DNA from: a virus
Strand: one strand, 5' to 3'
DNA length: 33,671 nt
Virus record (IMG/VR): IMGVR_UViG_3300037202_000162
Coordinates: 1 to 33,671 of that record
Shown here: piece by piece, positions 1 to 33,671 of the stretch
Numbering within the stretch: position 1 is the stretch's first letter
How the letters are laid out: every line of letters starts with the position of its first letter
Made by a program: the position numbers and the translations under genes
Notes under the pieces: generated by a model
What the model saw: only the letters and a program-made list of their open reading frames with translations
Told to the model about the DNA's origin: nothing
Database searches by the model: none

Positions 1-1
1 A

Positions 2-1495
2 CTGGAGCAGTCCTTCAACACGCTCGACGCACAACGGGAGGCTTCCGAGGCATTTATCAACAGCCAGCGGCACGAAGGTTGGTTGCCGCTGCAGCAGAAG
101 TACGACGACGGCGGCTACACCGGCGCCAACATGGACCGGCCCGCGCTGAAGCGGTTGCTGGCCGACGTCGAATCTGGCGTGGTGAACTGCGTAGTGGTCT
201 ACAAGGTGGACCGGTTAACACGCTCACTGCTTGATTTCTCCCGGATCATCGAGGTCCTTGACAAAAAGGGCGTGACGTTTGTGTCGGTGACGCAACAGTT
301 CAACACCACCAACTCGCTGGGCCGCTTGACGCTGCACATCCTGCTGTCCTTCGCGCAGTTCGAGCGCGAGATGATCTCGGAACGAACGCACGACAAGATG
401 AGCGCCGCGCGGCGCAAAGGAAAATGGGTCGGTGGCAATCCGGTGCTCGGTTATGACGTCGCGCCGCAAGGCGGCTCTCTGTTGGTGAACGAGGTAGAGG
501 CCCAGCGGGTGCGCGAGATCTTTGGGCTCTACCTTGAGTTCGGGTCGTTGATCCCGGTGGTAGAAGAACTGGACCGCCGCGGATGGCGCATGAAGGCCTG
601 GACGACACGCGAAGGCCGGCAGGCGGGCGGGAAACCGATTGCCAAGAACAGCCTCTACAACATGCTGACGAACATAATCTACACCGGCAAAGTCGAATAC
701 GGCGGCAAGGTCTACGAGGGAGAACACGAGCGCATTACCGACGACGACATTTGGAACCGGGTCCAGAGTACCCTGGGCCGCAATGGCCACCGTGGCGGCC
801 GCAACATCGGCAACAAGCACGGCGCATTGCTGAAAGGCCTGGTGCGTTGCGCCAGTTGCGACGCCGGAATGATCCACACCTACGTCAACAAAAAGACCAA
901 GCTGTACCGCTACTACGTGTGCGTGAAGGCTCACCTGCGAGGATGGGCGCAGTGTCAGACGCGATCGGTCTCGGCGCCAGCCATCGAGGACGCAGTGCTG
1001 GATCAGCTTCGCGGTATCGGCCGCAACCCGACTGTGCTGCGTTCGGTACTGCGAGAGATCGAAGAACGCCGTCAGCGAGATGCTTCGGGGATCCAGCGGG
1101 AGAAGGCGGACGTCGAATCGGAACTGAAGGGAATCGCGCAGGAGATGAGTGTTGTAGCACGGACGGCTGGCACCACGTCGTCCGCGACGGATCGCCTCGC
1201 CGAGTTACAGGATCGCGCACAGCACCTCAACAACCGCCTGCCGGAACTGCTCAGCCAGATGGCCCGCATCGAGGCGGAGGCCGCCGATCCCAAGGAAGTG
1301 GAGACAGTGCTGGAGGAGTTCGATCCATTGTGGGAGCAATTGTCGACATGGGAACAGGAGCGGTTCATCCGAACCCTGGTCGACCAGGTCCGCTATGACG
1401 GCAAGACCGGAACGGTGACGGTCGGATTCCGATCCGGCGGTGCGCGCAATCTGTGCGACTGGGCGGCTGATCGATTCCGAGGGACGCAAGAATGA
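2..1495 (+). CDS. Large serine recombinase (phage integrase), 5' end outside window
   Basis: Site-specific recombinase that would integrate and excise the element through a covalent serine-DNA intermediate. The frame is open from base 2, and the residues before any start codon (LEQSFNTLDAQREA) already match the family, so the true start and the catalytic serine lie upstream of the window. TTG at 83 is not the real start. Visible parts are the rest of the resolvase domain (YKVDRLTRS; FAQFEREMISERT), the recombinase domain (GNPVLGYD to about the NIIYTGKV region), a zinc ribbon (CASC, then two later cysteines) and a coiled-coil segment before the C-terminus. Size and order match large serine integrases of phages and mobile elements. 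It overlaps the next gene by 4 bases (ATGA). The family call is firm. The attachment site cannot be located, because the gene edge lies outside the window. Confidence 0.95.
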   Translation: MEQSFNTLDAQREASEAFINSQRHEGWLPLQQKYDDGGYTGANMDRPALKRLLADVESGVVNCVVVYKVDRLTRSLLDFSRIIEVLDKKGVTFVSVTQQFNTTNSLGRLTLHILLSFAQFEREMISERTHDKMSAARRKGKWVGGNPVLGYDVAPQGGSLLVNEVEAQRVREIFGLYLEFGSLIPVVEELDRRGWRMKAWTTREGRQAGGKPIAKNSLYNMLTNIIYTGKVEYGGKVYEGEHERITDDDIWNRVQSTLGRNGHRGGRNIGNKHGALLKGLVRCASCDAGMIHTYVNKKTKLYRYYVCVKAHLRGWAQCQTRSVSAPAIEDAVLDQLRGIGRNPTVLRSVLREIEERRQRDASGIQREKADVESELKGIAQEMSVVARTAGTTSSATDRLAELQDRAQHLNNRLPELLSQMARIEAEAADPKEVETVLEEFDPLWEQLSTWEQERFIRTLVDQVRYDGKTGTVTVGFRSGGARNLCDWAADRFRGTQE

Positions 1496-1896
1496 TCAAC
1501 AGTGCAACTGAAATCCAATTCCGTCTTTACGCGAGCAAGAACAAGGAGAGAGGCACCACGTCGGAGGCCCCCTCCTCCCACCGGGGCCGTCTTCCGAGAG
1601 TCGCCCAGGTGCTGGCACTCGCGGTACATTTCCAGGACATGATCCAGCGGGATGAGGCGCGCGACTACTCGGACCTGGCCCGACTTGGTTGCATCACGCG
1701 GGAGCGGATGAGCCAGATCATGGAACTGATCTGGCTCGCGCCGGACATCCAGCGGGAGATCCTGGAGTTTCCGCCGAACAGGACGGGGCGATTTCCGGTC
1801 AGTGAAGTCGCGGCACGGCGAATCGCGGCTCGTTTGGATTGGGTAGAACAGCGGGAGCTGTGGCGTAAGTTGAAGCAAGACTGTCACTTAGACTGA
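1492..1896 (+). CDS. Small helix-turn-helix protein coupled to the recombinase
   Basis: 134-residue protein whose ATG overlaps the recombinase stop (ATGA), so the two are probably made from one message. Residues about 35-95 (VLALAVHFQDMI, then DLARLGCITRERMSQIMELI and LAPDIQREIL) look like a DNA-binding helix-turn-helix. The segment LARLG.ITRERMSQIM has the shape of a KorB/ParB-like recognition unit. Small proteins of this kind are often found directly after serine recombinases in integrated elements. A role as recombination directionality factor or as regulator of the recombinase is possible, but this is inference from position. The gene ends within a hairpin that looks like a terminator. 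Confidence 0.75.
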   Translation: MINSATEIQFRLYASKNKERGTTSEAPSSHRGRLPRVAQVLALAVHFQDMIQRDEARDYSDLARLGCITRERMSQIMELIWLAPDIQREILEFPPNRTGRFPVSEVAARRIAARLDWVEQRELWRKLKQDCHLD

Positions 1897-1915
1897 TCGC
1901 CCGATCAGTTTAATT
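1892..1915 (+). terminator. Hairpin terminator after recombinase operon
   Basis: Perfect inverted repeat with arms ACTGATCG (1892-1899) and CGATCAGT (1902-1909), followed by TTAATTT. It overlaps the stop codon of the preceding gene. The short T-rich tail supports a rho-independent terminator. A dyad operator is the alternative, since the repeat is also symmetric at DNA level. Confidence 0.6.
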
Positions 1916-2064
1916 TCCACAGGTTATTCACCCCAGAATGGCTGTCAACCGATATTTGCCGAACAAAATCAGTGCTTTGCGTTGTGGGTAGTTTCGCATT
2001 TTCTTCGCCGTGCTATTCTGAGGCAATCCACTGCGATTATCAGCGCAGGATAGGCTCTCAGCCC

Positions 2065-2137
2065 CTCCCGAGCGGGTCAGCGTCGGGAGTTAAAGCACGT
2101 GGCCGGCGAAGCACAGCCATGCACGGAGCCCCACGTG
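2065..2137 (+). promoter_or_regulatory. Structured leader upstream of the two-gene module
   Basis: The 257-base gap from 1897 to 2153 has no gene. Its right half contains two perfect 7-bp inverted repeats in series: CTCCCGA (2065-2071) with TCGGGAG (2083-2089), and CACGTGG (2096-2102) with CCACGTG (2131-2137). The second ends just before the ribosome binding site GGAGG (2144-2148) of the gene at 2154. A folded 5' leader RNA or stacked operators would both fit. I do not recognise a known riboswitch class. The left half is AT-richer and may hold the promoter, but I see no convincing -35/-10 pair. Confidence 0.4.
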
Positions 2138-2153
2138 ATTTTTGGAGGCTACC

Positions 2154-3347
2154 GTGCCCGCATTTTTCGACCTACCTTCGTTTTTCCGCCGCGTTTCGAA
2201 TCCTCTCCTCCAGCGGTTCTTCAGCGACCCGCCCGCGTTCACGGGCTTCGATTGGGCGGCCGCCAGCGCCAGGAAGATTGAGCCAATCCTGCAACGCTTC
2301 AATGCAATGACACCCGCAGAGCGCGGCGATGCATTCCAGGTCTTCCGCCGCGCGGAGTCGTTGGCGAGTTCCATGGGGACGCAGGTTCTCATCGAGGCGA
2401 GCCGGGACAAGGGCGGTGAGGTGGCCGGCAAACTGGCGGCCATGAACAGTGCCCACGACCGCGCATTTTGGATGTGCCTGGAACATCCGGACATCATTGA
2501 CGGTGCGAGGACGCTGGCCCGCATCGAATCGCTCCCGAAGAGGATGTGGGAGTCGCGCCAGGGTCTTCCGGTGCGGCAGTTGGAGGTGACCAACAACGTC
2601 AAGTCGGAACTGAGCCGCCAAATCATCGAGATGTTTCAACCCGAGCAGTTCCGTGGGGAACATTGCGTGGTGGAGCATGTGCGGCGGGAGGGTGGTATCG
2701 AGTGCTTCTTTGCCTATCCGGCCGATTACTCGGATGAACGGGAAGGCTACGACCTGGAGGGACATTTCGAACGGACGCACTGGAATCCGGCATTCAAGAT
2801 CCTCTTCGCTTACCACTCGTCGGACGGATCGCTCGACATTTACGCTCAGGGCGGAACCAAGATCCGAAGCCGCTTGGCCCACATTTTCGCTCGCGCGGTC
2901 CTCGGGGCTGACCGGGATCTGATGCTCCCCGAACTCGACTGCTTCGATTTGGAGCTGTTGAAGGATCCCAACCTGACGTTCCCGACGAATGCATCCGATC
3001 TCATCCGGCTCGTGCGGATTCAGTCGATGAAACTCAGGTTTCACGGCAGTAAGCCCGCAGTCTTTGAGGTTTCGATTGACGGACGCCGGAAGCAGGGATC
3101 CATCCACGAGGCAATCGCCGACAAGTTCCGCGAACCGCATGCCGGGTTGGCGACGGCCACACTGACGAGTGTGGTCCTACAGGCTTTCTTTCAGACTCCT
3201 GCCGGGAAAGAGAAGAGCCACAGCTTCAGGATCTCCTCCCCGTCTTTTTGCGACCTCGAAGACTCACCCGAGGAGCAGGTCCTGCGGGGCTATTTGCCTG
3301 TCTGGGGAATTCAGAAAAATGCGATCCGTCTGGAAACTGCTGCTTGA
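2154..3347 (+). CDS. Protein of unknown function, first gene of a two-gene module
   Basis: 397 residues, starting at GTG 2154. That start has a strong GGAGG ribosome binding site 5 bases upstream (2144-2148); a TTG at 2142 is in frame but sits inside the ribosome binding site region. I do not recognise the family. The N-terminal third is helical and rich in charged residues. The middle (about 170-260) looks mixed alpha/beta, with GGIECFFAYPADY and WNPAFKILFAYHSSDG. The C-terminal third includes LAHIFARAVLGAD and a later LIRLVRIQSMKLRF strand-like segment. No signal peptide, membrane segment or catalytic motif is evident. It overlaps the next gene by 29 bases, so the two products are probably coupled and may form a complex. 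Position between the integrase and the early control region suggests cargo rather than core phage function. Confidence 0.7.
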   Translation: MPAFFDLPSFFRRVSNPLLQRFFSDPPAFTGFDWAAASARKIEPILQRFNAMTPAERGDAFQVFRRAESLASSMGTQVLIEASRDKGGEVAGKLAAMNSAHDRAFWMCLEHPDIIDGARTLARIESLPKRMWESRQGLPVRQLEVTNNVKSELSRQIIEMFQPEQFRGEHCVVEHVRREGGIECFFAYPADYSDEREGYDLEGHFERTHWNPAFKILFAYHSSDGSLDIYAQGGTKIRSRLAHIFARAVLGADRDLMLPELDCFDLELLKDPNLTFPTNASDLIRLVRIQSMKLRFHGSKPAVFEVSIDGRRKQGSIHEAIADKFREPHAGLATATLTSVVLQAFFQTPAGKEKSHSFRISSPSFCDLEDSPEEQVLRGYLPVWGIQKNAIRLETAA

Positions 3348-4803
3348 TCGGCTGGCGGCCGGCGAGGTGACGATTAGCGCCGACGAAGTGCGCCGATGGG
3401 ACAAGAACCAGTGGCAGGAGGTTATCGCGCTCGGGTTGCTCCGGGAAACGGAGCTGGCGACAGCCGTCGTCTGCGATCAGTGCGGCGATGCGCATTGGGC
3501 CGAGGTCTATTGGGTGACGCCCGGAGTAAAGGCTTGTTTCGGGTGCGATGCCGAGGGCGTCATTGATATCGAACTCGACCGGCTGCGGCAGTGGCGAATT
3601 GACGCGGACCGCGTGGCTGGCCTCGTGGCGGGCTCCCTCGAAGTCTCCTCCCCGATTGAGATTCTACTGCTCGAGCGCCTTTGGCGCGTTGGCAGACGGC
3701 GCCTGGGTGGACGGTACCGGGATATCTTCTTCGGCGTTCCCGCCGGTCTGCCCGTCGCGGAGATGTCGGCGGCGATTCGGGCATCAATCGGCCCGGGCTC
3801 GGCCTTGCTGCTTACGATTGGCGCCAACGGGAATCCGGAAGGCCTCCCCTCTGGCCAACACTTTCTCGATCTTGCTTCGGTATCCCGCGTGGAAGGTGGG
3901 CGTGTGGTGATTGATTTGGACTACGTGGAAGAGCGGTTGGCCGGGGAAGCGCCATCCGCCCGAAAAACCTCGCCAACCATTCCGGTCCCTGCCGGAGCAA
4001 CCTGGCGAGACGTTTCGATCATCGTCTTCGACGGAATGTTGCGGATCACGGTCCGCGGCAAGGTTCATGAAACTGATTTTGCCGAACTTGGCGTCGACCA
4101 GCGGTCTCAGCCCATCGAGTTGTTGAAGCTCTTCGCGGCGGCGCGGGGGACGATGGATACCACGAAGATCCAGGAGCTGGTCTCTGGAGATGGGGCGGTG
4201 AAAATGCGGGTCCTGCGGCTCCGTCAACTCCTGCAGGAGCAAATTGGCGTGGATGGCGATCCGATTGAGAATCACCGGAAGGCTAAAGCCTACGTATGTC
4301 AGTTTGAGATTCGTCTGGCTGGAGACGACGGCTTCCGAACGCCGGCAGGCGTGACGTGGCTCGATCTGGCATTCCATGAGCGGGTCGATGGCCGAATTCT
4401 CGTGACTGTTCCTGAGAGGCAGCAGTTCCGGGCACGCGGGGCGCAGAACCGAAGCGGCGAAAGCGTCGGAGAGGTTGCCGAGGAGCGTGGAACTGTAACG
4501 CGGACCTACGCTCTGGAGGAGATGGGCCTGCGAACTGAGGCGGGCCAGCTAACCTCAGAAGGCGCGGCCTTCACCGACTTGCTCCGTGCCGGTGGCATTC
4601 TCCCGCGCGGCGGCAACGACGTCGTGGTGCTCGAACTCGCCGCACAACTCCGGGAGTGGACCGGCCTCGACGGTGAACCTCTCCGATTGCTCGAAGCCTC
4701 CCGGTCGTGGACGGCAGTCTTCGCGTGCTCGAGCGAGTTCAAGGCGGCAAAGAGCGCTGGCGCCGTTGTCGGCAGCCGTCCGCGCCCCGGCGGGGTCGAT
4801 TGA
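3319..4803 (+). CDS. Zinc-ribbon protein with duplicated winged-helix-like region
   Basis: 494 residues from ATG 3319; the frame is open further upstream, but that part lies inside the previous gene. Residues 52-76 carry two cysteine pairs, CDQC (52-55) and CFGC (73-76), consistent with a zinc ribbon. Residues about 235-333 resemble an OmpR-type winged helix: IELLKLFAAARGTMDTTKI, then MRVLRLRQLL and DPIENHRKAKAYVC. A related, more diverged unit follows at about 342-475. Both units open with matching segments, PAGATW at 224-229 and PAGVTW at 342-347, each followed by DG and a strand ending in TV, so the region looks like an internal duplication. A DNA-binding or regulatory role is inferred; no enzyme motif is visible. 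The gene is paired with the upstream gene by a 29-base overlap and faces the nuclease-like gene on the other strand. Confidence 0.75.
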   Translation: MRSVWKLLLDRLAAGEVTISADEVRRWDKNQWQEVIALGLLRETELATAVVCDQCGDAHWAEVYWVTPGVKACFGCDAEGVIDIELDRLRQWRIDADRVAGLVAGSLEVSSPIEILLLERLWRVGRRRLGGRYRDIFFGVPAGLPVAEMSAAIRASIGPGSALLLTIGANGNPEGLPSGQHFLDLASVSRVEGGRVVIDLDYVEERLAGEAPSARKTSPTIPVPAGATWRDVSIIVFDGMLRITVRGKVHETDFAELGVDQRSQPIELLKLFAAARGTMDTTKIQELVSGDGAVKMRVLRLRQLLQEQIGVDGDPIENHRKAKAYVCQFEIRLAGDDGFRTPAGVTWLDLAFHERVDGRILVTVPERQQFRARGAQNRSGESVGEVAEERGTVTRTYALEEMGLRTEAGQLTSEGAAFTDLLRAGGILPRGGNDVVVLELAAQLREWTGLDGEPLRLLEASRSWTAVFACSSEFKAAKSAGAVVGSRPRPGGVD

Positions 4804-4824
4804 TCCTTGCGCCATCAACGCCCC

Positions 4825-4846
4825 CCGCCTCGGCCTAGGCGAGCGG
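4825..4846. terminator. Possible bidirectional hairpin between convergent genes
   Basis: The 31 bases between the convergent genes and the first bases of the minus-strand gene form a GC-rich dyad: CCG and CTCG pair with CGAG and CGG, leaving one bulged C. There is no T-tract on either side, so its function as a terminator is uncertain. Confidence 0.25.
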
Positions 4847-5617
4847 CGGAAGTTCAGCAGCGTAGTCAGACAGCACGTCGGGAGTTCCGGCGCGCCGGAA
4901 GTCATTCCAGCAGGCCACGACGTACTTCGGCGCGCGGGTCATCGTGGAATTGAATCGCTGTAGCTCTGTCCTCGTTTCGGCGAAGTGCGGACTATTCGCG
5001 GCTTTCACAACCATCAAGTGGAGCGGCAGACCCAGCACTGCCGCCAGGCGGTCGCCAATCATGTAGTTGCGTAGAAGTTGATAATAGTGACTGCAGTCCG
5101 GATCTGAAGTCGCTGGCAGGGGCTTCGAGAAAGTGACGAGATCCTGCAGGCCGCGAGTCCAATACTGGCAGTACGGACGCTTGCGCCTGTCCATGTGGAT
5201 CTCGGGACAACGCTCGTCCTCGAACCGGCTGCATCGTCCCAGGATGGATCTCCGCTTGCATTCGGCAACAACCAACGACTTGCCGGAAATGACGATCACG
5301 TCCGGCTCCGTTTTCTGTCCCTCCGGCTTTCCGTCCCGATAGTTCTCGACTGCCGACAGCACTTCCCGCAGTGGTTCCCAAACCGATGCACCGTCCTGCT
5401 GGATCTCAAAGCCCCACAGCACCAAGCGTGCATCCTTGAAGCTCTCATCCGGAGTCTTCAAAAGGCTGGCGAGAACAGAGCCGAGCTTGCCGGCGCGAAG
5501 GAGACCGAAGAAGCAGTCCCACGTCAACTTGTCTTCCGAGACTGGGCTCAGGATTTTCGTCTGTGTGCGCTGTGGCAGAAGGTCGTAAACCGGATGCTTG
5601 AGTGGATTGACGCCCAT
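4835..5617 (-). CDS. PD-(D/E)XK nuclease-like protein
   Basis: 260 residues, ATG at 5617 with GGAG 5 bases upstream on the minus strand. The central segment E104-P-D106-VIVI followed by VVAE119-C-K121 has the spacing and strand pattern of the PD-(D/E)XK nuclease core (D106, E119, K121). Just after it are several cysteines and histidines (C129, C137, H141, C150), which may bind metal or may be incidental. The C-terminal part has LHLMVVKAANSP and PKYVVACWNDF, strand-like segments. The nuclease family is inferred from this one motif, without a search. It is convergent with the two-gene module and divergent from the early operon. A restriction-like or other defence function is plausible for cargo in this position. 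It could also be a non-catalytic DNA-binding relative. Confidence 0.65.
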   Translation of the reverse strand: MGVNPLKHPVYDLLPQRTQTKILSPVSEDKLTWDCFFGLLRAGKLGSVLASLLKTPDESFKDARLVLWGFEIQQDGASVWEPLREVLSAVENYRDGKPEGQKTEPDVIVISGKSLVVAECKRRSILGRCSRFEDERCPEIHMDRRKRPYCQYWTRGLQDLVTFSKPLPATSDPDCSHYYQLLRNYMIGDRLAAVLGLPLHLMVVKAANSPHFAETRTELQRFNSTMTRAPKYVVACWNDFRRAGTPDVLSDYAAELPPLA

Positions 5618-5708
5618 GGTCTCCGAGTAGAAACCACAATGCTAACAGGATGTTGTAGTGCCCATCCTGCTCATTGCCGCGCACTGGGCCGCCCCCGCTC
5701 TCGCGAAA

Positions 5709-5720
5709 GTAACGTGTTAC
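5709..5720. promoter_or_regulatory. Operator-like inverted repeat 1
   Basis: Perfect dyad GTAAC, GT, GTTAC in the divergent control region. It resembles the second dyad at 5815-5828. Likely a binding site for a dimeric regulator; the regulator is not known. Confidence 0.45.
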
Positions 5721-5814
5721 CGTCGGCCGCGCTCGTCGCGGAAAAAATATTTAGCCAACATTTGATTTGTTTTCAGTGGCATAGCAAAACGCAGGCCGTC
5801 CTAGTGCTCCGTTC

Positions 5815-5828
5815 GGTCACATGTTACC
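5815..5828. promoter_or_regulatory. Operator-like inverted repeat 2
   Basis: Near-dyad GGTCAC, AT, GTTACC with one mismatch, only 21 bases before the first ATG of the early operon and about 107 bp centre to centre from the matching dyad at 5709. Binding here would be placed to block transcription or translation start of the operon. Confidence 0.45.
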
Positions 5829-5849
5829 CAGCCAGTAGCAGAGGACACG

Positions 5850-6176
5850 ATGAGCACAGACGCCTCCGCTACCCCAATCAAGAAAGCAGAAACGCCGGAC
5901 CCGATTGATTCTGTCCCGCCAACCGAGTCGCTGGTGCGGGCCGCCCTGGATGACATCGCCTTGCTGGTGGGCGGCGCGGCCGCCTTGCACCAGTTGGAAG
6001 ATGACCTGGTCTGGACGCTGACCAAACGCATGGACCGGATTCGAGTCCGGTTGCTGCGGGATCTGAAGGGCCTTGCCCACCGCGACGAATTCGAGCCGAA
6101 GACGACAAAACCACCCCGAGTGCACGCCGCCGTCGAGGAATTCCTGATCCGCAACCGCGCGGGGATGGGGGAGTGA
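5850..6176 (+). CDS. Small protein of unknown function, first early gene
   Basis: 108 residues from ATG 5850 with GAGGA 4 bases upstream. The first 25 residues are proline-rich and probably disordered. Residues 27-75 look like two or three helices (SLVRAALDDIALLVGGAAAL, then DDLVWTLTKRMDRIRVRLLRDL). The C-terminus is charged. No known domain recognised. As the first gene after the control region, it may be among the earliest phage products. The next gene begins 7 bases after its stop. Confidence 0.7.
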   Translation: MSTDASATPIKKAETPDPIDSVPPTESLVRAALDDIALLVGGAAALHQLEDDLVWTLTKRMDRIRVRLLRDLKGLAHRDEFEPKTTKPPRVHAAVEEFLIRNRAGMGE

Positions 6177-6183
6177 CGCCGCC

Positions 6184-6525
6184 ATGAAACAAGCCAAGCG
6201 CTTTTCCCAACTCACCGCTCCCAGGCAAGCCCTGGTTCGGTTGCTCCAGTCGGTCAACTTCGGCTACCTCGAAGGCCTCGAAGTCCGCAGCGGCGAGCCG
6301 GTGTTCAACCCCGCGCCGACGGTATTCGTCGAGGTGAAGCTGGACACCGGCAACGAACCCCGCCCGGAAATGGACCTGATGGACTTCGAACTGGGGAATG
6401 AAGTCATTCGGCTGGTGGAGCAGCTCGATGAACTGGGCAACGGCAACATCGAGCGGATCGATGTTCGCTATGGCATTCCGCGGCGGGCCCTGATTGAGCG
6501 CCCTATCCAAGGGGTACGGCGATGA
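6184..6525 (+). CDS. Small protein of unknown function
   Basis: 113 residues from ATG 6184. The sequence alternates helices and strands: RQALVRLLQSVNFGYLEGLE, then PTVFVEVKLDTGN and EVIRLVEQLDELG, ending in a basic tail (ERPIQGVRR). I recognise no family and see no catalytic motif. It overlaps the next gene by 4 bases (ATGA), so it is coupled to the sigma-like protein. Confidence 0.7.
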   Translation: MKQAKRFSQLTAPRQALVRLLQSVNFGYLEGLEVRSGEPVFNPAPTVFVEVKLDTGNEPRPEMDLMDFELGNEVIRLVEQLDELGNGNIERIDVRYGIPRRALIERPIQGVRR

Positions 6526-7088
6526 TGCCGGCGGGCGCCATACCCCTGGCTGATGTCACTCCGTACCTGCTCCAGCAGACGGCGCTGCGGGCCAGCCTTC
6601 TGCAAACGAGCTTCGGATTCGCCGCGGATGATTGGGATGATCTCCGGCAGGATCTGGCACTGGACTGCCTCAGGCGCCTGCCCCGGTTCGACGGATCGCG
6701 CGGGAGCTGGAAAGGATTCGTCCACGGCGTCGTTCGCAACCACGCCTGCGTCTTGGCATCGCGGCAGCTTCAACGCCGGCAGTTCCAACCGGTGGAATTC
6801 GACGGCGACTCCGAATTGCCGGACGGCAGTTTGACCGGCAAAGCAGATCAGGCACCAGCTGAGGACTTCCGTCCATTTATGGAACTTGGCCTCGACACGG
6901 AGCGTGTCCTCGCCGGACTGCCGGAGGATCTGCGAGCGATCGCCCGGTATCTCGCCGAGATGCCCGTATCGGCCGTGCGCCGGAAGACCGGACTTTCACT
7001 GGCCCAGGTAAATCGGCGAATCAGACAAATTCGCGCGGCGTTCATGGCGGCAGGCTTCGCGCCGGGGGACTGCGGGGTTGCCCGATGA
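6522..7088 (+). CDS. Sigma-70-like (ECF-type) RNA polymerase factor
   Basis: 188 residues. Residues about 25-85 resemble sigma region 2: DDWDDLRQDLALDCLRRL, then RGSWKGFVHGVVRNHACVLA. Residues about 125-176 resemble region 4: ERVLAGLPEDLRAIARYLAE, then AVRRKTGLSLAQVNRRIRQI, a helix-turn-helix. Two-domain layout and length fit extracytoplasmic-function sigma factors. It would direct host RNA polymerase to phage promoters, for instance those of the late genes. A sigma-like DNA-binding protein without sigma activity is the alternative. The start ATG 6522 overlaps the previous stop, and the stop overlaps the next ATG (ATGA), so it sits tightly inside the early operon. Confidence 0.65.
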   Translation: MMPAGAIPLADVTPYLLQQTALRASLLQTSFGFAADDWDDLRQDLALDCLRRLPRFDGSRGSWKGFVHGVVRNHACVLASRQLQRRQFQPVEFDGDSELPDGSLTGKADQAPAEDFRPFMELGLDTERVLAGLPEDLRAIARYLAEMPVSAVRRKTGLSLAQVNRRIRQIRAAFMAAGFAPGDCGVAR

Positions 7089-7954
7089 TACTTCTCCCCA
7101 TCTCCAGCATCCGGCTCGACGGCGGCACCCAACCGCGCGCGACCATCAATCCCCAGACCGTATCCGACTACATGAACGACATGGACAGCGGTGCGGAATT
7201 CCCGCCTGTGGATGTCTTCTACGATGGCCGTACTCACTGGCTTGCCGATGGCTTCCACCGTATCAACGCTGCGGAAAAGGCCGGCCGCGGCGACATTGCT
7301 TGCGAAGTGCATCAGGGGACTCAGCAGGACGCCCAGTGGTACAGCTTCGGCGTGAACAAGGGTAACGGACTCCGCCGCACGAATCAGGATAAGCAGCGCG
7401 CGGTGAAGTCGGCCCTTCAGCATCCAGGGGGCGCAGGCCTGAGCGACGGTCAGATAGCGGTGCATGTCGGTGTCAGCGATCAGATGGTCCGCAATTACCG
7501 GCGCCAGATAGACGCCACTCCAAAAGTTTTGAAGTCAACCAAACGCAAGGGGCGCGACGGACGGACCATCAATGTGGCCAAGATCGGCAAGACGCCGGAA
7601 ATGGCGCAGGATGCAGCACCGCCGCAGCCGCCGCAAAACGCGGGCACTGCGTCGGCGAGAAACACCGATCCGGACAACAGCCCGCCCGTCAGACGCGCGT
7701 CCGGCCGGACCGCGCGTTCGCAAAAGATCGACCGCATAGCGAGATTGACTCTCTCGCTAATTGAAGCCACAAAACATCTCGCCCATCTGGTCGGCTGGCT
7801 GGGCGAGATCGCTGGCGAATTCGACCAAGCGGAACAGCTGCTGTCGAACATCAACGACGCCGTCGCCACTGTGAGCGCGGAAATCGAACGAAAGGCGGTT
7901 GCAGCCGATCCGCTGAACGCATCCCGGTTGGGAATTGAGGAGAACAAATCATGA
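7085..7954 (+). CDS. ParB-like N-terminal domain protein with helix-turn-helix
   Basis: 289 residues. Residues 1-100 are a ParB/Srx-type N-terminal domain: ISSIRLDGGTQPRATI at the start, then HWLADGFHRINAA (51-63), where ADGFHR stands for the GEHR-type motif. Residues 117-143 (GLSDGQIAVHVGVSDQMVRN) form a helix-turn-helix. A linker of about 80 residues rich in Pro, Ala and Arg follows, then a helical C-terminus (about 210-275) that could form a coiled coil for dimerisation. It is likely a DNA-binding regulator or partition-type protein. No ParA is seen nearby. It overlaps both neighbours by ATGA. The gene itself carries a 16-base sequence at 7521-7536 that recurs in a palindrome at 18703-18723. 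Confidence 0.8.
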   Translation: MILLPISSIRLDGGTQPRATINPQTVSDYMNDMDSGAEFPPVDVFYDGRTHWLADGFHRINAAEKAGRGDIACEVHQGTQQDAQWYSFGVNKGNGLRRTNQDKQRAVKSALQHPGGAGLSDGQIAVHVGVSDQMVRNYRRQIDATPKVLKSTKRKGRDGRTINVAKIGKTPEMAQDAAPPQPPQNAGTASARNTDPDNSPPVRRASGRTARSQKIDRIARLTLSLIEATKHLAHLVGWLGEIAGEFDQAEQLLSNINDAVATVSAEIERKAVAADPLNASRLGIEENKS

Positions 7955-8991
7955 CGTCACTAAAGGTCTTGTCCGGCGCACTGGACGAATTGACAGAAGG
8001 TCAGATCGTGCTGCGCGGGGTGATTGACCCCGCCTCGCTGGGAGGCTTGCTAAAGCCGGAATATCAACGCGAAACGCTCCGGGAAGCCACGATTGAGGGG
8101 TTAATGAAGGCGTTCCGGGACGGCACCGGGCGCGTGCCCGATGTGGAACTTGCGGTCCGCGGCGACCGTTACGGATGCGCCGACTCCGATGGAACCTACA
8201 CGATCGCCGGTGACGTGTACATTATCGACGGACTCCAACGGATCAGTGCTGCCACGCGATTCGTGGATGACGGCGGCACGCCGCTGGTCGGCGCAATGCT
8301 TCACTTCGGCACCACGGAGGAATGGGAAAGGGAGCGGTTCGCCATCCTGAATATGCGCAGGACGCGGCTCTCCCCGAACGTCCTGCTTCGCAATCGTGCC
8401 GCGCAATGCCCCTCCCTCAGCCGTCTTTACGAGCTCTGCCGCGATGAATCGTTCGTGCTGTGCCAGCGGGTCTCGTGGTCGCAGTACATGCGCCGCGAGG
8501 AACTGCTGACGGCGTTGTCGTTCCTGAAGACGGTAATGCGCCTTCATTCCCAATTCGGGGCGGGTCGCTACGGGGTGGTTTCCGGAATGTGGCAGGCGCT
8601 GCCGCCCATGATGTCCACCGTGGGGCACTCCACAATGATTGAGAACGTCCAGGCGTTCTTTCAGCTCCTCGACAGCGCGTGGGGTATCCGCAGGATCCTC
8701 TACAAGGATCGCGCCACTCACTTGAAGTCCGCCTTTCTCTTTGCCCTGGCCGACGTGATCTCCGAGTATCCGGCGTTCTGGTGCGGGAAGAGCCTCCGCA
8801 TCGACCGCGATATGCAGAAGAAGATCGGCCAGTTCGGACTGAACGACCCCAGCGTCCGGGCGATGGCTTGTAGCGGATCGAGTGTCGGGCTTTTGAGCCG
8901 GCTCATCGTGGACCACATCAACGCCGGAAAACGGATTCGACGGCTGGTCGCGCCCGATCCCTTTCAGGGTGGCACTCGCTGCGCAGTTTAG
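7951..8991 (+). CDS. DGQHR-like (DndB-related) domain protein
   Basis: 346 residues. The segment DVYIIDGLQRISAATRF (88-104) matches the pattern of DGQHR-domain proteins such as DndB, where the motif is DGQHR; here it reads DGLQR. Further similarity is FAILNMRRTRLSPNVLLRN (130-148). Family members bind DNA or act as regulators next to DNA-modification genes, but no dndCDE-type genes are present here. The fold is thought to be related to ParB, so this is the second of two neighbouring genes of similar type. It starts at ATG 7951 overlapping the previous stop. A role in transcription control or in protecting or handling phage DNA is inference only. Confidence 0.6.
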   Translation: MTSLKVLSGALDELTEGQIVLRGVIDPASLGGLLKPEYQRETLREATIEGLMKAFRDGTGRVPDVELAVRGDRYGCADSDGTYTIAGDVYIIDGLQRISAATRFVDDGGTPLVGAMLHFGTTEEWERERFAILNMRRTRLSPNVLLRNRAAQCPSLSRLYELCRDESFVLCQRVSWSQYMRREELLTALSFLKTVMRLHSQFGAGRYGVVSGMWQALPPMMSTVGHSTMIENVQAFFQLLDSAWGIRRILYKDRATHLKSAFLFALADVISEYPAFWCGKSLRIDRDMQKKIGQFGLNDPSVRAMACSGSSVGLLSRLIVDHINAGKRIRRLVAPDPFQGGTRCAV

Positions 8992-9018
8992 AACCGCAGC
9001 GCCGGAGCGCAAATCACT

Positions 9019-10035
9019 ATGACGCAGCCACTCATCTCTACCTACTCCATGTGGTCGCTGTTCCGGAACTGCCGTAAGGCGGTGGACTGGCGCTACATCC
9101 AACACCTGGTCGGTCTGGAGCGTGATGGGAACCTCCATTTCGGCTCCCTCGTACACCAGTGCCTTGAACTGTGGCAGGAGTGCCGCGATCTCGGGCGCGT
9201 GCTGGATCTCATTGGCGCCCTCTGCCCTAACCGGCTGTATGACGATGGCCAGCGCCGGGACTGGCACAACGCCACGGCTCTGATGAAAGCTTACGCGGCG
9301 CGTTATGCGGCGGAAGAGTTCGAAGTGGTGGCGCTGGAGAAGACGTTCCAGGGTCCGATCGTCAACCCGGCCACCGGTGCGGCATCCCGCAGTTTTGTCC
9401 TCGCCGGCAAGGTCGACGGCATCGTGCGCATCGGCGACGACTACTTCCTCCTGGAGCACAAGACCGCTGCGCAACTGGACGCCGATTATCTGGAGCGGCT
9501 GTGGACGGACTTCCAGATCACCATCTACGCCTATTACGTGGAGCAGGCGATGGGTATCACCATCACCGGCATCCTCTACAACATTCTCGTCAAAGCCAAG
9601 CTCCAGCAGAGTAAAGGCGAAACGGAGGAAGAGTACCAAGCCCGCCGCGCGGAACTGCTGGCAAAGTCGAAGACGGGCAAGACGACCGCCAAGCGGAAGC
9701 TGCCGGAAACAGATGAAGAATTCCAGGAGCGCCTCGCGGAAAAGTACACCGATCCGGCCATGCTCCACCGGGAAATGCTCTACCTCTCCCGTGACCGCTT
9801 CGACATCCTCCGCAGCGAACTCTGGGAGCTGACCCAGGCATACCTCGACGCCCGCCGCCGCGGCGTCTTCTATCAGAACACCGGTTTTTGCTTCAACTTT
9901 CACAGGCCGTGCGCGTACTTCGCGCTGTGCCGCTCGAACGGTAATCCCAACGTCATCGAGAACTTCTACCAACGGGTGGCGCCCAACGAAGAACTGCGCG
10001 TGCTGCCCAACGATCCCGCCGAGACCACTTTCTAA
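9019..10035 (+). CDS. PD-(D/E)XK nuclease with predicted Fe-S cluster (Cas4/AddB type)
   Basis: 338 residues. All parts of the RecB-family nuclease pattern can be seen: GSLVH (42-46, GxxxH), D133 in LAGKVDG, E146-H-K148 in LLEHKTA, and Q166-ITIY (QxxxY). Four cysteines, C18 near the start and C291, C298, C304 near the end, match the arrangement of Cas4 and AddB, where the N- and C-terminal cysteines hold a 4Fe-4S cluster. It would trim DNA ends, probably giving 3' overhangs for the recombination ATPase encoded next. Phages with a Sak4-like ATPase commonly carry such a nuclease. Residues 195-250 are a charged helical insert. A 17-base gap with AAAGGAG leads to the next gene. Confidence 0.85.
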   Translation: MTQPLISTYSMWSLFRNCRKAVDWRYIQHLVGLERDGNLHFGSLVHQCLELWQECRDLGRVLDLIGALCPNRLYDDGQRRDWHNATALMKAYAARYAAEEFEVVALEKTFQGPIVNPATGAASRSFVLAGKVDGIVRIGDDYFLLEHKTAAQLDADYLERLWTDFQITIYAYYVEQAMGITITGILYNILVKAKLQQSKGETEEEYQARRAELLAKSKTGKTTAKRKLPETDEEFQERLAEKYTDPAMLHREMLYLSRDRFDILRSELWELTQAYLDARRRGVFYQNTGFCFNFHRPCAYFALCRSNGNPNVIENFYQRVAPNEELRVLPNDPAETTF

Positions 10036-10052
10036 AAGGAGACTACGCAACC

Positions 10053-10817
10053 ATGCCGTTACCGACAACGAAAACTCAACCCAAGCCTGACCTGGCCGAT
10101 CTTACCGTGCTGGTGTATGGGCAGACGAAAATCGGGAAGTCCACCCTCTGCTCGCATGCCGATAGCGCGCTCTTCCTGGCCACCGAACCCGGACTCAACG
10201 CCCTGGATGTCTACCAGGTGCCCATTCAGTCCTGGGAGGATCTGCGCAAGGCGTGCGCCGAAATCGTAGAGGGCAACCACCCGTTCAAGACGGTGATCCT
10301 GGACACCATCGACAACGCCTACAAGTTCTGCACCGAGTACATCCTGGCAAAGTTTAAAGTGGAGCACGAATCCGACTTGGGCTACGGCAAGGGCTATGCG
10401 CTGGTCAACAACGAGTTCCAGCGCGTCCTCACCAAGCTCGCATTCCTGCCCTACGGGCTGTTCCTCATCTCGCACGCCAAGGAGATGGAGGTGGACTCGC
10501 GCACCGGCAAGTACATGCGGGTGGTGCCGACGCTGCCAGACAAGGCGCGCAAGATCGTGCTCGGGATGGCCGACATGGTGCTGTTCTGCGATCTCGAAGC
10601 CATCACCGGCGAAAAAGGGGAGCAGAGCATGCGGCGTGTGATCCGCACCAAGCCCAGCCTGTACTACGAGGCCGGCGACCGCACGGGCCGGCTTCCCGAG
10701 ACGCTGGACCTCGACTTCGGCAAATTCAAGGAGTCCTATAACGCGGCGACGGTAACGGCGCCAACGGCCAGGGCTGTGGAGCCCAACCGTCCGGGGCAGG
10801 CAGCGGCAAAGCAGTAA
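10053..10817 (+). CDS. Sak4-like recombination ATPase (AAA_24 family)
   Basis: 254 residues from ATG 10053 with AAAGGAG upstream. Walker A is GQTKIGKST (23-31), and a Walker B-like strand is VILDTIDN (about 90-97). LFLISHAKEMEVD and GMADMVLFCDLEA fit the later strands of RecA-fold phage ATPases. The family promotes strand annealing or exchange together with an ssDNA-binding protein. The C-terminal 25 residues are low-complexity (Ala, Pro, Thr). It lies between a nuclease and a DUF669 gene, the common arrangement of this phage recombination module. Confidence 0.8.
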   Translation: MPLPTTKTQPKPDLADLTVLVYGQTKIGKSTLCSHADSALFLATEPGLNALDVYQVPIQSWEDLRKACAEIVEGNHPFKTVILDTIDNAYKFCTEYILAKFKVEHESDLGYGKGYALVNNEFQRVLTKLAFLPYGLFLISHAKEMEVDSRTGKYMRVVPTLPDKARKIVLGMADMVLFCDLEAITGEKGEQSMRRVIRTKPSLYYEAGDRTGRLPETLDLDFGKFKESYNAATVTAPTARAVEPNRPGQAAAKQ

Positions 10818-10841
10818 TTCATCACACCAGGAGAACAACAC

Positions 10842-11300
10842 ATGGCTAACAAATCGATCGATCTGACTCAGTTTGACGACGACTTCCAGAGTGAAACTCC
10901 GGCGGAGCGCTCCGACATGGAGAGCGTTCCGGACGGGAAGTATCAGGTTGTCGTTGAAAAGGTGGAAATCGCTGAGGCGCACACCACCGGTAACCCGATG
11001 CTGAAGTGGACGCTCCGCGTCCTCGCGCCGCGCCACGTCAACCGCCTCATGTGGCGCAACAGCGTGTTCACCCCGAACACTTTGAAGTTCGTAAAGACCG
11101 ACCTGCACCTCTGCGGTCTGGACCTGGAGAAGCTGTCGGACCTACCCAGGAATCTCAGCAAACTGCTCGACGTCAAGCTCGAGGTCACCAAGAAGACCAA
11201 GGGCGACAACGAGAACATCTACTTCAACAGCCGCATCGTAAACGACCGGACACCGGCCAAGTTCCGGCAGGAGGCGGGGGACGCGCTTGTCCCGTTCTAG
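10842..11300 (+). CDS. DUF669 family protein, likely ssDNA-binding partner
   Basis: 152 residues from ATG 10842 with AGGAG upstream. The pattern MANKSIDLTQFDDDF, VPDGKYQVVVEKVE, NPMLKWTLRVLAP and NLSKLLDVKLEV is typical of the DUF669 family, found next to Sak4-like ATPases. Members are thought to act as phage single-stranded-DNA-binding proteins, with an OB-like beta-rich fold. It ends with an aromatic residue (DALVPF) after acidic sequence, similar to the C-terminal tails of SSB proteins that recruit partners. The next gene begins inside its last codons. Confidence 0.8.
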   Translation: MANKSIDLTQFDDDFQSETPAERSDMESVPDGKYQVVVEKVEIAEAHTTGNPMLKWTLRVLAPRHVNRLMWRNSVFTPNTLKFVKTDLHLCGLDLEKLSDLPRNLSKLLDVKLEVTKKTKGDNENIYFNSRIVNDRTPAKFRQEAGDALVPF

Positions 11301-11736
11301 CCCGGCGCTGGTCACGCTGATCGCCGATACGAGAGAGCAGGAGCCGTTTTCATTCGATTCCCGGCTGGTGATGGTGGAACGCCACGCGCTGCCAGCCGGG
11401 GATTACTCGGTCGCAGGCATGGAGAGCGTGGTCGCCGTGGAACGGAAGACGCTCGACGATTTCGTCTCCACGGTGATTCACCAGCGAGCCCGCTTCAGGC
11501 TTGAGCTTCGCAAACTGGCCGGCTATCGCGCGGCTTGCGTGGTGGTCGAGGCAGGCCTCCTGGAAGTGCTGCAGGGACGCTACCGGGGTGGCGCCCATCC
11601 GAACGCCGTGCTCGGCAACGCGCTCTCCATCACGCTCGACTACCGCATCCCTGTGTTTTTCTGTTCCAGCCGGCAGGCGGCCTGTCAGTTCGTGCAGGCC
11701 TATCTGCTCGGCGCTCACGCGAGGTGGAATGCATGA
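11287..11736 (+). CDS. ERCC4-type nuclease
   Basis: 149 residues. IADTREQEPF (12-21), GDYSV (38-42) and VERKTLDDFV (51-60) form the ERCC4/XPF nuclease core, with D14, D39, E52, K54 as likely metal-binding residues. The family cuts branched or flapped DNA and is common in phage replication modules. TTG 11287 is chosen because it lies 12 bases after GGAGG (11270-11274) and keeps the conserved start of the domain. The alternative GTG 11311 would cut into it. It overlaps the DUF669 gene by 14 bases and the next gene by ATGA. Confidence 0.85.
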   Translation: MSRSSPALVTLIADTREQEPFSFDSRLVMVERHALPAGDYSVAGMESVVAVERKTLDDFVSTVIHQRARFRLELRKLAGYRAACVVVEAGLLEVLQGRYRGGAHPNAVLGNALSITLDYRIPVFFCSSRQAACQFVQAYLLGAHARWNA

Positions 11737-13925
11737 CGAAGGCGGCAACCCAAGAGGTCCGATGTTCTCTCCGTGGCATCGTGGAAGTAGTTTTCTACTC
11801 GGGCCCGGCGTTCAGCGCCGGGCGCCTCCGCACATCCGACGGTCATCTCATCACTTTTGCCGGCAAGGTGTTTGCCAGGGAGAATGATGCGGTTCAGTTG
11901 GAAGGCCAGTGGACCAACCATCCGAAGTACGGCCGGCAATTCGCGGCCGACTGCATGGGCTTCGATCAGCAGATGGACGTGGATGGGCTGGCGAACTTCC
12001 TGGCGAATCACCCGGACGTGAAAGGGATCGGCCCGGTCAAAGCCCGGCTGATCGCCGACTATTTCGGCGCGCGCTTCGACGCGGCGATCCGCAGTCAGCC
12101 CGAGACCGTGGCTGCAATTGCGAAGGCGCCGGTGGAAGCGATCCTGGATCTCCAACGCATCTGGATTGCCAACAGCGACTTCAACGCCGCGATGACGTAC
12201 TTGTCCCGTTTCGGGCTCACGCATCACCAGGTGACAACGCTGGTGGGCAAATTCGGCAGCCAGGTGGTGCCGATCCTTGAGGGCGATCCCTATGTGCTGA
12301 TGCGGGAAATCACCGGCTACGGCTTCAAACGCGTCGACAAGATCGCCCGCAAGATGGGCACGCCGAAGGATCTGCCATCGCGGCTTCGTGCGGGGCTTCA
12401 CTACAGCGTGTTGGCGGCGCTCGATGATGGCGATTGCTGGGTCGAATACGAGGATCTGCTGGACCGCGCCAACACGCTGCTGGTGATGGACACGCTCGAT
12501 AGTCGCGAGGTGATCGAGGGGCATCTCGAAGCCCTGATTGCCGAGGGGCGGCTTTTCTCGCAACCGTTCGAGCGGTTGGTAGTTGCCCATCCGGAGATCC
12601 ACCGGATGGAGACGGAGCTCGCCGAAATCCTCAAAACCGCCGGCGAGCGCAGCCCGCACGCTGTCACGGAGGTAGAGCATCTTCTCGACGCTGAGGGCGG
12701 CGAATTGAATCCCGAGCAGCGCGATGCTGTTGGGAACGCTCTCAGGTTCTCCATCTCCCTGATGACGGGCGGCGCTGGTAGCGGCAAAACTTACGCTGTA
12801 TCGACGATTGCCAGCATCGCCGAGCGGCTGGAATTGAAGGTCGTGTTGGCTGCGCCCACTGGCAAAGCCGCCAAACGCCTCGAGGAAGTCGTCGGCCATG
12901 AAGCGAGCACGATTCATCGCCTGTTGGGCTTCAACGGCCAAACGTATTCGCGGGACGCGCTGAACCCGATTGATACCGACATTCTCGTCGTGGACGAGGT
13001 TTCGATGATGGATGTCCCGCTTGCGTGGCGGTTATTCCAGGCGGTGGATCGTAAGCGCACCGCCGTGGTTCTTGTTGGCGATCACAACCAGTTGCCGCCG
13101 GTGGGCCCGGGTAACCTCCTGCGGGACCTTGTGCGGTCCATGGCGATCCCGACCACGGTGCTGACACGGATCATTCGCCAGGCCGGTGTTCTGAAGGAGA
13201 ACTCCACCGCCATCCTCACCGGCGAGGTGCGGCCCACGTCGGATTCGTTCGTCGGCGCGCGGCGGCCGTGGTACGTCATCGACAAATTCGCGGACCGCGA
13301 GGATGTGCGCCGAATGCTGCTGCTCCTCTTCGAGGAAGTGCTGCAGGAGCGACTCGGTTACGACCTGATTCGTGAAGTTCAGGTGCTCACGCCGACCCAC
13401 AAAGGCCCGCTCGGCACGGTGGAGTTGAATATCGAGTTGCAGCGCCTCTTGCAGCAAAAGTTGTTCGGCGTCGATGTGGCTACCGTCGAGGCTGGCCACC
13501 GCGCGCGGCCATATCCGGGTGACAAGGTGATCCAGACGAAGAACGACTACGAATTGGGCGTCATGAACGGCGCGATGGGCATCGTGGTTGACGCCACGAA
13601 GGATGGCAGTCTTTCCGTCGATTTCGATGGCCGGCGAGTAGAAATCAAGAGTGGCAGCGATGCGCTCGGCAATATCCAGTTGGCCTACGCGACGTCGATC
13701 CACAAAGTACAGGGATCGGAGTTTCCCTGCGCGGTCGTGATCGCCCATAAGTCGCATTCCTTCATGCACCACCGCAATCTGCTGTACACCGCGGTAACGC
13801 GCGCGAAAAACTCCGTGATTCTTCTCGGGGACCGGTGGGGCATCGACAACTGCGCCGCTAAACGCCAGGTGGACCGCCGAAACACCTTTCTCTCCTTCCT
13901 GCTCCACCCGGAGACCCGGCAGTGA
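11733..13925 (+). CDS. RecD2-like DNA helicase (SF1B)
   Basis: 730 residues from ATG 11733, which overlaps the previous stop (ATGA); the longer open frame upstream is only read-through inside the ERCC4 gene. Order of parts: OB-like N-terminal region (about 8-75); helix-hairpin-helix segment DVKGIGPVKARLIADYFG (95-112) and TGYGFKRVDKIAR (194-206); helicase core with Walker A GGAGSGKT (346-353), motif Ia APTGKAAKRL (374-383), Walker B VVDEVSMMD (419-427), GDHNQLPPVGPG (449-460), and near the end HKVQGSEF and LLYTAVTRAK (motifs V and VI). It would unwind DNA 5' to 3' during replication or recombination. Length matches RecD2 proteins. It overlaps the primase gene by 4 bases. Confidence 0.93.
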   Translation: MTKAATQEVRCSLRGIVEVVFYSGPAFSAGRLRTSDGHLITFAGKVFARENDAVQLEGQWTNHPKYGRQFAADCMGFDQQMDVDGLANFLANHPDVKGIGPVKARLIADYFGARFDAAIRSQPETVAAIAKAPVEAILDLQRIWIANSDFNAAMTYLSRFGLTHHQVTTLVGKFGSQVVPILEGDPYVLMREITGYGFKRVDKIARKMGTPKDLPSRLRAGLHYSVLAALDDGDCWVEYEDLLDRANTLLVMDTLDSREVIEGHLEALIAEGRLFSQPFERLVVAHPEIHRMETELAEILKTAGERSPHAVTEVEHLLDAEGGELNPEQRDAVGNALRFSISLMTGGAGSGKTYAVSTIASIAERLELKVVLAAPTGKAAKRLEEVVGHEASTIHRLLGFNGQTYSRDALNPIDTDILVVDEVSMMDVPLAWRLFQAVDRKRTAVVLVGDHNQLPPVGPGNLLRDLVRSMAIPTTVLTRIIRQAGVLKENSTAILTGEVRPTSDSFVGARRPWYVIDKFADREDVRRMLLLLFEEVLQERLGYDLIREVQVLTPTHKGPLGTVELNIELQRLLQQKLFGVDVATVEAGHRARPYPGDKVIQTKNDYELGVMNGAMGIVVDATKDGSLSVDFDGRRVEIKSGSDALGNIQLAYATSIHKVQGSEFPCAVVIAHKSHSFMHHRNLLYTAVTRAKNSVILLGDRWGIDNCAAKRQVDRRNTFLSFLLHPETRQ

Positions 13926-16900
13926 CTGCGCCTCCGGTAGATGTCCACACTTACTACCGGCAGGTGACCGATGTGGACATCGGCGAGATCGCCCGCGAAC
14001 TGCTCGGCGATCGCATCACGCAGGAATCGCGGCAGAACCTGTTCTGCGATTGCCCGAACCACCGGAGCCAGTCGCACCGCTCGCTTCATGTCTGGCTCGA
14101 CAAGCAGGGCTGGTTCTGCCACGCCTGCAGCACCGGCGGCGATGTGCTGCAGTTGGTCGAGTTCGTCCGGTTCGGCGTGGTCACCCGCGGGCAGTCTGGC
14201 TCCATGCCGGATTCCCACCGGCAGGCACGCGACTTCCTGGCGGCACGCGTTCGACTGCCGCCGTTGTCGAAGCTCGCTTCGGGCAGCCCGGAACAGGCCG
14301 AGGAAGCTCACCAGCTCACGCTTCGCGTACGTGAGGCGCTGACCGCGTTTGCAGACGTGTATCACCAGCGCCTAGTCGGGAATCCGGAAGTTCTCGCCTG
14401 GTTTCGGGGGAAATACGGAATCAGCGAGGAGACTGTCAGCCGGCTCCAGATCGGGTATGCGGAGAATGGCCTGCCCAGCGTAGCGCGCACGTTGATGGAC
14501 GGGCCGGGCGCCTTCACCATGCGCGAACTGGCGGCCACCTCCGTCTTCCGGCCCACCGCGCAGGACGGGCTGGTCCCGTTCTTCGATGGCCGGATCGTCT
14601 TCCCATATTGGAGTCGCGGGCACGTCGTCTTCATGATCGGACGGAGCACGCCTTGGACACCGGATCACGAATGGGAAAAGTCGAAGTACAAGAAACTGGC
14701 GATCCGCAATGACCGCAACAACAGCCACGTTTCGCCGTACATCCGGAACGACGTCCTCTACAACGAGGATGTGCTGCTCGCGCGGCCTGAGCGGGTCATC
14801 ATCACTGAAGGCGTCACGGATTGCATTTCCCTGATGGAGCACGGATTCCCGGTGGTGTCGCCGGTGACGGTCCAGATCCGCGAGGCCGATTGGGAACGGT
14901 TGCTGCCGAAACTCGCCGGCGTGAAGACCGTCTACATCTGCCAGGACAACGAGGTTTCCGAGGCCGGGATGCAGGGTGCGCTGAAGACGGCGCGCATCCT
15001 AGCACAGCACGAAATTGTCACACGGGTGGCTGTCTTGCCTCTTGGCAAAAAGCAGCAGACCGCGCGCGAGACGCTCGCCAGTCTGCCTGGCGGCAGCGCC
15101 GAGGCCGACGCGTTGATGGCCGACGCGAAGATCGATGTTAACGAGTTCTTCGCGTCCGGCAAGACGGCGGCCGATTTCGAAGCCATCCTCGCGGCCGCGC
15201 AGACCCCGCTCGAACTGGCGATCTCGAAACTCAGTACCGATATCCCAGATGCTGATCTCAGCCGGTTGCTCAACCCTATCCTGTCGGAGGTCGGCCGGCT
15301 CGATCCCATTCAGCAGGACTGGCACCTCAGGTTGATCCAGACGCGGTGCGGCAAGCTCCGAATGCCGGTCGCCACGTTGCGGAAGCAGTTGAAGGTGGTG
15401 GAGATCGCCCGCCCAAAAACGAAGCCGGGCGCATCCAGCAACGGCGGCTTCCGGGATGACGCGGCTTCGGAGCCCGGCGCCGGGCTGGAGGCAACGCCGC
15501 TGCGAAGCATCCAGGTTAACAACCGGCAATTGCGCGACATCATAGCCGATGCGTGGAGCGCCATCCATAGCATCAATGACGCCAAGGAGCCGGACGGAGC
15601 GGAGCGGCCGTTCCTTTTCCAAAACGGCGGGGCCTTGGTGCGAATCGTCGGCACGGACGTCCACACGAGAATCGAGGCGCTCGGCGACACGGCAATGTAC
15701 GGAATTCTGGCTCGCAGCGCTGACTGGCACAACGTGACCGAGGAGGCGGTCACCGCCGCTCCGCCCTCGAGAGACACCGCACGCGACATGCTAGTGAACC
15801 CGGATCCGGGACTTCCGCCGCTCGATTCCGTAGTTCGCACCCCAACTTTTGGAAAGGACGCAATGCTGATTACCACTCCCGGTTACCATCGTTCGGACGC
15901 GCTTTGGATGTTCCCTGATGACTCCCTGGACATCCCGGAAGTCTCAACGAATCCGTCACGCGAACAGATCGCGTGCGCCAGGTCGTTGCTAGTGGATGAA
16001 CTGCTCGTGGACTTCCCGTTCGTGAAGGAGTCGGACCGCGCGCATGCCATTGCCGCGATCCTTCTCCCCTTTCTACGGCGCATGATCGCCGGTCTCGCTC
16101 CGATTCACCTGATCGAAGCTCCCACACAGGGCTCCGGTAAGGGGCTGCTGGCCAGCTTAATCTCCATCGTTTCGACGGGTTTGGCGGCCGAGGGCCGGAC
16201 CGTGCCGGAGAACGAAGACGAAGTCCGGAAGATGATTACCGCGGAGTTGGTCACGGGTCGCCCGATCATTCTTCTCGATAACCTCAGCGAAAAACGGGTG
16301 CTGGAGTCGTCCGCGCTGGCGTCGGTGGTGACCGTGCCGTATTGGACGGACCGCCTCCTGGGCGAATCCGAGATGTTGCACCTTCGCAACAATGCTCTCT
16401 GGCTGATGACCGGGAATAATCCGCGGCTGTCGGCTGAACTCGGCCGGCGCTGCGTCCGACTGCGCATCGATCCGCGAATCGACATGCCGTGGCTGCGCGG
16501 CGGATTCAGGCACCCGCTGATTACCGAATGGGCACAGGAGAATCGTTCGGCGCTCGTACATGCCGCGCTCACGCTGATTCAGGCCTGGATCGCAGCGGGA
16601 AAGCCACTGCACGAAACGCGCCTGGGGTCCTTCGAGAAATGGTCGGAGGTCATGGGCGGCGTACTGGACATCGCCGGAATTCCCGGCTTCCTGGGAAACC
16701 TGAACGAACTCTACGCGGCGTCCGACGGCGATGGCCAATTGTGGCGGGAATTCACCGGCGCCTGGTGGGACGAATTCCGCGCAGTGCCGAAGAAGGTCTG
16801 CGACCTTACCCAGTTCTGTGAAGATCGTGACCTGATGCAAAACGTGCTTGGCGATGGGTCGACACGCTCGCAACAGACCCGGTTGGGCAAAGCGCTCGCC

Positions 16901-17452
16901 ACGAAACGGGATCGGGTGTTCAACGGACTGACCGTAAAACGGATCGAGCAAGGCAAACACAAAGGTTCCGTCTTCTATGCGCTTGCCTCGGCTACCAGCA
17001 CTGAGGGGAATTCTCCGCAAGGTCTGGACCTCCTGGAGTTGCGGGATGGGGACATTGACGCCGACGGTGGGGACGTTGGCAATTTTGGGGACGTTGGAGA
17101 AAAACGTCCCCATTCACTCGGCCCAATAGATCCAATCAGTTGCAAACCACTTGGGGACGTTGGGGACGTTGGGGACCTTTTTCCAGCTTCCTCACGCGAG
17201 GAATTCTCTCTCTCACACTCGTACACACATACGTGCGAGAGCGGCGCGCACATAAAGGATAGCCCGGAAAACGTCCCCAATGTCCCCAACGTCCCCATCG
17301 TTCTCGTAACAGAAACAAAACACGACATTTCATTCGTGGGGACGTTTGGGGCAGACGTCCCCATAATTTCCACACAACGTCCCCAACCGGGAAACCGCGG
17401 CGCGGTTGACCTGGCCAAGTTGCCGGAGACTGCCGCCACGGAACCTCCATGA
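13922..17452 (+). CDS. Primase with C-terminal ATPase domain
   Basis: 1176 residues. Residues 40-75 are a CHC2-type zinc finger (C44, H47, C66, C69; FCHACSTGGD). Residues about 290-360 are a Toprim domain: IITEGVTD (293-300) and CQDNE (340-344). A C-terminal helicase-like ATPase domain contains a Walker A-like stretch APTQGSGKG with K740, a Walker B-like ILLDNLSE, and WLMTGNNPRLS. The protein would prime DNA and probably unwind it at the fork, so it combines primase and initiator/helicase roles. The last about 130 residues are low-complexity, with repeated GDV and NVP triplets (GDVGDVGD; NVPNVPNVP). They are encoded by a 9-bp DNA repeat array (17048-17384), and are probably shaped by the DNA rather than by protein function. 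Confidence 0.85.
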   Translation: MTAPPVDVHTYYRQVTDVDIGEIARELLGDRITQESRQNLFCDCPNHRSQSHRSLHVWLDKQGWFCHACSTGGDVLQLVEFVRFGVVTRGQSGSMPDSHRQARDFLAARVRLPPLSKLASGSPEQAEEAHQLTLRVREALTAFADVYHQRLVGNPEVLAWFRGKYGISEETVSRLQIGYAENGLPSVARTLMDGPGAFTMRELAATSVFRPTAQDGLVPFFDGRIVFPYWSRGHVVFMIGRSTPWTPDHEWEKSKYKKLAIRNDRNNSHVSPYIRNDVLYNEDVLLARPERVIITEGVTDCISLMEHGFPVVSPVTVQIREADWERLLPKLAGVKTVYICQDNEVSEAGMQGALKTARILAQHEIVTRVAVLPLGKKQQTARETLASLPGGSAEADALMADAKIDVNEFFASGKTAADFEAILAAAQTPLELAISKLSTDIPDADLSRLLNPILSEVGRLDPIQQDWHLRLIQTRCGKLRMPVATLRKQLKVVEIARPKTKPGASSNGGFRDDAASEPGAGLEATPLRSIQVNNRQLRDIIADAWSAIHSINDAKEPDGAERPFLFQNGGALVRIVGTDVHTRIEALGDTAMYGILARSADWHNVTEEAVTAAPPSRDTARDMLVNPDPGLPPLDSVVRTPTFGKDAMLITTPGYHRSDALWMFPDDSLDIPEVSTNPSREQIACARSLLVDELLVDFPFVKESDRAHAIAAILLPFLRRMIAGLAPIHLIEAPTQGSGKGLLASLISIVSTGLAAEGRTVPENEDEVRKMITAELVTGRPIILLDNLSEKRVLESSALASVVTVPYWTDRLLGESEMLHLRNNALWLMTGNNPRLSAELGRRCVRLRIDPRIDMPWLRGGFRHPLITEWAQENRSALVHAALTLIQAWIAAGKPLHETRLGSFEKWSEVMGGVLDIAGIPGFLGNLNELYAASDGDGQLWREFTGAWWDEFRAVPKKVCDLTQFCEDRDLMQNVLGDGSTRSQQTRLGKALATKRDRVFNGLTVKRIEQGKHKGSVFYALASATSTEGNSPQGLDLLELRDGDIDADGGDVGNFGDVGEKRPHSLGPIDPISCKPLGDVGDVGDLFPASSREEFSLSHSYTHTCESGAHIKDSPENVPNVPNVPIVLVTETKHDISFVGTFGADVPIISTQRPQPGNRGAVDLAKLPETAATEPP
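17048..17384. repeat. Bidirectional array of 9-bp GGGGACGTT repeats (13 copies)
   Basis: Seven copies on the + strand start at 17048 (ATT variant), 17069, 17087, 17153, 17162, 17171 (ACCTT variant) and 17338. Six inverted copies (AACGTCCCC) start at 17103, 17270, 17279 (one change), 17288, 17354 (one change) and 17376. Copies 17153-17179 and 17270-17296 are each three in tandem, forming a large imperfect inverted repeat. Copies 17087 and 17103 form a perfect 9-bp hairpin with a 7-base loop. The array keeps the reading frame of the primase because 9 bases are three codons. Spacing is irregular and there are no spacers of fixed length, so it is not a CRISPR. An origin or protein-binding locus fits best. 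Confidence 0.9.
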
Positions 17453-17511
17453 TGCGGGCCATCGCCACCCATTCGGATTTCAGGCGTTCGCATTCAACCA
17501 GGAGAGAAACG

Positions 17512-18213
17512 ATGACCACGGTATTGACGGAGCAATGTGCCAGGTCGGCTGAGGACCCGCCATCTGGCGACTCGCCGGGTTGCCTGTTCGTGTCGACTTC
17601 CCTCGCAACCTGGACGACAGCGAACCCGGAGCAGTTCGCCCGAGACTTCCAGATCAACGACACGGTGTACCGGAGGCTCGATCCCGATTACTACGCCTGG
17701 CTGCGGTCGCGCATGGCCGTTGCCAAGAGGGCCGCGACTGCCGAGCATCTCGCTCCGGCCGCGTTTGAAGATTTGCGCGTGCGGTTCAACGCCGTGCATG
17801 ATTGGGCCGTTAAGCACTTTGGCGAGGAACCACTGCTCGCTGCGGTGCGGACATTTCGTTCGGGCGACTACGATCCCCCGGTAGCCGAAGACGAAGGCCG
17901 GCATGTCCCGGTGCCGGGCCCGCGAAAATCCGCCGCTGATGACATCTCGCCGGAGGCAATGGCCTTGGTCGATTCGATCAGCGAGCAGGCACAATCGCTT
18001 GGCTGGAAGCGTGAAAGGCTGTATGCCGCGGGTGGCGGCCGTATTTTCGCCCCTGATCGCGGCCTCATCTGCTTTCTGAAGGCCGGCGACCGGATCGGCG
18101 AAGTCACGCTCCAGTCCATCGAGATCATTCACCCGCAGCCATCCGAAGTGCGCCATCGATTCTACAACCCGGATGTGGACCAACCGTGGGTGAAGAAAAT
18201 TGCGAGCTCGTGA
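17512..18213 (+). CDS. Protein of unknown function
   Basis: 233 residues from ATG 17512, which has AGGAG at 17500-17504. An earlier in-frame ATG at 17449 overlaps the primase stop but has no such site. The N-terminal 25 residues are rich in Thr, Ser and Pro. Residues about 30-110 are helical, with WTTANPEQFARDFQIND, YYAWLRSRM and VRFNAVHDWAVKHFG. The C-terminal 80 residues look beta-rich (GRIFAPDRGLICFLKAGDRI; VTLQSIEIIHP). No family recognised, no catalytic motif. It is the last gene of the replication operon before a 155-base gap. Confidence 0.65.
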   Translation: MTTVLTEQCARSAEDPPSGDSPGCLFVSTSLATWTTANPEQFARDFQINDTVYRRLDPDYYAWLRSRMAVAKRAATAEHLAPAAFEDLRVRFNAVHDWAVKHFGEEPLLAAVRTFRSGDYDPPVAEDEGRHVPVPGPRKSAADDISPEAMALVDSISEQAQSLGWKRERLYAAGGGRIFAPDRGLICFLKAGDRIGEVTLQSIEIIHPQPSEVRHRFYNPDVDQPWVKKIASS

Positions 18214-18368
18214 AAAAACACGAAAAAGCATCGTGCACTCCGGGTATTAGTAGATGAAGCGTCGGTTCGGACGACCAGCGCCAAGCGCACTCCCCGAAGG
18301 ATCCCTTTCCCGTGCTGTAACTCCCTGCGGGCATACCCGCAATCCCACCTGGGCCTTACGCGAGAGCC
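18214..18368. other. Gap with a small hairpin
   Basis: 155 bases with no supportable gene. It contains CGTG-A6-CACG just after the previous stop and a perfect 6-bp hairpin TGCGGG (18326-18331), CATA, CCCGCA (18336-18341). Neither has a T-tract. A binding site or RNA structure for the downstream small gene is possible. No promoter is identified. Confidence 0.3.
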
Positions 18369-18695
18369 ATGAGCAAAAACATCCGAATCGAAAACCCGGT
18401 TTCCGGTTGTGGACTCACGTCGAAGAACCGCGCCAACCGGTTTGTGGCGCAAGGACGTGCGGAGTGGGTGCAGGCCGGAGTCTCGATCCGTTTTGTTCAG
18501 TCGGACCATCGGCATAACTCGGCACAGAACTCCGTGGACGCGACGCGCTGGTCGTATGATCGGGCGGCTCACACAGGCATGGCGGGACTCGCGGAGTTGG
18601 CAAACCTGCCTATGATCGCACCCGGCGTCGCGCTGGGACTTGGGCGACGCAAGGGTGCCAGTAGACATACTTTCCTGGCGACCGAAGGGTTCTGA
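18369..18695 (+). CDS. Small basic protein of unknown function
   Basis: 108 residues from ATG 18369. GAGAG lies just upstream and may be a weak ribosome binding site. Sequence is basic, with MSKNIRIENPVSGCGLTSKN at the start and RFVAQGRAEWVQ after it. The middle is rich in His, Ser and Asn. I do not recognise the family. Coding quality is moderate: no overlap with neighbours, and another open frame covers part of the same bases. It may be a phage-specific regulatory or structural protein. Confidence 0.5.
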   Translation: MSKNIRIENPVSGCGLTSKNRANRFVAQGRAEWVQAGVSIRFVQSDHRHNSAQNSVDATRWSYDRAAHTGMAGLAELANLPMIAPGVALGLGRRKGASRHTFLATEGF

Positions 18696-18702
18696 GGCGG
18701 AT

Positions 18703-18723
18703 GACTTCAAAAGTTTTGAAGTC
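18703..18723. promoter_or_regulatory. 21-bp perfect palindrome
   Basis: Arms GACTTCAAAA and TTTTGAAGTC around a central G, 28 bases upstream of the ATG at 18751. It is AT-rich inside a GC-rich window. Its right 16 bases (18708-18723) recur exactly at 7521-7536, inside the ParB-like gene. It is probably an operator or partition-type site. It also lies inside a possible 20-codon reading frame beginning ATG 18701. Confidence 0.6.
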
Positions 18724-18750
18724 GCTGCCTACGACGAGTGAGGTTAAGCC

Positions 18751-19026
18751 ATGCCGAGCATGATCACGCCAGAGCGACTGGCCGAGCGGGTGTGCAGGTC
18801 GCTCAATGTCCCTGCGAAGGACAACGCCGAGAACTTGGCCGAGATACTGCGAACCGCACTGAGTGAGACCCGCGACCGAGCGATCGGAGCGGCGAAGGCG
18901 GTTTGCCTCGAGATCGCGGAGGACGAAGCCGAGCGATGCCGCAGCGTAGGTGCGACCGTAGCGCAGCAGACCGCGCTTACAGTCGCGGCACGTATCCGAA
19001 AGCGTTACGTCGAAGTGCGGTCGTAG
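18751..19026 (+). CDS. Small helical protein of unknown function
   Basis: 91 residues from ATG 18751 with GAGG upstream. Almost wholly helical and charged: TPERLAERVCRSLNV, ENLAEILRTALSETRDRAIG and CLEIAEDEAERCR. Two cysteines occur in the latter half. No domain recognised. The frame stays open for about 73 codons past its TAG, to 19248, including a stretch AYRIESWVLPGHFRRRVEWW. This is curious but unproven as coding. Confidence 0.55.
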   Translation: MPSMITPERLAERVCRSLNVPAKDNAENLAEILRTALSETRDRAIGAAKAVCLEIAEDEAERCRSVGATVAQQTALTVAARIRKRYVEVRS

Positions 19027-19307
19027 CGGACAGGTGCGGCAGGGTGCGCCCGACGCGGCGGGTGGGCCATCCAGCCAACCCGAAGGAAGACGGCGCGACA
19101 CGGGCCAACCCGGCGAGAACGGGTGGCATCGGGCGCCAAGCGGGCCTACCGGATCGAATCCTGGGTCCTCCCCGGCCACTTTCGGCGGCGGGTGGAATGG
19201 TGGCACAAAGTCTCTAGTTACTTGCACTTATTCAGGTGGTCACGGTAGGTGGTCAGCGTGGTCACCCCAGCGTGCGGCGCGGACGGGGCCGCAGGAACCC
19301 ACAATAG
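19027..19307. other. Gap upstream of first ParB-methyltransferase
   Basis: 281 bases. Possible short basic frame from GTG 19123 to TAG 19248 (41 residues) without a clear ribosome binding site. The last part holds three direct GTGGTCA repeats, listed separately. Another open frame across this gap is compositionally random-looking and overlaps the methyltransferase start. Confidence 0.35.
19235..19264. repeat. Three direct GTGGTCA repeats
   Basis: GTGGTCA begins at 19236, 19249 and 19258, and the first two extend to GGTGGTCA (starting 19235 and 19248). They lie 44-72 bases before the methyltransferase start, a position suited to an operator. Confidence 0.35.
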
Positions 19308-20846
19308 ATGTCCACACTTCCGCCGACCATTACGCCCGCGATGGCGCGGCTCATCGAGATCTGGCCCACCGACCGTTTGGTGCCGTACGCCAAGAACGCG
19401 CGCACGCATTCTTCGGAGCAGGTTGCGCAGATCGCGGCGTCCATCGTGGAGTTTGGATTTGTGAATCCGATCCTTGTCGATTCCACGGATGGGATCGTTG
19501 CCGGCCACGGTCGCCTCCTTGCTGCCCGCAAGTTGGGTCTTGCGGAGGTTCCGGTGGTGGTATTGGGCCACTTGAGCGAGATTCAACGGCGGGCGTACAT
19601 CATCGCGGACAACCAGCTTGCACTTAATGCCGGGTGGAACGATGAGCTTCTACGGGGCGTATTGGAGTCGCTTGGGGCGGATGGATTCAACCTGTCGCTG
19701 GTGGGGTTCTCCGACGAGGAACTCGTCGTGCTGCTTGGCAGCGCCGAACCGGAGCCTGCCGCCGCCGTCGAGGAAGAAGCGGTTCCCGAACCTCCCGCGC
19801 AGCCGGTTACGATGCCCGGGGATGTGTGGTTGATCGGACGTCACCGTCTGATCTGTGGCGACTGCCGGGACGCCGATGTCGTCGGGAAGTTGATGGCCGG
19901 CGCCAATGCGAACATGGCGATCACGTCGCCGCCCTACGCCACGCAGCGCGAGTACGATCCATCAAGCGGGTTCAAGCCGGTGCCACCCGAGGAGTACGTG
20001 GAGTGGTACCGCGCGGTGGCCGCAGGCATCGAGTCGGTGCTGGCACCGGACGGTTCCTACTTCCTGAACATCAAGGCGCACGCCGACGAGGGCGAGCGGA
20101 ATCTATACGTGATGGACCTGGTGCTGGCTCACCGGCGGGCGTGGGGCTGGCGGTTCGTGGATGAATTCTGCTGGCGGAAAACTGACAATGGCGTGCCTGG
20201 CGGTTGGCAAAACCGCTTCAAGAACGCATGGGAACCTGTGTTCCACTTCTGCCGCCAGCAGCAGATCAAGTTCCGCGCGGAGGCGGTGAGTCACGAGTCG
20301 GAGGACTGCTTCGACTACTCGCCCGACAATCCGAAATCGAACTCCGGGAGCGGTCTCCTGGGGACCGGGGCGCGCGGAGATGCGGCAGGAAAGCTCGGTG
20401 CCGGTGACGACGCAGGACGACATCGGGGAGCAGCGCGCCCCAGCAACGTAGTCGACGTGAAGACCGAGAGCAGCCAGGGATCGCACTCGGCGCCGTTCCC
20501 ACGCGCGCTGGTCGAGTTCTTCGTGAAAGCGTTCTCCGATCCCGGCGATGTAGTCTTTGATCCCTTCCTCGGGAGCGGAACCACGATGGCCGCTGCCCAC
20601 GTGCTGGGCCGCGCGGGATACGGCTGCGAGATCTCGCCGGCGTACTGCGACGTGATCCTGCGCCGGATCGAGAAGTTGGCCGAAACAGAACCGGTCCTTG
20701 CGGAGACCGGAAAGACGTTCAGCGAAGTCGCGGCGGGCCGGGGTGTCTCTGCAGTGGAGGGTACCGATCTGCGCCAACGCGACTCGAAATCCATTCGCCG
20801 CAAACCCAACGGCATGCCTTGCTACGGAGCCAAAGGCAAGCCGTAA
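19308..20846 (+). CDS. ParB-domain DNA methyltransferase, TSPPY type
   Basis: 512 residues from ATG 19308 with AGGA 15 bases upstream. Residues about 15-140 are a ParB-like domain (ARTHSSEQVAQIAASI 31-46, GIVAGHGRLLAARKLG 62-77, ADNQLALNAGW 100-110). Residues about 170-450 are a beta-class DNA methyltransferase: motif IV TSPPY (206-210) before motif I DPFLGSGTT (418-426). It uses S-adenosylmethionine to methylate an amino group of DNA; TSPPY is more common for N4-cytosine, but adenine is possible. Residues about 340-400 are a low-complexity Gly/Ala/Asp-rich insert between the two motifs. No partner restriction enzyme is seen, so it is a solitary phage enzyme, likely protecting the genome or marking it. 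Confidence 0.9.
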   Translation: MSTLPPTITPAMARLIEIWPTDRLVPYAKNARTHSSEQVAQIAASIVEFGFVNPILVDSTDGIVAGHGRLLAARKLGLAEVPVVVLGHLSEIQRRAYIIADNQLALNAGWNDELLRGVLESLGADGFNLSLVGFSDEELVVLLGSAEPEPAAAVEEEAVPEPPAQPVTMPGDVWLIGRHRLICGDCRDADVVGKLMAGANANMAITSPPYATQREYDPSSGFKPVPPEEYVEWYRAVAAGIESVLAPDGSYFLNIKAHADEGERNLYVMDLVLAHRRAWGWRFVDEFCWRKTDNGVPGGWQNRFKNAWEPVFHFCRQQQIKFRAEAVSHESEDCFDYSPDNPKSNSGSGLLGTGARGDAAGKLGAGDDAGRHRGAARPSNVVDVKTESSQGSHSAPFPRALVEFFVKAFSDPGDVVFDPFLGSGTTMAAAHVLGRAGYGCEISPAYCDVILRRIEKLAETEPVLAETGKTFSEVAAGRGVSAVEGTDLRQRDSKSIRRKPNGMPCYGAKGKP

Positions 20847-20884
20847 ACGAAGTTCAACCCCAAACCAACAAGGAGAAAACGAGT

Positions 20885-21451
20885 ATGCCCGAAGTAGCCA
20901 CTCCGAACCAGGCCGAACGCGAGTTCGAAACCGGGACGGACGAATCGTTCAAAAACGCCAACGCCACCGGCAGCGAGGCCCACAACGAGAACCAGCGGGT
21001 CACGTACGCCAACATCAAGCGCACCTACGACGTGTACCAGGATCTCGACGTCCAGGCCGCGCGCCAATCCCTGATCGAGACCACGCGACTGAACCAGATC
21101 GCGTCGCAGGCTCTCCAGAACGCGGTCGAGACCGCCAACATGGTCGGGAAGCAGGCCATCCGACACGCCGATGTCGCCGCCGATGCTCTGTGGACCGACG
21201 AGCTCAATCCGGTGACGCGTGGCGCCGGTTCGAACATCACCGCGGGCAGCGTACCCGCCAACCGCGCGATCGATGTGAGCGCCGCCGGCGTGGGCGTGGA
21301 TGCCCAGGCCGTGGCCGCCGCCGTCGCCAAGCAGGTGGACGCGACCATCACTCCGGTGCTCGCCACCCTTCAGCAGATCGTCCAGGCACTGACCACGGCG
21401 ACCACGGCAATTGCCAACGTCGTGAACCAGTCGCAGCCGAAGACGGTGTAG
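20885..21451 (+). CDS. Ala-rich helical protein of unknown function
   Basis: 188 residues from ATG 20885 with AAGGAG upstream; the open frame begins earlier at 20819, but without a ribosome binding site. The first 40 residues are polar (many Glu, Asn, Thr). Then come RVTYANIKRTYDVYQDLDVQ, LNQIASQALQNAVETANMVG and RHADVAADALWTDEL. The C-terminal half is Ala/Val-rich (VAAAVAKQVDATITPVLATL). No membrane signature strong enough to call. Might form a coiled or filamentous assembly; this is only inferred from composition. A strong hairpin terminator follows. Confidence 0.6.
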   Translation: MPEVATPNQAEREFETGTDESFKNANATGSEAHNENQRVTYANIKRTYDVYQDLDVQAARQSLIETTRLNQIASQALQNAVETANMVGKQAIRHADVAADALWTDELNPVTRGAGSNITAGSVPANRAIDVSAAGVGVDAQAVAAAVAKQVDATITPVLATLQQIVQALTTATTAIANVVNQSQPKTV

Positions 21452-21467
21452 TTCTTCCCTCCGAACC

Positions 21468-21496
21468 GGGGCGGTCCTCAAGCCGCCCCCACTTTT
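21468..21496 (+). terminator. Rho-independent terminator
   Basis: Perfect 7-bp stem GGGGCGG (21468-21474) with CCGCCCC (21483-21489), 8-base loop, then CACTTTT (21490-21496). It lies 17 bases after the stop of the preceding gene. It would end transcription of the long early region. Confidence 0.75.
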
Positions 21497-21515
21497 CAAT
21501 GGAGACACAATAACG

Positions 21516-21791
21516 ATGAATACTCTGCTGATCATCCTCAAGCTTTTCCCCCTGATCTTGGCAGCGGTCCAAGCCGTTGAGCAAGCGATACCGCTGCCCG
21601 GTCAGGGAAACAAAAAGCTGGAACTCGTGCTCGACGTGCTCAAGTCCGCTTATGACGGGAGCGCGGACTTGGCGAGCCAATTCAGTTGGGACAAGCTCGT
21701 CGCGGTAGTCGTGCCGATGATCGCCAGGATCGTCGATCTGCACAACGCGCTAGGCCTGTTCCAGAAACCCGCTCAACCCAAACTCGTATGA
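21516..21791 (+). CDS. Small protein with hydrophobic N-terminus
   Basis: 91 residues from ATG 21516, with GGAG about 12 bases upstream. Residues 3-18 are hydrophobic (TLLIILKLFPLILAAV), then comes PLPGQGNKKLELVLDVLKS, and VVVPMIARIVDLHNALGLF near the end. It may sit at the membrane or be a small helical phage protein; holin is possible but the length and single hydrophobic stretch do not decide it. Its stop overlaps the start of the second methyltransferase (ATGA). Confidence 0.6.
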   Translation: MNTLLIILKLFPLILAAVQAVEQAIPLPGQGNKKLELVLDVLKSAYDGSADLASQFSWDKLVAVVVPMIARIVDLHNALGLFQKPAQPKLV

Positions 21792-23044
21792 CGAACCTGC
21801 AGGTGGTGACGTGGCCGGTTGAGAAGCTGATTCCTTACGCCCGGAATGCGCGCACACATAGTGCGGAACAGGTCGCCCAAGTCGCGGCGTCGATCGCCGA
21901 GTTTGGGTGGACGAATCCGATTCTTGCCGGTGCAGATGGAATCGTTATCGCCGGCCACGCGCGCCTGCTCGCTGCTCGTAAACTGGGCATGACCGAAGTT
22001 CCGGTCATCGTCCTCGATCACCTGACCGAATCCCAACGCCGCGCGTTGGTGCTGGCCGACAACCGACTGGCACTCAACGCCGGATGGGATGAGGAAATGC
22101 TACGCGTGGAGATGGCCGCGCTCGATGAGGGCGGGTTCAATCTCGAGGTGGTCGGATTCACCGATGAAGAGATCGAAGGACTGCTTCGCGACCCCGAAGA
22201 CGTCCACCTCGGCAACACTGACGATGACGCTGTGCCGGAGACTCCGGAGAGTGCAATCACTGTGCCGGGTGATGTCTGGCTCTTGGGCCGGCACCGGTTG
22301 CTCTGCGGGGACTCCGTTCAGATGGAGTGCTTAGAGAAGGTCCTCGCCGGTGGCCTGGCCGATATGGTTTTCTGCGATCCACCGTACAACGTGAACTACG
22401 GCGCGACGATGAAGGACAAACTCCGCGGCAAGAAGCGGAAGATCGCCAACGACGACCTGGGCCAGGACTTCGAACAGTTCCTGCGGGACGCATGCGTGAA
22501 CATGCTGGCGGTCACCAAGGGAGCGATCTACGTCTGCATGTCCTCGTCAGAGATCCACACGCTGCAGCGTGTATTCCGCGAAGCGGGCGGGCACTGGTCC
22601 ACTTTCGTCGTGTGGGCGAAGAACACTTTCACGATGGGGCGGTCTGACTACCAGCGCCAGTACGAACCGATCCTCTACGGATGGAAGGAAGGCACGGATC
22701 ACTTTTGGTGCGGTGCCCGCGACCAGGGCGATGTGTGGTTCATCAAGAAGCCGCACGTTAACGACCTGCACCCGACGATGAAGCCGGTCGAGTTGGTGGA
22801 GCGAGCCGTCCGGAACAGCAGCAAGGACCGCGACACGGTGCTCGATCCGTTCGGCGGGTCTGGCACGACACTGATCGCGTGCGAGAAGACCAGCCGCCAG
22901 GCGCGCCTCATCGAATTGGAGCCGAAGTACTGCGACGTGATCATCCGCCGATGGCAGGAGTTTAGCGGCGCGGAGGCGTCGTTGGATGGTGACGGTAGAA
23001 GCTTCACCGCGATTGCCGCGGAGCGAAACCCAGTGGCGGCGTGA
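21788..23044 (+). CDS. ParB-domain DNA methyltransferase, DPPY type
   Basis: 418 residues from ATG 21788, which overlaps the previous stop. The ParB-like domain (residues about 8-130) is very similar to that of the gene at 19308: NARTHSAEQVAQVAASI, AGHARLLAARKLG and ADNRLALNAGW. The methyltransferase domain is different: motif IV DPPY (197-200) and motif I DPFGGSGTT (353-361). DPPY is the usual signature of N6-adenine enzymes. The two proteins are paralogous at the N-terminus but probably modify different bases or sites. The gene continues 59 bases into the start of the next one. A phage DNA protection or mark role is inferred. Confidence 0.9.
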   Translation: MTNLQVVTWPVEKLIPYARNARTHSAEQVAQVAASIAEFGWTNPILAGADGIVIAGHARLLAARKLGMTEVPVIVLDHLTESQRRALVLADNRLALNAGWDEEMLRVEMAALDEGGFNLEVVGFTDEEIEGLLRDPEDVHLGNTDDDAVPETPESAITVPGDVWLLGRHRLLCGDSVQMECLEKVLAGGLADMVFCDPPYNVNYGATMKDKLRGKKRKIANDDLGQDFEQFLRDACVNMLAVTKGAIYVCMSSSEIHTLQRVFREAGGHWSTFVVWAKNTFTMGRSDYQRQYEPILYGWKEGTDHFWCGARDQGDVWFIKKPHVNDLHPTMKPVELVERAVRNSSKDRDTVLDPFGGSGTTLIACEKTSRQARLIELEPKYCDVIIRRWQEFSGAEASLDGDGRSFTAIAAERNPVAA

Positions 23045-23201
23045 GGTGGACCGTTGCCGTGCGGAGATTGCCAGCGCGGAGCGACTCCTACGCAGTGGCC
23101 ACCCTGACATCGCCGGCCTTTGCCTCGCGCTGGCCGATTGGTCGGCGGAGTTGAGGATTCTTAAGGGGACTTCATGGAAGAACGAATCATCCAGTATTTG
23201 A
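22986..23201 (+). CDS. Small protein of unknown function
   Basis: 71 residues from ATG 22986, overlapping the methyltransferase by 59 bases and the next gene by 28. The core WRREVDRCRAEIASAERLL followed by SGHPDIAGLCLALADWSAEL has the look of a short phage protein family, with two helices. There is no clear ribosome binding site, so initiation may depend on upstream translation. A later start would also leave the core intact. Confidence 0.5.
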   Translation: MVTVEASPRLPRSETQWRREVDRCRAEIASAERLLRSGHPDIAGLCLALADWSAELRILKGTSWKNESSSI

Positions 23202-23434
23202 TTCCGGCAACCGGCTTGATCACAGGTTTGATCGGCGCCTACGTTGGGCTCCAGAACCGCGCCTTACTGGCGGAAGTCCGGAAGGAACTGGCGGAGTTGG
23301 AGAACCGGATCTTCACTCGCATTAACGGCACGTATGTGAGGCGGGGGGAATGTGAGCTACGCGAGGAACTTGTTCACGAAAGGCTCACCGCAATCGCTGA
23401 TGAGTTGAGGAACAAAGACGCCGCCGGTCGTTGA
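23174..23434 (+). CDS. Small membrane protein
   Basis: 86 residues from ATG 23174 with AAGGGGA 6 bases upstream. Residues about 6-28 are a single membrane segment (IQYLIPATGLITGLIGAYVG). The remainder is a charged helix (ALLAEVRKELAELENRIFTR; ECELREELVHERLTAIADEL) able to form a coiled coil. A membrane-anchored coiled coil could be a lysis accessory, such as a holin-like or spanin-like protein, or a superinfection-exclusion protein; none is proven. A hairpin overlaps its stop. Confidence 0.6.
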   Translation: MEERIIQYLIPATGLITGLIGAYVGLQNRALLAEVRKELAELENRIFTRINGTYVRRGECELREELVHERLTAIADELRNKDAAGR

Positions 23435-23445
23435 GGCCGGCGGCG
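23419..23445 (-). terminator. Hairpin terminator between convergent genes
   Basis: Perfect 9-bp stem CGCCGCCGG (23419-23427) and CCGGCGGCG (23437-23445) with a 9-base loop. On the minus strand it is followed by TCTTTGTT, so it best serves the minus-strand cluster. On the + strand there is no T-tract. Confidence 0.55.
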
Positions 23446-23460
23446 GTGTGGTACGCCGTG

Positions 23461-24012
23461 CTACTGCGCCAGTTTGTAAGCGCGGGTGCCATCGGGGCGT
23501 TTGAAGGATTCGACGGTGAGGCCCATCTTCTTGCCCAGGCTGCCGGAGATGAAGCCGCGGACGCTGTGCGCCTGCCAGTCGGTAGCGGACATGATGTCGG
23601 CGAGCGTGGCGCCGTCGGGGCGCTTGAGCATGTCGAGGACGATTGCCTTCTTGCTGCCGTCGCGCACCGTGGGTGCCGCATCCTTGGCTGTGGCGCCCTT
23701 GGTCGCCTTGGCCTTCTTCGGCGCGACGGGGGCCGCCTGGGGCGCGGGCGCAGGCGTCAGGGCTTGGATGGCCTTCCAGATCCGGTTGACCGCCGTCTTG
23801 CGGTCCGTGAACTTCTTGACCGGCTTGATGCCGTCGAAGGGCACCACTCCGGCGAAGGCGTTCCAGACCTCGGGGAAGCGGTTGAGGGGCCACTCGGCGG
23901 AGAGCTTGGCGAACTCCTTCTCGGTAGCGAAACGGTCTTGGCCTTCGGGAACTTGCTCGGCGGCGGTGAAGGCTGTGATGTTGTTGTCGGTGGCAATTGC
24001 GAACGTGGTCAT
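23461..24012 (-). CDS. DUF3489 family protein
   Basis: 183 residues, start ATG at 24012 with GGAG (in AGGAGAAAACC) upstream. The open frame extends to 24294, but that part overlaps the neighbouring minus-strand gene. The C-terminal part (117-180) matches the DUF3489 pattern: GSKKAIVLDMLKRPDGATLA, then WQAHSVRGFISGSLGKK, then a closing YKL. This is a winged-helix-like domain. The middle (about 87-115) is Ala/Pro/Lys-rich. The N-terminal part is unknown. Genes of this family are common in phages and mobile elements of soil bacteria. A DNA-binding or regulatory role is inferred. Confidence 0.8.
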   Translation of the reverse strand: MTTFAIATDNNITAFTAAEQVPEGQDRFATEKEFAKLSAEWPLNRFPEVWNAFAGVVPFDGIKPVKKFTDRKTAVNRIWKAIQALTPAPAPQAAPVAPKKAKATKGATAKDAAPTVRDGSKKAIVLDMLKRPDGATLADIMSATDWQAHSVRGFISGSLGKKMGLTVESFKRPDGTRAYKLAQ

Positions 24013-24026
24013 GGTTTTCTCCTGAT

Positions 24027-24260
24027 TCAAAACTCGATCTCGTCGACGATCCGGCGCGCCTCGTCGGGGCTGATTTCCTGTGCGTGAGGCACCTCCGAGC
24101 GGAGGCGTGCGGCCGTCCGGATGCGGATCTCGCGGCCGGTGGCGAGGTTGGTGCCGTACCAGCCGCCGCGTGGGTGTTCGCGGGTGAGGCGGACTTTGGC
24201 CAGCGTGCCGCTGACCTTGACGATGTAGGTCGATCCGACCCTGATGTTTTGCTTTTGCAT
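24027..24260 (-). CDS. Small beta-rich protein of unknown function
   Basis: 77 residues, start at ATG 24260, only 2 bases after the stop of the gene before it. VGSTYIVKVSGTLAKVRLTR followed by GGWYGTNLATGREIRIRTAA looks like an SH3-like barrel of strands, with a short acidic helix at the end (SPDEARRIVDEIEF). Function unknown. The longer open frame starting at 24551 would overlap the neighbour and is not accepted. Confidence 0.6.
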   Translation of the reverse strand: MQKQNIRVGSTYIVKVSGTLAKVRLTREHPRGGWYGTNLATGREIRIRTAARLRSEVPHAQEISPDEARRIVDEIEF

Positions 24261-24262
24261 GG

Positions 24263-24517
24263 TTAGTAGTCCAGTCCTTTCTGGTCCACCGCACTTCGGT
24301 CGCCGAGACTGGCGAGGATGTAGGCGAGTTCCTCGGTGACGCGGCCCAGGTCGCCGGCGTACCCCCAGTTGGCGGGTTCCTGCGCCTGGTCCTTCTTGTG
24401 CTGCTCCAGGCGGCTGGCGATGCGGTTCAGTAGGTCCTGGCACTCGGCGTGGCGTTCCGCGTAGCAGGCGGCGGCGGTTTGCTTGGTGGTCTTGGCGGTG
24501 CGTGGCATCGAACACAT
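24263..24517 (-). CDS. Small helical protein of unknown function
   Basis: 84 residues from ATG 24517, or 81 from ATG 24508 (MPRTAK), the more likely start by sequence. It is helical: CYAERHAECQDLLNRIASRL, and GYAGDLGRVTEELAYILASL. No ribosome binding site is strong. First gene of the three-gene minus-strand cluster. No family recognised with certainty. Confidence 0.6.
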   Translation of the reverse strand: MCSMPRTAKTTKQTAAACYAERHAECQDLLNRIASRLEQHKKDQAQEPANWGYAGDLGRVTEELAYILASLGDRSAVDQKGLDY

Positions 24518-24619
24518 ACATCACTTCGGTGGCGGCGGAAAGCAAGGCCATAGTTCGACTTTTCGGAAGAAAGATTCAATGGCGGCGGTTATGGGATTAA
24601 CTGACCGCCCGGTGTCCCA

Positions 24620-25174
24620 ATGACTGGAATTTCTCAACGGGCGTATGCACGGTTGCGCGGTGTTGCCCTCAGCGCGGTGCAGAAGGCCATCAAGACGAAG
24701 CGGATCACGCCGAACGCGGACGGGACCCTCGATCCGGAGCGGGCGAACCAGGAATGGGAAAGGAACACGTTCGCCGGCAAGACGCTGCATCAGGCAACCA
24801 GGCCGCCAGTGGTGCCGATCAGTGCGCCTGCGCCGCCGCGAGTCGGTTCAGGCATGCCGGGTCAGCCTGACGTGTCGAGCGATCCGGTCGCCGCCTATCT
24901 GCGGGCCCGCGCCGTGAGCGAGACGTTTAAGGCGAAGACGGCGCAGTTGGAGTATGAGGAGCGAGCCGGGAAACTGATCCAGGCGACCAAGGCCGGTGAA
25001 TATGCCGCGCACTGGTCGGCGATCGTCGGTGATGCGCTGTCAGCATACCCGGATCGTGTGGCGCCGCTGGTTGCAGCCGCGAAAACGGAAGCGGAGATTC
25101 ACCGGATACTCACAGGCGAAACGAATGCGCTGCGCCGCAAGATGGCGAAAGCGATCTCGGACGCTGGTTACTGA
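24620..25174 (+). CDS. Terminase small subunit (Nu1-like)
   Basis: 184 residues from ATG 24620. The N-terminal SQRAYARLRGVALSAVQKAI is a helix-turn-helix as in Nu1-type small terminase proteins, which bind the packaging site. The C-terminal 90 residues are helical (AQLEYEERAGKLIQATKAGE) and would form the oligomer. The ATG overlaps the stop of a 14-codon mini-frame (24579-24623) that has GGAAGAAAG before its own ATG, suggesting translational coupling. The stop overlaps the large terminase start (TGATG). It is the first gene of the late operon. Confidence 0.8.
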   Translation: MTGISQRAYARLRGVALSAVQKAIKTKRITPNADGTLDPERANQEWERNTFAGKTLHQATRPPVVPISAPAPPRVGSGMPGQPDVSSDPVAAYLRARAVSETFKAKTAQLEYEERAGKLIQATKAGEYAAHWSAIVGDALSAYPDRVAPLVAAAKTEAEIHRILTGETNALRRKMAKAISDAGY

Positions 25175-27111
25175 TGGAAACACCATTCTCGATGTACCAG
25201 GTTGGAGCGGAGGCATTGCTGCCACCACGGGATATCTCCGTGTCGCAGTGGGCCGATGAGAATGTGGTGCTTACCGGATCCGGCTCGGCGGAACGGGGCC
25301 AATGGCACACGCGACCGTACCAGCGGGAGCCGATGGACGTCCTCGGCCCGAGTCATCCGTGCAAGCAGGTGGTGTTGATGTCCGCGGCACAGATGCTCAA
25401 GACCTCGATAATGGTCAACTTTCTGGGATACATCGCGGACGTAGATCCAGGCCCGACGCTGGCCGTGGAACCGCGCTCGGAAGATGCCAAGGCGCTTTCC
25501 AAGGATCGCGTCGCGCCGTTGTTCCGGCACTCGCCCGCACTCCGCGGGAAGCTCGCCGCGGTGAAGTCACGCGATTCCAACAACACGGCGATGCACAAGG
25601 TGTTCGCCAACGGCTCCGGCCACATCACCTTCACGGGCGCCATCTCGCCGTCTGGCCTGGCCATGCGTCCGATCCGGTACCTGTTGCTGGACGAGATTGA
25701 CAGGTATCCCACCAGCGCCGGATCGGAGGGCGACCCCGTGTCGCTGGCGATGCAGCGGACCGGTGAGTTCGAGCACAACAAGAAGGTGATCATGTGCTCG
25801 ACTCCGACCGTCGACGGGGAGAGCCGGATCCAGGCTGCATGGAACACGAGCGACCAGCGGGAGTACTTCGTGCCGTGCCCGAAGTGCAACCACTTCCAGA
25901 TTCTGGTGTTCAGCGACGGCACCGACGGCGGGCTGGTGTGGCCGGAAGGCGAACCGGAGAAGGCCGCCTACTGCTGCGAGGAGTGCAAGGAACTCATCCC
26001 GCACAACCAGAAGTCGTGGATGGTGGAGCGCGGCGAGTACCGTCCGCAGAATCCTGGCTCGCCGATTCCGGGATTCCGGGTGTCGCAATTGATCTCGCCG
26101 AAGCGGTCCTGGGGAACGATCGCCGCGGAGTTCCTGGTCGCCAACGAGTCGAGAGAGACGCTCAAGGCGTTCCTGAACACGGTACTGGCGGAACTCTGGA
26201 CGGAACGCGGGTCGGCGCCCGACTGGGAAAAGCTCTATCTGCGGCGCGAGGATTTCGAGCTCGGGATCGTGCCGGCGAAGGGATCGCTGCTTGTGGCTGG
26301 CGTCGACGTGCAGGACGACCGCCTCGAAGTGGAGATCAAGGCATACGGGCGGGGCAAGGAGTCCTGGTCGGTGGATTACCGGGTGATCCAAGTGCCCGAC
26401 CAGGCGGGGCAACCGCTCAAAACGTCCTCGCCGGAAGTCTGGCGGGAGTTGGAAGCGTTGCTAGCGGTGGACTGGCCGCGCGAGTCGGGTGGCACCATGC
26501 CCATCATGGCCATGACGATCGACTCGGGCTTCCGGCCGCAGATGGTGTACGAGTTTGCCGCGCGCCACCCGCAACCGGCGCACGGGCCGGCAGGCGACGC
26601 GATCGCTGCGCCGCGCACCGTGGTGGCCACCAAGGGCAAGCCTGACTTTCTGAAACTGATCGTGTCGGTGTCGCCTACCGACGCTTCGCGCAAACGGCAG
26701 AACGTGCGGATCTGGCACATTGGCACGCACTGGGCGAAACAGGAGTTCTACGACTGGCTCCGGATCGTGCTGCCCGATGATGGCACCTACCCGCCCGGCT
26801 ACCAGCACTACGCCTACAAGGATCAGGACTTCTATCGCGGGCTCTGCTCCGAGTCGCGGATCATCCGGGCGAGTGGCAACGTGGAGTGGGTACCGGATAA
26901 GTCGGTCAGGAACGAACCACTCGACCTCGCGGTGCTCTGCCGCGCGGCTGCGGCGGTTTGTGGAATCGATCGCTTCACTGATGATGACTGGGCGGAACTC
27001 GAGGGGATCGCTCCGGCCACCGCACCGAAGACCCCGACCAATGACGGGTATTGGGGTGGCCGCGGTGACTTTTGGGGACCGCGTAGCGGTGGCGGGAACT
27101 GGTTCAAATGA
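25174..27111 (+). CDS. Terminase large subunit (GpA family)
   Basis: 645 residues. The ATPase part has a deviant Walker A region MSAAQMLKTS (69-78) and Walker B LLLDEIDRY (170-178). Two cysteine pairs, CPKC and CEEC, follow at about 233-270, as in lambda gpA-type terminases. A nuclease part begins near AGVDVQDDRLEVEI (about 374-387) with the conserved aspartates. It would translocate DNA into the capsid and cut concatemers. Size and order match GpA. Confidence 0.93.
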   Translation: METPFSMYQVGAEALLPPRDISVSQWADENVVLTGSGSAERGQWHTRPYQREPMDVLGPSHPCKQVVLMSAAQMLKTSIMVNFLGYIADVDPGPTLAVEPRSEDAKALSKDRVAPLFRHSPALRGKLAAVKSRDSNNTAMHKVFANGSGHITFTGAISPSGLAMRPIRYLLLDEIDRYPTSAGSEGDPVSLAMQRTGEFEHNKKVIMCSTPTVDGESRIQAAWNTSDQREYFVPCPKCNHFQILVFSDGTDGGLVWPEGEPEKAAYCCEECKELIPHNQKSWMVERGEYRPQNPGSPIPGFRVSQLISPKRSWGTIAAEFLVANESRETLKAFLNTVLAELWTERGSAPDWEKLYLRREDFELGIVPAKGSLLVAGVDVQDDRLEVEIKAYGRGKESWSVDYRVIQVPDQAGQPLKTSSPEVWRELEALLAVDWPRESGGTMPIMAMTIDSGFRPQMVYEFAARHPQPAHGPAGDAIAAPRTVVATKGKPDFLKLIVSVSPTDASRKRQNVRIWHIGTHWAKQEFYDWLRIVLPDDGTYPPGYQHYAYKDQDFYRGLCSESRIIRASGNVEWVPDKSVRNEPLDLAVLCRAAAAVCGIDRFTDDDWAELEGIAPATAPKTPTNDGYWGGRGDFWGPRSGGGNWFK

Positions 27112-27320
27112 TCCAACTGACTGAACTGCAAACCATGCGCGACGCGCTGCAGCGCGCAATCTTCAGCGGTACGCGCCGTGTACAGTTCACCGACCGCGCG
27201 GTTGAGTACAACAGCGTCGACGACATGCGGAAGGCGCTCGCCGACATCGACAAAGCGATCGCCACCGCTTCGGGCTCGACGCCGTCCTCTTTCAGCCTCG
27301 CCATGCATAGCAGAGACTAG
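27108..27320 (+). CDS. gpW-like head-tail joining protein
   Basis: 70 residues from ATG 27108, overlapping the terminase stop by 4 bases. LQTMRDALQRAIFSGTRRVQ, then FTDRAVEYNSVDDMRKALAD, matches the helix-strand-strand-helix plan of lambda gpW. gpW seals the capsid before tail joining. Its position between terminase and portal is the same as in lambda. The portal ATG follows at once. Confidence 0.8.
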   Translation: MIQLTELQTMRDALQRAIFSGTRRVQFTDRAVEYNSVDDMRKALADIDKAIATASGSTPSSFSLAMHSRD

Positions 27321-28883
27321 ATGAACGCCCTCGACAAAGTGATCGGCTACTTCTCGCCCGAGCGGGCATTTCGGCGCGCGCGGTTTCGTGCGGCAACTGA
27401 GACGTTCGCTTACGACGGCGCGAAGTCCGGGCGCCGCACGGACGGATGGGTAGCTGCCGGCGGCGACGCGAACACTGAGATCGGCGCCTCCCTGATCAAC
27501 CTGCGCAACCGCTCGCGCGACCTGCTGCGCAACAATCCGTACGCCAGCAAAGCCATCGCCGAACTGGTCGGGAACACGGTGGGAACCGGGATCGTTCCCC
27601 AGGCGAAGACGGGGACGCCGGCGCTCGACAAGATCATCGACGCCGAGTGGCTGTACTTCGCTGAGAACTGCGACCCGGGCGGGCAGTTGGACTTCTACGG
27701 GATGCAGGCGCTCATCGTGCGGACGACCGCCGAGAGCGGTGATGGCATCGTCCGGTTCCGGCCGCGGTTGCCGCAGGATAATTTCCGCGTGCCACTCCAG
27801 TTGCAGGTGCTGGAGGGGGACTTCCTGGACATCTCCAGGACGATGGGCATCGCTACCGGGCACATCGTGCAGGGCGTTCAATTCAACCTCTTCGGGCAAC
27901 GCGAGTCGTACTGGCTTTACAACTACCACCCGGGCGGCGTCTTCATGCTGAATCCGCGCGGCGGGATTCTGAGCCAGCCTGTGCCGGCGTCCCAAGTAAT
28001 GCACACCTACTGCATCCTGCGGCCCGGCCAGGTGCGCGGAGTGCCGTGGCTCGCGCCCGTCATGCTGGCGATGCGCGATCTCGATGACTACCGCGACGCG
28101 GAGCGCATGCGGAAGAAGACGGAGGCGTGCCTGGCGGGGATAGTCACGCGCCCGGAGGGTTCGGGCGGCCTGCCGCTCGGCGCGAAGTCCACCGATCCGA
28201 AAACCGGGAACACCTTGGAGCGGATGTATCCCGGCATGATCGAGTATTTGAAGCCGGGCGAGGACATCAAGTTCAACGCGCCGTCGCCGGCGGGCGGGTA
28301 CCGCGACTACCTGATGACCGAACTCCAGGGAATCGGCGCAGGCATCGACGTTCCCTACGAGCTGCTGTCCGGCGATTTGTCGAACGTCAACTACTCCTCG
28401 TACCGCGCGGGCATGCTGGGGTTCCGCAACGCCATCGAGGCATTCCGGTGGCTGACGCTGATCCCGATGTACTGCCGCCCGACGTGGCGAAGGTTCATTG
28501 ACACCCTGGTGTTCATCGGAAAGATCCCCGAGGCGAACTACGGCGTGCAATGGACGGCTCCCAAGTTCGAATCCGTGGATCCGCTGAAGGATGCCATGGC
28601 CGAGTTGAAGCGCATCCGCACCGGCACGTTGACCCTGTCGGAGGCCATCGCCCAGAACGGCTACGACCCCGAGAAGCAGTTGCAGGAGATCAAACGGATG
28701 AACGATCTGCTTGACGAGTTGCAGATCATCCTGGACTGCGATCCACGCAAAGTGAACGACAAGGGCGTCGAGCAGCAGACCGTCGGCGGTGAGACAACGC
28801 CCGCGCCAACCGCGAAGCAGACCGGCACGGTGAAGCATTCCGCCCGGCAGTGGGATTCGCCCACGCGTACCTACGCTTCATAA
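27321..28883 (+). CDS. Portal protein (lambda gpB family)
   Basis: 520 residues from ATG 27321, starting at the base after the previous stop. The N-terminal part has INLRNRSRDLLRNNPYASKA and ELVGNTVGTGIVPQ, typical of lambda-type portals. Later segments include SGDGIVRFRPRL and LSGDLSNVNYSSYRAGMLGF, also characteristic. It forms the ring at one capsid vertex through which DNA enters and leaves. The C-terminal 40 residues are rich in Thr, Pro and Lys. The length is close to the lambda family. Confidence 0.92.
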   Translation: MNALDKVIGYFSPERAFRRARFRAATETFAYDGAKSGRRTDGWVAAGGDANTEIGASLINLRNRSRDLLRNNPYASKAIAELVGNTVGTGIVPQAKTGTPALDKIIDAEWLYFAENCDPGGQLDFYGMQALIVRTTAESGDGIVRFRPRLPQDNFRVPLQLQVLEGDFLDISRTMGIATGHIVQGVQFNLFGQRESYWLYNYHPGGVFMLNPRGGILSQPVPASQVMHTYCILRPGQVRGVPWLAPVMLAMRDLDDYRDAERMRKKTEACLAGIVTRPEGSGGLPLGAKSTDPKTGNTLERMYPGMIEYLKPGEDIKFNAPSPAGGYRDYLMTELQGIGAGIDVPYELLSGDLSNVNYSSYRAGMLGFRNAIEAFRWLTLIPMYCRPTWRRFIDTLVFIGKIPEANYGVQWTAPKFESVDPLKDAMAELKRIRTGTLTLSEAIAQNGYDPEKQLQEIKRMNDLLDELQIILDCDPRKVNDKGVEQQTVGGETTPAPTAKQTGTVKHSARQWDSPTRTYAS

Positions 28884-28909
28884 ATCAACAGCTACAGGAA
28901 GGAGTCCTT

Positions 28910-30985
28910 ATGCCCGAAGAAATCACTGGGACAGCGCCGGAGACTGCGCCGACGGAGGCCATCGCTGCTGCGGCGGCGGCGCCCGAGCCTCAACAGGAAA
29001 GCACGGAGTTCCAGGTCGAGCGCTTTACCGTGGAGGCCACCTTCGCTCCGCCGTCGGCTAACGATGACGCCCGCACCATCGACGCAGTCTGGTACACAGG
29101 CGCCAAGGTGCCCCGGTTCGATTGGCGCACTGGCGAGGAATACGACCTCATCCTCGACATGAAAGGCTGTCGTATGGACCGCCTCAACAACGGCGGTCCT
29201 GTGCTGGACTCGCACAGCGCGTACGGGGTGGAGAGTCAACTCGGCGTGGTGCGCAAGGCATGGGCGAAGAAATCCACCGGTCTGGCCACCATCCAGTTCA
29301 GCAAACGCGATGCCGTGACGTCGATTTGGAACGACGTCAAGGGTGGCATCATTCAGAACCTCAGCCCCGGCATGTGGATCTACAAGAAGGTCGACACCAC
29401 GCCGAAGGGCCAGGAACGCAGGGAATTCACGGCGACGGATTGGGAGCCGTTCGAGATTTCCCTCGTGTCAGTGGCCGCCGACGCGGCAACGAATTTCATG
29501 TCGGCGGCGGGACCGCCACCGGCGCCACCGAGTGTAGTTGAAACGCAACGGGCATCTGCCCACACAAAGGAGACACCTGACATGGAAACGACCACGCAGG
29601 ACCCGGGCGTAGAGGCCCGTCAGAACGAAGTAGCACTCGCCGCCGCGCGCGACGAGGCGGTGAAGGCGGAGCGGTTGCGCGCGAGCACCATTCGCGCGAT
29701 CGCGACCGGCCCATTCAAAGTGGAGGAGAGCTTCCTCGCCGCGCTGATTGACGAGGGCGTGTCCATCGACACCGCTCGTGAGCGCATCATGACGAAGCTC
29801 GATGCCGAGTACCGGAAGAATCCTACCGTGCCGATTAACCCGCCCGCCACGTTCGGCGGCAAGGACGAGGTGGACAAGCGGCGCGAAGGGATGGAGGCTG
29901 CGTTGCTCCTGAGGGGCAACCCTCGGGCGTCTCGCGAGATGGTCGAAAAGGGCCGCGAGTTTGCCGGGCTCACCCTGGTGGACATGGCGCGCGAATGCCT
30001 GAATGCCGCCGGCGTGAAAACGCGCGGCATGGACCGGCACGAGATCGCTCGTGTGGCGCTCCAGGGCCGGCATGGCGCGTCCGAGTACTTCGGCGGAGCC
30101 ATGACCACCAGCGACTTCCCCAACATCCTGGCGAACGTCGCCAACAAGACCCTGCGCCAGGCATATGAGGCTGCGCCCCGCACCTTCGTGCCCTTCTGCC
30201 GGCAGGTCACGGCCGCCGACTTCAAGCCGGTGAATCGCATTCAGTTGAGCGACATCGCCGCCTTGCAGAAGACCAATGAAAACGGGGAGTTCGTTCGCAT
30301 CTATCTGGGCGATTCGAAGGAATCCTACGCGCTCACGACCTGGGGCGGTATCGTGCCGATCACACGCAAGGTGGTCCTCAACGACGACCTCCAGGCGTTG
30401 ACCCGGATTCCCGCCGGTTTGGGCATCGCGGCCGCCACGCTCGAGAGCGACACCGTGTGGGCTGTGATCACGGCGAACGCGAACATGGCCGATGGACTGC
30501 CGCTGTTCCACGCCACGCACAAGAATCTGACGGCCACCAATGGCCTCGCGGCGGTGGCCAACATCACGGCGGCCCGCAAGGCGATGCGCAAGCAGACTGC
30601 GCCCAAAGGCACGATCCTGAACCTGATTCCCAAGTACCTGATCATCCCGGCGGCGCTCGAAGGCATTGCGGTCCAGATCACGAATCCCATCAATCTGGCG
30701 GCCACCGCATCCTCCGCCGACGTGCCCGCGTTCGTGCGTGCCATGGTGCCCATCGTGGAGCCACGCTTGGACGCGGTAGCCACGTACGGCGACACCAACT
30801 GGTACACGGCGGCCGACCCGAGCTCGATCGACACGATTGAGTACTGCTATCTCGAAGGGCAGCAGGGTGTCTACATCGAGACCCGACAGGGCTTCGAGGT
30901 GGACGGTGTCGAGATCAAGGCTCGCCTGGATTTTGCTGCCGCGGCGATCGACTTCCGCGGCTTGCAGAAGAACACCGCGGCGTAG
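28910..30985 (+). CDS. Prohead protease / scaffold / major capsid fusion protein
   Basis: 691 residues from ATG 28910 with AAGGAG upstream. After a low-complexity Ala/Glu/Pro N-terminus, residues about 35-200 resemble prohead proteases: GGPVLDSHSAYG (H102) and WEPFEISLVSVAAD (S184) are the likely catalytic histidine and serine. Residues about 225-330 form a charged helical scaffold-like part. Residues about 390-691 are a gpT-like major capsid protein (TTSDFPNILANVANKTLRQA; WGGIVPITRKVVLNDDLQAL). Fusions of this kind are known in other phages. After assembly the protease would cut itself and the scaffold away. An internal start at 29582 could make the scaffold-capsid part alone. Confidence 0.9.
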   Translation: MPEEITGTAPETAPTEAIAAAAAAPEPQQESTEFQVERFTVEATFAPPSANDDARTIDAVWYTGAKVPRFDWRTGEEYDLILDMKGCRMDRLNNGGPVLDSHSAYGVESQLGVVRKAWAKKSTGLATIQFSKRDAVTSIWNDVKGGIIQNLSPGMWIYKKVDTTPKGQERREFTATDWEPFEISLVSVAADAATNFMSAAGPPPAPPSVVETQRASAHTKETPDMETTTQDPGVEARQNEVALAAARDEAVKAERLRASTIRAIATGPFKVEESFLAALIDEGVSIDTARERIMTKLDAEYRKNPTVPINPPATFGGKDEVDKRREGMEAALLLRGNPRASREMVEKGREFAGLTLVDMARECLNAAGVKTRGMDRHEIARVALQGRHGASEYFGGAMTTSDFPNILANVANKTLRQAYEAAPRTFVPFCRQVTAADFKPVNRIQLSDIAALQKTNENGEFVRIYLGDSKESYALTTWGGIVPITRKVVLNDDLQALTRIPAGLGIAAATLESDTVWAVITANANMADGLPLFHATHKNLTATNGLAAVANITAARKAMRKQTAPKGTILNLIPKYLIIPAALEGIAVQITNPINLAATASSADVPAFVRAMVPIVEPRLDAVATYGDTNWYTAADPSSIDTIEYCYLEGQQGVYIETRQGFEVDGVEIKARLDFAAAAIDFRGLQKNTAA
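29568..29584 (+). promoter_or_regulatory. Internal ribosome binding site and in-frame ATG
   Basis: AGGAG at 29568-29572 stands 9 bases before ATG 29582-29584, in frame with the fusion gene and at the junction after the protease domain (M225). Initiation here would give a 467-residue scaffold-capsid protein, as gpC/Nu3 do in lambda. Confidence 0.55.
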
Positions 30986-31024
30986 GGCGGTTGAGTCAAC
31001 AATCAACGAAAAGGAGAAAACATC

Positions 31025-31738
31025 ATGATCAATTTCGTAAAAAGCGGTGACAATCTCACCCTTGTGGCGCCCTACGACGTGCTCTCCGGGGGCGGCTTGA
31101 AGGTGGGCAACGTCTTCGGTGTGGCCTCCTTCGACGCACTCTCGGGCAACAACGTCGAGTGCGAAGTCGAGGGTGTCTACGACCTCGCGAAGGACGCCAG
31201 CGTCTTTGCGCAGGGCGATTTGGCCTACTGGGACGACACGGCGAAGAAGGTGACGTCCACGGTCGGCAGCAACCTGCTTATCGGAGCGGTCGAGGTGGCT
31301 GCCGCGACGGGCGTCGCCGTTGTACGGGTGACCCTGTTTAGCGTGCCCGGCTTCTCGGGGCAGGCGCACGGCCTCAAGGTGGCGTATGCCAAGTACGACT
31401 TCAGCGTGGATGGTGGCGCCTCCTGCACGCCGACTGTCAGCGACACCATCCCGATCAACGCTGTCGTGTTCGGGGGCGGCGTGGTCTCGACTACCGCTGT
31501 CGCGGCGGCCGGAGCGGCCACGGTCTCGATCGGAACCGTTGCCGGTTCCGGTGCCGCCAGTATCTTGGCTGCCACTGCCAAGGCGTCGCTCGGGACGAAC
31601 GCACTGGTCGTACCCACTGCCGTTGCGACGCCGTTCAAAATGTCCGCAGCCGGCAAGATCAACGTCACGATCGCCACCGGCCCGCTGACTGCGGGCGTGA
31701 TCGAGGTCTGGGCGATGTACGCCACCGCCGCGGCCTAA
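31025..31738 (+). CDS. DUF2190-type capsid decoration protein
   Basis: 237 residues from ATG 31025 with AAGGAG upstream. Residues 1-105 match the DUF2190 pattern: MINFVKSGDNLTLVAPYDVL, VEGVYDLAKDASVFAQGDLA and YWDDTAKKVT. Such proteins coat the capsid and stiffen it. Residues about 115-237 are a second beta-rich part with many Ala, Val and Thr. It may be an extra decoration domain on the capsid surface. Position just after the capsid gene supports the role. Confidence 0.8.
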   Translation: MINFVKSGDNLTLVAPYDVLSGGGLKVGNVFGVASFDALSGNNVECEVEGVYDLAKDASVFAQGDLAYWDDTAKKVTSTVGSNLLIGAVEVAAATGVAVVRVTLFSVPGFSGQAHGLKVAYAKYDFSVDGGASCTPTVSDTIPINAVVFGGGVVSTTAVAAAGAATVSIGTVAGSGAASILAATAKASLGTNALVVPTAVATPFKMSAAGKINVTIATGPLTAGVIEVWAMYATAAA

Positions 31739-31742
31739 TCCC

Positions 31743-32048
31743 ATGGCAGCGTGGTCACAACAGTCCGGCTTGGCGACCGCGGCTATCCTGGCCGCGTTCG
31801 GCCAACCGGTCTCTTACCAGCAGGGCACGGGTGATCCGTTCACGGTCATCGGCATCCTGGACAAGAGGACAGACGAGCAACGCCATCCCGACACGGTGTA
31901 CGCGCGGCTGTTCGTGGGGCTGTCCAGCTTTTCGACGCCGCCTGGTCAGGGTGACGAGGTCACCGTCGACGGCGCGGTCTACACCGTTTTCGAAGTACTG
32001 AACGATCCCGCCGGCGGTTGCTGGCTTTCCATTCGCGAGAAGACCTGA
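31743..32048 (+). CDS. Head completion protein (gpFII-like)
   Basis: 101 residues from ATG 31743. The pattern GLATAAILAAFGQPVSYQQG, then PFTVIGILDKRTDEQ, then GDEVTVDGAVYTVFEVLND resembles the lambda gpFII head-tail joining family. It would bind the capsid portal end after packaging and hold the tail. The stop overlaps the next start (TGATG). The assignment rests on pattern and on gene order. Confidence 0.65.
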   Translation: MAAWSQQSGLATAAILAAFGQPVSYQQGTGDPFTVIGILDKRTDEQRHPDTVYARLFVGLSSFSTPPGQGDEVTVDGAVYTVFEVLNDPAGGCWLSIREKT

Positions 32049-32503
32049 TGGCGTCGGTACGGGTGTTCTACAAGAAGCAGGTTCGGATCGATCAGATGAA
32101 CTTCCGCCAGCAGTCGATGTTCAAGATCGGGACTGTTGGGGTGGCCGCCGTCAAAAACCGCCTGGCGGCCGCGCAAGGTCCGACCGATTCCCCCGCGAAG
32201 CCACTCACCAAGCGTTATGCGATCCAGAAGACAAAACTCGGCAGGGGGAACCGTCGCAACCTGATGATGACCGGCGACATGCTGCGGAACTTTCAGGTGC
32301 GCACGGTATCGGATAACAAGGCGAAGGCCAGTAACTCCACTCGCAAGGACCGGCTAAAGGCGTGGATCAACCAGAAGATCGAGCCATGGGTGGTGTTCTC
32401 GCCGAAGAACAAGGTGGCGGTGGCGGAGTCCGCGCGGCGGGTGCTGCAGGAGATGACGCCGAAGCTGATCCTGGAACGGGCGCTGGGCGGTAAACAACGA
32501 TGA
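32048..32503 (+). CDS. Tail completion protein candidate (gpZ-like position)
   Basis: 151 residues from ATG 32048; an earlier start at 32018 lies in the previous gene. The sequence is strongly basic, with MASVRVFYKKQVRIDQMNFR, GTVGVAAVKNRLAAAQ and NLMMTGDMLRNFQVR. Its place between the head completion protein and the gpU-like gene matches lambda gpZ. The MTGDMLRNF segment is typical of tail-completion or HK97 gp10-like proteins. Overlaps the next start by 4 bases. Confidence 0.55.
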   Translation: MASVRVFYKKQVRIDQMNFRQQSMFKIGTVGVAAVKNRLAAAQGPTDSPAKPLTKRYAIQKTKLGRGNRRNLMMTGDMLRNFQVRTVSDNKAKASNSTRKDRLKAWINQKIEPWVVFSPKNKVAVAESARRVLQEMTPKLILERALGGKQR

Positions 32504-32973
32504 TCGACACCTCTGTGCTGGTGGACAACTTCGTCGTTGTCCTGCGCGACATACCCGAACTGGTCGAGGAGATGGGCGGCGATCCGGAGCGAATCTACGC
32601 CTACCACGACCAGTACCCAAAGAAAGTAAGCCTGACGCACGCCATCCACCAGATGCCCGCACCGTCGATCATGGCGGTGTGGCAGGGCACGGCACCCGGC
32701 GCGTTCGGCGGGTTCGATGTGTGGAAGCATCAGGTCACGTTGTTCCTGCGCGCGCGGGAGACGTTCGATGGCGAACCGCCCACGCCGTATCAGCGGATGT
32801 TCCGGCTCATCACCAAAGGCGCTCCGGCCGCGAGCGGTGTGGCAATGAACGTGGTGACCGTTCACCCCAATTGCTACCCGATGGACCTCCCGTCGATCGG
32901 GCGGCAGACGGATGCGGAGGGACTGGACTATTTCGAAGTGCCCATCACATTTACGGAGATAGGCGATGAATGA
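32500..32973 (+). CDS. Tail terminator candidate (gpU-like position)
   Basis: 157 residues from ATG 32500. Mixed alpha/beta pattern with SVLVDNFVVVLRDIPELVEE, VWKHQVTLFLRARET and a C-terminal strand EVPITFTEIGD. Length, gene order and the closing strand fit tail terminator proteins, but I recognise no diagnostic motif. It overlaps the next small gene by 8 bases. Confidence 0.5.
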   Translation: MIDTSVLVDNFVVVLRDIPELVEEMGGDPERIYAYHDQYPKKVSLTHAIHQMPAPSIMAVWQGTAPGAFGGFDVWKHQVTLFLRARETFDGEPPTPYQRMFRLITKGAPAASGVAMNVVTVHPNCYPMDLPSIGRQTDAEGLDYFEVPITFTEIGDE

Positions 32974-33130
32974 ACCGACCCGCGTTTGGATGCGCCCACC
33001 CTGGGGGCGCGGTGAGCCGAAGGAGGTTGATGCGACGCCCGACGTGCTCACGCCCCTCATGATTTCTGGCTGGGCCCAGTGCGAGCCGCCGACCAACGAG
33101 CAGGAGGTAACGACCAATGTCCACGACTAG
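32966..33130 (+). CDS. 54-residue protein upstream of tail tube gene
   Basis: ATG 32966 to TAG 33130, overlapping the genes on both sides (8 and 14 bases). Composition is not random-looking: MNEPTRVWMRPPWGRGEPKE at the start, with LTPLMISGWAQCEPP later. The Trp/Pro-rich core PPWGRGEP and the tight overlaps support a real gene. Function unknown; likely a tail or neck assembly factor. Confidence 0.6.
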   Translation: MNEPTRVWMRPPWGRGEPKEVDATPDVLTPLMISGWAQCEPPTNEQEVTTNVHD

Positions 33131-33671
33131 GCTGCAAGAGGTCCTGGTCTGCTTCGGGAAGAAGAAGCAGGCCGATATCGCGACGGCGCAGGTTGCCGGC
33201 GACATGTGGCGGTTCAGCAAGTTGAACGCCGCGCTCGCGAACCCGAAACTGGCGACCGAAAACGACGCCGAAGAGTACGGCAAGGGCCACGAGTTCCCGA
33301 CCGCCACGTTTAAGACGGCGTGGGACGTGGGCGCCACGCTTGAGAAATACCTCAGCGCGGAGATCGGCGCGTGGGCGGTCGCGTTCGGGTTGGGCAAGGT
33401 CGTCAAGAGCGGCGCTGGCCCGTACGTGTACACCTGCACTCCGCTCATGCCTGCGGCTGGCGATGCCGCGGAGTTGCCGTACCTCTCGTACGTCGAGCAG
33501 ATCCGGCCCGGCGCGGGCGTCGTCCTCGACCGGCAGGCGGTTGGCCTGGCTGTGGAGGGTTTCCAGATCACCGTTGGCTCCGGTCCTGGCCGCGCCAACA
33601 GCAAGATCAGCGTCGAGTTGGTCGGGTCCGGCAAGGTCATCGACTCCGCGACCGGCATTACGATGCCCGCC
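33117..33671 (+). CDS. Tail tube (major tail) protein, 3' end outside window
   Basis: Open from ATG 33117 to the last base, 185 codons. GGAGG sits upstream (GAGCAGGAGGTAACGACC). The sequence is beta-rich: QEVLVCFGKKKQADIATAQV, EYGKGHEFPTATFKTAWDV and SYVEQIRPGAGVVLDRQAVG, with GFQITVGSGPGRANSKISVE near the end. This resembles phage tail tube proteins. Position after the tail terminator candidate matches lambda gpV. The C-terminus is not in the window. Confidence 0.7.
   Translation, partial: MSTTRLQEVLVCFGKKKQADIATAQVAGDMWRFSKLNAALANPKLATENDAEEYGKGHEFPTATFKTAWDVGATLEKYLSAEIGAWAVAFGLGKVVKSGAGPYVYTCTPLMPAAGDAAELPYLSYVEQIRPGAGVVLDRQAVGLAVEGFQITVGSGPGRANSKISVELVGSGKVIDSATGITMPA

Follow-up and report, generated by a model that had tools for sequence, protein, structure and literature searches.

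A lineage-specific iteron array at the end of a primase-helicase gene as the probable replication origin of an acidobacterial tailed phage

The replication origin of the Streptococcus thermophilus phage Sfi21 is located downstream of its primase gene. In SaPI and PICI elements the origin is found directly 3' of rep, with two sets of iterons around an AT-rich region, and the Rep protein reads these iterons, which differ between elements, with its C-terminal domain (PMC6092414, PMC7581432). For SCCmec Cch2, the iterons of the putative origin are downstream of the helicase gene and are bound by the isolated C-terminal domain (PMC7581432). The alpha protein of phage P4 unites a Toprim primase, a helicase and winged-helix origin binding in one polypeptide, together with iterons, and the archaeal plasmid pRN1 has its origin directly downstream of the gene for a primase-helicase with a C-terminal winged helix (PMC4234260). 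Origin iterons can also diversify, as in the case of PLE RepA, for which escape from the origin-directed nuclease Odn was shown (PMC8263062).

We have analyzed a 33,671-base virus record (the window, that is, the whole stretch of DNA) in which a dense array of short repeats is found at the end of a primase-helicase gene. Since it carries terminase, portal, head protease and decoration genes of its own, the window belongs to a tailed phage, free or as a prophage, rather than to a satellite like the PICI elements, which need the virion proteins of a helper phage. The repeated word is the 9-mer GGGGACGTT, present between 17048 and 17384 in 13 copies, nine exact and four with one mismatch. Direct copies start at 17048, 17069, 17087, 17153, 17162, 17171 and 17338, and inverted ones at 17103, 17270, 17279, 17288, 17354 and 17376, confirming the seven direct and six inverted copies in 337 bases of the original prediction. 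All nine exact occurrences in the window fall inside the array (shuffle expectation 0.41), and no 9-mer family exceeded 5 members when 16901-17500 was dinucleotide-shuffled 100 times, against the 13 observed.

The array is roughly symmetric around 17216 and consists of two tandem triplets facing each other, two hairpins and outlying copies. From the left, single copies on the plus strand at 17048-17056 (GGGGACATT) and 17069-17077 are followed by the left hairpin (17086-17112), formed by the third (plus) and fourth (minus) copies, whose stem (17086-17095/17103-17112) pairs without mismatch over 10 bp around a 7-nt loop; a perfect stem of 9 bp had been predicted, as had the facing triplets. The left triplet (17153-17179, plus strand) and the right one (17270-17296, minus strand), both with a period of 9, enclose a central spacer at 17180-17269, the candidate melting region, with an AT content of 0.46 versus 0.37 in the ORF. 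The right hairpin (17337-17363, stem 17337-17345/17355-17363) is made of copies 11 (plus) and 12 (minus), and the final copy is at 17376-17384 on the minus strand. Besides, two boxes unrelated to the word are partly conserved among the 21 type I arrays aligned (see below for the types), one around CCAATAGATCCAATCAGTTGCA in the interval between left hairpin and tandem block (17122-17145, plus strand) and the other, GTAACAGAAACAAAACACGA, at 17306-17325 (plus strand).

The primase-helicase ORF (13922-17452, plus strand, 1176 aa) was annotated with Pfam, PHROG 10537/19930/47, an AlphaFold model and PDB fold matches. It codes for a Zn-ribbon/DnaG_N/Toprim N-terminal part, a D5-like AAA+ helicase of what we call type I, a winged helix and a tail encoded by the array itself. 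In the model of the type I module (mean pLDDT 84) an AAA+ core is followed by a winged helix at the C-terminal end, with model helices at 411-427, 434-443 and 456-469 and strands at 478-483 and 493-498. This winged-helix domain, the proposed reader of the word, corresponds to 16727-16990 on the plus strand (approximately residues 936-1023) and in the model ends 20 residues before the first word copy. Thus, the array had been correctly placed inside the gene as regards the 3' end of the ORF, but it lies beyond the folded part of the protein, which ends at about residue 1023, the first copy being at residue 1043. The best PDB fold matches of the type I module were poxvirus D5/E5, AsfvPrimPol, SaPI5 PriRep, PriRep1 with dsDNA and SCCmec Cch, with modest whole-model TM-scores (0.3-0.5), and a common fold proves no function; a PDB sequence search with the module gave nothing significant, so its family assignment rests on these fold matches.

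We have examined around 50 related phage and prophage loci, acidobacterial except for a few of myxobacterial or proteobacterial origin, found by a primase search that yielded 15 related virus loci first and further virus and genome loci afterwards. Hosts are mostly Acidobacteria (Bryobacterales, Solibacter), with few bins of Myxococcales or Proteobacteria, and metagenome bins or fragments account for many of the loci. The acidobacterial loci share orthologues of RecD, of the N-terminal part of the primase and of the gene that follows the array. The C-terminal helicase is of two kinds, type I (PHROG 10537 type, as in the window) and type II, which is a VapE whose profile matches SaPI PriRep1 at 1.7e-57. 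Type I by its predicted fold and type II by its family are self-loading helicases, D5-like and VapE respectively, with a C-terminal domain that may read DNA. The DnaG-like N-terminal primase (13922-15445 in the window) is fused to either helicase module (15497-17011 in the window; L013-L019, L048), and this alternation of PHROG 10537-type and VapE modules in otherwise similar phages is a clean module swap.

A dense array on both strands at or near the end of the primase gene, whose presence at the same place in related prophages had been proposed as a check, was found in most of the phage and prophage loci that extend far enough. In L054 and L056 it is located about 1.5-2.6 kb beyond the primase; it was absent in a few loci (L050, L063), and the other exceptions are contigs ending before the site. 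In our search of open-licence papers, such arrays were unreported for acidobacterial phages. Among 44 parsed arrays the usual order of orientations was FFFRFF(F)/RRRFRR(R), or RRRRRR/FFRFF in the type II form, with the two blocks mainly facing inwards. The spacer between blocks measured 104 +/- 13 bp, with an AT content of 0.50 versus 0.38 in the flanks, and was richer in AT than the flanks in 42 of the 44, the two exceptions appearing misparsed; in L010 and L028 the parsing script divided the array at the wrong gap.

The word itself differs by lineage, which the original prediction had not anticipated. Assigning word classes by eye, we found GGGGACGTT in the window, L008 and L037, GGGGAACGTT in L005, L038, L039 and L041, GGGGACCTT in L007, L022, L043, L044 and L047, GGGGATGTT in L021 and L060, GGTGGAGAC(G)TT in L010, L011, L020 and L040, GGTGGGGACATT and similar words in L006 and L009, TCGGGATCTT in L023-L025 and GCGGACCT in L042, besides GGTGGAGACGTT, GTGTTCCAGT and near words, GTGTCCCAGT, GCGTCCCAGT, AGGTCCACGT, GGTGCACGT and CCGGACTT in other related loci. 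More than 12 words are thus present in related loci, and others in distant phages. Within an array the word is mostly uniform, most copies having been altered together, with mixed arrays in L011, L023, L040 and L044. In L012 (5001-8521) several frameshifts interrupt the primase-helicase reading frame, and both GGGGACGT and GGGAACGT words occur in the array; a divergent C-terminus was considered for this locus and rejected, as the frameshifts account for the apparent divergence, and it was excluded from the word-tracking tests.

To find out which protein tracks the word, we used sequence identity to predict whether two type I loci share it. The C-terminal module gave an AUC of 0.877, versus 0.60 for RecD, 0.71 for the N-terminal part and 0.68 for the gene after the array (label-shuffle maximum 0.73), and it led in at least 99% of the subsets. 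The best 60-column window (0.908) was located in the last part of the module, the winged-helix part. For type II the module reached 0.760 versus 0.728 for RecD and was ahead in 93% of the subsets. On type I gene trees, a minimum of 8 word changes was needed with either the C-terminal or the N-terminal part of the primase, and of 11 with either RecD or the downstream gene. Specifically, the N-terminal part of L048 is 80% identical to that of the window, yet this locus has a VapE module and the word GCGTCCCAGT, and L007, 72% identical in the same part, has a type I module and the word GGGGACCTT; word families go with the kind of C-terminal helicase. No neighbouring gene tested tracks the word as closely as the C-terminal helicase and winged-helix module. 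Linkage explains part of this association, as array and module adjoin, but the gene after the array also adjoins and yet tracks the word poorly.

Similar arrays appear outside this group. Among 24 distant named phages and satellites with type I or VapE helicases, hand-picked from match lists so that the proportion is no rate, nine carry, immediately after the gene, an array that stands out against both shuffles and the rest of the locus, and the remaining 15 failed this test, being weaker or negative. The nine are vir525 of Methanosarcinales, an archaeal one (ACCCGCA), Marinobacter PS3 (GGGGTGA), phiSP15-1 (TGCAACA), phiSP119-1 (AAGGGAC), RcMcLean (ACTGAGC), Jacinda (CTGCAAC), phiFL4A (GTATCCA), Javan551 (ATGGTAC) and IME1320_01 (TGTCACA). 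The named type I helicase relatives DSS3_MAL1, RcXuper and phiCbK had no such array just downstream. In the Cellulophaga phage phi38:2 (L103), 11 copies of a 7-mer are clustered within 500 bp elsewhere in the locus, not at the VirE 3' end.

Because of the close match to SaPI and PICI in layout, place and protein class, we consider that the array is very probably a replication origin of their type in an acidobacterial tailed phage, one that the winged helix of the primase-helicase would read. As in their origins, two iteron sets surround an AT-richer region, the array comes directly after the initiator gene or overlaps its 3' part, and the iterons are element-specific; the D5/VapE-type helicase with a C-terminal DNA-reading domain is a predicted likeness. 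Differences are that the array belongs to a phage that encodes a portal, a head protease and a terminase, that a DnaG/Toprim primase is fused to the helicase, that the type I initiator ORF runs through the putative origin, and that two different helicase modules share one common architecture. An origin and a site for the primase itself had both been proposed; the C-terminal D5-like or VapE helicase together with the published SaPI/PICI layout makes the two combined the best fit, with a primase site as the preferred sub-reading of the origin. SCCmec Cch2 is similar in having iterons downstream of a helicase gene, but they are only three AAGTG iterons and its primase is a separate protein. P4 alpha, by its published description, also has primase, helicase and winged helix in one protein, and iterons. 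pRN1 is another known case of an origin that immediately follows a primase-helicase gene, although with an archaeo-eukaryotic primase domain. GC skew along seven contigs showed no switch at the array and adds no support to the origin reading.

A mechanism can be proposed in which the iterons form two mainly inward-facing blocks around an AT-richer spacer of about 100 bp at the 3' end of the initiator gene. The primase-helicase would bind the word via its C-terminal winged helix, D5-like helicase rings would assemble on both blocks and melt the spacer, and priming would then fall to the Toprim primase part of the same protein. From lineage to lineage the word would change in step with its reader, which would leave each lineage with a private origin. 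Possible drivers of this diversification are an origin-directed attack as in PLE, which shares diversifying origin iterons but differs in its initiator family and in its semi-palindromic iterons of about 30 bp, or incompatibility.

It could be argued that what matters is a structured nucleic acid, a cruciform or RNA stem, instead of protein sites. The array folds strongly as DNA (z -8.1), RNA folding gave z values of -4.2 to -13.6 in 12 of 14 arrays, and in pRN1 the origin consists of a stem-loop that comes after the primase-helicase gene (PMC4234260). However, stems arise automatically from inverted copies, type II arrays such as that of L053 do not keep hairpins, and z was -1.4 in L016 and -3.0 in L028. 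Besides, the third left copy (GGGGACCTT) mismatches its partner (AACGTCCCC) in the window and L005, with no compensation, and iteron arrays are found here where pRN1 has a single large stem-loop without iterons. An Rfam scan of the window detected no RNA family. We regard this explanation as highly improbable.

The original prediction had also mentioned a partition site. Two genes coding for fusions of ParB_N with an N6/N4 DNA methyltransferase-like domain are found in this phage (19308-20846 and 21686-23044, the second assigned by sequence inspection), and homologues of the first are located downstream of the array in many relatives. Centromeres also carry clustered iterons in both orientations, and one bound by such a ParB-like protein would fit a ParB_N domain encoded near the array. 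Against this, no homologue was present in the flanks (around 5 kb, some contigs being short) of the array-bearing loci L009, L021, L024, L031, L037 and L043, and in distant phages the arrays follow the primase-helicase gene, which weakens this reading; we give a centromere-like function only a very slight chance of being correct.

Immediate neighbours of the primase-helicase gene are a RecD2-like helicase gene upstream (11535-13925, plus strand) and the gene after the array (17449-18213, plus strand), both conserved in most acidobacterial relatives. The latter has no Pfam or PHROG match and its product contains the conserved stretch LFVSTSLxTWTTxxPExFARDxQINDTxYRRLDPxYYAWLRSRM. Repeated sites ahead of this gene, and the TATAAAG-like sequence that some relatives have in the spacer, would suit an operator array for a transcription factor acting on it. 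This is scarcely credible, as the distant array-bearing phages have a different downstream gene, the word cluster is present only once per contig in the contigs checked, and 12-14 sites in two facing blocks would be unusual. Nor is the word a host repeat family, which had been named as a refuting outcome, because exact or near-exact tandem words were confined to the prophage array in both of the host assemblies that we searched; the Bryobacterales assembly F-183 had two further matches with two mismatches each, and a backward control pattern also gave two.

That the DNA repeat is a codon-use by-product of a repetitive GDV/NVP protein tail has practically no chance of being right: 10 of the 13 copies share one codon phase, but both strands are used, type II arrays are intergenic since the primase stops before them, L010 has a stop codon within its array, and the tail has lost its codon-position bias. 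When six pairs of relatives were compared, third codon positions accounted for 0.67-0.76 of the differences in the gene body but for 0.40-0.50 in the tail, where nonsynonymous changes outnumbered synonymous ones. The word bases differed at 1 of 117 positions in the comparison with L008 and at 6 of 117 in that with L037, versus 32 and 41 of 220 elsewhere in the array, so that the 9-mer is kept when the protein tail is not, as the earlier reading of the tail as a by-product had anticipated. Selection in the array acts on DNA rather than protein.

Returning to the origin reading, its extension to many bacterial and at least one archaeal tailed phages, with a primase-helicase that would read iterons at the end of its own gene and a word rewritten together with its reader under pressure from incompatibility or competitors, is a proposal to which we give even chances. 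The arrays place a very similar design in full tailed phages and suggest that this design is tied to the class of initiator helicase and not to satellites. A natural series for studying how the specificity of a winged helix changes alongside a dozen sites is provided by the set of lineages in which word and reader are matched.
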